Below, in pieces: positions 1-64,000 of a stretch of 64,000 nt of DNA. The first letter of the stretch is position 1. Each line of letters begins with the position of its first letter. The notes under the pieces were generated by a model. It did no database searches. It saw nothing but the letters and a program-made list of their open reading frames with translations, and was not told where the DNA came from. Source of the DNA: Crenothrix polyspora (GTDB lineage: Bacteria > Pseudomonadota > Gammaproteobacteria > Methylococcales > Methylomonadaceae); assembly GCF_900163755.1 (NCBI RefSeq), contig NZ_FUKI01000096.1:1-64000 (forward strand), in the 5' to 3' direction. The position numbers were made by a program, and so were the translations under genes.

Positions 1-40
1 TTCATATCTTTTATCTAATTGTTTTAGATATTATTTTTTA

Positions 41-67
41 TTGACGGTAGCAGTATTGGCCTATAAC
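41..67 (+). promoter_or_regulatory. Weak candidate promoter before pqqD
   Basis: TTGACG at 41-46 and TATAAC at 62-67 resemble sigma70 -35 and -10 boxes, but the spacer is only 15 nt and the -10 lies just 13 nt before the pqqD start. If real, transcription would give an almost leaderless mRNA. Positions 1-80 show no coding frame, so pqqC does not abut pqqD here. Whether pqqABC lie further upstream cannot be seen. Confidence 0.3.
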
Positions 68-80
68 CTCAAAACAAAAA

Positions 81-353
81 ATGACAATCATCCCAGACCA
101 CCCCATAACATTCTCCCCCATGCACCGCATACAATGGGAAGAAGCACAACAAAAACATGTCATACTTTACCCCGAAGGTATGGTGGAACTTAACCAAAGT
201 TCGGCGGAAATTCTGAAATGTTGCGACGGCACACGCACGCTCGCGCAAATCGTCAGCGATCTTGAACAAAAATTTGAAACCACCGGTCTTACCGACGACA
301 TTACCGCTTTCTTGGGAGTTGCCTTACAAAATGGCTGGATTAACCAAAACTAA
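81..353 (+). CDS. pqqD: PQQ biosynthesis peptide chaperone PqqD
   Basis: PqqD binds the PqqA precursor peptide and presents it to the radical SAM enzyme PqqE in the cytoplasm. The 90-residue length is normal for the family. The sequence has the family pattern: an N-terminal strand region, a segment VILYPEGMVELNQSSAEIL (about residues 27-45) followed by a CDGTRT turn, and a helical C-terminus ending GWINQN. It overlaps pqqE by 23 bp in another frame, which points to translational coupling. The PQQ product would serve periplasmic quinoprotein dehydrogenases such as methanol dehydrogenase; that use is inferred from the presumed methanotroph host. Confidence 0.93.
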   Translation: MTIIPDHPITFSPMHRIQWEEAQQKHVILYPEGMVELNQSSAEILKCCDGTRTLAQIVSDLEQKFETTGLTDDITAFLGVALQNGWINQN

Positions 354-1470
354 CATCACCCCGCCGCGCTGGTTAACGGCAGAGTTAACCTACGCCTGCC
401 CGTTGCAATGCCCGTATTGCTCCAATCCGCTGGATTATGCCAAATACCAAAGCGAATTAAGCACCGACGACTGGAAACGGGTACTGACCGAAGCTCGTAA
501 AATGGGGGCGGTGCAACTGGGTTTTTCCGGTGGCGAACCGCTCATCCGCAAAGACTTGCCGGAACTGGTCAAGCATGCGCGGGAACTGGGCTATTACTCC
601 AATTTGATCACCTCCGGTTATGGCATGACTGAAGAAACCATTTTGCAACTTAAAGCAGCAGGATTGGATCACATACAAGTCAGTATACAAGCCAGCAGCC
701 AGGAATTAAGCGATCATCTTGCCGGCACAAAGTCCTTTGAGCATAAAAAATCCGTTGCGCATCTGGTTAAAAAACACGGTTACCCAATGGTATTAAATGT
801 GGTGCTACACCGCGAAAACATTCACCAAATGCCGGAAATTTTGGCGATGGCTGAAGAGTTGGGCGCGGATTATATCGAATTGGCCAATACTCAATACTAC
901 GGCTGGGCACATGCTAACCGCGATTTGTTATTGCCCAGTAAAGAACAATTTCAAAAAGCCGAGCAAATTGCCCAGGAGTATAAGGAAAAAGTTGGCGGGA
1001 AAATGAAAATCCTGTATGTAATACCGGATTATTACGAAGACCGCCCAAAAAAATGCATGAACGGCTGGGGTACAACATCTTTAACTATTGCGCCCGATGG
1101 TATGGCATTGCCATGCCATTCGGCGCGTGAATTACCAGGGCTTGACTGTCCCAATATCAAGAACTACAGTATCAGTGAAATCTGGCATGATTCCAAAGCC
1201 TTCAATTTCTTCCGTGGCTTTGACTGGATGAAAGAGCCGTGCCGCAGTTGTGATGAGAAAGAAAAAGATTTTGGCGGTTGCCGTTGTCAGGCCTATCTAT
1301 TAACCGGTGATATGTTCAATACTGATCCGGTCTGTAGTAAATCACCAGATCGTGAGGTTATTCAACACGCTATCGATTCTGCGCAAGCATCTGCTAATCT
1401 AACGAATGACGAAAAACCTTTGATTTTCCGTAACAGCAAAAACTCACGGGCACTGGCTAAAATTAATTAA
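331..1470 (+). CDS. pqqE: PqqA peptide cyclase PqqE (radical SAM/SPASM)
   Basis: PqqE is the radical SAM enzyme that cross-links the Glu and Tyr side chains of PqqA, the first committed step of pyrroloquinoline quinone synthesis. The radical SAM cluster motif CPLQCPYC is at residues 23-30. The glycine-rich SAM-binding stretch FSGGEPL follows. The C-terminal SPASM domain has the expected cysteines (KKCMNGWG, LPCHSA, GLDCPN, EPCRSCDEKEKDFGGCRCQA, DPVCSKS). The frame stays open upstream to 262, but that start would lie deep inside pqqD; the ATG at 331 begins MAGLTKTNITPPRWL, the usual family N-terminus. The last 30 or so residues (LTNDEKPLIFRNSKNSRAL) look like a loose extension. Confidence 0.95.
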   Translation: MAGLTKTNITPPRWLTAELTYACPLQCPYCSNPLDYAKYQSELSTDDWKRVLTEARKMGAVQLGFSGGEPLIRKDLPELVKHARELGYYSNLITSGYGMTEETILQLKAAGLDHIQVSIQASSQELSDHLAGTKSFEHKKSVAHLVKKHGYPMVLNVVLHRENIHQMPEILAMAEELGADYIELANTQYYGWAHANRDLLLPSKEQFQKAEQIAQEYKEKVGGKMKILYVIPDYYEDRPKKCMNGWGTTSLTIAPDGMALPCHSARELPGLDCPNIKNYSISEIWHDSKAFNFFRGFDWMKEPCRSCDEKEKDFGGCRCQAYLLTGDMFNTDPVCSKSPDREVIQHAIDSAQASANLTNDEKPLIFRNSKNSRALAKIN

Positions 1471-1603
1471 TATTACTTTCTGCACACTTTAACTTTTAAG
1501 CTATACTTCTAAAATATTAGAAGCCGTTACGATCTCCTGTCTGCTATTTATGAATTAAGCGATCTGTCGGTAGTCTGTGTAATGACAATTGAGGTTATTA
1601 ACA

Positions 1604-1948
1604 ATGTTACTATCAACAGCACAACATAACATTAAAAACTACACTGCTAATATTATGACAACTGACGCTCACAACATAAATCAGTTCTTAGATGAACAGT
1701 TATTGGATTTAGAACAGCGTTTTAGCCAATTTATGAAAGAAATGGAGGATGATCTTATTTTTCCTTCTTTCAAGATGGGTGAAGAAAGTGCTAAATGGGA
1801 TGATGATGATTTGTTTATGGAAGATACGGCATCAAGCAGACCCACTAAACAGTTTATTGCTATCGATAGGCATACGACAGTGCTTTGCGTTACTGGATCA
1901 ATTACCGTAACGGTGCTTGTTTATCTTGGTATGGTATTATCAAGTTAA
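1604..1948 (+). CDS. Small protein with C-terminal membrane segment
   Basis: No family recognised. The 114-residue product starts at the ATG at 1604, preceded by GAGG at a suitable distance; a TTG at 1589 in frame is a less likely start. The middle is acidic (FLDEQLLDLEQRFSQFMKEMEDDL, then a run of four Asp) and looks helical. The last 24 residues (VLCVTGSITVTVLVYLGMVL) form one hydrophobic segment, so it could be a tail-anchored inner-membrane protein. It lies about 130 bp after pqqE on the same strand; a shared role is not shown by the sequence. Confidence 0.6.
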   Translation: MLLSTAQHNIKNYTANIMTTDAHNINQFLDEQLLDLEQRFSQFMKEMEDDLIFPSFKMGEESAKWDDDDLFMEDTASSRPTKQFIAIDRHTTVLCVTGSITVTVLVYLGMVLSS

Positions 1949-1988
1949 TTCGCTGCTGTGGGTGTTTATAGCGATTTTTAGGGCGTAG

Positions 1989-2558
1989 TTAAAGGCCTGT
2001 CCAAGGTGTGTACAGGCCATCAACATTTACACCAAACATATCTAAAACGCGCCCTACAGTTTCGTTAACCATACTCATTACTGAATCAGTCTTACTGTAA
2101 AAAGCCGGCATAGGCGGAAATATAATACCGCCCATTTCCGTTACACTGGCCATATTTCTGATATGAATTAAATTCAGCGGTGTCTCTCGTGGCATAACAA
2201 CTAAGCGTCTACGTTCTTTGAGTACCACGTCAGCACCGCGCGAAATTAAATTGTCGCCAAAACCGTGCGCTACAGCGGCCAGCGTTTTCATAGAACACGG
2301 TGCGATAATCATACCTTCGGTTTTAAAACCGCCACTCGAAATACTGGCAGCAATGTCATTAATGCCGTGAACAACATCGGCTAATTGCGTTAATTCCGCC
2401 CGCTTCATATTCATTTCATGCTTTAAATTAACCACGCCAGCAGATGAAATAATCAAATGACTTTCCCATTCGTCTTGTGTCTGCAAAACCTGTAGCATCC
2501 TTACGCCATAAATGGCACCGGTCGCACCGGTCATACCGATAATCAGTCGTTTTTTCAC
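1989..2558 (-). CDS. ubiX: Flavin prenyltransferase UbiX
   Basis: UbiX joins dimethylallyl phosphate to FMN to make prenylated FMN, the cofactor of the UbiD decarboxylase in ubiquinone synthesis. The N-terminus KRLIIGMTGATGAIYGVRML carries the FMN-binding GxTGAxGxxY pattern. IIAPCSMKTLAAVAHG and LVVMPRETPLNLIHIRNM are the flavoprotein-family blocks seen in UbiX/Pad1. At 189 residues it is of usual length. It sits 9 bp after the TauE-like permease gene on the same strand, so the two are probably cotranscribed, although the functional link is unclear. UbiD is not in this window. Confidence 0.95.
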   Translation of the reverse strand: MKKRLIIGMTGATGAIYGVRMLQVLQTQDEWESHLIISSAGVVNLKHEMNMKRAELTQLADVVHGINDIAASISSGGFKTEGMIIAPCSMKTLAAVAHGFGDNLISRGADVVLKERRRLVVMPRETPLNLIHIRNMASVTEMGGIIFPPMPAFYSKTDSVMSMVNETVGRVLDMFGVNVDGLYTPWTGL

Positions 2559-2567
2559 TGTGTGCCT

Positions 2568-3320
2568 TTATCTAGTAATAATCATTTTTATACCAGCAAT
2601 CAATAACACCAAGGCCAGTAACTTTTGTAGGGTAGGGCTGGCTAGGCGCTTGCTGCCGTATTCTGCGCCTATATAACCACCCAAAACGGCGATTAGCGCC
2701 CATAAAGGCAATGCTTTCGGTAACACATCTAGCGAAGTTTTCGATAATACCCCCAATAATCCGGCGATGGAGTTAACCAGAATAAATGCTGCCGAAATGC
2801 CGGAAATTACTCTGATTTCTGCCCAGCGAAAAAATAATAGCAGCGGGCTTAGGAAAATGCCGCCACCAACGCCAGTCAATCCAGACAGTAAGCCCAATGC
2901 AGCGCCTACCAACATCAAAATAGGATAGGCTACAGTCTGTACGTGGTATACAGGGTATTTTTTTGCACAATAAAAAGATCGTCCTGCCGCATAAAGTAAA
3001 ACTAAGCCCACCAAAGGCTTATACCAATGTCCAGGCAAGGAAATTGTGCCGCCTAAATAGGCACAAGGCACAGATAATAAAGCAATCGGCCAAAATAAGC
3101 GCCAGGAAAAAGCCCCACTGCGATAAAATTTGTACAGTGCAATAGAAGCCACGGCAATATTCAAAACCAGAGCAGTGGGTTTCATGATGGCTGGCGCTAG
3201 GCCAAACAGCGACATAGCCGCAAGATAACCGGATGCGCCGCCATGACCTACCGCAGAATACAGTAACGCCGCTAGCGTAATCAGAGCGGCTAAGATAAGG
3301 CTGTCAGTATCAAAAGTCAT
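2568..3320 (-). CDS. TauE/SafE family membrane permease
   Basis: This 250-residue inner-membrane protein belongs to the TauE/SafE (DUF81) family, whose members are proposed exporters of sulfite or other organosulfur anions. It shows the family pattern of two similar halves, each beginning with a Gly-rich helix: SAVGHGGASGYLAAMSLFG near residue 23 and GLLSGLTGVGGGIFLSPLLL near residue 143. About eight hydrophobic segments are visible. The substrate cannot be deduced. It is the upstream gene of a probable two-gene unit with ubiX. The 186 bp before it (3321-3506) hold no gene. Confidence 0.85.
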   Translation of the reverse strand: MTFDTDSLILAALITLAALLYSAVGHGGASGYLAAMSLFGLAPAIMKPTALVLNIAVASIALYKFYRSGAFSWRLFWPIALLSVPCAYLGGTISLPGHWYKPLVGLVLLYAAGRSFYCAKKYPVYHVQTVAYPILMLVGAALGLLSGLTGVGGGIFLSPLLLFFRWAEIRVISGISAAFILVNSIAGLLGVLSKTSLDVLPKALPLWALIAVLGGYIGAEYGSKRLASPTLQKLLALVLLIAGIKMIITR

Positions 3321-3506
3321 AGTGTGAGTATAGGAATTATTGAAAAGTAATCAGTTACAGTGATCGTGCAGATAGTATTTCGTAATGCAGTGATAATCAC
3401 AGCCGAGAAACTACTTAAAATAATACCCCACAAAATAGCGCCTAATTTGCCATTATAACCGTTTTGGTTTGTGTTTTTCGTGGACAAAAATTACATCTGT
3501 AAGCCA

Positions 3507-4256
3507 TTACCCTAAGTTACCACAGGTTGGACATGCCGGATTTTGCTTAAGTTTCAGCGTGTGCCATTCCATAGTCAAGCCATCTAATAACAATAACCGT
3601 CCCGTTAAAGTTTTGCCAATGTCGATAATTAATTTTATGGCTTCCAGCGCTTGTATACTGCCGACAATGCCTGTTATAGGTGCAATAACACCATTGGTAG
3701 CGCAGTTTTGCAGTTCTTCGCCGTCATGTGTGTATAAGCAGTTATAGCAGGGACTGTTATTGCGCCCTGGTGTAAATACTGAAACCTGACCTTCAAAGCG
3801 GATGGCAGCACCCGATACCAACGGTGTTTTATGCTTAACGCAGGCACTGTTAATAGCAAAACGGGTGGCAAAATTATCCGAGCAATCTAATACCACGTCG
3901 GCGTTGGCCACTTCTATTTCTAACAGCTCACCTTCCAGTCGCTGTTTCACAGCATGTACAATCACCTCAGGGTTTAAATTATTCAAGGTCTGACGGGTTG
4001 AAATTACTTTATCTATCCCAATATCTGGGGTGTGATGAGCAATTTGTCGTTGTAAGTTGGATAAGTCCACTGCGTCGTTGTCATACACAGTGAGCGAGCC
4101 TACTCCCGCCGCAGCCAGATACATGGATGCAGGTGAACCTAAGCCGCCAGCGCCCACAATCAATACCTTGGCGTTAAGCAGTTTTTGTTGGCCTTCAATA
4201 TCGCACAGCGGCAACATGATCTGGCGGCTGTAGCGTAGTAGTTGGGTGTCGTTCAT
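3507..4256 (-). CDS. moeB: ThiF/MoeB-family adenylyltransferase, probably MoeB
   Basis: E1-like enzymes of this family adenylate the C-terminal glycine of a ubiquitin-fold sulfur carrier (MoaD for molybdopterin, ThiS for thiazole). The start RYSRQIMLP, the nucleotide-binding loop VLIVGAGGLGSPASMYLAAAGVG, the DLSNLQRQ motif, the VLDCSDNFATRF block and two CxxC zinc pairs (CYNC and CPTC) are all present. The ATG at 4256 gives a 249-residue protein of normal MoeB length. An in-frame ATG at 4337 is rejected because it falls inside the CIRCE operator of groES. MoeB is favoured over ThiF by overall pattern, but no moaD or thiS neighbour is present to settle it. Confidence 0.85.
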   Translation of the reverse strand: MNDTQLLRYSRQIMLPLCDIEGQQKLLNAKVLIVGAGGLGSPASMYLAAAGVGSLTVYDNDAVDLSNLQRQIAHHTPDIGIDKVISTRQTLNNLNPEVIVHAVKQRLEGELLEIEVANADVVLDCSDNFATRFAINSACVKHKTPLVSGAAIRFEGQVSVFTPGRNNSPCYNCLYTHDGEELQNCATNGVIAPITGIVGSIQALEAIKLIIDIGKTLTGRLLLLDGLTMEWHTLKLKQNPACPTCGNLG

Positions 4257-4299
4257 AAGCGTGTAGTGATGAGATGCAGTGGGCAATAATGCCACAGAC

Positions 4300-4327
4300 T
4301 TGACAATCTGCAAAAGCTCATTATCAT
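4300..4327 (+). promoter_or_regulatory. groESL sigma70-type promoter
   Basis: A perfect -35 hexamer TTGACA (4300-4305), a 16-nt spacer and TATCAT (4322-4327) as -10 lie directly before the CIRCE operator and about 70 bp before groES. The -10 abuts the operator, so HrcA bound at CIRCE would block the transcription start. Confidence 0.75.
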
Positions 4328-4353
4328 TAGCACTCATTAGGTACAAGTGCTAA
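4327..4353 (+). promoter_or_regulatory. CIRCE operator (HrcA binding site) of groESL
   Basis: The element reads TTAGCACTC, nine bases, AAGTGCTAA. The CIRCE consensus is TTAGCACTC-N9-GAGTGCTAA, so 17 of 18 arm bases match and the spacing is exact. It lies between the promoter and groES. CIRCE is bound by the repressor HrcA, which is relieved on heat stress when GroEL is titrated by unfolded protein. hrcA itself is not in this window. Confidence 0.93.
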
Positions 4354-4396
4354 CAATTCAGTTTCAGTAACCATAACCCGTCTTTAGGAGACAACC

Positions 4397-6389
<1,993 letters not shown>

Positions 6390-6426
6390 TCATGTTGTTT
6401 TAAAACCTGGGTGTTTTAAACGCAAT

Positions 6427-6465
6427 AAAAAGCCCCGATTGCATCGCGCAATCGGGGCTTTTTTT
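6427..6465 (+). terminator. Rho-independent terminator of groESL
   Basis: An 11-bp perfect stem GCCCCGATTGC / GCAATCGGGGC (6432-6442 and 6448-6458) with a 5-nt loop is flanked by an A-run before and a T-run (6459-6465) after. It can also serve the reverse-strand gene ending at 6484, because the A-run becomes a T-run on the other strand. Confidence 0.93.
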
Positions 6466-6483
6466 ATGGTTATTAAACTTCTG

Positions 6484-9405
6484 TTAAATCACCATAAAAT
6501 CCGCATGGCTTAACGCTAAATTAACCCCTAAAATAGCCAGATTAAACGCGTCACCCAAGCCAGAACCATCGGCATCATAATACAACACCCCTGTGGTTTT
6601 GTTGTAAATCAGATAATCGTTGTTATCAATAGCCTGGGTAGCAACCACAAAGTTACCGGCTTTTAATACGCCTAATGCCAAGCTGGTAAAAAAGCTATTA
6701 TCTAAGTTCAGGGTGTCATCAACCGGCGTAAAGTCGGTAATTTTCGTTACATCCGATAAATAATAGTCTGTGGTGTTCAAAATAAAGGTATCTTTACCTA
6801 AGCCGCCGGTTAGCACGTTATTATGAGTGAGGTCGTTACCATTGCCTCCTTTTAATGTGTCATTACCATTGCCGCCAGATAAAATGTCAGTGCCACTGCC
6901 ACCGCTTAACGTATCATTACCATTGCCACCGCTTAACGTATCATCACCGCCGCCACCGCTTAATTTATCATTACCATTGCCGCCTACCAACAAGGTATCG
7001 TTATCAAAATTGTAGCCACCTGTTAAGGTATCATTGCCATCGTTGCCGTACAAAGTGTCTTTGCCATCACCGCCGCGTAAAGTATCGTTGCCATCACCAC
7101 CGTACAGGATGTCATCGCCAGTCTCAGCACCATAGTCACTCGATAAAAAATCATTGCCCTCGTTACCGTATAAAATGTCATTGCCATTGCCGCCGTTTAA
7201 ATTATCATTACCGGCATTGCCATATAAGCTATCTTTACCGTCGCCGCCACGCAAAATATCATCGCCCGCCTTGCCGGATAACGTATCATTGCCTGCCTGC
7301 CCGTTCAGATAATCTCTACCCGATGAACCCACTAAGGTATCGTTAGCCGCCGTGCCCATTTTACCCACTGGCATGATGTTAATAACCAGTGTTTTACTGT
7401 CAAACAGGTGTGAATCGTATGACACGCTTAGTTTAAAACCGAGGGTGATTTTTTCTGTCACACCTTCAAGTGCAGAGTAATCGGGTACAAAGCTATAAGC
7501 ACCGGTGGTTTTATTCAGCGTTAATGCCCCATAAGGATTGGTAAGGGTAACTGTGCTGGCATCTTCGTTACTGTATTCACCTTTAATTTTATGCTCGCTT
7601 TTTAAGTCATACGCTAATGCGGCATGGCTCACCTGATTAAGCACTAATTTTCCGCTGATGGTTTGGAAGCTGTCTACCCGCGTGGTATTGGTATAGTTAA
7701 TCGCAGCAAGGGTATTAAGCGTAGGGGGGTTAAAGAAAACGTCGGTACTCCCCGTCGTTGTTAATGTACCGCCTGTCCCTTGTGTTCCTGCGTTGCCATC
7801 TTTAAACGTCCAGTCGATAGCCACTAACGCAGAGGTGTGGTGTTGATCAGTATTTTTGTAGGCTAATAAAGACAGGGCTTGATTAACATGCGCTTGGCTG
7901 GCGTTGTTATTGAAGGTCATTGTCAGTTTGCCCGCGCCGTTATTAACGGTACCAATAACAAGGCCAGATAACACGGCTTTGTCCATTATAAAACCTAGCT
8001 TGCCGGTGCCGGAAAATATATCTTGGCTATTGGCACCCCCGTGCCGTGCCAAGCTAACCGATGCGCCACTGTAATTGCCGCGTGCGTTTAATTCGGCATC
8101 AAAAACTTGTGCGCCACGGTTTAACACCACGGCGGGGGCATTGTGCTGATAAACGCTAAGACTGTCGGTTTGGCCAAAGCTTTGGTCTACACTGCCATCG
8201 CTATTGTAACGTGTGATGCTATTGGAAATTTTGTCTTCATACTCAGTGACTTCGTTGTACAGCCATTTACCGTTACTGGATATTAAAATTTTGCCATCTG
8301 CTTGCACAGTAATAGCATCCACAGATTCTTTGGTGATGACTTTGCCGTCGCCAGAAAAACTGACATCTAACGTGCCGTTACTGGTATAGCGTTCTAAGGT
8401 AAATGCGCCTTTGCTATTAATACCAGCCAGTAATAGTTTGCCATCGGCTTGTAGCGTTACGGTATGTGGACGGTAGTAGGTGTGCAGGTCAGTAGTAAGT
8501 TTGCCATCGCCAGAGAAACTGCTGTCCAACGACCCATTAGCGTTATAGCGCACTAAAGCCAGTTTGCCATTGCTTTCACCCGATACCAGTATTTTGCCAT
8601 TGGCTTGCGCGATAATCGAGTCCGCCGCATCTTCTAAAGAACCCAAATTGGTAACAACTTTGCCGTCACCCGAAAAGCCGGTATCCAAAGTGCCATTGGT
8701 GTTGTAGCGCACCACTGCAAAGTTGCCATTGCTGCTACCGGCCACCAGGATTTTGCCATCTGCCTGCACGGCAAGCGCATTACCTGAATCTTTATCAGGG
8801 TTACCTGAACCATCAACCGATATACCCAGTGTGGTCGTCACTTTGCCATCACCCGAAAAGTTGGTATCTAAAGAACCGTTTGCGTTGTAACGCACCACGG
8901 CAAAATCATCGTCACTAGTGCCTGCAACCAGAATTTTCTTATCGGCTTGTACGCTAACAGCGTGAGCATAATCATAAATACCTAGATGGGTAGTTGTTTG
9001 GCCATCACCAGAGAAGCTTTTATCCAACGATCCATCGAGGTTGTAACGAACTATATGAAAGTCAGCAGGAGAGGGTGGTTTGGGGTGATCAGAAGGGGCG
9101 TATTCATAGGCAGTCTCTGCTATTAGGAACTTGCCATCGGTTTGTACGGCAATATTGATTTGGCTAAACCTAAGTCCTTCATCTTTGGTAGAAAAATGGC
9201 TATAGACACTGCCATCAATATTGTAAGTGACAAAGCTGGATAAGGGCTGGGTAGAAGACGAGCCGTGTATTTTCTCAGCGGTAACCACTAAAATTTTGCC
9301 ATTGGCTAAGGCGTTAACATACAGCGTATTACGGTCATCAGTGACATCCACAGAAACGGTGCCGTAGCGATTAAATAACAGATGCGGAGCGGTATTTTTG
9401 GACAT
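6484..9405 (-). CDS. Giant secreted delta-60 / RTX repeat protein (copy 1)
   Basis: This 973-residue protein has no classical signal peptide and looks like a type I secretion substrate. Residues from about 20 to 420 are delta-60 repeats of the form [18 protein letters not shown] followed by [10 protein letters not shown], which are predicted to form beta-propeller-like blades. A middle region (about 430-690) resembles cadherin-like or bacterial adhesion repeats. About residues 690-870 are RTX nonapeptides ([10 protein letters not shown] type) that bind calcium. The end [20 protein letters not shown] and a hydrophobic tail fit an RTX export signal. GAGG precedes the ATG. It lies 95 bp downstream of a paralog with the same architecture. 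Enzymatic activity is not suggested; adhesion or matrix binding is a guess. Confidence 0.85.
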
Positions 9406-9500
9406 AAAAACCTCGGTTTATGTAGAGCGCTGTAATAGATAAAAGCAGGTAACTTACGGTGCGATAAGTTTACCGTGTAGGGGTGAGCTTATGTAATGTG

Positions 9501-12074
9501 TTAAACAACCACAAAATCCGCGTAGGTTAATGCCAGATGAACACCCAGGGTCGTGATTTTATCGGGCGCAGTCCCTCCTATACCGTCGGCATCGTAAAAT
9601 AACGCGCCAGTATTTTTGTTGTAAATCAGGTAGTCATCGCTATCCAGTGCTTTAGAGCCAATGATAAAGTGCCTGGCTGCGAGCTGACCTGCATCCAGTA
9701 CTGTGAAATACGCATTATTTAGCTGGAGGGTGTCATCAATCGGTGTGAAATCGGTAATCTTGCTTATCGTCCACCAGTCGCTTATGAAAGTATCTTTACC
9801 CAATCCACCGGTTAATACACTGTAACCTTCATAGTCAATGATTGTTAAGCTATCGTTACCATTGCCGCCGGATAAGCTGTCACCGCTGCGGCCAATGAGT
9901 GTATCGTTGCCATCACCACCCAATAAGCGGTCTTTGCCACCGTCACCAACGAGTTTATCGTTACCATTGCCGCCGTATAAGCTGTCACTGTAACTGTTAG
10001 CAAAAAAGCCATCGCCGCCGCCTGCATTTAACGTATCATTGCCATCATTGCCGTAAAGAACATCCTTACCCGCACCGCCAAATAAATTATCATCGCCGGC
10101 GTTACCTAATAAGATGTCATTATCTGCACCGCCCCATAAAATATCATCGCCATTTTTGCCCGCTAAGCTATCATTGCCCGCGTAGCCATTGAGAACATCA
10201 TCACCCGACGTGCCTGCTGAGGTATCATTGCCTTTTGATTCTGTTGCGCCATGCTGGGTAATATTAAGGATTATTTTTGTGCTGCCGGTCAGTAGGCCAT
10301 CTGTTACTGTTACCGTAAAACGCACGCTTTTATCAGTGCCCAAGCCGTTAATCGCTTCGGCATTCGGTGTAAAACTATAGGCCCCCGTTTTTTCATTGAG
10401 CGCCAAAATACCGTAAGTTTCAAAATTGGATTTGATGATATCCCCATCGGCGGGGTAACTATCAACAATGCTGTAGGTTAATGGTTTGTTGTCTACCTGG
10501 CTGGTATGCAATGTGCCGGTAATCACTTTAAAACTGTCATTTAAGGGCGTGTCGGTATATTTAATAACCGTAGGCGTTTTAAGTACGGGGGCATTAATGC
10601 TAACTTCGGTAAAGCCCAGTGCCGCCAATGCGCCGCCTGTGCCGGTATTGCCGTCGTCAAAGCGCCAATCAATTTTTACGATGGCGGACGTGTGCGCGGT
10701 GTTCTGGTAGCTTATGGATGATAACAGCGCATCGACACGCGCTTGGCTGGCGTTGTTATTGAAAGTAATTGTTAATTTGCCAGCGCTGTTGCTGACTGTG
10801 CCTACTGTAACACCGGCTAACACGGCGTTGTTAGCACTGAAACTCAATTTGCCACTGCCAGAAAACACATCCTGGCTATTGGCACCGTTGTGCCGTGCCA
10901 AGGTGACAGAAGCCCCCGCATAATGGCCTTGTGCGTTTAATTCGGCATCAAAAATACTGGCTGAGCTATCTAAAACCACAGCGGGTTTGTTGTCGGCGTA
11001 ATTGGCACTGCTGTTTAACGTGTGTGTACCGCCAAATGAGGTATCCAAACTGCCATTGGCGTTGTAGCGCACTAGGGCAAAATGTCCATCGCTGCTGCCG
11101 GTTAACAATATTTTGCCATCTGCTTGTACGGTGACAGAGTCTGTGCGGTCATCGCCACCCAAATCGGTTATCACCTTGCCATCGCCTGAAAAGCTGGTAT
11201 CCAACGTGCCATTAGCGTTGTAACGCACGACAGCGACATTGCCATCACTGTTGCCCGCTACTAAAATTTTGCCATCGCTTTGCACAGTAATAGCACGGCC
11301 ACCGTCATCAGTGCCTACGTTGGTTATGATTTTACCATCGCCAGAAAAGCGGGTGTCTAATGAACCATTGGCATTGTAGCGCACCAAAGCAAAGCTAGGA
11401 TAGGCGGGATTGGACGCATTATTTGCACTGGTAAGTATGGTTGCCTCTCCCGCCACCAGAATTTTGCCGTCGGCTTGTACGGTTACCGCATAGCCATCTG
11501 CACCATCTTCTATTGCAGTGGTCAGTTTGCCATCACCGGAAAAATGGGTATCTAAAGTGCCATTGGTGTTGTAACGCACCAAGCCAAAGTAATGCGGGAA
11601 GGATTGGCCGTTTTCATAACCTCCCGTGCGACCTGCTACCAAAATTTTGCCATCGGTTTGCACAGCAATGTCGAGTGCGTACTCATAACCTCCGCCAAAA
11701 CTCACCCGCGTAGTCACTTCGCCATCACCCGAAAAACTGTTGTCTCGCGTACCATCTGGGTTATAACGCATGACGGAAAAGTTTGAACCATGGCCTGTTA
11801 CTAATATTTTCCCGTTGCCCTGTGTAAAAACAGACGTGTGATAGGGATCGGTGTTTTTCAACGAGAGTGTCGTCATGCCATCATCAGAATAGCTGACATC
11901 CAAACTACCATTAGTGTTAAAACGCACAAAAGTGAGATCACTTCCGTTAATACCGGTTACCCAAATGCTGCCATCGGCTTGCAGCTTGGCGTAGGTGGCT
12001 TCAATGGCAATAGATGTGTCTACCACTTTACCAGTGGACTTAACTAAAAAATTGGGCGGGGTATTGGTAGGCAT
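9501..12074 (-). CDS. Giant secreted delta-60 / RTX repeat protein (copy 2)
   Basis: The 857-residue product is a paralog of the protein encoded just downstream. It has delta-60 repeats over roughly residues 20-340 ([30 protein letters not shown]), the shared middle block [16 protein letters not shown] / TLARHNGANSQDVFSG, a cadherin-like segment, RTX nonapeptides (about 600-740) and the same C-terminus, DYLIYNKNTGALFYDADG, ending LALTYADFVVV. No signal peptide is seen, which fits type I secretion. The leader GAGGTTTTATG is almost identical to that of its partner, so the duplication included the ribosome binding site. No ABC exporter or membrane-fusion gene is in the window. Confidence 0.85.
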   Translation of the reverse strand: MPTNTPPNFLVKSTGKVVDTSIAIEATYAKLQADGSIWVTGINGSDLTFVRFNTNGSLDVSYSDDGMTTLSLKNTDPYHTSVFTQGNGKILVTGHGSNFSVMRYNPDGTRDNSFSGDGEVTTRVSFGGGYEYALDIAVQTDGKILVAGRTGGYENGQSFPHYFGLVRYNTNGTLDTHFSGDGKLTTAIEDGADGYAVTVQADGKILVAGEATILTSANNASNPAYPSFALVRYNANGSLDTRFSGDGKIITNVGTDDGGRAITVQSDGKILVAGNSDGNVAVVRYNANGTLDTSFSGDGKVITDLGGDDRTDSVTVQADGKILLTGSSDGHFALVRYNANGSLDTSFGGTHTLNSSANYADNKPAVVLDSSASIFDAELNAQGHYAGASVTLARHNGANSQDVFSGSGKLSFSANNAVLAGVTVGTVSNSAGKLTITFNNNASQARVDALLSSISYQNTAHTSAIVKIDWRFDDGNTGTGGALAALGFTEVSINAPVLKTPTVIKYTDTPLNDSFKVITGTLHTSQVDNKPLTYSIVDSYPADGDIIKSNFETYGILALNEKTGAYSFTPNAEAINGLGTDKSVRFTVTVTDGLLTGSTKIILNITQHGATESKGNDTSAGTSGDDVLNGYAGNDSLAGKNGDDILWGGADNDILLGNAGDDNLFGGAGKDVLYGNDGNDTLNAGGGDGFFANSYSDSLYGGNGNDKLVGDGGKDRLLGGDGNDTLIGRSGDSLSGGNGNDSLTIIDYEGYSVLTGGLGKDTFISDWWTISKITDFTPIDDTLQLNNAYFTVLDAGQLAARHFIIGSKALDSDDYLIYNKNTGALFYDADGIGGTAPDKITTLGVHLALTYADFVVV

Positions 12075-12115
12075 AAAACCTCAGCTTAGTAAAAAATAAT
12101 AATTGACATAACAGC

Positions 12116-12244
12116 TACAGCATTTTCACAGTTCAATAGTTATAGCGTAACCGTTCGCACTGAGCTTGTTGAAGTGTGCCGACCATGCTTCGACAAGCTC
12201 AGCACGAACGGTGGCTGTAACTGTCCTAAGTTGAAAACGCTGTA
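12116..12244. repeat. Dispersed palindromic element, family 1, copy A (129 bp)
   Basis: It starts TACAGCATTTTCACAGTTCA and ends AAGTTGAAAACGCTGTA, with an internal hairpin core containing CTTCGACAAGCTCAGCACGAACGG. The same element recurs at 32369-32470 (shorter, same orientation) and at 50229-50459 and 55326-55455 (opposite orientation). It encodes no protein and lies between genes, so it is best seen as a REP/MITE-like element moved in trans. Confidence 0.85.
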
Positions 12245-12337
12245 AATCGATTTTTATCCAGTGTAGCAAAAAAAAGCGGCAAAAATAGAAAATAATGGCT
12301 CTATGTGAATACCAGTAAGTAATGCGATAATGTAGTT

Positions 12338-12784
12338 ATGAAAATGCGCGTTATTATAAAAAGACTCTCAAATCCTCGTGTTAAAAAGCGATTAAAAATC
12401 GGCCTCTCTGCGTGTGGCGGGGTAATTTTGATTGGCCTGACATTTAAGCTTGCCTATGATATTGGTTATTTTGATGCGCGAGCGCTTGAAAATGAGCAAA
12501 ACGCGGGGTTACTCATTACGCAACCCGTGCTGACAATGGAATCTGCGCAGCGTATTGTTTCGGGTGCGCTAAAAGAAGACCCCACTAATCCACAAACAAT
12601 TGTCGATGAGATTATTGATAATAATCACAAGCTTTCGATCATTATTATAGAAAATAACAAGCAAAAGAAAATTGCTTGGATTATAGATATGCGTTTGTTT
12701 TTTAAAGATGACCTATTCAACGACGAAGGTTATAACTTAACCAAAGGTATTGAGTATCAGCACAATATTAAACGGGGTGAGTAA
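12338..12784 (+). CDS. Hypothetical single-pass membrane protein
   Basis: Family not recognised. The 148-residue product starts with a very basic stretch (VIIKRLSNPRVKKRLKIG) followed by one hydrophobic segment, about residues 26-46 (ACGGVILIGLTFKLAYDIGY), suggesting an N-in membrane anchor and an exported C-terminal domain. The rest is charged and mixed, with an IVDEIIDNNHKLSIIIIENN stretch. No ribosome binding site stands out. It is the first gene of an accessory patch between two repeats-rich stretches; no neighbour suggests a role. Confidence 0.55.
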   Translation: MKMRVIIKRLSNPRVKKRLKIGLSACGGVILIGLTFKLAYDIGYFDARALENEQNAGLLITQPVLTMESAQRIVSGALKEDPTNPQTIVDEIIDNNHKLSIIIIENNKQKKIAWIIDMRLFFKDDLFNDEGYNLTKGIEYQHNIKRGE

Positions 12785-12880
12785 TGATCGCTAATAATAG
12801 ATTTTACAGTGTGTGATTATATAAATCCCCCACTTGTTAATGTTTGATATATTGTTTTCCCTAAAGATACAGTTGCTCGT

Positions 12881-13175
12881 GAAATACGAACTGCAAAGCA
12901 CCTAAACATTTAACCACTGGCTTATAAAATTGAAAGACAGGACGGTCAAAAACCAATTACTGTCCAGATTGGCATGAGTTGAAAACGGTAATTTTGGTGA
13001 TACTAAAGCTTTGGACTCCAATTTGTTTGAGCTGCGTTGTTTCTTTGGCGGCGGCATTAGGGTTTATTACACAATCCGTAACCAGCAGGTTGTTTTATTA
13101 TGGGTTGGCGGAGATAAATCTAGCCAAAGCAGGGACATAGAAAAAGCCAAAACCATTTTGAATACTTTTGAGTAG
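12881..13175 (+). pseudogene. Decayed HigB/RelE-type toxin gene
   Basis: Conceptual translation gives EIRTAKH in one frame (12881-12901), then, after about 7 extra bases (a +1 shift), NHWLIKLKDRTVKNQLLSRLA, an in-frame TGA at 12975-12977, and then VENGNFGDTKALDSNLFELR and a downstream half ending KAKTILNTFE before the stop at 13173-13175. The pieces match, in order, the RelE/ParE-fold addiction toxins of the Gp49/HigB type, including the ELRCFFGGGIRVYY and LLWVGGDKSSQ blocks. The TGA replaces what is probably a CGA arginine codon (one base change). No start codon survives. The gene stops 3 bp before the intact antitoxin, the usual toxin-first order of this class. Confidence 0.82.
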
Positions 13176-13178
13176 ACC

Positions 13179-13457
13179 ATGAACGAAACTATAGCCTCCT
13201 TTGATATTGCCGAACATCTTGAAATAGATGCTGACATCCGTGATTTTTTGCGAGAAACTGCCAATAACGGTGATGTATCAGATTTTATTCATGCACTTAA
13301 TATTGCTTCTCGTGCTAAAGGCATGGGCGAAGTTGCCAAACAAGCTGGAGTGACGCGTGCCAGCCTGTATAAGTCTCTAGCCGATGGCGGAAACCCACGC
13401 TTTGAAACCATCGCCAAAATTGTTGAGTCGTTGGGTTGCAAGCTGGTCGTATCTTAG
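13179..13457 (+). CDS. HigA-type antitoxin (addiction module antidote)
   Basis: This intact 92-residue protein matches the addiction-module antidote family that pairs with HigB/Gp49 toxins: an N-terminal FDIAEHLEIDADIRDFLRET segment and an XRE-like helix-turn-helix, GMGEVAKQAGVTRASLYKSL, followed by GNPRFETIAKIVESLGCKL. Such proteins neutralise the toxin and repress the shared promoter. Here the upstream toxin is broken by a frameshift and a stop codon, so this is a stranded antitoxin. It may persist as a regulator or as an anti-addiction gene against related toxins. Confidence 0.88.
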   Translation: MNETIASFDIAEHLEIDADIRDFLRETANNGDVSDFIHALNIASRAKGMGEVAKQAGVTRASLYKSLADGGNPRFETIAKIVESLGCKLVVS

Positions 13458-13464
13458 CGAAGAA

Positions 13465-13758
13465 GTGCTAGCCGCTATCCTAAACATACCAGAATCAGCC
13501 TATTTTGTTTGGGATGGCATTGACGAAGACGAACGCCCCTTAGGAACGCGCACGAAATAACTTGAGCAAGTTCATGCTTCGACAGGCTCAGCACGAACGG
13601 TGGTGGCGTTTAAGTTGTTCAAGTTATTTCATGCACGCCCCTTAACAAAAGAAGAGCTGCTTGCTGGTATTGCAGCAATGGAAGCGCAACGCGGCAAAGG
13701 TAGTGATGCTGAAGCCGGTAAACCACAAAACACGCAGGAGCAAACATGGCCACAATAA
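13465..13758 (+). pseudogene. Small BrnA-like ORF interrupted by a palindromic element
   Basis: The frame EEVLAAILNIPESAYFVWDG-IDEDERPL runs up to 13542 and continues at 13636 with RPLTKEELLAGIAAMEAQRG and a tail ending TWPQ. Removing 13543-13635 and one copy of the 9-bp repeat CGCCCCTTA restores one continuous frame, so the element inserted into a working gene. The start is uncertain: a GTG at 13465 is possible and no ATG is seen. The text VWDGIDEDERPLTKEEL and a following QRG motif recall the N-terminal part of COG3514/BrnA-like antitoxins, but this is a weak assignment. Its end overlaps the start of the DUF1640 gene. Confidence 0.6.
13543..13635. mobile_element. Palindromic miniature element, family 2, inside a gene
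   Basis: The 93-bp imperfect palindrome (GGAACGCGCACGAAATAACTT at one side, AAGTTATTTCATGCA at the other, CTTCGACAGGCTCAGCACGAACGG in the middle) is flanked by a 9-bp direct repeat CGCCCCTTA at 13534-13542 and 13636-13644. An almost identical copy is nested in the family-1 element at 50249-50344. It has no coding capacity. Confidence 0.85.
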
Positions 13759-14018
13759 CTTTTGATACCCTTGAACTGGTCGATAAGCTAAAAACCGCCG
13801 GTATACCGCAAGCACAGGCCGAGGCCGTTGTGCGGGTTATTGCTGAAGCGCAAGATGGACTTGTCACAAAACATGACCTAATTGAAGTTAAAAATGAAAT
13901 TAAAGCAGAAATGAATGTGCGCTTTGAACGCGTTGACGGTGAATTAAAACTAAACAGATGGATGCTGGGCGTACTATTGGCAGGTGTTATCTCTTTGGTA
14001 TTAAAAGCATTTTTTTAA
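13746..14018 (+). CDS. DUF1640-type coiled-coil protein with membrane tail
   Basis: This 90-residue protein matches the DUF1640 pattern: FDTLELVDKLKTAGIPQAQAEAVVRVIAEAQ at the start, a charged helical middle (LVTKHDLIEVKNEIKAEMNVRFERVDGEL) that looks like a coiled coil, and a C-terminal hydrophobic segment MLGVLLAGVISLVLKAFF. Bacterial members are often found beside toxin-antitoxin or mobile loci, as here; their function is unknown. The ATG overlaps the 3' end of the interrupted upstream ORF, so the two were once probably cotranscribed. Confidence 0.82.
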   Translation: MATITFDTLELVDKLKTAGIPQAQAEAVVRVIAEAQDGLVTKHDLIEVKNEIKAEMNVRFERVDGELKLNRWMLGVLLAGVISLVLKAFF

Positions 14019-14098
14019 AAACCGTCCTGATGTATACAACATGGTTGCTGGAGATTATTACCTTACTGCAGCAACCATAAACCGATTCAATAGGCTTG

Positions 14099-15427
14099 TT
14101 ACAACATAAAGCCAATATTACGGCTTGCAAACTTATCTAAGCCTGTAAAGACCTGTGCAATATCCGCATCCGCCCCACCAAACCAACTGGCCAAGGTCGC
14201 CCCAAATTGCGACGTGGAAATTTTAGGAATCCACACGCCACGGTTATTGGCATCATCAGGCCCGCCCAGCGCAAACTCCGGCATAGCACCGTAAACGCCA
14301 CCACGCACGGCTCCGCCCAAAATCAGATGATGACTGCCCCAACCGTGGTCACACCCCGTACCGCTGGGTTGAAAAGTACGGCCAAACTCCGATTGGGTAA
14401 ACGCCGTCACCTGAGATTGCAGTCCTATTTCGCCGGTCGCCGCGTAAAATGCCGATATCGCCTGCGACAACTGCACAAACAAATTCTTCTGTGTGCCCTT
14501 CAAAGTATTATGGGTATCAAACCCGCCTAATGAACAATAAAACACCTGCCGACCAGAGCCCAGTTTAGAGCGCAAACGTATTTGCCTGGCCACTTCTTTT
14601 AGCTGGTTTCCCAATGCTGTATTCGGAAATACCGTGGCCAAAGGGGTCAAGCCGTTATCCAGTGCTTTCAGGTCATCCGATAATTTCAGCCCTTCGGCAA
14701 ACATGCGGTTAGCCACCTGGCGTATGGGATTGCCACCGTCCAATGCCAATATTGCATCCAGCGCTTTTCGGCGAGACACAGCACTGGCCGTACTGTTTAA
14801 AGCGATGATATTAAGGTTCGATCCTGGCCCGATGGCATTGCCGGTCACAATCTGCCCTTGCAAGTATAATGATGGGTGGGTTGTAGAAATCCCCGCCAAA
14901 TTGCCGGTTTCGCCGGTAATATCCAACAACCTACCACCCCAACCCGTACCATTGGGCTTGGCATGGCCGGTTTCCGCTTGCGTGGTTTGGTCTGAATGCG
15001 CAAACAGATTGGATGGCCGTGCCTGCCCCGCCAAAAACTGGGCACGGGTTAAAGGTTGCACCAACATGCCGGTGTTCAGCACAAACGCCAGTTGCCCAGA
15101 TATATACAGCGGGTTCATTTCCGCCAAGCCTGTATGTAAGGCATACGGGTTGCCCGCCTTATCCATAATCGACGGCAGCAATTCTGCGCCCGTCAATGCC
15201 AAGCTACCACGCACGGATTTGTACGCGGCATACCGTGTCGCATCCATCGGCACAATCAGGTTATTGCCGTCATTGCCACCGGCCAAATACACACACACCA
15301 ACGCCTTGTAATCGCCTGCACCTGCGGCCTGTGACTGTTCCGCGTACAAACCGCTTAAACCCAACGCCGTCAATCCCGCTGAAAACTTTAAAAATTTGCG
15401 GCGGCTAAAGTGATTATAATTTTCCAT
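14099..15427 (-). CDS. DUF1501 family Tat-exported protein
   Basis: The 442-residue product begins with a twin-arginine signal (FSRRKFLKF, Arg9-Arg10) followed by a hydrophobic segment and AQS/QAAG cleavage region, so it is exported folded through Tat. The mature part has the DUF1501 blocks: VCVYLAGGNDGNNLIVPMD, LAFVLNTGMLVQPL, SDQTTQAETG, SLGGFDTHN, and TQSEFGRTFQPSGTGCDHGW with HHLILGGAVRGG. The fold resembles sulfatase/alkaline phosphatase-like proteins, but the catalytic role is not established. It follows the DUF1800 gene by 16 bp, forming the usual DUF1800-DUF1501 pair. Confidence 0.92.
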   Translation of the reverse strand: MENYNHFSRRKFLKFSAGLTALGLSGLYAEQSQAAGAGDYKALVCVYLAGGNDGNNLIVPMDATRYAAYKSVRGSLALTGAELLPSIMDKAGNPYALHTGLAEMNPLYISGQLAFVLNTGMLVQPLTRAQFLAGQARPSNLFAHSDQTTQAETGHAKPNGTGWGGRLLDITGETGNLAGISTTHPSLYLQGQIVTGNAIGPGSNLNIIALNSTASAVSRRKALDAILALDGGNPIRQVANRMFAEGLKLSDDLKALDNGLTPLATVFPNTALGNQLKEVARQIRLRSKLGSGRQVFYCSLGGFDTHNTLKGTQKNLFVQLSQAISAFYAATGEIGLQSQVTAFTQSEFGRTFQPSGTGCDHGWGSHHLILGGAVRGGVYGAMPEFALGGPDDANNRGVWIPKISTSQFGATLASWFGGADADIAQVFTGLDKFASRNIGFML

Positions 15428-15443
15428 GATGACTCCCTAGACC

Positions 15444-17852
15444 TTAGCGTTGTACAGAATATTCGCTGGAAACAGCGGTTAAAAAGATAGCCCCCAGTGC
15501 GCGTTGCTGGGTATTGGTACTCACAATGGCATCGGTGGCCGTCAAAATAATGTGCTTCAGTTGTGGGGACATGCGGCCTTCCAGCAAACCCTGGTTGACC
15601 TTTTCCACCAGTGCCGCAGAATCGCCCGCCACATCGGTATACGGTGTCAAATCAATTTTAAAGGCTGTATTGAAATCACCTTTTAGTATTTTGTAGATGA
15701 CATTGGCGCGTTCCAACGCCTGGCTGGGTGGGTAAATCTGGAATTCCGGCCCGTATAACGCTGAATTTTTAGGCAGCAAAGACAACGGCGAGTAAAAACT
15801 GAATACTGTCGGCGGTGTCAGCACTTTCTGGTTTAATTTGGCGAATTCATATTGGAACACACTGGGGTCAGTGATTTGCGCACCCAACGCCCGGCCAAAG
15901 CCCAAAATATGCAGGATAGGATCTTTCAAATGCCCTTGCGCAAGCGTAGGTGCTCCTACAGCTTCCACATCCGTCAAGATGGCCGTCAATACAGCTTTAA
16001 GATCACCACGCACACCTTGCCCATTATTGACAAACACATCGGCCACACGGCGGATATAATCGGGGCTGGGGTTGCTGGTCACCAACGAGCGTATCAACCG
16101 TGTGGCAATAAACGGTGGTAGGTTCGGGTGGTTGAAAATACCGTCAAGCACGGCATTCAAATCCAGTTCCGGCGACTGCCCTGCGGGTAACACTTGGCCT
16201 TTCAATAAGGTTTTACTGCCGGTGTCGTGGCTTTCAGTCCTAAATTCCATCGAGCCGACAAAATACTCCGGATTGCGCGTAGCAGGTGCAACGCCAGGTT
16301 GGGTTGGGTATGTCCAGCCCGTTAACGCCCGTGAATATTCGGCTATATCCTGTTGGTTATAGGTAGGGATCGGCTGGCCGTTGGCATCTTTTTTCAGGCT
16401 GCCGTCCTGGTTAAGTTCCCACAGGCCGATAGTGAACAATTGCAATAACTCACGCGGGTAGTTTTCATTCGGCGCACTGCTGGTAGTCAGTTTACGGCTG
16501 TTGGCCAAATCCAGATATTTGCCCATCGTCGGACTGAGTGTTACCTTATAAAGTAAGGTACGGAAATTACCAAAGGCATTACGTGATAACAAACGCACCC
16601 AGGGAATCAGCTCAAAGCCGTTGTTATTTTTTCTGGATGACACCACCACCGTTTGGCTTAATGCGAACATCATGCGTTGGCGTAGCTGGTCGCTACCATT
16701 GGCCATATTGAGAAACACTTTGTCCAGTACCTGATTAATATCCAGACCGTCAGCCAGCGTACTTTCCGGCATGCTGATTTGCTGGGCTAGCCAAACGGGT
16801 ATGCCAGATGATTGCAAGGCAGGGATGCTGGTTGGCGTAGGGCCAAAGGTGGCCATTTCCAAAAAGCGACCGGCTTCGTTTCTGCCCATAATGTCCTGGA
16901 CATTAATATCCACACTGTCTTTCCCCGTACCGCCACGGCCATCGCTGACGGTTAAGGTAAACGTTAACGTGGTGTAGGCGTTGATGGCAGGTGCGATAAA
17001 GCTGGGGGTTGCGGTATTCGCACCCACTAAATTGACAGTGACAGCCCCCGCTGTTTGTTGCCAGCTATAGGTCAGTGTATCGCCATCCACATCTGTGCCG
17101 CCGCCATTAAGCGTGACCGAACTGCCCTCGCTCACTTGCTGGTCGCTGCCTGCATTGGCGACGGGTGCGTTGTTGTTCAGTACATTCAAACTGACAGTAA
17201 CCCAGGGAGCACCTAAGCCGCTAGGGTCTGTGACTTTGTAAGTAAAACTGTCCGCACCGACATAATTATATTTTGGGCTGTAGGTAACGACATTGTTGGC
17301 TTTGAGCGTGATTTTACCGCCTTGCTTGCTTCCAGCATTAAAGGCATAAACCAGCGGATCACCGTCAGCATCTGTACCGACTAACGCAATGTCAGTCAGT
17401 ATGTTTTTGTTGGTCGTGATGTTTAATGCTTGGGCAACAGGACGGTCATTAACCGGCCTAACAACAACACTTACCTTGGCTGGTTCGGAATCTAATACAC
17501 CATCATTCACCTTAAACAAGAAGTCGTCGGGTGTTTGCGGGGTGTTGTTGTAATTGCTGGCAGGTTGGTAATAGGCCGTTGTGCCGACAATATTTACTGC
17601 TCCTTTTGCTGGCTGGCTGACAAGGCTATAAGTTAAACTTTTGTTTTCCGGATCTTTACCCGCCAATCGGATGGAAAGTTTGCTGTCCTCATTGGTCGTC
17701 ACCGTTGCGGGTGTGGCTGTGGGCGGTAAATTAACTGCCGCCATTGCTATAGTGAACGGCATTGCTAAGGCCAGTGCCGCCGCAACCTGCGTGGGCTTAC
17801 CCATTCTTGAAATACGCCAATTCCTATCACTCGAATTTTTTCTTACTTGCAT
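15444..17852 (-). CDS. DUF1800 family exported protein with Ig-like repeats
   Basis: The ATG at 17852 is chosen over a GTG at 17870 because GGGTGAG sits at a proper distance before it; this gives 802 residues. A signal-like hydrophobic stretch (VAAALALAMPFTIAMA, about residues 22-37) follows. Three beta-sandwich-like domains come next: a cadherin-like segment with LAGKDPENKSLTYSL, one with VGTDADGDPLVYAF, and a PKD-like one with APVANAGSDQQVSEGSSVTL. The DUF1800 domain begins near residue 325 (GRNEAGRFLEMATFGPT) and runs to the end (RELLQLFTIGLWEL, YSRALTGW). DUF1800 proteins pair with DUF1501 proteins and are thought to act outside the cytoplasmic membrane; the substrate is unknown. Confidence 0.9.
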   Translation of the reverse strand: MQVRKNSSDRNWRISRMGKPTQVAAALALAMPFTIAMAAVNLPPTATPATVTTNEDSKLSIRLAGKDPENKSLTYSLVSQPAKGAVNIVGTTAYYQPASNYNNTPQTPDDFLFKVNDGVLDSEPAKVSVVVRPVNDRPVAQALNITTNKNILTDIALVGTDADGDPLVYAFNAGSKQGGKITLKANNVVTYSPKYNYVGADSFTYKVTDPSGLGAPWVTVSLNVLNNNAPVANAGSDQQVSEGSSVTLNGGGTDVDGDTLTYSWQQTAGAVTVNLVGANTATPSFIAPAINAYTTLTFTLTVSDGRGGTGKDSVDINVQDIMGRNEAGRFLEMATFGPTPTSIPALQSSGIPVWLAQQISMPESTLADGLDINQVLDKVFLNMANGSDQLRQRMMFALSQTVVVSSRKNNNGFELIPWVRLLSRNAFGNFRTLLYKVTLSPTMGKYLDLANSRKLTTSSAPNENYPRELLQLFTIGLWELNQDGSLKKDANGQPIPTYNQQDIAEYSRALTGWTYPTQPGVAPATRNPEYFVGSMEFRTESHDTGSKTLLKGQVLPAGQSPELDLNAVLDGIFNHPNLPPFIATRLIRSLVTSNPSPDYIRRVADVFVNNGQGVRGDLKAVLTAILTDVEAVGAPTLAQGHLKDPILHILGFGRALGAQITDPSVFQYEFAKLNQKVLTPPTVFSFYSPLSLLPKNSALYGPEFQIYPPSQALERANVIYKILKGDFNTAFKIDLTPYTDVAGDSAALVEKVNQGLLEGRMSPQLKHIILTATDAIVSTNTQQRALGAIFLTAVSSEYSVQR

Positions 17853-18396
17853 AGCAATACACTCACCCACTTGTCAATTAAAATCTAAATAGAGCATAAA
17901 TCACAAAAATCCGACATATTTTATATAATATATTGCATATTTTATTATTTTATTACATAAGTGATCGATATTATTGGCTCCATAACACCTACAATAAATG
18001 TAGACCATAAGTATAAAGAACTGAATGAAGTAGAGAAAAAATGTTAAAACAACGCAAAAACATAACCTGTAAGGTGTGTGAATCGTAGCAAACCATCGCA
18101 AGCCAGACAGTGGCCAATGTTAGATGTGTTGAGAATCTTACAAACAGTTGTGTTTGGCTTTGGTGTTGTATTAGGTGGGGTGGTTTGTATAATCTATTTG
18201 ATAATGAATAAATTGTTGTGTTTTAAGACGAATTCCACGCTGTACGTAGCTTAAAAATCAACAGTGCGCTTAACAATTAAAGCTATAAAAAATCTGTAGT
18301 TAGCAGAATTAGTGGAAAATAGAGTACAATATACAGGAGTAAGTCAATTACACCCTACGTGCCATGCACGTTTCCAATCTTTCTACAGGTAAATAC
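17853..18396. other. Intergenic region between DUF1800 gene and helicase
   Basis: This 540-bp AT-rich stretch separates two divergent genes. A 66-codon reverse reading frame at 17901-18101 is present but has no ribosome binding site or family pattern and is not called. The 300 bp before the helicase probably contain its promoter and a long leader, as is common for cold-inducible DEAD-box genes, but no clear motif was found. Confidence 0.5.
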
Positions 18397-20223
18397 ATGT
18401 CCAACGATGTTTCTTCAATACCCTCATTTCGTGATTTAGCCCTGATTGATCCGGTGCTAAAGGCACTCGATGATGTCGGTTATGAAACACCTTCACCCAT
18501 TCAAGCGCAAGTTATCCCCCTCATGCTGCAAGGCAAAGATGTATTGGGACAGGCGCAAACTGGAACTGGTAAAACCGCCGCGTTCGCACTACCCATCTTA
18601 TCGCGCATAGATTTAAAACAAAAAGACCCACAAGTATTAGTTTTAGCGCCTACGCGCGAATTAGCGATACAAGTCGCCGAAGCGTTTCAACGTTATGCCA
18701 TGCACTTAAAAGGTTTCCACGTACTGCCTATTTACGGCGGACAAGATTACAGCACCCAATTACGCCAGCTTAAACGCGGCGCACATGTGGTTGTCGGTAC
18801 ACCCGGCCGCGTCATGGATCACATGCGCAAAGGCACGTTGAACCTGGACGGCTTAAAAGTGCTGGTACTAGATGAAGCCGACGAAATGCTGCGCATGGGC
18901 TTTATTGATGATGTGGAATGGGTACTGGAACAAACGCCAGATAACATCCAAATCGCTTTGTTCTCGGCGACTATGCCACCGGTAATCCGAAAAATTGCCC
19001 AGGAATATTTACACGAACCTGAGCAGATCACCATTAAAGTCACCACGGCATCTGCTGTCAATATCCGTCAACGTTTTTGGGTGGTCAGTGGCGTACATAA
19101 ACTGGATGCGTTAACCCGTATTTTAGAAGCTGAAACCTTTGACGGGATGATCATTTTCGTTAGAACCAAAACCGCCACCATTGAGCTGGCTGAAAAACTG
19201 GAAGCGCGTGGTTATTCTGCATCAGCCATCAACGGCGATATGTCGCAAACCCTGCGTGAACGTACTATTGCCCATCTTAAAAATGGCAAAGTGGATATTC
19301 TGATTGCTACCGATGTTGCGGCGCGTGGTTTGGACGTGGATCGTATTACCCATGTGGTTAACTACGACATTCCTTACGATACTGAATCTTATATCCATCG
19401 TATTGGTAGAACCGGTCGTGCCGGTCGTACGGGTGACGCGATTTTGTTTATTGCGCCCAGAGAAAGAAAATTGTTGGCCAATATCGAAAAGGCCACTAAA
19501 CAAAAAGTGGAAGAAATGGGCTTGCCGTCCACCGAAGTCATCAACAATAAACGTATCTCACGTTTTAAACAAAATATTACCGATACCTTGGCGGCAGAAG
19601 AACTGAGTTTTTTCAGCCAGTTGATCGAGCAATATCAGCAAGAACATAATGTCAGCGCCTTAGAAATCGCGGCGGCTTTGGCTAAATTGGTGCAAGGCGA
19701 TACCCCGTTGCTGATGCAAAATCTGCCTAAAAGACCTAAAGATGACCGTGATAGTCGCGAGGGTCGTGAAGGTCGTGATAGTCGTGACGGTGGTCGTGAA
19801 GAAAGAGCGCCCAGAGCACCGCGTGAAGATCGTCCAGACAGAGAGCGTAAACCACGGCGTTCTTTTAGCGAAGGTGCTGATATTGAAATGGAAACTTACC
19901 GCATTGAAGTTGGTCATGCACATGGCGTAAAGCCGGGCAATATTGTTGGTGCTATCGCCAATGAAACCGGTATTGACGGTGACCATATCGCGCGTATCCG
20001 TATTGAAGACGACTACAGCACGGTAGAATTGCCAGCCGGTATGCCTAAGCAATTGTTTGATGAATTGAAAAAAGTACGCGTGGTAGGGCAATTACTCAAT
20101 ATCTCTAAAATGGACGGTAGCAGCAAGCCGTATAAAGCCGATGATAGCGATAAAAAAGTCGATAAAACTAAAAAGCGTATGGGTTCTGTCTCGCGTAGAG
20201 CTAAAGAAAAACCAGCGGAATAG
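18397..20223 (+). CDS. deaD: DEAD-box RNA helicase DeaD/CsdA
   Basis: DeaD unwinds RNA in ribosome assembly and mRNA decay, mostly at low temperature. The ATG at 18397 (MSNDVSSIPSF) is preferred over the ATG at 18364 because it has an ACAGGT upstream and gives the usual N-terminus. All motifs are present: Q motif (YETPSPIQAQVI), Walker A AQTGTGKT at residues 53-60, PTRELA, VLDEADEML, SAT, and HRIGRTGRAGR. After a linker rich in Asp, Arg and Gly (about residues 455-495) there is a C-terminal DbpA/CsdA RNA-binding domain (YRIEVGHAHGVKPGNIVGAI). The 608-residue length is typical for DeaD. Confidence 0.95.
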   Translation: MSNDVSSIPSFRDLALIDPVLKALDDVGYETPSPIQAQVIPLMLQGKDVLGQAQTGTGKTAAFALPILSRIDLKQKDPQVLVLAPTRELAIQVAEAFQRYAMHLKGFHVLPIYGGQDYSTQLRQLKRGAHVVVGTPGRVMDHMRKGTLNLDGLKVLVLDEADEMLRMGFIDDVEWVLEQTPDNIQIALFSATMPPVIRKIAQEYLHEPEQITIKVTTASAVNIRQRFWVVSGVHKLDALTRILEAETFDGMIIFVRTKTATIELAEKLEARGYSASAINGDMSQTLRERTIAHLKNGKVDILIATDVAARGLDVDRITHVVNYDIPYDTESYIHRIGRTGRAGRTGDAILFIAPRERKLLANIEKATKQKVEEMGLPSTEVINNKRISRFKQNITDTLAAEELSFFSQLIEQYQQEHNVSALEIAAALAKLVQGDTPLLMQNLPKRPKDDRDSREGREGRDSRDGGREERAPRAPREDRPDRERKPRRSFSEGADIEMETYRIEVGHAHGVKPGNIVGAIANETGIDGDHIARIRIEDDYSTVELPAGMPKQLFDELKKVRVVGQLLNISKMDGSSKPYKADDSDKKVDKTKKRMGSVSRRAKEKPAE

Positions 20224-20519
20224 TTCGTTACGCTGTTAACGATAAGATCAGGCGCGTTGGGCTTTAAAACCCAACCGCTTGACCGTTAATGTTATGAGCT
20301 GCCGTTGACAAGTTTAGAAGACATGTTAAATCTAAGCTGTCTTTAGATAGAAAACATTGGCTTTAACAGTGGTTTTGGCAAAGCGCTATCGGATTTGGCC
20401 AGTGGCATTTTTTGTGGGTATTGTGTTTTCATCTTGTGCGTTTTGCTGAAAATAACGGCCAGTGGCGCAGCAACAATCAGTCGCACGGCTACAGACACTA
20501 TTATTATGGATGAGAATCG

Positions 20520-21206
20520 ATGATACCGATTAGAGACACTGCGCCGTGTTACTCCAGGCCTTATGTTACCTGGGGTCTGATGGCCATTTGGGTCATTGTT
20601 TTTGGCAGCATGAAGTTAATGCCCGATGAGCTGTCGATACGTTTATTAAATGTGTATGGCATGGTACCAATACGTTATTCCAGCGTGCGTTGGGCTGCTG
20701 CGGCCAACTTACCGTTTGATTATTATTTTTCGTTTGTCAGTAATTTGTTTTTACACGGTGGTTGGACACATCTGGTAGTTAACTTATTGTTTATGTACAT
20801 CTTCGGTGACAATGTCGAAGATCGCATGGGTAAATTGTCGTTCATTGTGTTTTACTTGGTGTGTGGTTTTTTTGCCAGTATTTTGCAATGGTATTTTGAC
20901 CCTATGCTAGCCATTCCCGTTGTGGGTGCGTCTGGTGCTATCGCTGGCGTGTTAGCGGCGTATTTCTTTTTGTACCCGCTGGAACGGGTGATTTTATTTT
21001 TATTCCCCATTTTGGTGCCGGTGCCTGCTATCGCTTTTTTGGGTATTTGGATGATGATACAGCTACACGATGCAACCACGTCTGTGCTATTTGAAGGTGG
21101 AACGGTTGATGTGGCATGGTGGGCGCATATTGGTGGCTTTATTGCCGGTTGCTTGTTGTATCGGTTTTTTCTTAAAGCGCAACAGGATGATAAAAGTCGG
21201 TGGTAA
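20520..21206 (+). CDS. Rhomboid family intramembrane serine protease
   Basis: Rhomboids cut membrane proteins within the bilayer. This 228-residue protein has about six hydrophobic segments and the catalytic pair: serine in GASGAIAGVLAAYF and histidine in WWAHIGGFIAGCLL. The HGGWTHLVVNLLFMYIFGDNVED block is the conserved L1/TM2 region with the oxyanion-hole His-Asn positions. Its order and length fit the GlpG-like/secondary rhomboid class without an N-terminal cytoplasmic domain. The native substrate cannot be inferred. The 296 bp before it hold a GTTGGG/CCCAAC hairpin (20256-20275) without a T-run. Confidence 0.93.
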   Translation: MIPIRDTAPCYSRPYVTWGLMAIWVIVFGSMKLMPDELSIRLLNVYGMVPIRYSSVRWAAAANLPFDYYFSFVSNLFLHGGWTHLVVNLLFMYIFGDNVEDRMGKLSFIVFYLVCGFFASILQWYFDPMLAIPVVGASGAIAGVLAAYFFLYPLERVILFLFPILVPVPAIAFLGIWMMIQLHDATTSVLFEGGTVDVAWWAHIGGFIAGCLLYRFFLKAQQDDKSRW

Positions 21207-21325
21207 TAACGGCTTTAAGGTATAATTTACGCATTCAAAAAGTTGGCTTTTTGACACCAAGCCTTAGCCAGTACAACGCGCTGGACAAGGTGACTCCTAA
21301 AAGTTATCAGGAAATCGAAAGAAAT

Positions 21326-21652
21326 ATGAACAAAGTTAATGTTGCTGTAGTAAGGCTTGTACAATTTGTAGTGTTTGTGGTGTTTACCTTTATTGTTATG
21401 GCGTATTTTGGCGCTATTATTTTATTGCCTTTAGATGCGATCGCCTTGCTAATAAAGTTAATGGGGGTTGTGGGTTTGCATGGTTTCATCGGTGCTTTGA
21501 TTGCTATACCAGCCGTTGGTTACTTAGTGTTAATGGCTTATAAAACCCCAGGACTTGGCTCTATTGTTATTGAAACGGGGCTTGATCTGGTTGCAACCGG
21601 TAAAGCAAAAATTGAAGCTTTCAATGCGATTGCTAGTAATGTAAAAGGTTAA
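21326..21652 (+). CDS. Small membrane protein, unknown family
   Basis: The 108-residue product begins at the ATG at 21326 behind CAGGAAATCGAAAG; an open frame upstream to 21200 overlaps the rhomboid gene and lacks a signal. Two or three hydrophobic segments are visible: VRLVQFVVFVVFTFIVMAYFG, AIILLPLDAIALLIKLMGVV and GFIGALIAIPAVGYLVLMAY. The C-terminal 35 residues (LGSIVIETGLDLVATGKAKI) are amphipathic. No family was recognised. It is on the same strand as the rhomboid gene, 119 bp later, and is followed at once by a terminator. Confidence 0.65.
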   Translation: MNKVNVAVVRLVQFVVFVVFTFIVMAYFGAIILLPLDAIALLIKLMGVVGLHGFIGALIAIPAVGYLVLMAYKTPGLGSIVIETGLDLVATGKAKIEAFNAIASNVKG

Positions 21653-21664
21653 TATCCTTCTTTT

Positions 21665-21702
21665 AAAAAAAGCGCGTCGAGGTTATCGATGCGCTTTTTT
21701 TT
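21665..21702 (+). terminator. Rho-independent terminator after the small membrane gene
   Basis: AGCGC and TCGA on one side pair with TCGA and GCGCT on the other (21671-21695) around a GGTTA loop. An A-run precedes and eight T follow, so it can act in both directions; on the other strand it lies about 90 bp past the DNA ligase gene. Confidence 0.85.
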
Positions 21703-21792
21703 GTGCCGAAATAAATGGCGATCTGTATGATTAAGCCGCTTTGATGGTTTGCTTACGTGAACCCACTCTATGATTTATCCACCGTACGGTTG

Positions 21793-23739
21793 TTAACGCA
21801 ATAACGCCAAATAATCCTCCTCGCTAATGACTTGCACACCTTTTGCACTAGCCGCTGCAATTTTAGCCGCCCCTACATCCATACCGGTCACCAGAAAATC
21901 TGTCTTACCTGTAACAGAGGTTGCTACTTTTGCGCCTAAGCGTTTGGCTTGTTGCGACATGGCATCGCGCTTGCCGTGTAGCATTGTGCCGGTAAAAACA
22001 ATGATCTTACCGGCAATCGGACTGTGGTTTTGCTGTTGCTCAGTAAGAAACGGCGTGCGGGTTAAATTAAAACCCAGTTGATAAATACGCTGGAAATCGT
22101 TGTTAATTTTTGCTAAACATGCCACCACCGCAGCAGCGGTTTTATCAGCAAAACCTTCAATGGCCATAATCTGCGGAGCAGTCAGCTGAAAAATATCCGC
22201 CAACCGATAATGTTGCAATAAGCGCTCGCAATTGCCCAATCCCATGCGATGAATACCAAACGCACCCAGAAAGCGCCAATCTTCAATTGCTAAACTTTGG
22301 CTGAGTTGGCGTTGTGCCAGCAGATTTTGCGCGGTTTTTTCGCCAAAGCCCATGCCAGTCAAGTCTTCCAACGTTAGCTGGTAAATAGCATACACAGAAC
22401 TGACTCCCGCCGCATGCAGCTTCTGGATGGTTTTGCCCCCAAAGCCGTCATTATTGGCCAGCACCCTAAAAAAATGTTCAATACTGTTTTCAATTTGCGA
22501 GGGGCATTGTGTGGTGTTTAAACAATACAGATAATCGCTGTCCCACACCAAGGTGCTGCCACAGCTGGGGCAGTGTTCAGGGATTTGTGGCGTTTTTGGC
22601 TTAAGTACGCGCTCAATTTTAGGGATAACCTGGCCGCTACGGGTTAATTCAATCACCGTACCAACACCAATGCCTTGTTCTTTAACCATGCCGTAATGGT
22701 GCGCAGTGGCTCTGGAAATTAACGCGCCACTCAATCGCGTGGGTTCTAATTCGGCCACCGGATTAACCCGACCAGAACGTGAGGTTTGTGGCGTGACACT
22801 TAACACCGTCACCGTGGCGGTTTCAATATTGCTTTTGTAGGCAATTTGCCAGCGATGATGATGGCGTGTTGCGCCTAAATGGTTTTTTAACGCGTCATTG
22901 GTCACTTCAAACACCACGCCATCGACATCGTAGTCCACACTGCTGAGTGTTTGTGTCATGATGTCAGCCAGATTGGTTTTTAAATCTGCCGCACAGCCTT
23001 GCCAACTGGGTAATTGAGCAAACGGAAAAAACACCGCCGCGTGGTTTTGAATGGCTTCTAATGCATGTGCTCCCAAATCTTTTTCTTTAATAATACTGGC
23101 CTGAAAGTTACGGGCATTGTCAAAATTATCAGCTAAATGGCTGGCAAAATAGCGGAGGCTAATAACAATTTCCCCTGCGCCCTGGCCGCGCAAACCATTG
23201 CCAGCAACAATTAAACCACGCTCAAACACACGGCTAATATCGGTGCCTTTTTTGCCGTCGCCGCGCGTATACAATAACGTGCCATCGTCGTAAGCGGCAT
23301 AACCATCTAACTTGGGGGTGGCTTTAAAGTGTAAGCTGGCTATGTCAATACCAATGTCTTCGGCGGCTTTTTCTAACCGCGTTAGCCATTTTTCTATGCC
23401 ATCGGCGCTATAGGTTTTTTCGGTGGAGAGCATTTTTTCTGGTAACAGCACGGTTTTGCCAGCAAAGGTGACTTCAGGTTCTACGCTGTTAAGATACGGG
23501 TGTTCAGGCTGGCGTTTTTCCAGTTCAGCGAGAAATACGTGATCATAAGCCAGATCGGTAATTAATGGCTCGCCGCCACGGTACAGGCAATTGCACACCT
23601 GCAAAAATTCGACTAACTGTGTGTTACTTAATAATGTGGCATCGCTGTGTGCGGCAATATCAGCGATGTGTTCGGGTCGTAAATTGAGTGTGTTTAAAGA
23701 GGCTGTTTCAAGTAACTGCCATTGCGATGAGGTGAGCAT
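21793..23739 (-). CDS. ligA: NAD-dependent DNA ligase, divergent LigA
   Basis: NAD-dependent ligases seal nicks in replication and repair. The 648-residue sequence has the nucleotidyl-transfer lysine in PKLDGYAAY (Lys143), RSGQVIPKIERVLKPK in the OB-fold region, a four-Cys zinc finger (CPSCGS, then CLNTTQCPS), helix-hairpin-helix repeats (GFGEKTAQNLL, GFADKTAAAVVACL) and a C-terminal BRCT domain (GKIIVFTGTMLHGKRDAMSQ). Its position after smc and zipA is the classic gammaproteobacterial ligA locus. However, the N-terminal half departs clearly from ordinary LigA: KLDGYAAYDDG replaces the usual KIDGLA-type context, the NAD-binding N-terminal domain is poorly conserved, and Lys143 lies later than in E. 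coli LigA (Lys115). Confidence 0.88.
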   Translation of the reverse strand: MLTSSQWQLLETASLNTLNLRPEHIADIAAHSDATLLSNTQLVEFLQVCNCLYRGGEPLITDLAYDHVFLAELEKRQPEHPYLNSVEPEVTFAGKTVLLPEKMLSTEKTYSADGIEKWLTRLEKAAEDIGIDIASLHFKATPKLDGYAAYDDGTLLYTRGDGKKGTDISRVFERGLIVAGNGLRGQGAGEIVISLRYFASHLADNFDNARNFQASIIKEKDLGAHALEAIQNHAAVFFPFAQLPSWQGCAADLKTNLADIMTQTLSSVDYDVDGVVFEVTNDALKNHLGATRHHHRWQIAYKSNIETATVTVLSVTPQTSRSGRVNPVAELEPTRLSGALISRATAHHYGMVKEQGIGVGTVIELTRSGQVIPKIERVLKPKTPQIPEHCPSCGSTLVWDSDYLYCLNTTQCPSQIENSIEHFFRVLANNDGFGGKTIQKLHAAGVSSVYAIYQLTLEDLTGMGFGEKTAQNLLAQRQLSQSLAIEDWRFLGAFGIHRMGLGNCERLLQHYRLADIFQLTAPQIMAIEGFADKTAAAVVACLAKINNDFQRIYQLGFNLTRTPFLTEQQQNHSPIAGKIIVFTGTMLHGKRDAMSQQAKRLGAKVATSVTGKTDFLVTGMDVGAAKIAAASAKGVQVISEEDYLALLR

Positions 23740-23839
23740 AATGAATGAGATAACAATAGGTGAGCATTTAGGCCGTGCCGTGCATAACTAATGCGTGTGC
23801 CAGTAGAGACGCAAAACTTCACGCCGCTACTGGCGATTT

Positions 23840-24643
23840 TTACAAACTACGGCGCATGACTTCAACTGTTTCTTCAGAAAGCGGTTGTCTTTGATGATCC
23901 CAGGCGACCCCATCCAGTGTTTGTGCTAAATACGCAATCGTATCAACATAATCGTCAAATACAGAAAGTGCATCTTCCAATTGGCCGTGCTGCATAAAAA
24001 ACACAATGCCCGGGCAATAAAAAGTTTCCAGATTAATGTCGGGAAAAGTGCCGGGTTCAATCATACAGGCCACGCCAAAATCCACTTGCCGAGCGCTATT
24101 AACACGTTCAAATATTTTCAGTGAGCCATACTGGAGACCTGCCGATTCAAACGCTTCAAACAAGTCGATGCCATTAAAGCCTCGGTCGGCATTAGCAACA
24201 ATACTGAATTGAATAATAGCGGGCAGTGATACCCGTGTGTTAGGGTCAAAATTAACCGGTTCAAAATCAAAATCAAGATCAAAATCATCATCTTGTTCAA
24301 TAACAGGTACGGGTGCTTGTACAACTTTAAGCTGTACGGGTTTTTTCTCAGTCGCTTGCTGCTGAGGCTTGGCGTGGCTTTGCGGTTTATTGACCGTGCT
24401 GCCAGTATTACTAGGGTTGCTTTTAGCAATAGGCGTGCTGGGCGATAACGGCACCACGTCAAAATCATCGTGTTCAGGATGCAGTTTCAGCGATTCTTTC
24501 AGCGTGCCAATATTTCTTTCGCCATCAAAAAGATTCATGTTGTCAGACGAACGCCGACTTCTTAGGTAGCCCCATAACAACATAGCCATCATGACCAGTA
24601 AGCCGGAAGCAATAATTACAATTCTCAATATTTCTTTATCCAT
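23840..24643 (-). CDS. zipA: Cell division protein ZipA
   Basis: ZipA anchors FtsZ polymers to the inner membrane at the division site in gammaproteobacteria. The 267-residue product has the expected plan: an N-terminal membrane anchor (ILRIVIIASGLLVMMAMLLWGYL, residues 5-27), a basic patch (RSRRSS), a linker rich in Pro, Gln and Lys, and a C-terminal FtsZ-binding domain (from about residue 135: IIQFSIVANADRGFNGIDLF, then FFMQHGQLEDALSVFDDYVD). Its start codon directly abuts the smc stop codon, with ligA 100 bp downstream, as in related genomes. Confidence 0.92.
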   Translation of the reverse strand: MDKEILRIVIIASGLLVMMAMLLWGYLRSRRSSDNMNLFDGERNIGTLKESLKLHPEHDDFDVVPLSPSTPIAKSNPSNTGSTVNKPQSHAKPQQQATEKKPVQLKVVQAPVPVIEQDDDFDLDFDFEPVNFDPNTRVSLPAIIQFSIVANADRGFNGIDLFEAFESAGLQYGSLKIFERVNSARQVDFGVACMIEPGTFPDINLETFYCPGIVFFMQHGQLEDALSVFDDYVDTIAYLAQTLDGVAWDHQRQPLSEETVEVMRRSL

Positions 24644-27600
24644 TTAGATTTCCGCAAGACTGACTGCTTCTTCAATATCAACAGCGACCATCCGAGACAC
24701 GCCCGGCTCTTTCATCGTAACACCTGCCAGTTGTTTTGCAATTTCCATAGTGACTTTATTATGGGAAATATACAAAAACTGTACAGATGCTGACATCTCT
24801 TCTACCATTTTTGAAAACCGTCCTACGTTGGCATCATCCAGCGGCGCATCAACTTCATCCAGCAGACAAAACGGTGCGGGATTGAGCTCAAAAATTGAAA
24901 ACACTAACGCCACTGCGGTTAAGGCTTTTTCACCACCCGATAACAAATGGATAGAGCTATTACGCTTGCCTGGCGGCCTTGCAATAATAGTAACCCCCGA
25001 TTCCAAAATATTTTGATCGGTTAATTCCAGATACGCCTGACCACCACCAAACAGTTTAGGAAACTTTTCCTGTAAGCCGGTATTTATTTTATCGAATGTT
25101 TCCTTAAAACGCAGCCTACTTTCTTTGTCTATTTTGCTAATGGCTTGGTCTAACGTGTGCAATGCTTCGACTAAATCCGCGTGTTGTTCATTCAAAAAGC
25201 ACATGCGCTCACTGTGGGTTTTATAATCTTCTATGGCGGTTAAATTAATCGTGCCCAAACGATCAATATGTGTACTTAATTCATCAACCTTGCGTTTCCA
25301 AGTCGACTCTTCTGCCTGTGCTGGTAAAGTGCTTAAAACCTGCTCAATATCGGCATCAATTTCTTTCAGTTGTTCATTAACGGTTTGCTGACGAACTTTG
25401 TTTTCTTGTAATTCAAAGCGTAGATGATCCAGCTTTTCTTTTTGCTTTTCAAGCGCTTTTTCTGTCTGTGTTTGTTCAGTTGCCAAGTTTGCAATGTGTG
25501 TTTCACTGTCAGCTTGCAGCGTGCGCTGCTGTGCCAGCTGACTTTCCAATTTATTTTTATCAATTAAGCGTTGTGCTAGTTGCTGTTTTTCAGCATCGCG
25601 TGGCGTGTTAGTTTGTTGTGATTTTTGTTGCAACTGACTGATATGCTGCGTGCTGTGTTGTTGCTGAAGCTGTAGGCGTTCGATTTGTTTTTGGGTTAAA
25701 CTTTCCGCAGATCGCAGCGCTTCAATTTGCGCTTTAATGCTGTAGAACTGCTGCTGGGTTTCGTTAACAATGTGTTCGGTGGAGTATTGCTGCGCTTGCA
25801 AAGTCTGGCTTAAGGCTTCTAAGTGCTGACGTTTCTCATCTTGCTCAGCCATGATCTGCTCGGCTTCGTCGTGTAACAGCTGTGATTCAGCAATCATTTC
25901 AGCATTTTCGGATAATTCTTGGTTGATGTCGTCTAATTCATGCTGGATCTGTTTTAAACGGCCTTGCTGTTGCTCGGCTTTAGTGGTTGCAGCGCTAAAT
26001 TCGGCCGATTTAAACGATAACGCCGTGTTTAAATTATTGTGTTGTTGCTGACTGGCTTCACGGTTAAGTTCGGCAGTTTTTAACGCGCTTTCGGTATTGT
26101 CCAGTTGCGCCTCGCAGCTGGCAATGTCGTTGTTGAGTGTTTCTTGGCGATGTTTTAATGTGCGCAGCTGTTTTTCGCGTTGCAAAATGCCGGTCTTGCT
26201 GTCTTTGGCACGGATAATTTTTAGCCAGCCAGGGCCAAACCAAGTGCCATCAGCAGTAATCACTGATTCATAGGTTTTTAGCTGTGTAGACAGCTGTCGT
26301 GCCTCATTATGGTTAGTAGCACAGTACACGCCAGATAATAATGCGCTTAAATTCCACGGCGAACTGATTTTATCGCGTAACTGAATTTGCGCCGGTGTGT
26401 CGGAGGTGAGCGAACAGTGAGTTTCAAACAGTGTTAACGATTCGTTAGCCAAGCTGCTTAAATTGGCAATAACTGCTTCAGCATTGTCTACGCATATTGC
26501 TTCCAAATAACTGCCCAATACCGTTTCCACGGCTAATTCCCAGCCGGATTCAACGTCTAGAAACTCAGCCAAACGCTGATGCTGCTCTAACTTAACTGAG
26601 GCCAGCCAAGCTCCCATCGGTTGATTGTCCTTACCCATCGCGTGTTGCTGGAGTAATTCCAGCGAGGTGACTTTACCCTGTACACTGTGGCTTTCCGAGC
26701 GTTGCCCGTGTAATTGATTGTGCAACTGTTTAGTCAGTTCGCGTTGTTCGCGAATTTTCTGTAGCAGGCTTGCCAGTTGGCTGTGTAATATTTCGCGGTC
26801 TTCAGTCAGTTGTTCAATGCTGTCTTGCAAAGCGTCCAGATCATTTTGGCTGCTTTGCCGGTAAAGATCATCGCGCTCGTTGTGCAACTTGTCCAAACGG
26901 TTTTGTAACTGCCTATTTTGGTTATCTAACTGACTAATTTTTACTCGGTGTAGCTCTATTTGGGCTTTGTAGGTGGCGCTTTCCGTACGGTAGGTCTCCC
27001 ATTGCGCTTGCCAGACGCTGCGTTTTTGCTGTGCATCTTGCTGAATATGCAACGCTTCTTCTTGGGTGGCTTTGGCGATTAACAGCGCTTGTTCAGCGGC
27101 CATTAAATCGTGGGCAATATTTTCCAGCGCGTCCCTATCCGCTGCTAACTGCTCAGTTGCATGGGCTTGTTGCTGCTGGCTACGGCTGATTTCCGCCAGT
27201 GTTTCTTGGTGGCTGGTTTCGTTATGCTTAATGGTCTGTTGCAAGGTACTGACTTCAGTGACTGCAGCATAATAGGCTTCTTGGATGTGGTTGAACTGCT
27301 GTTGCTGGGTTTTATGTTCGTTGCGTTGGTTTTCTAGGCTGCTTTCAAGGCTACGGCGCAGCACAAACAATCGGTTGTGTTCGGTCGCAACGGCCTGTAA
27401 TTGCGTATCCAGTTGCGTGGCAGCCTGGTAGTAGATATTCCAGCGCATCGCCAATAATTCTAATCTAAACTGGCGCTCTTGCTGTTTGAGTTCGGTGTAT
27501 TTTTCAGCTTTCTCGGCTTGTTTTTGCAGATGTTTGCATTGCTTATCAACTTCATCACGCACATCATCTAAACGCTCCAGATTTTCCCGTGTTTGCTTCA

Positions 27601-28150
27601 TGCGCGTTTCAGTTTCGCCGCGCCGTTCTTTGTATTTAGAGATGCCAGCGGCTTCTTCGATATGCACGCGCAACTCTTCTGGCTTGGCTTCTACCATGCG
27701 AGAGATTGTACCTTGCTCGATAATAGCGTAACTGCGTGAACCTAAACCAGTGCCCAAAAACAAATCGGTAATATCTTTACGCCGACAGCGCGCACCATTG
27801 AGCATATAAGACGATAAGCCATCACGACTGATTTGCCTACGAATAGCGATGCTGTCGTATTGGGCGTATTCGCCGCCGAGCTTACCTTCGCTGTTGTCGA
27901 AAATCAGTTCGACCGATGCGCTACTGACAGGCTTGCGGCCTGATGAACCGTTAAAAATAACATCGGCCATGCTGCCACCACGCAAATGCTTGGCAGAACT
28001 CTCGCCCATAACCCAGCGCACGGCATCTATGATATTAGATTTACCGCAGCCATTGGGGCCGACAATAGCCGTTAAATTGCCTTTAATCGGGATGGTGGTC
28101 GGATCGACAAACGACTTAAAACCTGAAAGTTTGATTTTTTCCAGCTTCAT
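24644..28150 (-). CDS. smc: Chromosome segregation ATPase SMC
   Basis: SMC dimers organise and separate the chromosome. The start at 28150 (MKLEKIKLSGFKSFVDPT) is the family N-terminus; the frame is open 8 codons further. The 1168-residue protein has Walker A GPNGCGKSNIIDAVRWVMGE, a first coiled coil, a hinge around residues 500-650, a second long coiled coil rich in Gln and Glu, the signature HLLSGGEKALTAVALVF and Walker B FCLLDEVDAPLDDANVGRF. The gene is followed without a gap by zipA. Gammaproteobacteria of the E. coli branch use MukB instead, so SMC fits a more basal lineage. Confidence 0.97.
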   Translation of the reverse strand: MKLEKIKLSGFKSFVDPTTIPIKGNLTAIVGPNGCGKSNIIDAVRWVMGESSAKHLRGGSMADVIFNGSSGRKPVSSASVELIFDNSEGKLGGEYAQYDSIAIRRQISRDGLSSYMLNGARCRRKDITDLFLGTGLGSRSYAIIEQGTISRMVEAKPEELRVHIEEAAGISKYKERRGETETRMKQTRENLERLDDVRDEVDKQCKHLQKQAEKAEKYTELKQQERQFRLELLAMRWNIYYQAATQLDTQLQAVATEHNRLFVLRRSLESSLENQRNEHKTQQQQFNHIQEAYYAAVTEVSTLQQTIKHNETSHQETLAEISRSQQQQAHATEQLAADRDALENIAHDLMAAEQALLIAKATQEEALHIQQDAQQKRSVWQAQWETYRTESATYKAQIELHRVKISQLDNQNRQLQNRLDKLHNERDDLYRQSSQNDLDALQDSIEQLTEDREILHSQLASLLQKIREQRELTKQLHNQLHGQRSESHSVQGKVTSLELLQQHAMGKDNQPMGAWLASVKLEQHQRLAEFLDVESGWELAVETVLGSYLEAICVDNAEAVIANLSSLANESLTLFETHCSLTSDTPAQIQLRDKISSPWNLSALLSGVYCATNHNEARQLSTQLKTYESVITADGTWFGPGWLKIIRAKDSKTGILQREKQLRTLKHRQETLNNDIASCEAQLDNTESALKTAELNREASQQQHNNLNTALSFKSAEFSAATTKAEQQQGRLKQIQHELDDINQELSENAEMIAESQLLHDEAEQIMAEQDEKRQHLEALSQTLQAQQYSTEHIVNETQQQFYSIKAQIEALRSAESLTQKQIERLQLQQQHSTQHISQLQQKSQQTNTPRDAEKQQLAQRLIDKNKLESQLAQQRTLQADSETHIANLATEQTQTEKALEKQKEKLDHLRFELQENKVRQQTVNEQLKEIDADIEQVLSTLPAQAEESTWKRKVDELSTHIDRLGTINLTAIEDYKTHSERMCFLNEQHADLVEALHTLDQAISKIDKESRLRFKETFDKINTGLQEKFPKLFGGGQAYLELTDQNILESGVTIIARPPGKRNSSIHLLSGGEKALTAVALVFSIFELNPAPFCLLDEVDAPLDDANVGRFSKMVEEMSASVQFLYISHNKVTMEIAKQLAGVTMKEPGVSRMVAVDIEEAVSLAEI

Positions 28151-28247
28151 AACTGGTAGAATATCCCTATACACAAAGAAAACATTTACTATTTTAGCGG
28201 TATTTGACTGACTTTTTATTTTTTATATCTTTTTAACTTAATTCAAC

Positions 28248-28637
28248 ATGACAACAACCCCGAGCAAAGTCCTGGAAACCTTTCCTAATCCGCAGCCAGG
28301 TCGTGATTACACCATACGCATGACCTTGCCGGAATTTACCTGTTTGTGCCCTAAAACCGGCCAACCCGATTTTGCCACTTTTATTATCGAATATGTGCCA
28401 AGTGCGTTGTGCGTGGAATTAAAGTCGCTAAAACTGTATATGTGGGCATTTCGTGAGCAAGGTGCATTTCACGAAGCGGTAACCAATGAAATTCTCAATG
28501 ATATTATTGCGGCTATTAATCCCAATTTCATGCGCATTCGTGCCGAATTTAATGTGCGTGGCGGTGTATACACCACGGTGATTGTCGAGCATAAAAATCC
28601 TGATTGGCAAGTGCCACAGCTTGTCAATTTGCCCTAA
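28248..28637 (+). CDS. queF: NADPH-dependent preQ0 reductase QueF
   Basis: QueF reduces 7-cyano-7-deazaguanine to preQ1 in queuosine tRNA-modification synthesis. This is the short one-domain form (129 residues). The catalytic cysteine lies in [12 protein letters not shown] (Cys34, with Asp41), and the NADPH-binding QueF motif reads [20 protein letters not shown]. It is divergent from smc (97 bp apart) and lies 23 bp before psd on the same strand. Some beta- and gammaproteobacteria carry a longer two-domain QueF; the single-domain form here is the YkvM type. Confidence 0.95.
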
Positions 28638-28660
28638 CTCCTACAAAGCATACTGCCGTT

Positions 28661-29521
28661 ATGACCTTTAAAGAAGCCCTTGCGACGTTGCCACAATATA
28701 TTTTGCCGCATCATTTTTTGTCGCGCATGATGAGAAAACTGTCGCGCTCAGAAAATACTTTTATTAAGACGCTGTTCATTAAGCAGATTATTAATTATTA
28801 CGGCGTGAACATGGCCGAATCGAGTGAACAAGACATCACTGCGTTTAAAAGTTTTAACCACTTTTTTACTCGCGCACTCAAGCCAGGCTTACGGCCTATT
28901 AGCACTGAAGCCAATGCAATTGCTAGCCCTGCCGATGGCGCAATCAGTCAGGCGGGTGCGATTACAGACGGTAATATTTTTCAGGCCAAGGGCAAAAGTT
29001 TTACGGCTGTTGATCTATTAGGTGGCAGTGCAGAACGCGCCGCGCCGTTTAATAACGGCGTGTTCAGTACAATTTACTTAGCACCTAAAGATTATCACCG
29101 GATGCACATGCCGCTTACCGGCACGCTGCGCGAAATGATCCATGTGCCGGGGCGTTTGTTCAGCGTCAATACAGTAACAGCCAATAATGTGCCAGGCCTA
29201 TTTGCCAGAAATGAGCGTGTGGTGGCCATCTTTGATACCGCCGCAGGACCTATGGCCTTAGTGATGGTGGGTGCTATTTTTGTATGCAGTATAGAAACCG
29301 TTTGGCATGGCGAAGTGACACCACCGAGCGCTAGCAGTGTTCAAACTTGGCAGTATAATGACAAGCCTATAATACTTAATATTGGCGAGGAACTGGGACG
29401 TTTTAATATGGGTTCGACAATTATTATGTTATTGGGTAAAGATGTGGCACAGTGGCGTGAAGGTCTAAACGCTGGGCAATCGGTTAAGCTGGGTGAGAAG
29501 ATTGGTTGGCTGACCGTGTAA
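28661..29521 (+). CDS. psd: Phosphatidylserine decarboxylase
   Basis: Psd makes phosphatidylethanolamine at the inner membrane. The ATG at 28661 begins MTFKEALATLPQYILPHHFL, a normal N-terminus; the frame is open further upstream into queF. The 286-residue proenzyme self-cleaves at the serine in NMGSTIIMLLGKD to form the pyruvoyl group, giving the large beta and small alpha chains. Other catalytic residues are the Asp in SPADGAI and the His in YHRMHMPL. Length and pattern fit the proteobacterial type I enzyme. It is coupled to queF by position only. Confidence 0.95.
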   Translation: MTFKEALATLPQYILPHHFLSRMMRKLSRSENTFIKTLFIKQIINYYGVNMAESSEQDITAFKSFNHFFTRALKPGLRPISTEANAIASPADGAISQAGAITDGNIFQAKGKSFTAVDLLGGSAERAAPFNNGVFSTIYLAPKDYHRMHMPLTGTLREMIHVPGRLFSVNTVTANNVPGLFARNERVVAIFDTAAGPMALVMVGAIFVCSIETVWHGEVTPPSASSVQTWQYNDKPIILNIGEELGRFNMGSTIIMLLGKDVAQWREGLNAGQSVKLGEKIGWLTV

Positions 29522-29647
29522 GATAAAGTGTAAGTTTACCGTAAAAGTAATTATTGGCAGATTGGGTTGCATTTTTTTCGCAAAATAATAATCAGCTAGC
29601 CGCCCTAAACCGCAGCGAAATATATTATAGAAGGCACTGATTTGCCC

Positions 29648-29671
29648 AAGCCCTCTGCTTGTAGAGGGCTT
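29648..29671. other. Perfect hairpin between psd and a reverse gene
   Basis: AAGCCCTCT and AGAGGGCTT (9-bp perfect arms) frame a GCTTGT loop in the 202-bp gap between the converging psd and repeat-protein genes. There is no T-run, so it is not a standard intrinsic terminator, although its place between converging genes suggests a stop or RNA-end function. Confidence 0.5.
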
Positions 29672-29723
29672 ATGGTGTCGCTTTGATAACAATTGGCTTT
29701 GTAACGCGCACGCTACAGCGCCA

Positions 29724-30793
29724 TTATTTTTTGCGGGTATTTTTTACTTTAAGCCCTGCCAACTCTTTAATTGGATTGTTCGACCAGTTGCCATAAATGG
29801 CAACGCGTACTCCCCGACCTTTAGGGTATTTTACCCCGTGTACTTGATTGTTAACTATCTTCACGCCAGCCGCGCTACTGAATCTTAAATCAGAGTCTCT
29901 GGCATCATTGCCGGTAAAATCAGACTTTTCTATCTGCACACCTTGCATTTTTGAGCCAATTATATTATTACGAATAAAACTGGTTCTGCGAATAACGGTG
30001 CCGATATTCCGCACCCCTAAATAAAAATTCAGCATTTAAATAACATATTGATATTTAATGAATTTTAGTATTTTTTTGGATTTTAGACTTTCGAATTAAA
30101 ACAAGAAAAATTCATCTCTCGTTTGTTTTTTGTTAAATATAAGCTGATATAAATGACTTTGAAAATACGCCAAAAATTCGACAAATTTATAACATACTGA
30201 AATTATTAAATTAAATTTAATCATAAAATTATGAATAGGGGTGCGGAATGTCGGACGGTGTTTTTGTTACCCTCCATAAGCACCACGTTGTTCACAAAAA
30301 GACTGTCTCGTACTATTGCACCACGCAGGTTTAGTGGAATAGGTTCGGCTAATTGCTCTTCCTTAGAGCCATATATTTTGGGTTGTTTTTTTAAATTGCC
30401 TTCTAAAACAACATTATTCAACTTCGCTCCACCAAAGTTGAGCGAAGCAATTTGATTACCTCTAAAAACAACCCCGTTTAATACTGCACCATCCGATAAA
30501 TTCACCGTACCTAATTTACCATTCAAAAATACGACGTTTTTTAATTGCACCGCTGATAATGTGCCAGTAAATGATGGATTAATAAACATTTTATTTTCTA
30601 GTACGCCGTTTTTTAGCTCTTGATCGTTAAAATTGGCATCATAAATTACCTCACAGTCGCCTTCCGCCATACAAGGCTCTGGTATAGGTTCTGAAATTGA
30701 CTCCGGTTTTGGCTTAGCTGCAACGACCGTAGTCATCAGCACAGTAAGTAATAAAAAATTAATATATTTGTTTGTGTTATTGATGGTCTTCAT
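29724..30793 (-). pseudogene. Exported repeat protein split by a miniature element
   Basis: The upstream part starts at the ATG at 30793 behind AGAGAAAAG, with a signal peptide (INFLLLTVLMTTVVA). Short irregular repeats follow, such as LKNVVFLNGKLGTVNLSDGA and LNNVVLEGN, which recall pentapeptide-like or parallel beta-helix repeats. The frame is closed by an inserted element (30006-30249), which adds the false ending SAPLFIIL. Removing the element and one copy of a 2-bp AT duplication joins TVRH to IGTVIRRTSFIRN in frame, and the protein then continues to ELAGLKVKNTRKK. The inactive state looks recent, because both halves are otherwise open. Function unknown. Confidence 0.78.
30006..30249. 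mobile_element. 244-bp miniature inverted-repeat element
   Basis: The ends are perfect 14-bp inverted repeats, ATTCCGCACCCCTA (30006-30019) and TAGGGGTGCGGAAT (30236-30249). The interior is very AT-rich and has no coding capacity, so it is a non-autonomous MITE. It lies in a protein gene whose frame is restored if the element and a 2-bp AT duplication are removed. The responsible transposase is not in the window. Confidence 0.85.
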
Positions 30794-31816
30794 GACTTTT
30801 CTCTTTGTAGTTTTAATTTTATTGGCTATCCGCCTGAAACGGAATACGCTGCAAGGCTTAACTGTTCGCCCTAAGTCTGTCGGAGGGTGGATGGTTAAAT
30901 AGATCATGGTTCGACAAACTCAGCACGAACGGCTTTTTGCCCTCAGGTATAACCCCGAAACTGTTCCGCTTTAGTGGGTAGCCATTTTATTTATGACGAT
31001 AGCTGTATCGTTTATTTAGTTGTTAAAGGTATTACATGCCGCATAGTACCAATACTTTTTGCAAACAGATAGAATCAGTTGTAAATTATTATGAGATACT
31101 AAATATAACAAATTGATTTATAAATTGTTATAAAATTTAATTTTTGGTTAATGTAATTTAAAGCTTACATTTTTTGGGTCAGCTTCGGCTTTTTTTGCCA
31201 AACAGCACACAAGCTTAGTTATTTGGATATTTAATGCAAGATATTAATATTACTTACAAATTTAAGATGTTTATTTAAAATAGAGCAAAAAAAAATACTA
31301 CCCAACATGTTCAATGCGTTGGTTATATTGGGCTGGAAAAAGCGCTCAACCCAACCTGCAAAATATGTCTCCGTCTAAATGCGGCACCTAAAATAATTCT
31401 AACATCAATGCTGATGCCTCAATCTGCCCCTATCATTTAGAATTATAGGGCGGAATAGCGGCAGCGTATTCCGCCGTCATGCAATACCCAACATTCGGCG
31501 CATTACGTATTACGCTAATGCGCTCTATGAATTCCCGCACATTTATCACACCCTTATGAACCATCCAGCATTATCATTAATGAGCATCAATTCTGGCTTA
31601 ATAGTAACTACGGTTTATCTTGGCAGTAGAATGGCAAAACGGTATTATCAATTGTTTTTTAAGATGAAGCTCATGCAAAAAATACAGGACTACGTCGCAT
31701 AAAATGCCCAATAGGCACACAATGAATGGGGCGGCGCATGCTATCTTTCAGCAATGATGGCACTGACTGTGCGCCAGTAAAACTTACTCAATTCTTTAAA
31801 ATATTGAAAAACAATT
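30794..31816. other. Gene-free AT-rich region
   Basis: About 1 kb without a credible gene. It holds a fragment of the TTCGACAAACTCAGCACGAACGG palindrome core (30906-30932), a degenerate TTGGG...CAACCCAACCT repeat near 31310-31365 related to the one at 32322-32350, and the double hairpin at 31449-31523. An ATG frame at 31726-31968 overlaps the VF530 gene in another frame and is not called. Confidence 0.6.
31449..31523. repeat. Double-hairpin intergenic repeat
   Basis: GGCGGAATA (31449-31457) pairs with TATTCCGCC (31467-31475), and 22 bp later GCGCATTA (31498-31505) pairs with TAATGCGC (31516-31523). The pair has the look of a REP-type double hairpin; only one copy is in this window. Confidence 0.6.
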
Positions 31817-32125
31817 ATGAAATCATCAGCTATTATTCTTCCGGATATTTCTGTTACCCAATCCGAACAATTACCCGTTGTGCCGTTAAAGCAGCCTCAC
31901 AATCCTTTACATGGTTTAACGCTGGAGACGGTAGTAACAGCATTGGTGGCGCATTATGGTTGGACTGAATTGGCTGAGCGCATACCGATACGCTGTTTTA
32001 GTAGCGAGCCGAGTATTGCATCGAGCTTAAAGTTTTTACGTAAAACGCCGTGGGCACGCGATAAAGTAGAAGGGCTTTATGGCTTTATGTTGCGCGATAT
32101 TAACCGCAATAAGCAGGATGATTAA
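31817..32125 (+). CDS. VF530 family DNA-binding protein (DUF2132)
   Basis: The 102-residue product has a variable N-terminus and then the VF530/DUF2132 pattern: NPLHGLTLETVVTALVAHYG, WTELAERIPIRCFSSEPSIA and SSLKFLRKTPWARDKVEGLY. The family is small and helical, and a structure from Vibrio fischeri suggested DNA binding; the cellular role is not known. The gene stands alone, with gene-free repeat-rich stretches on both sides. The N-terminal 25 residues are longer than usual, and the internal start options lack a better ribosome binding site. Confidence 0.88.
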   Translation: MKSSAIILPDISVTQSEQLPVVPLKQPHNPLHGLTLETVVTALVAHYGWTELAERIPIRCFSSEPSIASSLKFLRKTPWARDKVEGLYGFMLRDINRNKQDD

Positions 32126-32243
32126 AGCCACACTATAACGCGTAACGGTTATCGCTTTCTTTGGTGTTGTATCATCCTGATGTCATTTTTAAATCGTTGT
32201 TCACGGGTACTGAGTTTAGATATACAGGCTACTAACTTAAAAC

Positions 32244-32364
32244 GGGACAAAAAATAATGATACTGAAGTGGGTTGGGCTGCCTGTTGTTTGGCAATCCAA
32301 CATTGACAACTATTGAATTATGTTGGGTTGAGAAAAGCATTCAACCCAACCTACATTTTGTCCC
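32244..32364. repeat. 121-bp element with 9-bp inverted ends
   Basis: GGGACAAAA (32244-32252) and TTTTGTCCC (32356-32364) are inverted ends. Inside is a hairpin, GTTGGGTTGA / TCAACCCAAC (32322-32331 and 32341-32350). Its left 66 bp are repeated, imperfectly, at 35016-35078 (shared GGACAAAAA, GGTTGGGCTG and TGTTTGGCAATCCAA). Confidence 0.6.
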
Positions 32365-32368
32365 AGCT

Positions 32369-32470
32369 TACAGCATTTTCACAGTTCAATAGTTACAGCG
32401 TAACCGTTCATGCTTCGACAAGCTCAGCACGAACGGTGGGCTGTAACTGTCCTAAGTTGAAAACGCTGTA
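32369..32470. repeat. Dispersed palindromic element, family 1, copy B (102 bp)
   Basis: Same ends as the copy at 12116-12244 (TACAGCATTTTCACAGTTCA ... AAGTTGAAAACGCTGTA), but about 27 bp of the internal core are missing: only one of the two TTCGACAAGCTCAG-type arms remains. It lies 4 bp after the 121-bp element. Confidence 0.85.
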
Positions 32471-32530
32471 GTAGCCCAGTTTGGTAAGTTGAAGCCACAT
32501 AGCATCAATAATCTATCTGGCTTCTTTTTA

Positions 32531-32563
32531 AGACCTGCGAGGTTTTTAAAGCCTCGCAGGTCT
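32531..32563. repeat. AGACCTGCGAGG palindrome
   Basis: AGACCTGCGAGG and CCTCGCAGGTCT are perfect 12-bp arms around TTTTTAAAG. A close relative (AGACCTACAAGGTTTT) is at 44176-44208 and a degraded one at 50086-50119. The family is dispersed and intergenic. Confidence 0.7.
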
Positions 32564-32612
32564 GAAATTTACCCGATACTTAAAGAGTATTGAAGTACTA
32601 AAATAAAAGCTG

Positions 32613-33464
32613 TTAATCTTCAATAGTAATGCTGTCACCCCGTTTAACCCAGCCAGGATGCACAACCTTAGCATACACTCCCACGCTGGGTAGTTCTTTG
32701 CCAGCAAACGATACAAATGGGGTATTTTTCGCGACCGCATGTTTGAGTATGCCACCATCGGCAGGCAAATCACCTTGAGCAAGCGTTGGCATAACGCAAC
32801 GAGGGCAAGGATACGAGATATGCACACGCAAAGTATCACCCAAACGAATGGTTTTACCTACCCAGTCATTTTCAACAAAGCCTTCTAAACCGGCGGTATC
32901 AAGCATAATATTCGGTCTAAAGCGTCTGGCTTCAAAACGACCCGCAGGATACAGTTTTTGCATGGCTTCTATTGAACTGCTGGTCAGTAAATGCAAGGCG
33001 GCATAATCAAAGAATGAGCCTTGTGGGGCATCACCTGCCACACCTTCATTAGAAATTTCATTGCTATCGCCGTCGTACTCTGGCCAATATTGTTCCAATT
33101 TGGCAGCATCTGGTGCTTTGGTTTCTAATCTAACGGGGCGACCTAAAAAGCCAGATAGCTTGTCATTAATATCCGTTTGCTCGCTGTGTAATACCGTACC
33201 ATCTGGCAGTGTAATCCATAGTGCATGGTCTGAATTGGCTTCTAATGGCGCGGTATAGGCGGAACGAAATGAAAAAAAGCCTGGCCATTTTTTTGGGTTT
33301 TTAGCACTTACAACCTTATCTGTTTCGACATCAATTAATGCGTAATACCGATCACCTAACAGCCCTGTTAAATTGACCTGTGCGCCGTTAAGTTCTTCAC
33401 CCATCATGGATTTTACTGGATAGCGCCAGAGCGTAGAGACCGTAATTGCAGATTTGTTTGACAT
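32613..33464 (-). CDS. MOSC domain protein (molybdenum-cofactor binding)
   Basis: The 283-residue protein joins an N-terminal beta-barrel domain (STLWRYPVKSMMGEELNGAQ, GDRYYALIDVETDKVVSAK) to a C-terminal MOSC domain (RFRPNIMLDTAGLEGFVEND, LRVHISYPCPRCVMPTLAQG). MOSC proteins bind the molybdenum cofactor; relatives (YcbX, mARC) reduce N-hydroxylated compounds. The conserved cysteine lies in the YPCPRCVMP motif. The protein lacks a ferredoxin domain, so its electron donor would be separate. It stands alone between a repeat cluster and the Slp-type lipoprotein gene. Confidence 0.9.
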   Translation of the reverse strand: MSNKSAITVSTLWRYPVKSMMGEELNGAQVNLTGLLGDRYYALIDVETDKVVSAKNPKKWPGFFSFRSAYTAPLEANSDHALWITLPDGTVLHSEQTDINDKLSGFLGRPVRLETKAPDAAKLEQYWPEYDGDSNEISNEGVAGDAPQGSFFDYAALHLLTSSSIEAMQKLYPAGRFEARRFRPNIMLDTAGLEGFVENDWVGKTIRLGDTLRVHISYPCPRCVMPTLAQGDLPADGGILKHAVAKNTPFVSFAGKELPSVGVYAKVVHPGWVKRGDSITIED

Positions 33465-33614
33465 TGCTACTCCGTAGTTATTTTTATGTTGATTTTAAAA
33501 GTTCTGTGGCTCAGATGATTTGGTTAATAGGTCTAATGGGAAAAAAATGAATAAAAATTCGATTCTAGCGGTTAACTACCGAGTTTTTAATAGAAAACTG
33601 AAAAGTTCTGACGC

Positions 33615-34196
33615 TTAATGATGACGGTGATGGGGGCCATAAGAAGGCGAGTAATAACCGCTGCCGTAATAGGGATAACCACCCCATCCGCCTCTCATGC
33701 CGCCATAATAACCACCGTAAGAACCAAAGCCGCCAAATCCACCGTAGCTATTGTAGTAGTTGTCAGGCTCATATTTTGGCCACATAAATATCGTTTGTGA
33801 TAAAACCACTGGCAGTTTAAGTATTCTTTTATCAACTGTGCGTTCTGTGTCACCCGCTAATGGACCAAATACCGTCACTTCAGTATTTTTGGTATACACG
33901 ATAGGATCGAGAAATGTGGAACTTTGGATTATAAAACGACCGCCACTGCTTTGATCGATTTGTGGTCTGCCATAGCTGTTTAATGGATACAGTAGGACTT
34001 GAATAAAGCTTTGATATTGTTTATTTTCTACATCAATAATCACCCCGCCCCAGCGCACAACAGTATTTTTATGGCTATTAATGTTTTGCATAGCCTGGCT
34101 GTAAGAAATATCTATTGATGGCGTATTTTCAATATTACGCGGTAGATTCGAACAGGCGCTTAACAACAAACAGCTGGAAATTAAATATTTTTTCAT
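33615..34196 (-). CDS. Slp family outer-membrane lipoprotein with Gly/Tyr tail
   Basis: A lipobox, LLSAC (Cys15), marks a lipoprotein. The mature part follows the Slp family pattern, with SYSQAMQNINSHKNTVVRWGG (about residues 30-50), VLLYPLNSYGRPQIDQSSGG and LPVVLSQTIFMWPKY. Slp in E. coli is an outer-membrane lipoprotein induced by starvation and acid. The last 45 residues are rich in Gly and Tyr (GGFGGFGSYGGYYGGMRGGW) and end in HHRHH, unlike E. coli Slp. A paralog at 39440-40888 shares the N-terminal domain but has a different, cysteine-rich tail; both surround the signalling genes between them. Confidence 0.87.
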   Translation of the reverse strand: MKKYLISSCLLLSACSNLPRNIENTPSIDISYSQAMQNINSHKNTVVRWGGVIIDVENKQYQSFIQVLLYPLNSYGRPQIDQSSGGRFIIQSSTFLDPIVYTKNTEVTVFGPLAGDTERTVDKRILKLPVVLSQTIFMWPKYEPDNYYNSYGGFGGFGSYGGYYGGMRGGWGGYPYYGSGYYSPSYGPHHRHH

Positions 34197-34485
34197 AAAA
34201 CCGCCCTATATTGTCAGATGCTGCTATAAGGCGCTAATAATAGCGTATTCAACTCCTGCATCCAAGAGGCAATTTTAAAATCACTGATCTGCTTGTGGCG
34301 TAATATAACCTTGTAAATGCCGCTCTGGTAACCGCTTTGTCAAATGGTTGAAGTCAGTTGCTCATTAGTTTTGAACATATATAAACCATTATTATTAATG
34401 GTATTTTATGTGTATTATTTTTGATAAACTGAAACATGCTATTGGCGAAAGTGTTATTTTGACACTAAAGAAAATAAAATTTATT

Positions 34486-34965
34486 TTAAAAAGAATTACT
34501 GTTGTTTACCTGTGTATAAACAGCGACTAAATCTCGGATGACTTGCTGAGAGGCTTGCGCGTAATGACCATCTTTAAGTTCTGCAAGCGCTGTAGACTTA
34601 TCTTGTGTTTGTGCTAAATGCAACACTTTACCCGCGCAGCTGTGAAAATGAGCATGATTTTTTTGCAGTTGTTCAAATTGCACTAATGAAGAAAATTTTT
34701 GAGTACCCGTGCTGTGAATCCATTTGCCAAGCAGGCATTGATCATCACGGCTAACCACTTCAACTTGCAGTGTTTCCGCCGAACTGCCGTCAACGACAGA
34801 GGTAAGACGCTTCTTCCAATTTTGATGCGCCTCAATAGCGGATATAAAATTCAAGCCGACTGTTTCTTCAGCTTTAATATGCGTAATGTCTACCGCTGCA
34901 AAAGCCGATACTATCGGTTTAGGCTTTTTTCTATTCAGTAAGTTTTTAAACCAGTTTTTAAACAT
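34486..34965 (-). CDS. CZB domain zinc-binding protein
   Basis: The ATG at 34965 (MFKNWFKNLLNRKKPKP) has a GGAGT upstream; the frame is open 12 codons further. The 159-residue protein has the chemoreceptor zinc-binding (CZB) signature: AIEAHQNWKKRL with the first His, DDQCLLGKWIHSTG with the Cys and Trp, and NHAHFHSCAGKVLHLAQ with the last two His. CZB domains regulate chemoreceptors and diguanylate cyclases by sensing zinc or oxidants such as hypochlorite at the Cys-Zn site. Here the domain stands alone with a basic N-terminus and no membrane segment. It lies 240 bp downstream of the STAS gene on the same strand. Confidence 0.85.
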   Translation of the reverse strand: MFKNWFKNLLNRKKPKPIVSAFAAVDITHIKAEETVGLNFISAIEAHQNWKKRLTSVVDGSSAETLQVEVVSRDDQCLLGKWIHSTGTQKFSSLVQFEQLQKNHAHFHSCAGKVLHLAQTQDKSTALAELKDGHYAQASQQVIRDLVAVYTQVNNSNSF

Positions 34966-35015
34966 CACAGCGCATACTCCCCAATAATTAAAATTAATCA
35001 AACTTAGGGCTATCT

Positions 35016-35078
35016 ACTTAAAATAGGACAAAAATAATAATGCTTTAGGGTTGGGCTGCGTACTGTTTGGCAATCCAA
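35016..35078. repeat. Partial copy of the 121-bp element
   Basis: This 63-bp stretch (ACTTAAAATAGGACAAAAATA, then GGTTGGGCTG and TGTTTGGCAATCCAA) matches the left half of the element at 32244-32364, starting just before its left end. The right inverted end is not found, so this copy is truncated. Confidence 0.55.
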
Positions 35079-35203
35079 TTTACATTGTTGTTCCTGACTT
35101 GATAGCCCAATTTAGAAACACAGGTCATAAATAACCTGAGTCTTAAAGCTAAGTGTAGTAGGACACTGGCGTTTTTTAAGGGCGATTCAAAATTAAATAG
35201 TTG

Positions 35204-36331
35204 CTAAGTGTAGCGGTTATAAACCATTTGTAACATGTGTAATTCGCCCGTTTCCGGCGCATTCCAACCGCCAGTTTGAATATCAGCCAAAATTTGTTGA
35301 CCTTGTGTATCTTGTGTCATGTTGGTTAACACTTTAATCAATTCCTCGGCGTGATTTTTTATGTGTGGCGAAATACAAAATAAATGTGACGCGAAATCGG
35401 TTTCGCTCTCATCCAGTTTTTGCACGTTACTGCGGCTGAATGACGATAAGCCCTGAAAGGTTTTTTTCAGCATAAAAACCAAATCGCATTTACCACGAAT
35501 TAGTGACTGTAAGGCTTTTATTTCGTTGCCGGCAATATCAAAAACAAACTGTGCCGAATCTACACCACTTTCATCACATAAAAACCGCCCTAATAAATAC
35601 ACAAAGCTGCCTTCGGTGGCGACACTCACTGTTAATCCTTGCAATTCTTTTAAGCTACGATCGTCATCAATACGGGTCAATATAACCACTTCATCGGCTT
35701 CAGCAATGGGTTTTAAAATAGGAATAAAGCCATGATTTTTTATCATTTCGCAGGCTTCAAACGGTTTAGCAAATAATAAATCAGTTAAATTACCATTGGG
35801 TGTATTGGCCGCTTGCTCAAAATGAATAGCGCGATTTAATTTGCGTTGTAAATAAGTATTGAGTAAATACCAGCCAGTCAGTTGTTGACCGGATTGCAAG
35901 GTGGCAACAAAATTTAATTTATCGTGTGGAATATGTACTGCAACGGGTTTGTGTTCCGCGTGGCGAGGTGGCTCTGGATTAAGTGCAGGGCTGTCGACGC
36001 TTAAAGCAATATCTTTGGTTGTCGAACTGATAAAACGACCAAGGCCGGTAATCTTAAACAGCATATTAATCATACGATTTAAACGCTGCACTTCAACTTT
36101 AATTTTTTTATTTTCCCAGTCTTCAAACAATTTTAATAGCAACGACAAACCCATGGAATTAACGCGCTCAACTTTGCTAAAATCCAGCAATACATGTGAG
36201 CCCGCTTGTGCTGTCGTCAGTGATTGTAACGCGGAAGCGGCATGTGCATCTATTGAGCCTACGAACATATAACGACACATTTCGCCTTGCTTGGAGACTT
36301 CTTCAATACTGAAGGTATTTGACATCAACAT
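35204..36331 (-). CDS. STAS domain fused to PhnD-like binding domain
   Basis: The start MLMSNTFSIEEV at 36331 is set by GGAG at a good distance (AAAGGAGATTTAATT); the frame is open further upstream. Of 375 residues, about 1-110 form a STAS domain of the anti-sigma-factor-antagonist type, with the switch serine in VERVNSMGLSLLLKL (Ser59). A Pro-rich linker follows, then from about residue 140 a PhnD-like periplasmic-binding-protein fold (FVATLQSGQQLTGWYLLNTY, SVATEGSFVYLLGRFLCDE, LTNMTQDTQGQQILADIQTG). There is no signal peptide, so the binding domain would act in the cytoplasm, with an unknown ligand. The gene follows the SpoIIE-type gene by 13 bp, and its ribosome binding site overlaps that region, so the two are translationally coupled. 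Confidence 0.82.
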   Translation of the reverse strand: MLMSNTFSIEEVSKQGEMCRYMFVGSIDAHAASALQSLTTAQAGSHVLLDFSKVERVNSMGLSLLLKLFEDWENKKIKVEVQRLNRMINMLFKITGLGRFISSTTKDIALSVDSPALNPEPPRHAEHKPVAVHIPHDKLNFVATLQSGQQLTGWYLLNTYLQRKLNRAIHFEQAANTPNGNLTDLLFAKPFEACEMIKNHGFIPILKPIAEADEVVILTRIDDDRSLKELQGLTVSVATEGSFVYLLGRFLCDESGVDSAQFVFDIAGNEIKALQSLIRGKCDLVFMLKKTFQGLSSFSRSNVQKLDESETDFASHLFCISPHIKNHAEELIKVLTNMTQDTQGQQILADIQTGGWNAPETGELHMLQMVYNRYT

Positions 36332-36344
36332 AATTAAATCTCCT

Positions 36345-39017
36345 TTAGGCGGCTTCGTGTTCGCTGTGGTAGAGGAATTGCACGCCTGAATCGACATTCA
36401 TATCGACCGTGCCGTGTAAATCCCATAAAGTGGTCACTTGGGTACGTTTTTGTGGGTGTACACGGATTTGCAGATAATCGGCTAAGCGCCACATCATATA
36501 CAAGCCTACACCACCAATACCCGCTTCAACACCTTCTTCCATTGATCGTGCTATGTTTTTTAAGAATATACCCGGTGTTAACGTGCCCCAGTTGTCGGTA
36601 ATCATTAACCCTAAAAAATCTTGACTGAGCGCAATGTCTATCCGTACTTCTTCATGCTCTGACAATTCTCTGGATTCACCTTTGGTGTAATATGCCACGC
36701 CTTTACCGTCACGGGGTGCGGCATATAAGCTGTTTTCAGTCATTTCATCCAAAATCACCATTAAAGCCTCCAGTTGTTCGGCGGCAATGCGGCCTTGATC
36801 GGCTAGCCATGATTGAATTTCTTCCATAATGAATAGTTTGTCTTCGGTATGGGTTAAATGGAATTGACGGTGTTCTGCGTTGCCTGGCATGAGCGCGAAT
36901 AAATCATCACTGGGTGAGTCATGGTGTTGATTGAGTAAATGTTCCCAGCCAAGTTTTTTGCAGACATCATCATGGCGCGGCAAAATACGGCAAATACCAT
37001 CTTGACTAAAACGGGTCAGTAAGTCGGCATAACCATGCTCAGCCAGAAAAACCACATATTCTTTTGAAATCCGTGGAATAGGGTGTTCGCCTTGGCGGTA
37101 GAAATTTTCTGAAATACGAATAATATCGCTGACTTCATTATCCATCGTGCTGGCTTGTGTTACCCGATCACTGTGAACAACGATGGCAATGGTTACGTCA
37201 TCGGTATAGGCTGTACCACGGCAATGCATGGCCAGTGCGTCTAATAATTTGCCACGCAAGGTGTCAACATCGGCATCGGTGTAGGCATTCAGTACCGCTT
37301 CCAAACGATCATAACCAAATGCTTCACCAGAAGGTGATTCTTCTTCCACTAAGCCATCGGTGTATAAAAACAGCTTGTCACCCACGTTCAGCGTCAACTC
37401 CATTGCATAGGCACGATAATCGGTATCAAGACTTTTGCCCAGTGGTAAACCAGACGCTTCCAGCATTACCCATTCATGGCTTTGATAACGCAGTACGTAA
37501 GGTAAAACGTGGCCTGCGTTAGCAAACAGTAATTTGCCGGTACGTGCATCAAGGCTTAAGCACGCCATAGTCATTAATAATGATTGTTGTGCGGTAGCGC
37601 GAATGGTTTTATTGAGTGAGCTTAAAATTTCCGCAGGGCTGGTAATGCCGCTAACAATAAGAGGGTAAACACCGGCTTTGGCCGCTGATACCAAGGTTCC
37701 CGCTGCCACACCATGACCACTTACGTCACCAATGAGCAAAATATTATGAAAGCCGCCAATGTTGTAGTAATCGTAATAATCGCCACCAACCTCACTGGAG
37801 GTTAACAAATTAGCTTGGCCTTGCATACCGGGTAAGTTGATGTGTGGGCTAGGTAAAATAGCGCGTTGCAACGCCGCCGCCAAGTTGATTTCGCCTTGTA
37901 AACGCAGACCAATTTCAGCCAGTTCTATGTTGGCTTGCTGGGCTTTGCGCTGTGCATCTTTACGGTCGGTAATGTCCAAACCCGTGGCTAAAAACATAAC
38001 CGGCTGTTTGGTTACTGAATTTTTAAGTACGGTTGAATTCCATACTACGTCAATTAACTCGCCGGTACTGATGCGCATTTTGGTTTCAATTTCTTCACCA
38101 AATTTTACCGCACCGGACATCATATTGTTAAACAGTGTTTCCAGTGCATTAAGATTATCGTCGGGAATACAACGTTTAAAAAAATGACTGCCTTTGATTT
38201 CTTCTTCTGACCAGCCGGTGTCATTTTGTGCATGTTGATTGAACAGTACAATTTGTCCTTGTGCATCAAGCCCTACGATGAGTGAATGCGTGGTGTTAAT
38301 GACGTTATCTGCTTCTTGTTTCATAATCAAGGCTTTTTCTTGCAAACTGGAAATTAACGGATGCAAAAGCAAAAAACCCACCGTGATTAACGATGCCAGG
38401 GTAATCACAAAAGAGATATGCTGTTTGTTAATAGTCGCGCTGAGCATAAACTCACTGTGGCGCTGTTGTATTAACGATACGCGGCTGATTTCGTCAAGTA
38501 TGACGGGGGTATAGACAAAAAATAAACGGCTAAGATCAGTATTGGTTAGGGTGATTTCACCTGCAGGAATACGTTGCAGCTTACGGGCAATGGATAAATA
38601 CTCTCGCATAACCGTATCTAAGGGTTTAGCGCCTTCAAAATACAGTTGCCTTAATTCTGTGGATAATTGCCCGGGTATATGAATCAGTCGTTGCCCTTCT
38701 CGAATAAAGCGCACGCCTTCACGTAACGCCGCGTGAGATTCTTCTAGCTGAATGATATTGGAAATGATTTTGGAGTCTATCTTGCGTACTTCGGTAGCAT
38801 CGGTGAGATAGGTTTTGTGTGTGAGCGACAGATTAATTTCTTCAATAAGTTGCCCTTGTTCGCTGCTAATTTTAACCAGTAGCGCGTTACCTTCCTGTTC
38901 TCTAATATCGGTAATTAATACCAGGTAGGTAGCACCAGAAACCAAAGCTAACAACACCAATACCACGGCGTATTGATCTAATAAGTAGTTAATAATGCGT
39001 TGAAAAATTTTTTGCAT
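36345..39017 (-). CDS. Membrane PAS-SpoIIE phosphatase with HATPase domain
   Basis: This 890-residue protein has two membrane segments (about residues 14-34 and 201-220) with a helical sensor region between them, a PAS domain (about 235-350: SLIVGLDAQGQIVLFNQHAQ), a PP2C/SpoIIE phosphatase domain (about 385-610: GEINLAAALQRAILP, GGDYYDYYNIGGFHNILLIG, DVSGHGVAAGTL) and a C-terminal GHKL ATPase (about 700-870: EMTENSLYAAPRDGKG, ITDNWGTLTPGIF, GIGGVGLYMMW). The SpoIIE part keeps the metal-binding Asp residues. It is likely to sense a signal at the membrane, dephosphorylate the STAS protein encoded next (phosphatase role) and, through the HATPase, also phosphorylate it or sequester partners. That partner link is inferred from the operon. 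Confidence 0.88.
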   Translation of the reverse strand: MQKIFQRIINYLLDQYAVVLVLLALVSGATYLVLITDIREQEGNALLVKISSEQGQLIEEINLSLTHKTYLTDATEVRKIDSKIISNIIQLEESHAALREGVRFIREGQRLIHIPGQLSTELRQLYFEGAKPLDTVMREYLSIARKLQRIPAGEITLTNTDLSRLFFVYTPVILDEISRVSLIQQRHSEFMLSATINKQHISFVITLASLITVGFLLLHPLISSLQEKALIMKQEADNVINTTHSLIVGLDAQGQIVLFNQHAQNDTGWSEEEIKGSHFFKRCIPDDNLNALETLFNNMMSGAVKFGEEIETKMRISTGELIDVVWNSTVLKNSVTKQPVMFLATGLDITDRKDAQRKAQQANIELAEIGLRLQGEINLAAALQRAILPSPHINLPGMQGQANLLTSSEVGGDYYDYYNIGGFHNILLIGDVSGHGVAAGTLVSAAKAGVYPLIVSGITSPAEILSSLNKTIRATAQQSLLMTMACLSLDARTGKLLFANAGHVLPYVLRYQSHEWVMLEASGLPLGKSLDTDYRAYAMELTLNVGDKLFLYTDGLVEEESPSGEAFGYDRLEAVLNAYTDADVDTLRGKLLDALAMHCRGTAYTDDVTIAIVVHSDRVTQASTMDNEVSDIIRISENFYRQGEHPIPRISKEYVVFLAEHGYADLLTRFSQDGICRILPRHDDVCKKLGWEHLLNQHHDSPSDDLFALMPGNAEHRQFHLTHTEDKLFIMEEIQSWLADQGRIAAEQLEALMVILDEMTENSLYAAPRDGKGVAYYTKGESRELSEHEEVRIDIALSQDFLGLMITDNWGTLTPGIFLKNIARSMEEGVEAGIGGVGLYMMWRLADYLQIRVHPQKRTQVTTLWDLHGTVDMNVDSGVQFLYHSEHEAA

Positions 39018-39439
39018 ACTCCCCCCTTCAGTGGCGAACGTTATTTATGATGCATAACGTATTGTGCTACGGATAGTTGAAAAAACAGCGGTGTGATCAA
39101 AGCTAGAAAATAACACCAGAAGATTGTTTTAATAATGACGACTACCCACAGTTTATTTTTTAGTGGCTTAATAAATGAGCAATTTTTTAATCAAATCAAG
39201 ATAAGCTCAATTTATACGCCGCTAGCATTGTGGCACAAAATTAACGAGGAAGCATGTAAAAATACATGACATAGAAACAATGTTTTATCGAAAATAATAT
39301 TTCAATAGCTACTGACAAAAGGAGCTAGACTAGGTAGTGTTTAATTTACAAGGCTTCTTGGTTGTGTTCAATAAGTTGACATATGCTAACGGCACTTCCC
39401 TTGTTAATAGCTAAATTAACAAGGGAATTATGCGGATTT
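39018..39439. other. Intergenic region with hairpin
   Basis: The 420 bp between the phosphatase gene and the downstream end of the second Slp gene hold no credible ORF. A 12-bp perfect stem, TTCCCTTGTTAA / TTAACAAGGGAA (39396-39427, 8-nt loop), lies 13 bp after the stop of the Slp-type gene and may be its transcript end, although there is no T-run. The promoter of the signalling genes probably lies at 39020-39300. Confidence 0.5.
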
Positions 39440-40888
39440 TTATTCTTCCGTGCGTTGCCGCTTCTTTTTTTCTACTTCGGCGGCTGCGGGTTCAACTGTT
39501 GGCACTGGTTCTGCTGCGGGTTCAGGTGTTGGTTCCGTCCTTGGTGTAGGCGGCTCTGGTGTGGGTTCGGGTATCGGTTCTGGCCTTGGTGTCGGTGGTT
39601 CTGGTGTGGGTGTCGGTGGCTCTGGTGTCACTGTTGGTTCAGGTGTCGGTGTAATTGCCGTACAGCCACCCATGCCATCCGCTATTTCATCGCTGTCGCA
39701 GTGATGAATTTCAGGTGTTGGTTCAAGTGTTGTTGGTGGTTCAGGTGTTGGTGTAATTGGTGTACAGCCGCCCATGCCATCTGATACTTCGTCGCTGTCG
39801 CAGTGATGAGTCGATGGTTCTGTTGGTGTTGGCGCAGGTGTTGGTGTAATTGTTGTACAACCCCCCATACCATCAGGTACCTCATTGCTTTCACAATGTG
39901 TTGGTTTTGGCTTGCAACCGCCCAAGCTATCAGCTATTTCATCGCTGTCGCAGTGATGAGTCGATGGTTCTGTTGGCGTTGGCGCAGGTGTTGGTGTAAT
40001 TGTTGTACAACCCCCCATACCATCAGGTATCTCATTGCTTTCACAATGCGTTGGTTTTGGCTTGCAATCGCCCATACCGTCAGGTATTTCGTCACTTTCA
40101 CAATGTGTTGGTTTTGGCTTACAGCCGCCTATGCCATCGAGTTCTTCATTGATAGCACAATTTATGGGCGGTGGGCAGCCATCATTAACTTCTCCCTGCT
40201 CATGATGGTGAATTCTGCCATCGCAGGGCGGAGGTGGAGGCGGAGGTGGAGGCGGATGAGGGCAGTCAGTATAATCCACACGGCCAAACATCGGAACAGG
40301 GCAGGGTGGCGGAGGTGGAGGGGGCGGCGGCGCAGGCAGATGCGTGCCCTTTTTAAGATAAGTATGGCCGCCGTATCCGCCATAACTGTGGTTATAGTTA
40401 TAGCCGCCGTATGCGCCCCACCCGTACGGCGAATACCCAGAAGCGGTTTGTGGTGCTGGCCAAAGATAAATCATTTCTGATAAGACCACAGGTAACACAA
40501 GGTTTCTTTGATCAATGGTGCGTTCGATAAGGCCGCTCAGTGTGCCAAAAGCGGTTACTTCGGTATTGGCTTTATAAATCACCGGATCAAGAAATTTAGG
40601 GCTTTTTATCATAAAGCGGCCAAGACTGTTTTGTTGCAAGTCTGGCCTGCCATTGCTGTTTAGCGGGTAGAGTAAAACGTGAATAAAGCTGTGGTATTGA
40701 TAGCTTTCTACGGCAATAATAACGCCACCCCAACGCACAAGGGCGTTTTTGTAATACGCTATATTTTGAATGGCTTGCAAATAGCTAAGGTCGTTTAACG
40801 GGGGATTTTCAATACGGGGTGGTAGGTGTGTGCAGGCGCTTAATAATAAGCAACCAGAAAGTAGGTATTTCCTTATTAACTTTCTCAT
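39440..40888 (-). CDS. Slp-family lipoprotein with Pro-rich and C-x11-C repeats
   Basis: The first 170 residues repeat the Slp pattern of the gene at 33615-34196 (lipobox LLSAC with Cys19; SYLQAIQNIAYYKNALVRWG; LPVVLSEMIYLWPAPQ). After that comes a Gly/Tyr patch, two polyproline runs separated by CPVPMFGRVDYTDCP, and then seven imperfect repeats of the form C-x-S-D/N-E-I-x-D-G-M-G-G-C, each with exactly 11 residues between two Cys. Pro/Thr linkers (ITPTPAPTPTEPSTHH) lie between several of them. The C-terminus is a Pro/Glu spacer ending KKKRQRTEE. An outer-membrane anchored, disulfide-rich surface protein is likely. Parts of the repeat region are near-identical at the DNA level (about 156 bp), so copy number may vary between strains. 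Confidence 0.82.
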   Translation of the reverse strand: MRKLIRKYLLSGCLLLSACTHLPPRIENPPLNDLSYLQAIQNIAYYKNALVRWGGVIIAVESYQYHSFIHVLLYPLNSNGRPDLQQNSLGRFMIKSPKFLDPVIYKANTEVTAFGTLSGLIERTIDQRNLVLPVVLSEMIYLWPAPQTASGYSPYGWGAYGGYNYNHSYGGYGGHTYLKKGTHLPAPPPPPPPPPCPVPMFGRVDYTDCPHPPPPPPPPPPCDGRIHHHEQGEVNDGCPPPINCAINEELDGIGGCKPKPTHCESDEIPDGMGDCKPKPTHCESNEIPDGMGGCTTITPTPAPTPTEPSTHHCDSDEIADSLGGCKPKPTHCESNEVPDGMGGCTTITPTPAPTPTEPSTHHCDSDEVSDGMGGCTPITPTPEPPTTLEPTPEIHHCDSDEIADGMGGCTAITPTPEPTVTPEPPTPTPEPPTPRPEPIPEPTPEPPTPRTEPTPEPAAEPVPTVEPAAAEVEKKKRQRTEE

Positions 40889-40966
40889 AAGATTAGATTT
40901 TAATGGCTAGGGATAAGAGCGCAATGTCTTCAACGGTAGGGTTTTAAAGGATTTATTAAGCCGAAA

Positions 40967-40990
40967 CAACACGATTAACTAATCGTGTTG
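40967..40990. promoter_or_regulatory. Palindrome upstream of the Slp-type gene
   Basis: CAACACGATTA and TAATCGTGTTG are perfect 11-bp arms with a 2-nt centre, 79 bp upstream of the start of the lipoprotein gene (start 40888, reverse strand). The size and near-contiguous arms suit an operator for a dimeric regulator, but it could also be a transcript-end hairpin for the small gene at 41124. Confidence 0.45.
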
Positions 40991-41123
40991 AAGCCAGTTA
41001 GCCAATAGCGTTAAACCATAAAAAATAACCAAAACAACCGTCATCTAATACTGCAATAGTTAGACTGACGACCGATGAACAGCTAATGCGTGTGAGTGTC
41101 TTGTGTTAAATGAATGATTATTG

Positions 41124-41261
41124 TTAATGCGCTTGCTGCTTTTGACCTGATTGGACTTTTTGTTGCTGTTGTTGCTGATAAGCTGTGTTATAGCTATTGT
41201 GTTGATTATGCGGGTGGTGGCTGCGATAACCACTATAGTTACCGCTCAGTGTTTTGTTCAT
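41124..41261 (-). CDS. 45-residue Gln/His-rich small protein
   Basis: This frame has no length support by itself but is preceded by a near-perfect ribosome binding site, TGAGGAGA, 6 bp before the ATG. The product starts MNKTLSGNYSGYRSHH and contains PHNQHNSYNTAY, then six consecutive Gln (QQQQQQ) and KVQSGQKQQAH. It is hydrophilic, with no membrane segment, and rich in Gln, His, Ser, Asn and Tyr. It resembles no family known to me. Possible -35 and -10 boxes (41312-41317 and 41291-41296, 15-nt spacer) are weak. Without transcript data it is a candidate, not a proven gene. Confidence 0.5.
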   Translation of the reverse strand: MNKTLSGNYSGYRSHHPHNQHNSYNTAYQQQQQQKVQSGQKQQAH

Positions 41262-41458
41262 GCGTGTCTCCTCAGTATTTTTTTGCCTTCACTATACGTG
41301 AGCAATACTGAATGCAAGATGAATCAAAATTGTTCATTTCTGTCAATTTTTGCGAAAAACGGCGTATTTTGCGCAAAAATTTAACTGTAAAAATATGATT
41401 TTTAAAAATATTATTCATGCACTAACGCCGCTGCATAGCCATAACTACACCTTAATAG

Positions 41459-42658
41459 CTAACCCGTTATAATTTTAACGCGTGCAAACTTGCGCTTACC
41501 AATTTGGTATACATGTTCCGACCCCAGCGCAATCATCAACTTGGGATCAGAGACTTTTTCACCATCAATTTTTACTGCGCCTTGATTTATCATACGGATC
41601 GCTTCTGACGTACTGCCGGTTAAGCCTGCCTCTTTCAATAAATTGGCAATAGCGCAGCTTTCTGCACTAATCGACAGGTTAATCTCTTCGATATCATCCG
41701 GCATAGCACCACGTTGAAAACGTGCTTCAAAACTTTCTAACGCCTTATCGGCTGCATCAGCATTGTGAAAGCGCTGAATAATTTCTTGCGCCAATTTAAT
41801 TTTATAATTTCTAGGGTTTGCGCCTTGCTTGCAGTCTTCTAGCCAGGTGTTAATTTCGGTCATCGGTCTAAAACTTAATAGCTCAAAATAGCGCCACATC
41901 AAGGTATCGGAAATCGACATGATCTTACCGAACATATCATCGGGCGAATCTGCAATACCAATATAGTTATTCAGCGACTTGGACATTTTTTGCACACCGT
42001 CTAAACCTTCCAGAATCGGCATGGTTATGACAACTTGTGGTTTTTGGCCATACACTTCTTGTAATTGCCTGCCGACCAACAAATTAAATTTCTGATCGGT
42101 GCCGCCCAATTCCACATCCGATTGCATGGCAACCGAATCGTAACCTTGAATGAGCGGGTACAAAAATTCGTGAATCGCAATCGGCTGACCACCTTTAAAG
42201 CGTTTGCTAAAATCATCACGCTCCAGCATTCTGGCCACGGTATGCTTAGCGGCCAATTGGATTAAATCCGCTGGCGACATGGTATTCATCCAGGTGGAAT
42301 TAAACATGACTTGGGTTTTATCAGGATCAAGAATTTTAAACACCTGATCTTGATAGGTTTGAGCGTTGGCCAACACTTCTTCGCGGGTTAACGGTTTGCG
42401 GGTAACGTTTTTACCGGTTGGATCACCAATCATGCCGGTAAAGTCGCCAATTAAAAATAAAACCTGATGCCCTGCATCTTGAAACTGCTTTAATTTATTA
42501 ATTAACACCGTATGCCCTAGATGCAAATCGGGCGCGGTTGGATCAAAGCCAGCTTTAATGCGTAATGGGCGATTTTCTTGTAATTTTTTAACTAATTCAT
42601 GCTCAACTAAAACTTCATCTACTCCGCGAAGTAAATCTGACAGGACATCTGATTGCAC
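41459..42658 (-). CDS. tyrS: Tyrosyl-tRNA synthetase
   Basis: TyrS charges tRNA-Tyr. The 399-residue protein has the class I signatures DLHLGHT (HIGH variant) and KMSKSLNN, and a C-terminal S4-type RNA-binding domain ([20 protein letters not shown]). Length and motif spacing match the TyrZ-like short form of proteobacteria. The M23 peptidase gene runs divergently from a nearby start, an arrangement common in gammaproteobacteria. No T-box or other leader signal was seen in the upstream region. Confidence 0.96.
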
Positions 42659-42841
42659 TATTTTCTCCCATTTTTTAATCTATAATTAGGCTTATTATAG
42701 AGTTAATGCGTATTGGCAGCAGAATAAAATGTCAAAGATGAACTAATATTGGTAAATAGTAGGGAAACATTTTAGAATGTGGTTATTATTAAATTATGGT
42801 TTTTTATTTTGATTAAATTTCAATTGCTTGGCAAAACTAAC

Positions 42842-44095
42842 GTGAAAAATAAATTTTATGCTTCCTTATTCACAGGGATGGTTTTGGTTTTTGCGGCATC
42901 GACTGGTTATGCCAAGCCCGCTAAACTAAAATCTTCTCGCGGCGTAATACATACACGCATCATGAGCCATCAGCTACCTACGGGTGAAACGCTGGCCGAT
43001 GTTTATGCCCGCGTACGTGCTAATGATGCTGAATACCATGAATTGGTGAGTTCCAACAGCAGTGGTACGCGTGTTGCCACCATATCCAGTCGCACCCCTT
43101 TGCAAGCGGTGCGCGGTAATAGCTATCAATTCGGGCATTTGTCTTATGCTGGCAGAGATGATACGCGATATTTATCGGCGGCTGGCGGTAGAAACAGATT
43201 CTTCTTGAGGCAGCCCGCCACGGCAAAAATAAACACGCAACATTTTAAGCGTCATGGTGCTAAACCTATCACTAGCGCACAAGGTACTATTCGTTCAACT
43301 TTGGCCGCAGCAGGCCGCAGTGCCGGATTATCTGCTGATGTTATGGAGCAGCTTGCACAGATATTTGCCTGGGATATTGATTTTGCAGCCGACTTACATA
43401 ATGGTGATCGATTTACTGTTGTGTATGAGCGTGGCGATTTTGAGAGCAGCGATGAAATTGTCGCGGCAGAATTTGTTAACGAAGGTCGGGCGCACAGAGC
43501 GGTGCGTTACATAGATCAGCAAGGCAGCATAGGCTATTACACACCGGAAGGCCATGCTATGCAAAAATCTTTTTTAAGCACGCCCGTTGATTATGCTCGT
43601 ATCAGCTCACATTTCGATCTTAATCGTAGGCATCCTATATTAAACCGTATTCGTGCCCATAAGGGTGTCGATTATGCGGCACGCACCGGTACGCCGATTA
43701 AAGCCACTGGCAATGGAGAGGTGACATTTTTAGGTAGAAAAGGCGGCTATGGACAGACCGTTATTATTGGGCATGGCGAACATTATGAAACGCTTTACGC
43801 GCATTTATCTAATTTTAAAAGTGGTTTGCAAAATGGTAGTCATGTACGCCAAGGTGAGGTTATTGGTTATGTCGGGCAAACGGGATTGGCGACAGGGCCG
43901 CATTTGCATTATGAATTTCGTGTAGATGGTGAACACCGTAATCCGTTAACGGTAACCGCACAGTTATCACGCTCTATGCCTAGCAACAGTGGCTCAATGA
44001 CCGATTTTAAAGTACAAACACAGCGTACTTTAGCACAGTTAAATCAAGCTAAAGCGAAGACTTTATTTGCTAGAAGTTACTCTCGATACAATTAA
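42842..44095 (+). CDS. M23 family murein endopeptidase
   Basis: The frame is open from 42779; a GTG at 42842 gives VKNKFYASLFTGMVLVFAAST followed by GYAKP, a proper signal peptide, and is taken as the start. The mature protein has an N-terminal OapA/LysM-like linker region (about residues 30-170), a peptidase-family NTE segment (LAAAGRSAGLSADVMEQLAQ), and the C-terminal M23 LytM domain with the zinc ligands in RIRAHKGVDYAARTGTPIKA and THLHYEFRVDG; the AHL motif reads LYAHLSNFKSG. It is likely to cut peptidoglycan cross-bridges in the periplasm. Divergent placement with tyrS is conserved in many gammaproteobacteria. Confidence 0.88.
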   Translation: MKNKFYASLFTGMVLVFAASTGYAKPAKLKSSRGVIHTRIMSHQLPTGETLADVYARVRANDAEYHELVSSNSSGTRVATISSRTPLQAVRGNSYQFGHLSYAGRDDTRYLSAAGGRNRFFLRQPATAKINTQHFKRHGAKPITSAQGTIRSTLAAAGRSAGLSADVMEQLAQIFAWDIDFAADLHNGDRFTVVYERGDFESSDEIVAAEFVNEGRAHRAVRYIDQQGSIGYYTPEGHAMQKSFLSTPVDYARISSHFDLNRRHPILNRIRAHKGVDYAARTGTPIKATGNGEVTFLGRKGGYGQTVIIGHGEHYETLYAHLSNFKSGLQNGSHVRQGEVIGYVGQTGLATGPHLHYEFRVDGEHRNPLTVTAQLSRSMPSNSGSMTDFKVQTQRTLAQLNQAKAKTLFARSYSRYN

Positions 44096-44175
44096 TGTTA
44101 AATACTTTCATATCTATCAATACCTTCGGGAATTCGCGCCAGTAAACCATCAATCAACGCTGTTGTATTTAGCAA

Positions 44176-44208
44176 AGACCTACAAGGTTTTTAAAACCTT
44201 GTAGGTCT
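44176..44208. repeat. Perfect palindrome AGACCTACAAGGTTTT
   Basis: Perfect 16-bp arms, AGACCTACAAGGTTTT and AAAACCTTGTAGGTCT, around a single T. It is a relative of the copies at 32531-32563 and 50086-50119; the 20 bp after it (TGCTGGTCAAAAACATAC) are also shared with the last one. Confidence 0.75.
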
Positions 44209-44310
44209 CGTGCTGGTCAAAAACATACTCGATATATCAAAATTGACTGAGTACTGAATTGCTTAATGCAGCCCATGCCAGCTTAGCGTTTAGCCACAAT
44301 AGAAAAAATT

Positions 44311-44943
44311 ATGTCATTCAACCCCTTATTACCTAAAATCATTGAAGCCGTCGCCGAAAGCATTGCAAAAAATGCCGATGACATCACCCTTTTAGATCAA
44401 GCCATAGGTGATGGCGATCACGTTACCAATTTGCAGCGCGGTTTGGCGGCCTTACTGGCACAAAAAGCAGACATCAGCCAACTGGAATGGCCTGCTGCAT
44501 GGCAAAAAATGGGTATGACAATAATGACCACCGTGGGCGGTGCATCCGGTTCATTATTTGGCACTTTGTTTATAGCTATGAGCAAGGCATTAGTGGGTAG
44601 GGAATCCAATGTTCAAATATTTTCGTTAGCTTTTACTCAGGCGGTTGAAGCCGTGAAACAACGAGGCAAATCGGATGTTGGCGAAAAAACCATGCTGGAT
44701 GTCTTAGTACCTGTCGCACAGTATTTACAAGAAGCGGTGGCTGTGTCCACGCCATTAGTTCAGTTACTGGAGCAAACCCAACAGGTTGCGCTAACGGGTA
44801 TGGAATCTACCCGTGAGATGTTGGCCATCAAAGGCCGCGCCTCGTTTTTAGGCGAGCGCACTAAAGGCCATATTGATGCTGGTGCTATGAGCAGTTGTGT
44901 GATAATTTGCGCGGTAGCGGATGTTCTGCTGGAACAGCTTTGA
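44311..44943 (+). CDS. dhaL: Dihydroxyacetone kinase subunit DhaL
   Basis: DhaL binds the ADP/ATP nucleotide and passes phosphate to dihydroxyacetone held by DhaK. The 210-residue protein carries the nucleotide-binding block LDQAIGDGDHVTNLQRG with the magnesium-binding Asp residues, VGGASGSLFGTLFIAMS, the tail KGRASFLGERTKGHIDAGAM, and the usual eight-helix DAK2-domain pattern. It is not fused to DhaK. Its gene converges on dhaK (12 bp between the stops), instead of following it in one operon, so each has its own promoter. DhaM, the phosphotransferase partner of the PTS type, is not near. Confidence 0.93.
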   Translation: MSFNPLLPKIIEAVAESIAKNADDITLLDQAIGDGDHVTNLQRGLAALLAQKADISQLEWPAAWQKMGMTIMTTVGGASGSLFGTLFIAMSKALVGRESNVQIFSLAFTQAVEAVKQRGKSDVGEKTMLDVLVPVAQYLQEAVAVSTPLVQLLEQTQQVALTGMESTREMLAIKGRASFLGERTKGHIDAGAMSSCVIICAVADVLLEQL

Positions 44944-44955
44944 GTTTTGCGTGAT

Positions 44956-45945
44956 TTAACATCCCCAGCGCAATGAGGCCGTATGCACAGGCGCATCCCA
45001 TAAGCGGATTAATTCATTGTCTAAAATAGTCAGCGTCACCGAACACCCTGCCATATCCAACGATGTGGTGTAATTGCCCACCAAAGACCGCACTATGTTA
45101 ATTCCCCGTTTTTGTAGATACTGGCTGGCAAGCTCATAAACCAAATACAGTTCCATCAGCGGCGTAGCGCCAAAGCCATTCACATGCAGCAATATTTGTT
45201 GACCAGATTTAAGTTGCAAGTCGTCGATAATGGTCGATAACAATCGCTCTACAATGTCGTTAGCGGGCATTAGGCTCACAGTTTCACGGCCATGTTCGCC
45301 ATGTATGCCCACGCCCATCTCGATTTGATTGTCATCCAAATGAAAGGTCGGTTTGCCCAATGCTGGCACGGTGCAACTGGTCAATGCCACGCCCATTGAG
45401 GCTGTAGCGGCGTTGATACGATCACCCAAAGCTTTACAAAATGTTAAATCTGCACCATTTTCCGCCGCTGCGCCGAGCATTTTTTCCATAATTAGCGTAC
45501 CGGCCACGCCGCGTCGTCCGGTACTGTGGTTTTTGGCTAAGGAGACATCATCGCTGACCACTACCGTGGCATTGGCGCAATCCAACATCTCGGCGGCGAT
45601 TTCAAAACTCATCACATCACCGGCATAATTTTTGACAATGAACAGTACGCCTGCGCCATTTTCTACTGCTTGTGCCGCTGCCAACATTTGGTCGGGAGTC
45701 GGCGAGGTAAATACTTGACCAGGGCAGGCGGCATCTAACATGCCAAAACCGACAAAACCGGTATGTAGCGGTTCGTGGCCAGAGCCACCCCCCGATATAA
45801 TCGCTACTTTACTTGGCTTTGTGGTTTGCAAGCGTGTGACAAAATGTGGCTGGCTGTTGAATTGAATAATATCGGCGTGGGCTTTGGCAAAGCCGTGTAA
45901 ACTTTCATCCAACAAGGTATCAACGTGGTTAATGAGTTTTTTCAT
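44956..45945 (-). CDS. dhaK: Dihydroxyacetone kinase subunit DhaK
   Basis: DhaK holds dihydroxyacetone as a hemiaminal on a histidine and accepts phosphate from DhaL. The 329-residue protein has the GGGSGHEPLHTGFVG block (His57), FIVKNYAGDVMSFEIAAEML, the ADDVSLAKNHSTGRRGVAGT-type loop, and MGVGIHGEHGRETVSL with the substrate-binding His. It is encoded on the opposite strand to dhaL, with the 3' ends 12 bp apart. In methylotrophs, dihydroxyacetone phosphorylation serves formaldehyde or glycerol assimilation; that role is inferred. Confidence 0.95.
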   Translation of the reverse strand: MKKLINHVDTLLDESLHGFAKAHADIIQFNSQPHFVTRLQTTKPSKVAIISGGGSGHEPLHTGFVGFGMLDAACPGQVFTSPTPDQMLAAAQAVENGAGVLFIVKNYAGDVMSFEIAAEMLDCANATVVVSDDVSLAKNHSTGRRGVAGTLIMEKMLGAAAENGADLTFCKALGDRINAATASMGVALTSCTVPALGKPTFHLDDNQIEMGVGIHGEHGRETVSLMPANDIVERLLSTIIDDLQLKSGQQILLHVNGFGATPLMELYLVYELASQYLQKRGINIVRSLVGNYTTSLDMAGCSVTLTILDNELIRLWDAPVHTASLRWGC

Positions 45946-45996
45946 TTACGTGTTTCGGCTCGGTTAAGAAAAGCGCATAGAATCGTTTTATTACGG

Positions 45997-46872
45997 TCAG
46001 GCCATGTCTTGCAAAGCGTGTGTGATGGCAATAATATCTGGCATCACCCAGGTTGGCTGATAATGTGAGGTTTTTAAATCGGCTGTACTGGATATGCCGG
46101 TTAACACCATAATGCTACGAATATTGGCGCGTACTGCACCGAGAATATCGGTTTCCAAGCGATCCCCGATGGCAATTGTTTCGCTTGGCTTTGCGCCTAA
46201 AATTTTCATGGCTTGTTGATACATAATAGGTTCGGGCTTGCCAATACACAAAGGCGCAACGTCGGTGGCGACGTGCAAAGCGGCCAAAATAGCACCATTG
46301 CCGAGTGTAACGCCGTGTTCGGTCGGCAAAGTCGTATCGGCATTAGTAGCGATAAACTGTGCGCCTGCGCGGATGTTTAGCGTGGCTGTGGCCAATTTAT
46401 CCCAGCTTAAGGTATGATCTTTACCACACACAACAATATCTGCACCTTTTGGGTGGGCATCACCCGCTTTATTGATTTCATACAGACCGGTTAAGGTAAA
46501 ACCTTGCTCAATTAAAGGTTGGGTCGCGCCTTGCTCGCCCACCACAAATACCCGCGTGTTGGCTGGGTTGTGGCGCTCTGCTAAATACAGTGCGGTTGCC
46601 ATGCCAGAAGTTAAAATCTCGTTGTGGGTAACGCTAACGCCCATCTCTGCTAATTTAACAATGTACTGATCTTGGGTTAGGCTGGCGTTGTTAGTCGCTA
46701 AAATAAAGCGCAAATTACGTTGCCGTAAAACCTGAAAAAAATTAACCAGGCCGGGCAAGGCAGTGGTACCGTGCCATAACACACCATCCATATCAATGAT
46801 CATGGCATGTACATTGGTCAGGTCAGCCATAAACGCTGTATTTGGTAAGATATTAGGTAATTGGCTGGCCAT
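45997..46872 (-). CDS. HAD-IIA family phosphatase (NagD-like)
   Basis: This cytosolic HAD hydrolase has motif I IIDMDGVLW (Asp27, Asp29), motif II ILATNNAS, the C2 cap typical of NagD-like proteins, and motifs III/IV CIGKPEPIMYQQAM and GDRLETDILGAVRANI. Members dephosphorylate small phosphates such as UMP, AMP, p-nitrophenylphosphate or phosphoglycolate; the substrate here cannot be read. The ATG overlaps the nhaD stop codon by one base (TAATG), so they are translationally coupled, an unexpected partner for an antiporter. Confidence 0.88.
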   Translation of the reverse strand: MASQLPNILPNTAFMADLTNVHAMIIDMDGVLWHGTTALPGLVNFFQVLRQRNLRFILATNNASLTQDQYIVKLAEMGVSVTHNEILTSGMATALYLAERHNPANTRVFVVGEQGATQPLIEQGFTLTGLYEINKAGDAHPKGADIVVCGKDHTLSWDKLATATLNIRAGAQFIATNADTTLPTEHGVTLGNGAILAALHVATDVAPLCIGKPEPIMYQQAMKILGAKPSETIAIGDRLETDILGAVRANIRSIMVLTGISSTADLKTSHYQPTWVMPDIIAITHALQDMA

Positions 46873-48392
46873 TAAAAGTACCGGCCATTAATTAAAAAAT
46901 GCACCATAATACTGCCTACGTAACCCAAGGCAATCACCGGCATCCATTTTAAATGCGTCGTAAATGTATAAATGCCCTTGGCTTGCCCCATTAAGCCGAC
47001 ACCTGCGGCCGAACCTACGGCTAATAAGCTACCCCCCACACCAGCGGTTAAGGTTACCAGCAACCATTGGCCTTGAGAAATGTCCGGTGCCATCGTTAAT
47101 ACTGCGAGCATAATTGTGCCGTTATCCACAAAAGCCGACGCAATGCCGACCAAAATATTGGCAATCGTTGGGCTAATATCGCTGTATAAATAGGTAGAGG
47201 TTAATTCTAAATAACCTATAAAACTCAAGCCGCCCACGGCTACCATAACCCCGTAAAAAAATAACAGCGTGTCCCATTCCAGATTGGCTACTTTATTGAA
47301 CACATCGAAAGGTTGATCGAATTCGGCTTCTTTGTATTGCGGCGTATTCATCATTTTCATGGGGGCAAAATAATCTTTTTTACCGACTTCAGGTAAGTGT
47401 TGAAGGACATTCAATTCGGCACCGGTTAATTCATGTGATGTAATATCGACCTGCTCTGTGGTTTTTTGCAAATAAAAACTGAAAAATTTTAGATAGGTTA
47501 AGCCCATCATCATGCCGGCGACGGGTGGTAAACCTAAGAAATTTTCAAAGGTTGCAGCGGTAATAATAGTCATCACAAATAAAAAGATGATAACCAAACC
47601 GCCGCGTTTCATTTGCTGATTTTCCTGTACCGCTTTTGGGCGTTTCTTAGGGATGGCAAAGTGCATGATCGCTGCCGGAATCGCAAAATTGACGATAGCC
47701 GGAATCAGGAGCGCAAAGAAATCGGCAAACGGCACCACGCCTTTTTGCCAGACTAACAGCGTGGTAATATCGCCAAAGGGACTGAACGAGCCGCCGGCAT
47801 TAGCGGCCACCACCACGTTAATACAGGATAAGGTAATAAACTTACGCTCATCTTTACCCATTGCGATAATCACCGAACCCATTAGTAATGCGGTAGTTAG
47901 GTTATTGCACAATGATGAGATGAAAAATGCCTGAATCCCAGTGATCCAAAATAATTGTCGATAGCTAAAATTTTTACTGAGCAGCCAAATTCTGAGGCTT
48001 TCAAATACGCCGCGATCTTCCATCGCATTCAGATAAGTCATCGACACCATAATGAATAAAAATAACTGCGCATAACCTTCTAAAGACGCGCGAAATGCCA
48101 GGCCAGCGGGTTCGCTCATGCCATTACGGGCATAGATACTGGCAATAAATACCCAAATTAAACTGGCGGCCAAGACCATCGGTTTGGATTTGCGTAAGTT
48201 GGTAACCTCTTCGGTCATGGCAAATAAATAAGCGACAACAAATAACACCAAAGATAAATAGCCCGCCCAATGGTGAGTTAAATTTAAATGCAGTGCAGGA
48301 TTGGTTGTTATAAAATCATCGCCAGCCAGTGACCAAGACGGTAAAAACAGGGCAAACGAAAACCAGAGGTATTTTAAGTAACGCGGTGTCAT
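46872..48392 (-). CDS. nhaD: Sodium/proton antiporter NhaD
   Basis: NhaD exchanges sodium or lithium for protons at the inner membrane and belongs to the IT superfamily. The 506-residue product has an N-terminal signal-like helix (YLWFSFALFLPSWSLAGDD), about 11-12 hydrophobic segments, the conserved block FFISSLCNNLTTALLMGSVI, NAGGSFSPFGDITTLLVWQK, and VDNGTIMLAVLTMAPDISQG. It is the first gene of a pair with the HAD phosphatase. In marine or alkaline-tolerant gammaproteobacteria this type handles sodium stress, which suits a host facing moderate salinity or pH. Confidence 0.93.
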   Translation of the reverse strand: MTPRYLKYLWFSFALFLPSWSLAGDDFITTNPALHLNLTHHWAGYLSLVLFVVAYLFAMTEEVTNLRKSKPMVLAASLIWVFIASIYARNGMSEPAGLAFRASLEGYAQLFLFIMVSMTYLNAMEDRGVFESLRIWLLSKNFSYRQLFWITGIQAFFISSLCNNLTTALLMGSVIIAMGKDERKFITLSCINVVVAANAGGSFSPFGDITTLLVWQKGVVPFADFFALLIPAIVNFAIPAAIMHFAIPKKRPKAVQENQQMKRGGLVIIFLFVMTIITAATFENFLGLPPVAGMMMGLTYLKFFSFYLQKTTEQVDITSHELTGAELNVLQHLPEVGKKDYFAPMKMMNTPQYKEAEFDQPFDVFNKVANLEWDTLLFFYGVMVAVGGLSFIGYLELTSTYLYSDISPTIANILVGIASAFVDNGTIMLAVLTMAPDISQGQWLLVTLTAGVGGSLLAVGSAAGVGLMGQAKGIYTFTTHLKWMPVIALGYVGSIMVHFLINGRYF

Positions 48393-48526
48393 TAAATAAT
48401 AATCCTGACGATTAAAGTAGTTTTTGCGAAGTATTTTTCAAGGGTATCATGGTTTTTATGGCTTGGGCAATAAAGTGCTACACCAGTTAATATAACGGTG
48501 TTGCCGGATATTTCAAGCCGACAGTA

Positions 48527-49369
48527 TTACTCGTGTACTAAGGTCTTTATGCGGTATGAGCCTGTGTTGTTTTCGCCCAACACGTTAGATAAATACGGCA
48601 ATGCGCGTTCCATTTCAGCGGCTAAGGTAAACGGGGGGTTGATGACGATCATGCCGCTGGCGGTCATGCCGAGTCCGCTGCTGTCAGCACGGATGCCTAA
48701 CTCAAACAGTTGTATATTTTTTATGCCGGTGGCGATCAGGGCTTTTTCTAAACGATTGATACGGTCGCGCTCTACCACTGGATACCACAGCGCATAGGTA
48801 CCGCTGGCAAAGCGTTTGCTCATAGCGGTTAAGGTATCGACGACCAAGCGGTAATCCTGTTTTATTTCGTAGGAGGGATCGATCATCACCAAGCCACGGT
48901 GCTGGCTAGGTGGTAGTAAGCCCAGTCCGTGTTTTAAACCATCGGCATGAATAATATCCACGCCGCGCACGCCTTTAAAGCGCTTGGTCAATAAGGTAAT
49001 TTCGGTGCTGTGTAACTCGCATAAAAACAGATGGTCTTGTTTGCGTAATAAGTGTTGTGCAATCAGCGGCGAGCCGGGATAACTTTTTAATGCGCCCGCA
49101 CCATTCAGTTCTTTAACCAGCGCCACATAGTGCGCGATAGCGGGCGGTAAATCATCGCGTTGATATAATTGACTGATGCCACTGTCAAATTCTCGGTTTT
49201 TAAGTGCAAATTCATTATCTAGCGGGTATTTTCCAGGGCCTGCATGGGTGTCGATATAGCAAAGCGGCTTATCTTTTTTTTTCAGGTAATCAATAATATG
49301 GATAAGAACACTGTGCTTTAAAACATCGGCAAAGTTTCCAGCGTGAAAGATGTGGCGATAACTCAGCAT
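48527..49369 (-). CDS. rlmJ: 23S rRNA adenine-N6 methyltransferase RlmJ
   Basis: RlmJ methylates A2030 of 23S rRNA. The ATG at 49369 gives MLSYRHIFHAGNFADVLKHS, the family N-terminus; a TTG two codons earlier is rejected. The 280-residue protein has the SAM-binding GPGKYPL region (YIDTHAGPGKYPLDNE) and the catalytic motif IDPSYEIKQDY of N6-adenine methyltransferases. The family was formerly named ComJ/DUF519. It is a single gene, with 105 bp to the next reverse gene and 134 bp to nhaD on the other side. Confidence 0.95.
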   Translation of the reverse strand: MLSYRHIFHAGNFADVLKHSVLIHIIDYLKKKDKPLCYIDTHAGPGKYPLDNEFALKNREFDSGISQLYQRDDLPPAIAHYVALVKELNGAGALKSYPGSPLIAQHLLRKQDHLFLCELHSTEITLLTKRFKGVRGVDIIHADGLKHGLGLLPPSQHRGLVMIDPSYEIKQDYRLVVDTLTAMSKRFASGTYALWYPVVERDRINRLEKALIATGIKNIQLFELGIRADSSGLGMTASGMIVINPPFTLAAEMERALPYLSNVLGENNTGSYRIKTLVHE

Positions 49370-49480
49370 GAGCAAAATAGGGTAGGGAGGAAAGTAAACA
49401 GTTTACAGCAAAAGCCCGCTACAAGGGCGCTGGCAAATCGGTTAAGTTGCGTTAATCCCGATTTGCCTTTGAAAGGTGCA

Positions 49481-49891
49481 TTATTCAGTGATTTTAACTA
49501 ACCAGCCATTTTCAGTTTCACAGGCATTGGATTTAGCATTCACTTTAATATTTATCCGCGCTACGGTATTGCGTAGGCTGTCTGGTAGTTTGCCGGTAAT
49601 TACATAAAATGGGTCTTTAAATTCAGCGTTGATTTCAACCGGTAGCTTTTTGGCGGTTACTTCCAGTTGTTCTGGTTTTTCCAGAAAAGCCACAAAGGAA
49701 AATTCTGTGCCGGGTGCAACGCTGGCCATATTGGGTGGTAAAAATTTTTCTAATTTTGGCTTTAAACAGTTGCCACCACCGGCTGCGCGACTGCCTTTAC
49801 TGCCGTGGCCACCGTGATGTTGTGCGGCATTAACTTCGGCAACCGTAAATGCTGCGGCAATCCATAATAAAGTCAGCAATAATTTTGTCAT
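49481..49891 (-). CDS. Exported protein, unknown family
   Basis: The 136-residue product starts with a clear signal peptide (LLLTLLWIAAAFTVAEVNA) and a His/Gly-rich N-terminus after cleavage (AQHHGGHGSKGSRAAGGGN). The rest, LKPKLEKFLPPNMASVAPGT and IPVEINAEFKDPFYVITGKLPDSLRNT, forms a small beta-rich domain with two cysteines that may pair (NCLKPK and NACETE). The His stretch could bind metal, which is a guess. The family was not recognised. The gene stands alone. Confidence 0.7.
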   Translation of the reverse strand: MTKLLLTLLWIAAAFTVAEVNAAQHHGGHGSKGSRAAGGGNCLKPKLEKFLPPNMASVAPGTEFSFVAFLEKPEQLEVTAKKLPVEINAEFKDPFYVITGKLPDSLRNTVARINIKVNAKSNACETENGWLVKITE

Positions 49892-50085
49892 AGTTTTTAT
49901 TTTAATTGAGATGATAGGTGAGGGTGATCAGTAAATTTTGTTGATTTAGTTTGATTAAAAATCACTGCTCTTGTGAGCTTAGGAATAATAACCGTCATTG
50001 CTATCAGAATCAATTTACTAAAGGTAGATTCAACTTCGAACTGTAATCCTAAATAGTCAATCAATTTTATTTTGTCCGGGCTTTA

Positions 50086-50119
50086 AAAATCTTACGCGGT
50101 TTTTAAAGCCCCGTAGGTT
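50086..50119. repeat. Degraded AGACCT-type palindrome
   Basis: AAAATCTTACGCGG and CCCCGTAGGTTT pair imperfectly around TTTTTAAAG. The following sequence (CATACTGGTTAAAAATA) matches the trailing sequence of the perfect copy at 44176-44208, so the mobile unit is longer than the palindrome. Confidence 0.55.
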
Positions 50120-50228
50120 TCATACTGGTTAAAAATACGCCTATCTATCACGATTGTATGCATTTAGAGGGAGACTGAATAATTACTCAGGATTGACTAA
50201 GTGCAGATACTCATGTGGGTTCTGATAG

Positions 50229-50459
50229 TACAGCGTTTTCAACTTAGGAACGCGCACGAAATAACTTGAGCAAGTTCATGCTTCGACAGGCTCAGCACGA
50301 ACGGTGGTGGCGTTTAAGTTGTTCAAGTTATTTCATGCACGTTCCTTAGGGCAGTTACAGCCGTCATTCGCACTGAGCTTGTCGAAGCATGAACAGCACA
50401 CTTCGACAAGCTCAGTGCAAACGGTTACGCTGTAATTATTGAACTGTGAAAACGCTGTA
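50229..50459. repeat. Family-1 palindromic element, copy C, split by family 2
   Basis: The ends are TACAGCGTTTTCAACTTAGG and GTGAAAACGCTGTA. A 96-bp family-2 element (50249-50344) with a 6-bp duplication CTTAGG (50243-50248 and 50345-50350) lies near the left end. Taking out 102 bp leaves 129 bp, the exact length of copy A at 12116-12244. Orientation is opposite to copies A and B. Confidence 0.85.
50249..50344. mobile_element. Nested palindromic miniature element, family 2
   Basis: The 96-bp element (starting AACGCGCACGAAATAACTTG, ending TTTCATGCACGTTC) nearly matches the one inside a gene at 13543-13635. Direct repeats CTTAGG lie on both sides. Its core also carries the TTCGACAGGCTCAGCACGAACGG motif of family 1, so the two families may share a transposase. 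Confidence 0.8.
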
Positions 50460-50559
50460 TGTGACAAGATTAAGAGCCTTGACGGATACAAAAGTAATGG
50501 ATGTTAACGTTGCATTTTATCTGATTGTGGACAAAGGCTTAGTCCTTGTTAATAGGGGG

Positions 50560-51102
50560 TTACGATAAGGATTCAAAAAAACGCGACCAATTAAAAGAAT
50601 CTCCAGGATCAGTCTTGCGGCCTGGTGCAATATTACTGTGCCCAGTAATATGTTGTTGCGACAGATTGGGGTAAGTGGCTAATAAAACTTTAATAATTTC
50701 GGCTAATTGGCTATATTGCTCGTCCGTGTAGGCAATATATTCGGTGCCCTCAAGTTCAATGCCAACCGAAAAGTCATTACAACGCTCGCGGCCTTGGTAT
50801 TCTGATTTGCCCGCATGCCAAGCACGTTTGTCAAACGGCACATACTGAACAATTTCACCGGTACGTTTAATTAATACATGTGCTGAAACGGTTAATTGGC
50901 AAATATCTGTAAAGTACGGATGCGCATCAGGATCGAGTTGATTACAAAATAAATGATCAATATAAGCTGTGGCAAACTCACCTGGTGGCAAGCTGATGCA
51001 ATGGATCACAATCAGCGAAATATCAGACAAGGCAATGCGCTCATCAAAATTAGGCGATGGATGACGAGTAGCGGGGTTTAGCCAGTGTTGGTTTATGTGC
51101 AT
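50560..51102 (-). CDS. ampD: 1,6-anhydro-MurNAc-L-alanine amidase AmpD
   Basis: AmpD cuts the peptide from 1,6-anhydro-N-acetylmuramic acid in peptidoglycan recycling and so also controls ampC induction. The ATG at 51102 begins MHINQHWLNPATRHPSPNFD, the family N-terminus; the frame is open 22 codons further. Zinc ligands are the His in LIVIHCISLPPGEF, the His in TGHSNIAPGRKTDPG and the Asp in the same block; RAWHAGKSEYQGRERCNDFS is the conserved middle. At 180 residues the length is usual. It is cytoplasmic, as no signal peptide is seen. Confidence 0.95.
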   Translation of the reverse strand: MHINQHWLNPATRHPSPNFDERIALSDISLIVIHCISLPPGEFATAYIDHLFCNQLDPDAHPYFTDICQLTVSAHVLIKRTGEIVQYVPFDKRAWHAGKSEYQGRERCNDFSVGIELEGTEYIAYTDEQYSQLAEIIKVLLATYPNLSQQHITGHSNIAPGRKTDPGDSFNWSRFFESLS

Positions 51103-51330
51103 AAGAGATGTACGGCAGCGTAAAAAACATAAAAGATAGCCTACAAGTTGCGATAAAATTACCGGCAATTTAGTTCGATATTTATTCGCATTCGCCTATC
51201 AGCGGATAAAGGCTATACTTTTGCCTCAGGACTGATAATAAGCCACTAAGCTCAGGCCACTTTCACAGGGGTAACGTGCTACCCATAATATCAGCATTAC
51301 TCTTTCGCTATAAAACAAAAGGAATATTTT

Positions 51331-52371
51331 GTGACAACCACGGTATATAAACATTTTTTAACGCTTGCATTAACTGTATTGCTTGCCGGTTGTGCTAGCG
51401 ATGACCCAGCAGATTATAATAGTTACCCCAGTCAGGTTTATAATAATCAGCCTGCGCCTAAAAATCCCTATTTGCAAATTAAGCCTAATCCAGTACCGAG
51501 AAGCAGTTATCGGCCCTCTTCTACCTACACGGATTATTCATCAGGGGGTAATTATACAAATAATTCTTCGGTACGCAGCTTTATTCATTATATGGTGGAT
51601 AAACACGGCTTTTCAGAGTCGTATCTAGACGGCTTATTTGCTAAGGCACAGCGGTTAGATTCGGTGATTCGTTTAGAAAGTCCTGCGCCCGATCCGCGTC
51701 CACCCAAGCCACATTCAGGCAGTTGGACGCGGTATCGCAATAAGTTTTTGACCGACGATCACATCAACCACGGCGTAGAATTTTGGCGTGAAAATGCAAC
51801 GACAATACAACAAGCCAGTGAAACTTACGGCGTTGACCCAGAGTATATCGTGGGTATCATTGGCGTTGAAACTTACTTTGGCCGTAATATTGGCAAGACC
51901 TGCGTATTTGATGCGTTAACCACACTGTCATTTGATACCCATCGCCGCGCTAAATATTTTATGTCTGAACTGGAGAATTTTTTACTGATGGTGCGTGATG
52001 AAGGTTATGACCCGCGTGAGCCGGTAGGCTCATGGGCTGGCGCTATGGGTTTAGGGCAATTTATGCCCAGCAGCTTTCGTAAATTAGCGGTTGATTTTGA
52101 TCATAATGGCCGTCGAGATTTATGGCAAGCTAAAGATGCTATCGGCAGTGTCGCGCATTATTTTTCTAAAAATGGCTGGGAGTATAGAAGCCCTGTTACT
52201 CAGGAGGTGGATGATCCTTCTGACTCGGGTGTTATAGAATTAAGCACTTATGATGGCAGTGAATATTGGCGGGTACATCATAATTTTAAAGTGATTAAAC
52301 GTTACAATAACAGCAATAAATATGCGATGGCTGTTTATCAATTGGCGCAAGCCATTAAACAACAACGCTAA
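51331..52371 (+). CDS. mltB: Membrane-bound lytic transglycosylase B (MltB)
   Basis: MltB cuts the glycan strand of peptidoglycan with formation of 1,6-anhydro-muramyl ends, the substrates later handled by AmpD. The start is GTG, with AAAGGAA before it. A lipobox, LLAGC (Cys21), makes it an outer-membrane lipoprotein. The SLT_2 domain has the catalytic Glu in VGIIGVETYFGRN, GAMGLGQFMPSSFRKL and NGRRDLWQAKDAIGSVAHYF. The 346-residue length is normal. The N-terminal linker (about residues 24-80) is Pro/Ser/Tyr-rich. It is divergent from ampD, 229 bp apart. Confidence 0.94.
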   Translation: MTTTVYKHFLTLALTVLLAGCASDDPADYNSYPSQVYNNQPAPKNPYLQIKPNPVPRSSYRPSSTYTDYSSGGNYTNNSSVRSFIHYMVDKHGFSESYLDGLFAKAQRLDSVIRLESPAPDPRPPKPHSGSWTRYRNKFLTDDHINHGVEFWRENATTIQQASETYGVDPEYIVGIIGVETYFGRNIGKTCVFDALTTLSFDTHRRAKYFMSELENFLLMVRDEGYDPREPVGSWAGAMGLGQFMPSSFRKLAVDFDHNGRRDLWQAKDAIGSVAHYFSKNGWEYRSPVTQEVDDPSDSGVIELSTYDGSEYWRVHHNFKVIKRYNNSNKYAMAVYQLAQAIKQQR

Positions 52372-52773
52372 TAATAAAAATGTATAATTTAATTTATTGC
52401 ACTTGTCCGCTTTTAGATTAGCTGTTCCGATTGTAATAGTGGGCAGCCACACCGCACGCGAAACGACAATGTAAGTCTTGCATTTTTATCATTCTTAAAG
52501 CTGCGGTTTAATTTTAAAGTGCCATACTTTAAGGTTAAACCGGCGCTAAGCTTGCCTAAGCCAAGTAATAAGCATAGAATAAACTCAGGTCGTCGCTGTC
52601 GTTGCTCAACGTGGTTTTATGCACGATCCTAAAGTAAAGCTGATTTTTTTGCCTTCCTCGTATTGTCCGCGTTAAATTTATAGTCAATCCGCGTACAGTA
52701 GACTAAACGTCTAAAAAATACACATCACATTCCCAGCATTATTTGCTGTATCTGCATAACCTTAAGAGTTTCT
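52372..52773. other. Gene-free region with one hairpin
   Basis: The 400 bp between mltB and nadC carry no gene. An 8-bp plus 7-bp stem (CGGTTTAA, TTAAAGT, loop GCCAT, ACTTTAA, TTAAACCG; 52504-52542) is a candidate transcript end for mltB without a T-run. A short reverse frame at 52240-52452 overlaps mltB and is not called. Confidence 0.5.
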
Positions 52774-53637
52774 ATGAAAAAAATGCCCAGCCCTATGTAT
52801 AAACTGATGATGGATCCTACAAAAGTCGTTGATGTTCGCGCTTTTTTGGAAGAAGACATTGGCTCAGGTGACATTACCGCCAAAATTATTCCTGAAACCA
52901 CATACGCGACTGCTGAAATCATTACCCGCGAAGATATGGTGTTGTGTGGTCAACCATGGGTTGATGAGGTTTTTAAAACCTTAGATGCCAATATTGATAT
53001 TAACTGGTTGGCCAGCGAAGGCGCATCGGTCAGTAAAGATACTGTATTGTGTACCTTGCATGGGGCTGCACGCGCGTTGTTAACCGGTGAACGTACCGCG
53101 TTAAATTTGTTGCAGACGCTGTCAGCGACAGCAACGGTTTCTCGGCAATATGCGGAGATTTTGGCCGGTATTGATTGTAAAGTATTGGACACGCGTAAAA
53201 CTATTCCTGGGTTACGAGATGCGCAAAAATACGCAGTTGCCTGTGGCGGCTGTTATAACCACCGCATTGGTTTATACGATGGCATTTTGATTAAGGAAAA
53301 CCACATTAAAGCCGCAGGCTCAATTGCTAAAGCAGTGCAGATTGCCCGTGCGCAAACTAATGCGCAAGTGGAAGTGGAGGTAGAGTCTATGCAAGAATTA
53401 TTGGATGCGCTTATTGCCAAGCCAGATCGTATTATGCTGGATAATTTCAGTTTATCTGATTTAAAAGCGGCGGTGCAATTGAATGCATGCACGGTAGAGT
53501 TAGAAGCGTCTGGCAACATTGGTTTGGTGAATTTAAAAGCCGTGGCGCAAACCGGTGTTGATTATATTTCTATTGGCGCACTGACTAAAAATATTAAAGC
53601 GATTGATTTATCCATGCGTATTACGCTGGTGCATTAA
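52774..53637 (+). CDS. nadC: Quinolinate phosphoribosyltransferase NadC
   Basis: NadC turns quinolinate and PRPP into nicotinate mononucleotide in NAD synthesis. The 287-residue protein has the family pattern: FLEEDIGSGDITAKII, AARALLTGERTALNLLQTLS, KVLDTRKTIPGLRDAQKYAV, CGGCYNHRIGLYDGILIKEN and HIKAAGS, then EVEVESMQEL and LVNLKAVAQTGVDYISIGAL. The start ATG has AAGAG before it. The flavin reductase gene overlaps its stop codon by one base (TAATG). Confidence 0.96.
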   Translation: MKKMPSPMYKLMMDPTKVVDVRAFLEEDIGSGDITAKIIPETTYATAEIITREDMVLCGQPWVDEVFKTLDANIDINWLASEGASVSKDTVLCTLHGAARALLTGERTALNLLQTLSATATVSRQYAEILAGIDCKVLDTRKTIPGLRDAQKYAVACGGCYNHRIGLYDGILIKENHIKAAGSIAKAVQIARAQTNAQVEVEVESMQELLDALIAKPDRIMLDNFSLSDLKAAVQLNACTVELEASGNIGLVNLKAVAQTGVDYISIGALTKNIKAIDLSMRITLVH

Positions 53638-54128
53638 TGAGCGAAAACCTGGCCGATGTGTGTCGCTATCTCAGCCACGGCGTTTATGTGGTTGGCGTAG
53701 CATCCGGTGAGCTGCGACACGCGTTTACCGCAGCATGGGTAATGCAAGTGTCTTTTAACCCGCTGCTGTTGGCTATTAGTATTAATCCTGCGCATTATTC
53801 TTACCAGGTATTGCAAGCGGGTGGTGTTTGTACGGTGAATGTTTTGGGGCAGCATCAATACGCGCTTGCCGAGCATTTTGGTCGTTCCGGCGTAACAGAT
53901 AAAATGGCAGGTTTTAACTGGCATACTGACCAGAGCGGTGCGCCTGTTTTATCGGAAAGTTTGGCGTATTTTGATTGCAAGGTCAGCCATTATACCGATG
54001 CGGGCGATCATAAAGTTGCGATTTGTACGGTGCTGGCCGCACGGCAGCTACAGCATGGTAGCCCTTTGCTGTACGGCCAAACTGGCACTATGGATGGCAG
54101 TGAAAAATTTTATCAGGACGCAAAATAA
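53637..54128 (+). CDS. Flavin reductase-like FMN-binding protein
   Basis: This 163-residue protein has the flavin reductase/HpaC-like fold: VVGVASGELRHAFTAAWVMQ (FMN-binding), VSFNPLLLAISINPAHYSYQ, VCTVNVLGQHQYALAEHFG, and VAICTVLAARQLQHGSPLLYGQTG. Such domains reduce or bind flavin with NAD(P)H, or serve as FMN carriers; the partner is unknown. Translational coupling to nadC (1-bp overlap) suggests a tie to NAD chemistry, but this is not proven. No monooxygenase gene is nearby. Confidence 0.85.
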   Translation: MSENLADVCRYLSHGVYVVGVASGELRHAFTAAWVMQVSFNPLLLAISINPAHYSYQVLQAGGVCTVNVLGQHQYALAEHFGRSGVTDKMAGFNWHTDQSGAPVLSESLAYFDCKVSHYTDAGDHKVAICTVLAARQLQHGSPLLYGQTGTMDGSEKFYQDAK

Positions 54129-54235
54129 TATTTATAAATGTTGCGCTGGGTAAAAAGTGACTTCCCTATTTGTTAGAGAAAGCAGGGCAGGAGGCTTGTT
54201 GGCGTGCCAGCCGACACACCAGCAAGCGTTCAGCG

Positions 54236-55216
54236 CTAGAAAACAGCAAAGTTGATAATGGCGGCGGTTTTGCTATCGCGGGTTTCTGAGCGTGATTTAC
54301 CATTGGCACCATCTACGCCAAGCATAGTAATTTCACTCGACTTATTACCGTTAACATCCACGGTGGAGGTGATATTTTTGGGAGTATAGTTTAAGCCTAG
54401 TACGGCAAAATCTTTTAAAGTAACGCCTGTCGCCGCATCTTTAATGCCCACACGCGGTGCGCTGGATTCTGTGTCGATATATAACACAGCAATTTCGGGC
54501 TTGCCATTGCCGTTAATATCCGCCAACGCCACCACACCTAACGGCGGTCTGTCATTGGTTTCAAATGCCATTGTTTTCAGTATTTTTTTGCTACTGCCGT
54601 CTCTGATGTGTACGCTGTGTTTACTGGTTTTGTAATCGACATACAATACAGCCAAATCCGCTGATCTATTACCATTGGTATCCGGCAGTGCAGTAGATGC
54701 AACGACATTGTTGAAACTCCATTCACACACAAAACCTTTTGTTTGCGTGTTGGAATCATATTGGTCGTACCAGGAATAATCATAATAAGAATAGCTGTTG
54801 ATGACTAAATAATCCTCGGTATCTCTGTTTTCGGGTTGGCCATTGTAAAAATGGTTATAATCCCATCGTTCTCCGGTAATCCACTTCCAAGTGCCTTCCA
54901 GTTGCGCATCATTGGCACCCAAAAAATAATAGTCTACTGAGTTTGTCGGCATAATTTTAGTGCCAATAAATGCGTTTTCTTGTTCAGAGGTAATGGTTGC
55001 TAAGTGCCCGCTCAAATTTTCACAGTAAGTTTTGGCATCATTCCAGGTAAATGCCCGATCAAAACGTTGGTAAAAATGGCCATTACCCGCCCACTTTAAT
55101 TTGTTAGTATCTGCTTGTGCATTAACAACACACAGCGCGCTGCTTACCAAAAGCACGCCTGTTGCCCATCGGTTAAATACAGATGCGTTTTTATTATCAA
55201 TCATAGTTTTTTTCAT
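54236..55216 (-). CDS. Exported C-type lectin-like domain protein
   Basis: A signal peptide (ATGVLLVSSALCVVNAQA) is followed by a C-type lectin fold, about residues 42-160: GHFYQRFDRAFTWNDAKTYC, LSGHLATITSEQENAFIG, YFLGANDAQLEGTWKWITGE, a QPEN carbohydrate-site motif (Gln-Pro-Glu-Asn) in FYNGQPENRDTEDY, and the final FVCEWSF. QPEN resembles the EPN/QPD sugar-binding triplets. The rest has three beta-propeller-like or FG-GAP-like repeats (ADLAVLYVDYKTSKHSVHIR, DINGNGKPEIAVLYIDT, VDVNGNKSSEITMLGV). A secreted sugar-binding protein is likely. A family-1 palindrome separates it from the upstream RTX metalloprotease. Confidence 0.85.
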   Translation of the reverse strand: MKKTMIDNKNASVFNRWATGVLLVSSALCVVNAQADTNKLKWAGNGHFYQRFDRAFTWNDAKTYCENLSGHLATITSEQENAFIGTKIMPTNSVDYYFLGANDAQLEGTWKWITGERWDYNHFYNGQPENRDTEDYLVINSYSYYDYSWYDQYDSNTQTKGFVCEWSFNNVVASTALPDTNGNRSADLAVLYVDYKTSKHSVHIRDGSSKKILKTMAFETNDRPPLGVVALADINGNGKPEIAVLYIDTESSAPRVGIKDAATGVTLKDFAVLGLNYTPKNITSTVDVNGNKSSEITMLGVDGANGKSRSETRDSKTAAIINFAVF

Positions 55217-55325
55217 GGGTAGTACTTGCGGGGTAAGTAAGAATGTAAATATCAGTTATGGGCTTGGTTCTTAAAGTGTAGTCATAATCAGTGCTTAGCG
55301 CAAATGCTTAGCGCACTATAAAACC

Positions 55326-55455
55326 TACAGCGTTTTCAATTTAGGACAGTTACAGCTTACCGTTCGTGCTGAGCTTGTCGAAGCATGAACGGCACACTTC
55401 GACAAGCTCAGTGCGAACAGTTACGCTGTAACTATTGAACTGTGAAAACGCTGTA
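55326..55455. repeat. Dispersed palindromic element, family 1, copy D (130 bp)
   Basis: Same ends and core as the copies at 12116-12244 and 50229-50459 (TACAGCGTTTTCAATTTAGG ... TGTGAAAACGCTGTA). It is intact, with both TTCGACAAGCTCAG-type arms, and lies 8 bp after the stop of the RTX metalloprotease. Confidence 0.88.
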
Positions 55456-55462
55456 TATGGCG

Positions 55463-57850
55463 TTAGGCAATTAAAATAGCGCCGGCTAACAATCCGGTGT
55501 GCGTTAAACCGCTGCTGGTTATGCCGGTTAATTCAATCAGTGTATCGATTGCCCCGTCTTGAAATACATAGCTGTTACCCAGTGCATTAAATACGACGCT
55601 ATTACCAACGCTGTGAATATTGGCTTGTACATAGTGCAGTGCATCGGTAAAGTTGCTTTGCGTAATGGTCAGTGCGCTGGTGTAGGTATTGCTGTCATCA
55701 AAGCTAATTAAGCCGTGGCTGATATGGTGGCTCTTTAAAACGCCGGTATGATTCCCCGTTACTTTAGCTACATCTTCGGCAATGTGTGTGCTAGGTAAGT
55801 CCAGCTTATCTACGCTGTTTAAAGCCGCTGTTTGAGTTAGTTTAAAGTCGATGATTTGGTCACGGTGTGCCAGCGTGCTATCGCCCAGCGCAACAATAAC
55901 AGTATCTTGCGCGGCAGTTGCTTCGGTTAGCACATAGCTGTCTTTGCCAAGACCTCCAATGAGTACATCTGTGCCTTCGCCGGCCATCAGTTTATCGTTA
56001 CCGTTATTGCCGGATAATCGATCATTACCTTTGCCACCAGAGAGTATATTAGCCAGCGCGTTACCGGTTAAGGTATCGTTAGCACTGCCGCCTATCGCAT
56101 TTTCAATCAACGTGCCGTGGCCAATAAAAAATTGATTTTTAGCTAAAATACTGGCGGCTTTTGCGCCAACATAATTCCAGCTGCCAGGTTTTAAATCTAT
56201 AGTAACCGCGAGTGTTTGTTTGCTCGCATTAATAGTATCTGTGCCAGCCCCATCCCAGATATAATGTTCGGTAACCGCGTACTGGGTATTGCCCAGCCTT
56301 ACGCTGGGGTTAACACCGAATAAATAATGTATAGTCGCCTTATCAAACAAACCCAAATCAACTGCATAGTATTTGCCAAACTGATAGCTCATTACGGTAT
56401 TGTCGGTGCTGTCTTCAATACCGCCTAAAATAGGTTTTTCAAACAAGTGTTTTAAGCCCAAGGTATGGCCTATTTCGTGTAATAGCGTGCCAAAATGGCC
56501 ATTCAATTTTCCAGAAGCCAGTGACATATCTTGTGTTTTTACATTGATGTGAATATCACTTTCAGGGGGGTAGCTACCATAACCTGCACTGTCTTGAAAA
56601 CCAATAGAACTTAAGTCATCCCGATAAAAACGCATCTTGACATCGGTGCTATCGGGTTTTTCTATAAAGGTAATATTCGCTACAGCGCTGTATTTTGCCA
56701 GGGCTTCTCGTGCTGCGCTTTGCTGTGCAGGGGTGTATGCGGCAAAGTTTTTTAAAGTAGATTGTTGTGCAAAGACAAAGCTGTAGGTAATAATTTGTGC
56801 CTGATTGATACCCAGTTGAGCGCCGCCGTTTAGTAAATTATTTATAAAATAGGGCAGGGGACGCACATGTTTGGCCAAAACGATGGTCTCAATGCTATTA
56901 GGTACCTTGTAATCATCTACCGAAACATAAACGGTATCATTGCCCGCTGCATCATACACGGTGTCTTGTAAATCGGTAATGTAATAGCTGTCATCGCCTT
57001 CACCGCCTACCAGTGTGTCTTTACCAGAGCCGCCCGTTAAGCTGTCGTTGTCAATGCCGCCGTCAAGATAGTCATTACCTGCGCCGCCTATTAGCGTGTC
57101 ATTACTATTACCGCTGTAGATTTTATCATTACCCGATTCGCCTTTTAGCGTATCACGACCTTCATCGCCGATGAGTAAATCATTTCCTGTTCCACCGGAT
57201 AAACTGTCGTCACCTTGTTCACCATACAGTTCATCGTTACCCGTACCACCTTGTAAGTTATCATTACCTTCGCCACCGGCAAGCAGATCATTGCCTGCGC
57301 CGCCACGTAGTGTATCTTTGCCTACAGCACCGTTTATTTGGTCATTACCCGCCAGGCCATCAATGATTTCATTCCAGTCGAAGGCTCCCATGATTTTATC
57401 ATTACCAGCACTGCCTTTTATGGCGGCCAATTTATGGGCAATGGCTTTATCGTCAAACGTCCAGCGTGTGCCATCAGCAAACACAAACTGATCGATTTGA
57501 GTATCCTTGCCAAAAAAATGATACTTAATTACTAACTGATTTGTGCCATAAACCAAGGTTAAGCTGCCTTTGGCCACATCGCGTAGTGCGTGTGTAATAG
57601 CGCTTGGTAATAATTGGCTAAACCGTACGGTATCTATACTATGGTCTTTGTCATAATTTTCAATAATGTCTTTGCCCGTATTTTTCTCAAAAATATAGGT
57701 ATCTGCGCCTTCGCCACCGAATAAAATATCGTTACCCGCGTTACCATTTAAGCTGTCGTTGCCTGCCAAGCCATAAATTTCCTCACTACGCGAGCTGCCT
57801 GTTAAGGTATTGTTGTCAGATGAACCGTGTATTTTTTGAGTACTTGCCAT
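55463..57850 (-). CDS. Serralysin-like RTX metalloprotease
   Basis: The 795-residue protein has the metzincin zinc motif HEIGHTLGLKH at residues 458-468 and a Met-turn VMSY (Met487), so it is an M10 metallopeptidase of the serralysin type. No signal peptide is present, as expected for type I secretion. Unlike classical serralysins, which keep the protease first and RTX repeats last, it has RTX nonapeptides on both sides: about residues 1-300 (GGAGNDLLAGGEGNDNLQG) and 590-650 (LSGNNGNDKLMAGEG). The C-terminal 130 residues form a beta-rich export region ending LLAGAILIA. No exporter gene is in the window. Confidence 0.9.
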   Translation of the reverse strand: MASTQKIHGSSDNNTLTGSSRSEEIYGLAGNDSLNGNAGNDILFGGEGADTYIFEKNTGKDIIENYDKDHSIDTVRFSQLLPSAITHALRDVAKGSLTLVYGTNQLVIKYHFFGKDTQIDQFVFADGTRWTFDDKAIAHKLAAIKGSAGNDKIMGAFDWNEIIDGLAGNDQINGAVGKDTLRGGAGNDLLAGGEGNDNLQGGTGNDELYGEQGDDSLSGGTGNDLLIGDEGRDTLKGESGNDKIYSGNSNDTLIGGAGNDYLDGGIDNDSLTGGSGKDTLVGGEGDDSYYITDLQDTVYDAAGNDTVYVSVDDYKVPNSIETIVLAKHVRPLPYFINNLLNGGAQLGINQAQIITYSFVFAQQSTLKNFAAYTPAQQSAAREALAKYSAVANITFIEKPDSTDVKMRFYRDDLSSIGFQDSAGYGSYPPESDIHINVKTQDMSLASGKLNGHFGTLLHEIGHTLGLKHLFEKPILGGIEDSTDNTVMSYQFGKYYAVDLGLFDKATIHYLFGVNPSVRLGNTQYAVTEHYIWDGAGTDTINASKQTLAVTIDLKPGSWNYVGAKAASILAKNQFFIGHGTLIENAIGGSANDTLTGNALANILSGGKGNDRLSGNNGNDKLMAGEGTDVLIGGLGKDSYVLTEATAAQDTVIVALGDSTLAHRDQIIDFKLTQTAALNSVDKLDLPSTHIAEDVAKVTGNHTGVLKSHHISHGLISFDDSNTYTSALTITQSNFTDALHYVQANIHSVGNSVVFNALGNSYVFQDGAIDTLIELTGITSSGLTHTGLLAGAILIA

Positions 57851-58055
57851 AATCTAAAGTCCTTAACGTGTAATAAATGCCGTCTTGCAGATAAGGCGGG
57901 TACGCCAAAAGTGTAGTTAATGCGTTTTCTTAAAGAGATTTAAACTTGAAAGTTGCGAACAGCATCACAAAAATTAATCCGTCGTGCAATTTAGTTTGCC
58001 TGTGTTAATCTGCTTAATTTTTCAGACCTTTACATATGCATTTAAGGGGTTTTTT

Positions 58056-58613
58056 ATGATTTTCGATGAGGTATTAATCTTGCACAGTCCTAAAACAGCT
58101 ACCGAAATCTGGTTAAAATCTATTGTCATCGCACATAATTTTTGTCCTTTTGCTAAACAAACTGTAACACGTAATAGTATTCGTTTTAGCACGGTAGATG
58201 ATACCGCTACGGATATTTGCTTACAATTGTTAATAGATGAATGCGAACGCCTGGATACCGATGAAACGATTGAAACCAGTTTATTGATTTACAGTACTGC
58301 ATTTGCAGATTTTGAAGATTATCTGGATTTTTTAGCGTATGCGGAGGCGTTGTTAACGCAACAAGGTTATGACGGTATTTATCAGCTCGCCAGCTTTCAT
58401 CCAAATTACTGTTTCGACGGCGCAGAGCTTGACGATCCGGCCAATTACACCAATCGTTCGCCTTATCCTATGCTGCATTTGTTACGCGAAAGCAGTATTG
58501 AACGCGCCTTGATTAACGTAGCTGATCCGGAAAGTATTCCTCAGCAAAATGTCGTCTTAACGCGAAAAATGGGGCTGGCTAAAATGCGAGACTTGTTAGT
58601 AGCGTGTTATTGA
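58056..58613 (+). CDS. DUF1415 family protein
   Basis: The ATG at 58056 (MIFDEVLILHSPKTATEIWL) has AAGGGG before it; the frame is open 24 codons further. The 185-residue product shows the DUF1415 pattern: IVIAHNFCPFAKQTVTRNSI, FADFEDYLDFLAYAEALLTQ, YQLASFHPNYCFDGAELDDPANYTNRSPY, and PMLHLLRESSIERALINVAD. The family is conserved in gammaproteobacteria but its function is unknown; the invariant Cys (CPFA) and the HP motif may form a catalytic or metal site. It is a single gene. Confidence 0.88.
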   Translation: MIFDEVLILHSPKTATEIWLKSIVIAHNFCPFAKQTVTRNSIRFSTVDDTATDICLQLLIDECERLDTDETIETSLLIYSTAFADFEDYLDFLAYAEALLTQQGYDGIYQLASFHPNYCFDGAELDDPANYTNRSPYPMLHLLRESSIERALINVADPESIPQQNVVLTRKMGLAKMRDLLVACY

Positions 58614-58649
58614 TATTTAAGAGGCAGGATAGTTAGACTAAACCGGCTA

Positions 58650-59537
58650 TCACGCTTTGACACCGGCGCTATCGCCACTGATAAATGTCCGGTAACTACG
58701 GGGCGATCGCCCCAGCAATTGGGTAAATGCGCTGGCATCGCCAGTATTGCCCGCATTTAACATGGTGAGTGTATCGCTGCACAAAGGACTGGCCGGAATA
58801 ATATCGCCTATTAAGGCAGACAGTTTTATAACAAATGCAGGAATGTAAACGTGTAAAGCGTGTGAGTGCTGTAATTGTTGCCGATAACTGTCTAACATGC
58901 CGCGCATATCGGTAGCGTCTAGGCCAACGGCAGCAACGGTTTGGCTGTGGGCGTTATCATCTGCAAGCCAGTGTGTAATAGCAGTGCAGATATCATCAAT
59001 ATGTACCGGTTGCATCTGCTGTTTGCCGCCTGCGGGTAAGCTGTGTACGGGTAAACTGGCTAAAAAACGAAACATTTTTGCGCTCACGCCGTCATCTCCG
59101 TAGATAACCGAGGGGCGCAATATCAGATAGCGCAGGGTGTCTGGTAGTGTGTTTAAAAAAGCTTCCGGCGCTCTACGGGTTTGGAAATACGTGGTTTCTA
59201 CACCTTGATCCACACCCAGTGCAGATATCTGCACTAGGCGTTTAACGCCTGCTTGTTGGCACGCTGAAAATAACGCGATAGGCGTTTGCTCATGCACCAA
59301 GGCCATCGGTTGTTTGGCGCTATCACGCAGCACACCAACGGCATTGATTACCACATCAATACCAGTAAGTTTTGCTAGCCACGCTTCTTTGTGGCTGTCT
59401 TTGTTGTAATCTACCGCTATATCATTAGGCTGAGATGGCTTGCGAACGCCGCGTACAACAGTATGTTCTGTTGCGCGTAAGGCGGCTGTTATATGGCGAC
59501 CAACAAAGCCGTTTGCACCACAAATTAATATTTTCAT
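58650..59537 (-). CDS. NAD(P)-binding SDR-like protein
   Basis: The ATG at 59537 (MKILICGANGFVGRHITAAL) has AGGAG upstream. The 295-residue protein is an atypical SDR/NmrA-like Rossmann protein: GANGFVGRHI for NAD(P), VINAVGVLRDS, the LVQISALGVDQ block, and Tyr in TYFQTRRAPEAFL, where the usual YxxxK is TYFQTRR (Tyr and Arg, no Lys), so dehydrogenase activity is doubtful. It resembles the NDUFA9/YfcH-like epimerase group. It is 28 bp downstream of the DCC-family gene, with an operator before that gene, so the two make an operon. Confidence 0.82.
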   Translation of the reverse strand: MKILICGANGFVGRHITAALRATEHTVVRGVRKPSQPNDIAVDYNKDSHKEAWLAKLTGIDVVINAVGVLRDSAKQPMALVHEQTPIALFSACQQAGVKRLVQISALGVDQGVETTYFQTRRAPEAFLNTLPDTLRYLILRPSVIYGDDGVSAKMFRFLASLPVHSLPAGGKQQMQPVHIDDICTAITHWLADDNAHSQTVAAVGLDATDMRGMLDSYRQQLQHSHALHVYIPAFVIKLSALIGDIIPASPLCSDTLTMLNAGNTGDASAFTQLLGRSPRSYRTFISGDSAGVKA

Positions 59538-59565
59538 CATGCACTCCTTGGTAAAACTGGATTGG

Positions 59566-60027
59566 TTATACGGTATCGTTAACAGCGCAACGGCCTTGGT
59601 TACACAAGCGGCTGCGTTTTTCAGCGCGGCGTGCCATGTAGCGTACAAATAACTCAAACAATTGCGCTAAACCAAGCTTAGAAAGTGTTTGCCGGTGTTT
59701 GGCTACAAAGGGATATAACCAGATTCTGGTAATGGGTAAGCGCCAGATTTTAGCCACCGAGTGCATACCTACGGTTTGGTAAATCACTTCAAATGCGCCT
59801 ACGCCGATAAACCACTGGTTATTGGTATCTTGAACATGCAGGCGATTCATCATGTCGACAAGATTAATGTTATTGATCGTACACACGCGGGTATCGAAAT
59901 CTGGTGCAGAGCAATCAATAAGAATTAGCTGGTTATTTACGACATGTCGCTGGATATTTTGCATTTCGCTGCTACATAAGCGGCAAGAAGCATCAAAGTA
60001 AATGGTCAGCGGATAGGTTGGTGTCAT
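59566..60027 (-). CDS. DCC family thiol-disulfide oxidoreductase (DUF393)
   Basis: The 153-residue protein has the DUF393 motif DASCRLCSSE (Asp12, Cys15, Cys18), the DCC signature, then the ILIDCSAPDF-DTRVC region and IGVGAFEVIYQTVGMHSVAK, and a hydrophobic C-terminal helix. DCC proteins are thioredoxin-like; their partners are unknown. It is the first gene of a two-gene operon with the SDR-like gene. A 22-bp inverted repeat (60048-60069), 20 bp before its start, matches the one in front of the GbsR-type gene. Confidence 0.85.
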   Translation of the reverse strand: MTPTYPLTIYFDASCRLCSSEMQNIQRHVVNNQLILIDCSAPDFDTRVCTINNINLVDMMNRLHVQDTNNQWFIGVGAFEVIYQTVGMHSVAKIWRLPITRIWLYPFVAKHRQTLSKLGLAQLFELFVRYMARRAEKRSRLCNQGRCAVNDTV

Positions 60028-60047
60028 GGCATCTCCAGTATTTCAGA

Positions 60048-60069
60048 TATTTCTGTAGTAACAGAAATA
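60048..60069. promoter_or_regulatory. Operator 1: TATTTCTGT-AGTA-ACAGAAATA
   Basis: Perfect 9-bp arms with a 4-nt spacer lie between the DCC gene start (60027, reverse) and the GbsR-type gene end (60086). The same arms occur in the longer inverted repeat at 60633-60660. It is a probable binding site for the GbsR/MarR-type dimer encoded between the two sites. Confidence 0.8.
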
Positions 60070-60085
60070 CATAGGTAAAAAACGG

Positions 60086-60613
60086 TTATCTAAGCAGATT
60101 AAGCATATCTTTGATTTTGCCGCCTAATGTCATCATTTTTAATAAACAACTGGGTTCCAGTTTTAGCATTTGTTCGCCCCAGTTTGAGAGCGACTCCATA
60201 AACCCCAAGGCTTCTTGAATACGTAGCTGCGCTTGCTTATCTTCCTTGTCTAAATCTGAGCTGGCCAAGCATTCGCGTAATAGCACGATAGTAGGATCAA
60301 ATTCCCGCTCCTTGCGTTCTTGTACCACTGTTTTAAATAACTGCCAAACATCGCTGGAGGTGATGAAATGGTCGCGTCTATCACCCATAATATGCACCAC
60401 CTGGATTAAATTCCAGTTTTGTAATTCTTTTAAACTGTTGCTGACATTGGAACGCGCTACCCCTAAAGTATCGGTAATTTCATCCGCAGGCATCGGCTTA
60501 CCTGCGAAGTAGAGCAGGGCATGGATTTGGGCAACCGTGCGGTTAACGCCCCATTTAGAGCCCATTTCTCCCCAATGTAAAACAAATTTTTGTGCGACAG
60601 GATTTAATATCAT
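60086..60613 (-). CDS. GbsR/MarR family transcriptional regulator
   Basis: The 175-residue protein follows the GbsR pattern: NPVAQKFVLHWGEMGSKWGV at the start, winged helix-turn-helix GKPMPADEITDTLGVARSNV and SNSLKELQNWNLIQVVHIMG, and a C-terminal helical domain. GbsR-type regulators bind small molecules (choline in Bacillus). Two matching inverted repeats, one 20 bp upstream of its own start (60633-60660) and one before the downstream DCC gene (60048-60069), suggest that it controls itself and the DCC-SDR pair. The ligand is unknown. Confidence 0.85.
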   Translation of the reverse strand: MILNPVAQKFVLHWGEMGSKWGVNRTVAQIHALLYFAGKPMPADEITDTLGVARSNVSNSLKELQNWNLIQVVHIMGDRRDHFITSSDVWQLFKTVVQERKEREFDPTIVLLRECLASSDLDKEDKQAQLRIQEALGFMESLSNWGEQMLKLEPSCLLKMMTLGGKIKDMLNLLR

Positions 60614-60632
60614 GACACGATTATAGACCTTC

Positions 60633-60660
60633 TTTTATTTCTGTCAATACAGAAATAAAA
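60633..60660. promoter_or_regulatory. Operator 2: TTTTATTTCTGT-CAAT-ACAGAAATAAAA
   Basis: Perfect 12-bp arms with a 4-nt spacer, 20 bp upstream of the regulator gene. The inner 9 bp of each arm (TATTTCTGT and ACAGAAATA) are identical to operator 1, with the same spacer length, so autoregulation is likely. Confidence 0.82.
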
Positions 60661-60883
60661 GAATTTTGTGGTATTAATTATCAGCATGGTTTTATCGGTA
60701 CATTGAATGGGTTTAGCGCAAAACAGTAGAATTAGTGCCTGTACCCGATCAAAATATTTTTAGCCATTGTGCGCTAGTTTTGTAAGAATTGTCGGCGTTA
60801 TTGTCAATGAAAGCTTAAACTTTTATGGGCTATATCTGCTATGATGATAGGTTTTATTTATAACTTATTACATAAGGATACCA

Positions 60884-61198
60884 ATGCCAGAATTTAATAA
60901 TGTCTCTGTGGTTAAAAAAGCCAATGTATATTTTGGTGGTAATGTCAGTAGTCGCACTATTCGCTTTGCCGATGGTTCGGTTAAAACTTTGGGCTTCATG
61001 TTGCCAGGCGAATACATCTTTAACACCGCAGATAAAGAGTTAATGGAAATTATTGACGGTGAGCTCGATGTATTACTACCTGGCACAGATGCTTGGCTAA
61101 GCGTATCAGGTGGCCAAGCCTTTGATGTGCCTGCCAATGCAAAATTTACCGTGAATATTAAAACGGCCACCGATTATTGCTGTTCTTTTATAAAATAA
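60884..61198 (+). CDS. ppnP: Pyrimidine/purine nucleoside phosphorylase PpnP
   Basis: PpnP phosphorolyses a range of ribonucleosides. The 104-residue cupin has the whole family pattern: [60 protein letters not shown], and [20 protein letters not shown]. It is a single-domain protein of usual length, formerly DUF1255/YaiE. The NYN-domain gene starts 21 bp later on the same strand, so the two are probably cotranscribed. Confidence 0.93.
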
Positions 61199-61219
61199 CC
61201 CCGCTTACAGCGAGTTAAT

Positions 61220-61693
61220 ATGGAACGGGTGGCTATTTTTGTCGATGTACAGAATATTTACTACACGGTAAAACAGCGTTATCAACGCCATTTTAATTAC
61301 CAGGCTTTCTGGGATCTGGCCACAAACAATAAAGACGTTGTGGCCGCATTTGCCTACGCTATTGATAAAAACGATAGCAAGCAGCAAGCTTTTCAGCAGA
61401 TACTCAGAAACATCGGGTTTGTTGTTAAATTAAAACCCTATATTCAACGCAGTGACGGCTCTGCCAAAGGCGATTGGGATGTGGGCATTACTTTGGATGT
61501 GATTGAATATGCACCCAAAGTAGATAGCGTTATTTTGCTATCCGGCGATGGCGACTTCGATATGCTACTGCACAAAGTGAACACAGGATACCAGATTGCT
61601 AGCGAAGTATACGGTGTGCCATTGTTGACAGCACCGTCACTGATAAGCGCCGCCAGTCAGTTTATTGCGATTGATGATAAATTACTTTTGTAA
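61220..61693 (+). CDS. NYN domain protein (LabA/DUF88-like ribonuclease)
   Basis: The 157-residue protein has the PIN-like NYN pattern: VAIFVDVQNIYYTVKQRYQR with the first Asp, KGDWDVGITLDVIEY, VILLSGDGDFDMLLHKVNTG with the Asp triad, and VYGVPLLTAPSLISAASQF. NYN domains are metal-dependent nucleases acting on RNA. The gene follows ppnP by 21 bp. A joint role in nucleotide or RNA turnover is plausible, but not shown. The 210 bp after it, before nrdR, hold no gene. Confidence 0.9.
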   Translation: MERVAIFVDVQNIYYTVKQRYQRHFNYQAFWDLATNNKDVVAAFAYAIDKNDSKQQAFQQILRNIGFVVKLKPYIQRSDGSAKGDWDVGITLDVIEYAPKVDSVILLSGDGDFDMLLHKVNTGYQIASEVYGVPLLTAPSLISAASQFIAIDDKLLL

Positions 61694-61905
61694 CAGACAA
61701 TTATCAAATACTACTTTAACGGACGGCCTGATGCTCATAACCTCAGTGCGTTGAATATTTAAATATATGTGATATATATGTTACCAAGGTTTTGAAAATT
61801 TACAATAATGTGCTTTTAGATAATCAAGCCCTTAACGTTTTATAAAAAGTAGTAATAAGTTTTTAGAAACTCAAAATTTAGCGCGTGGTTGCGCAGTGCA
61901 AAATT

Positions 61906-62358
61906 ATGCGATGTCTGTTTTGTGGGGTACAGGATACACGAGTGCTCGATTCCAGACTGACGAATGAAGGCGACCAAGTTCGTCGTCGACGTGAATGTAA
62001 TGTCTGCAAAGAGCGCTTTACCACCTTTGAGGTGGCGGAATTAACAATGCCCCGCATTGTTAAACGCGATGGCGTACGCGAACATTTTGATGAACAAAAA
62101 CTTCGTTCAGGCATGCTCAAGGCACTGGAAAAGCGCCCTGTAGACAGCGATGCTATTGAAGATGCTATTAATAGGCTTAAAAAACAATTAATGGCCGCTG
62201 GTGAGCGAGAAATTTCAACGCATGCTTTAGGCGAAAAAGTCATGAAAGAATTAAGTGCCCTCGATCACGTCGCCTTTGTACGCTTTGCCTCAGTTTACCG
62301 TAGCTTTCAAGATGTCAGCGAATTTACTGACATGATTGAACATTTGCAAAAAAAATGA
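61906..62358 (+). CDS. nrdR: Transcriptional repressor NrdR
   Basis: NrdR represses ribonucleotide reductase genes when dATP is high. The ATG at 61906 ([20 protein letters not shown]) gives 150 residues; the frame is open 7 codons further. The zinc ribbon is CLFC at the start with [12 protein letters not shown], and an ATP-cone follows ([20 protein letters not shown]). The next gene, ribD, overlaps its stop by 4 bp (ATGA). nrdR-ribD-ribE is a common gene order in gammaproteobacteria. Confidence 0.95.
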
Positions 62359-63440
62359 AGCCCGCACAAGATGCTCTGTATATGGCAAGAGCGCTGGTTT
62401 TAGCCAGCAAGGGCATATACAGCAGCGATCCTAATCCGCGTGTTGGTTGTGTGTTAGTCAAAGATAATACGATTATTGGCGAAGGTTGGCATGTTAAAGC
62501 GGGGCAAGCACATGCTGAGGTTGTCGCGTTAAATAACACGGTTAATGCCAAAGGGGCGACCGCGTATGTCAGTTTGGAGCCGTGTAGCCATTATGGCCGC
62601 ACCCCACCTTGCGCCGATGCCTTAATCACAGCGGGGGTGAGTCGTGTTGTCGTTGCTATGCAAGATCCCAATCCGTTAGTTGCAGGGCAAGGCCTTAAAA
62701 AACTGCGCGAGGCCGGTATCGAGGTGAGTTGCGGTATCTTGCAAGACGATGCTGAACGTTTAAATCGGGGCTTTATCAGTCGAATGACACAGCAGCGCCC
62801 GTTTATACGCAGCAAATTAGCTATGAGCTTGGATGGTCGTACGGCATTGGCCTCGGGCGAAAGCAAATGGATTACCTCAGCAGAATCACGACGCGACGTT
62901 CATCGGTTGCGGGCAGAAAGTTCGGCTATTTTAACCGGTATTAATACCGTATTGGCTGATAACCCAACACTGAATGCACGGGTAGATTTTGATGCCGAGC
63001 AGCCAATCAGAGTCGTACTCGACTCGCAACTCAAAATGCCAGTGGACGCGCAATTAATTAATACGCCTGGCCGCTGTTTAATTTTAACCTGCTCTCCCAA
63101 CAGCATTAAACAACAGGCTTTAGAAAACGCTGGTTTTGAGGTGTTTTGCATAGACAGTCACAATGGCCGACTTAATTTAACAGCTGTTATGACTTTTTTG
63201 GCCAAGCAGCACATTAATAATCTATTGATTGAAGCCGGTGCCATTTTAAACGGCGCTCTACTGGCCGCCAATTTGCTTGATGAACTTGTCGTTTATATGG
63301 CTCCCAATATTTTAGGCGACCAAGGTCGCGGTTTGTTTACACTGCCCACGCTGCACAGCATGGCCGATAAAAAAATGCTCCATCTCCGTGATGTCAGAGC
63401 CGTAGGTACTGACATAAGATTAACCCTGACCCCGCGCTAG
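62355..63440 (+). CDS. ribD: Riboflavin biosynthesis deaminase/reductase RibD
   Basis: RibD deaminates and then reduces the pyrimidine intermediate of riboflavin synthesis. The N-terminal deaminase has the zinc motif [11 protein letters not shown] and [19 protein letters not shown] (zinc His and Cys). The C-terminal reductase has [20 protein letters not shown], a Thr/Glu-rich region and [20 protein letters not shown]. At 361 residues it is a normal bifunctional enzyme. It overlaps nrdR by 4 bp and is 12 bp before ribE. Confidence 0.96.
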
Positions 63441-63452
63441 CAGGAGGTATTT

Positions 63453-64000
63453 ATGTTTACAGGCATAATCTTAGCCATCGGAAAAATAGTTGTCATTGAA
63501 AGCTATAAAGGTGATTGCCGTTTAAAAATAGACACTGGGGCACTGTCGTTAACAGACTGTGCTTTAGGCGATAGCATTGCTGTTGACGGTGTTTGTTTAA
63601 CTGCTGTTGAGCTTGGCAGTAATTATTTTTACGCCGATGTCTCTAACGAAACTTTATCGTGTACCACATTAGCTAAATTAAAATCCGGCTCACCGGTTAA
63701 TTTAGAACTGGCATTAACGCCTTCCACCCGTATCGGGGGTCATATTGTCAGCGGTCACGTTGATGGCATCGGCCAGGTAATTGACAAAACAGCCGATGCC
63801 CGTTCGATACGTTTTAAACTGCAAGCCCCCGATCTTATCGCTAAGTATATCGCTGAAAAGGGCTCAATTTGCATTAACGGCATCAGTCTTACCGTCAACA
63901 AAGTTAACGGCTCAGTATTTGACGTTAACATTGTCCCGCATACCCTGCAAAAAACCACACTGCACAACGCCGTCATCGGCACTGCCGTCAATTTGGAAGT
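63453..64000 (+). CDS. ribE: Riboflavin synthase alpha chain, cut by window end
   Basis: The gene starts at ATG 63453 behind a strong ribosome binding site (CAGGAGGTATTT) and is still open at 64000, so the 3' end is missing (182 codons seen). It makes riboflavin from two 6,7-dimethyl-8-ribityllumazines. It opens MFTGIILAIGKIVVIESYKG, and the two lumazine-binding repeats are seen with LGDSIAVDGVCLTAVELGSN in the first and TRIGGHIVSGHVDGIGQVID near residue 90, then GSICINGISLTVNKV in the second. Only the last part (about 20 residues or more) lies outside the window. Confidence 0.94.
   Translation, partial: MFTGIILAIGKIVVIESYKGDCRLKIDTGALSLTDCALGDSIAVDGVCLTAVELGSNYFYADVSNETLSCTTLAKLKSGSPVNLELALTPSTRIGGHIVSGHVDGIGQVIDKTADARSIRFKLQAPDLIAKYIAEKGSICINGISLTVNKVNGSVFDVNIVPHTLQKTTLHNAVIGTAVNLE

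Follow-up and report, generated by a model that had tools for sequence, protein, structure and literature searches.

A stretch of 64,000 nucleotides from Crenothrix polyspora (the window, to which coordinates without a locus prefix refer) carries on its minus strand a gene for a membrane SpoIIE-family sensor/phosphatase/kinase (36345–39017), followed by a gene for a STAS domain fused to a cytoplasmic PhnD-fold domain (35204–36331) and one for a stand-alone CZB protein (34486–35001). Genome comparison indicates that the first two genes form an old pair, which we read as a partner switch of the HsbR/HsbA or CrsR/CrsA kind with a Ras-like GTPase/roadblock network as its most likely output; we give this reading about an even chance. 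What is new here is the link of the STAS-PhnD switch to a GTPase/roadblock operon through the nearest cytoplasmic kin of its PhnD domain. The features of the locus are as follows.

36345–39017, minus strand: SpoIIE-family sensor/phosphatase/kinase, 890 residues, domain order TM-PAS-PP2C-kinase
37968–38309, minus strand: PAS domain, residues ~237–350 (Pfam, 5.6e-9)
37179–37742, minus strand: PP2C/SpoIIE phosphatase domain, residues 426–613 (PF07228, 2.6e-36)
36393–36827, minus strand: GHKL serine-kinase domain, residues ~731–875 (HATPase_c_2, 8.5e-5, under the Pfam cut-off)
36340–36345, minus strand: ribosome-binding site AAGGAG before the STAS-PhnD ATG, overlapping the last base of the SpoIIE stop codon
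35204–36331, minus strand: STAS-PhnD fusion, 375 residues, cytoplasmic (STAS, 1.6e-11; PF12974, 4e-21)
36023–36313, minus strand: STAS domain, residues ~7–103 (Pfam, 1.6e-11), aligned with RsbV and SpoIIAA
36155–36157, minus strand: codon of Ser59, the predicted phospho-switch residue, in the context RVN-S-MGL
35207–35923, minus strand: PhnD-fold domain, residues ~137–375 (PF12974, 4e-21, and structural model)
34486–35001, minus strand: stand-alone CZB protein (PF13682, 3.1e-12) with the zinc-ligand motifs AHxxWK, RDDxC and HxHFH

The SpoIIE stop codon, at which the gene ends (36345), and the ATG at 36331, the likely translation start that gives the fusion its 375 residues, are separated by 13 nt. 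This spacing, together with the overlap of the ribosome-binding site with the stop codon, bears out a first-pass annotation of the window that had described a membrane PAS-SpoIIE-HATPase protein coupled to a STAS protein. The CZB reading frame begins 202 nt beyond the STAS-PhnD stop and is thus without coupling to the pair; its true start is likely to be the ATG at 34965. A terminator scan of the STAS-PhnD/CZB interval returned a single weak hairpin (35138–35121). Genes for two Slp outer-membrane lipoproteins lie on either side of the trio (33615–34196 and 39440–40888), the latter with an extended tail made up of Cys-containing repeats of the DGMGGC type.

The SpoIIE-family protein has two transmembrane segments (residues ~8–33 and ~199–225) with an extracytoplasmic segment between them. 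Acidic residues of the PP2C metal site (D413, D416, D431, D554, D606 and D607) are invariant across 35 homologues, and the N-box (E/N) and G-box glycine residues of the kinase-domain ATP site are likewise invariant. Despite the sub-cut-off Pfam score, a kinase fold is supported by a model of the C-terminal 279 residues (pLDDT 86), for which SpoIIAB and RsbW are the best structural matches; the modelling supports assignment of the C-terminus as a SpoIIAB/RsbW-type serine kinase domain. Combined with the Pfam PP2C match, the model agrees with the earlier description of phosphatase and kinase-like domains in one chain. The input end varies among relatives (TM-PAS, PilJ-PAS or CBS); what stays constant is the partnership with STAS-PhnD.

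The STAS domain sits at the N-terminus of the fusion, in which no signal peptide, transmembrane segment or hydrophobic segment was detected. Ser59 aligns with SpoIIAA Ser58 and is invariant in 52 homologues; the first-pass annotation had placed the switch serine at position 59, and the numbering is right when counted from the ATG at 36331. RsbV and SpoIIAA, which are STAS-only anti-sigma antagonists, have the same fold and a serine at this position, but their motif is D-S-[ST]-G, whereas the present protein has N-S-M-G and a C-terminal PhnD domain. In paralogues from relatives of Methylovulum (L033, L035, L037, L038, L042, L044 and L046), two or three tandem STAS domains precede one PhnD domain. 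The switch serine is present in the tandem repeats examined, within the motif N-S-[MIL]-G. These paralogues are paired with short SpoIIE proteins (about 700 residues), of the CBS type where tested. LpxD, GlnRS and MoaC genes near them were considered as targets and rejected, as they look like ordinary genome context.

A model of STAS-PhnD (pLDDT 84) gave ArrX, PhnD1 and PtxB as top Foldseek matches (E = 1e-13 to 1e-14), and superposition of the PhnD domain on PtxB with VIA-align gave a Z score of 23.5 over 238 residues at 2.5 Å. The structure prediction and the lack of an export signal confirm the cytoplasmic PhnD-like domain that had been proposed from the translation. The fold is held in common with AioX/ArrX/ArxX and with PhnD/PtxB (Z scores of 21–23.5), but those proteins are periplasmic and bind oxyanions, whereas the domain described here is cytoplasmic, STAS-fused and without the ligand residues of E. 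coli PhnD. We take Tyr47, Tyr93, the STS loop and His157 to be the phosphonate-contacting residues of E. coli PhnD, of which an H157A entry is present among the PhnD structural matches. In a sequence alignment whose loops are uncertain at such distance, neither the fusion nor its cytoplasmic relatives retain Y47, Y93, S127, T128 or H157; of the contact positions, S129 alone has serine in most copies. The loss of these residues makes phosphonate or phosphate, which the first-pass annotation had suggested as ligands to be screened, unlikely. N158, P190, D213-E214 and G268 are conserved in STAS-PhnD, within loops where the fold binds ligands. The better guess is a conserved non-phosphonate ligand or a protein partner.

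Residues N158, T159, Q162, P190, D213 and E214 are common to STAS-PhnD and to the group of free cytoplasmic PhnD proteins, and N158, T159, Q162, P190 and E214 are missing from E. coli PhnD. A STAS-PhnD profile matches the free cytoplasmic proteins at 1e-40 to 1e-51 but recovers none of the periplasmic PhnDs of solved structure at E ≤ 0.01. The free proteins are mostly of 247–251 residues and start directly at the fold, and so have no signal peptide. In a phylogenetic tree, STAS-PhnD forms one group (support 100/99) beside the PhnD of the seven-gene GTPase operon described below and other cytoplasmic PhnDs, although its exact sister group is unsure because the outgroup branches are very long. 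Weak PhnD-profile matches considered as periplasmic outgroups were unusable as PhnD homologues, with the exception of L191. The latter (L191:947–1714) encodes a PhnD-like protein that bears a DIVYANPQD motif, has no obvious signal peptide and joins the tree close to the cytoplasmic groups through a long branch. The top STAS-PhnD profile scores overall belong to a second kind of free PhnD (L130, L131 and L141, from relatives of Acidithiobacillus), which in L149 lies outside the GTPase operon. By these comparisons, the cytoplasmic PhnD of the operon is among the nearest relatives of the fused domain.

The first-pass annotation had called for a search for the fusion and its neighbours in other genomes, and the fusion proved to be widespread with its SpoIIE partner conserved. 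A scan of genome contigs located 80 STAS-PhnD loci in named organisms, including Methylovulum, Methylobacter, Crenothrix, Methylocaldum, a Bathymodiolus symbiont, Leucothrix, Acidithiobacillus, Sphaerotilus and Leptothrix; within the family (Methylomonadaceae), about 37 of 151 genomes contain the fusion by hand tally. The coupling is kept in relatives: almost all loci whose flanks are intact have the SpoIIE gene ending at the STAS-PhnD start, the spacing being about −4 to +20 nt (longer predicted overlaps occur in some, depending on the start chosen). Apart from the pair itself, no gene family recurs widely beside it in about 80 loci, and hence no sigma or anti-sigma gene recurs there. Conserved neighbours were also considered as the target of the switch: none is widely recurrent, and genes of the GTPase operon adjoin in four cases.

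This operon consists of seven genes in the order c34, c35, Ras-like GTPase, c5, roadblock/LC7, PAS and, last, cytoplasmic PhnD; the order is the same in most loci examined (for example, L077:4046–12819). The operon was seen in many Gammaproteobacteria (L077, L146, L151, L152 and L171–L190). The GTPase matches the ATP_bind_1 and Ras profiles (2.3e-13 and 8.5e-5, respectively), the roadblock protein matches an MglB model (E = 0.007) and c5 gives a weak roadblock match; the PAS protein resembles the Aer PAS. By these profile matches, the operon can be likened to MglA/MglB and to the actinobacterial conservon (CvnA-D), which also combine a Ras-like GTPase and a roadblock/LC7 regulator in one operon. 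Unlike the conservon, it shows no CvnA-type histidine kinase and has instead the PAS protein, the cytoplasmic PhnD and two proteins, c34 and c35, without significant Pfam matches. In the genome to which the window belongs, contig C22 carries a chemosensory cluster of two receivers, CheW, CheA and an MCP, with the roadblock and c34 genes at one end of the cluster and c35, GTPase and c5 at the opposite end (L153:8527–16948 and L145:322–9835). One congener has this layout in full, and what is seen in a second agrees with it (L157 and L156). The PAS and free PhnD genes of the operon are missing from the C. polyspora genome. The idea that STAS-PhnD replaces the free PhnD is unsupported, since many genomes have both and several genomes with the GTPase have neither.

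The pair is physically linked to the operon, or to parts of it, in four cases: in L077 the operon encloses it, in L083 and L084 it immediately precedes c34-c35-GTPase, and in Methylobacter it comes right after a roadblock gene (L076/L154, with a damaged copy in L155). The roadblock gene beside the pair in L155 (8394–8720) itself seems damaged, consisting of two partial pieces with 54% identity. Genes of the operon are absent from all other pair loci examined, which makes such linkage the exception; in most genomes, C. polyspora included, pair and operon are unlinked. With presence defined as a match at E ≤ 1e-60, the GTPase was found in 33 of 369 genomes (9%) sampled across Gammaproteobacteria and in all 16 STAS-PhnD genomes checked (including Leucothrix, Acidithiobacillus, Sphaerotilus, Leptothrix and Methylocaldum), two of which (G532 and G533) have coordinates that identify them as G097 and G052 of the family set and thus stand in both samples. 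Within the family, the GTPase is present in 33 of 37 STAS-PhnD genomes versus 45 of 114 others (hand tally). The Fisher tests applied to these counts ignore relatedness, and the second also includes the duplicates G532 and G533; the co-occurrence is partly phylogenetic. Four STAS-PhnD genomes of the family have no close GTPase match, two of them nearly complete (G071 and G139).

In HsbR/HsbA of Pseudomonas aeruginosa and CrsR/CrsA of Shewanella oneidensis, one protein carries both a PP2C phosphatase and a SpoIIAB/RsbW-like kinase domain, and the target of these domains is a STAS-type antagonist that bears the switch serine (PMC6482189). The present pair is alike in having one phosphatase-kinase protein predicted to act on a STAS switch serine. 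It differs in that HsbR and CrsR are receiver-domain proteins, whereas the N-terminal receiver typical of that family is absent here and a membrane TM-PAS sensor takes its place (PilJ or CBS input in relatives); furthermore, HsbA and CrsA are STAS-only and act on RpoS, FlgM or HsbD, whereas here STAS shares one chain with the cytoplasmic PhnD domain. By analogy with these two systems, the membrane protein would use its extracytoplasmic segment and PAS domain to sense a signal, its SpoIIAB/RsbW-like domain would phosphorylate Ser59 of STAS-PhnD and its PP2C domain would remove the phosphate. The phosphorylation state of Ser59, possibly together with a ligand in the PhnD cleft that may gate the switch, would then decide which partner STAS-PhnD binds. 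That phosphate is transferred, which partner and ligand are bound and in which direction control runs are inferred. The output suggested as most likely by the genomic evidence is the cytoplasmic GTPase/roadblock network, the operon of which includes a gene for a close relative of the PhnD domain; fused and free PhnD probably share a partner or ligand. Against this output stand the usual lack of linkage, the partly phylogenetic nature of the co-occurrence, the four STAS-PhnD genomes with no close GTPase match, the missing PAS and free PhnD genes in C. polyspora and the direct binding of a sigma factor by the CrsR kinase domain. The more specific proposal that the switch directly controls the Ras-like GTPase/roadblock system, with STAS phosphorylation delivering or withdrawing a GTPase-regulating PhnD-fold domain, is put forward tentatively.

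Several other readings of the pair were weighed. A sigma switch of the CrsR/CrsA type, in which the SpoIIE kinase domain sequesters RpoS or another sigma factor, unphosphorylated STAS-PhnD releases it and the PhnD domain adds metabolic gating, would account for enzymatic domains that are the same as those of CrsR and HsbR (PP2C plus a kinase/anti-sigma domain) and for the best matches of the kinase model to the anti-sigma factors SpoIIAB and RsbW, and the related CrsR kinase domain does bind a sigma factor directly (PMC6482189). We nevertheless regard it as rather doubtful, as no sigma or anti-sigma gene is recurrent beside the pair and as it explains neither the GTPase-operon link nor the relatedness of fused and free PhnD. 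The pair might instead be a self-contained, metabolite-gated switch on some other target (a cyclase, transporter or enzyme), with the GTPase co-occurring through shared lifestyle only. HsbA controls the cyclase HsbD (PMC6482189), and SBP-fold proteins of the AioX type (AioX, ArxX and ArrX), which are also top structural matches here, serve as sensors in signalling elsewhere (PMC5908839); the conserved residues in the ligand-binding loops of the fold fit such a sensor as well. The adjoining GTPase-operon genes in four cases and a co-occurrence that extends over distant clades make this reading unlikely.

The first-pass annotation had joined the CZB protein to the pair in a three-gene module, which would sense phosphonate or phosphate plus zinc or an oxidant. 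The CZB gene is real and is the sole one in the C. polyspora genome, and the three genes are co-directional both here and in one congener (L003/L048). Its membership of the module did not stand: a search of the loci of other relatives found no CZB gene beside the pair outside the genus, the 202 nt gap separates it from STAS-PhnD and the phosphonate-ligand residues are gone. We have rejected CZB as a component for lack of conserved linkage, and consider the three-gene module very improbable.

Neither a STAS-PhnD fusion, nor a relevant paper on SpoIIE/STAS in methanotrophs or on roadblock and phosphonate, nor a description of the seven-gene operon was found in the literature searched (most subscription journals lie outside its scope), and within that literature the earlier statement that the fusion is not a described system holds. 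Control of sigma factors is what partner switches are chiefly known for. If the reading of a GTPase/roadblock output is true, a widespread STAS-PhnD variant with genomic ties to a small-GTPase operon would connect signalling of two kinds, and would provide a testable input for an operon that is found in many Gammaproteobacteria, including methanotrophs.
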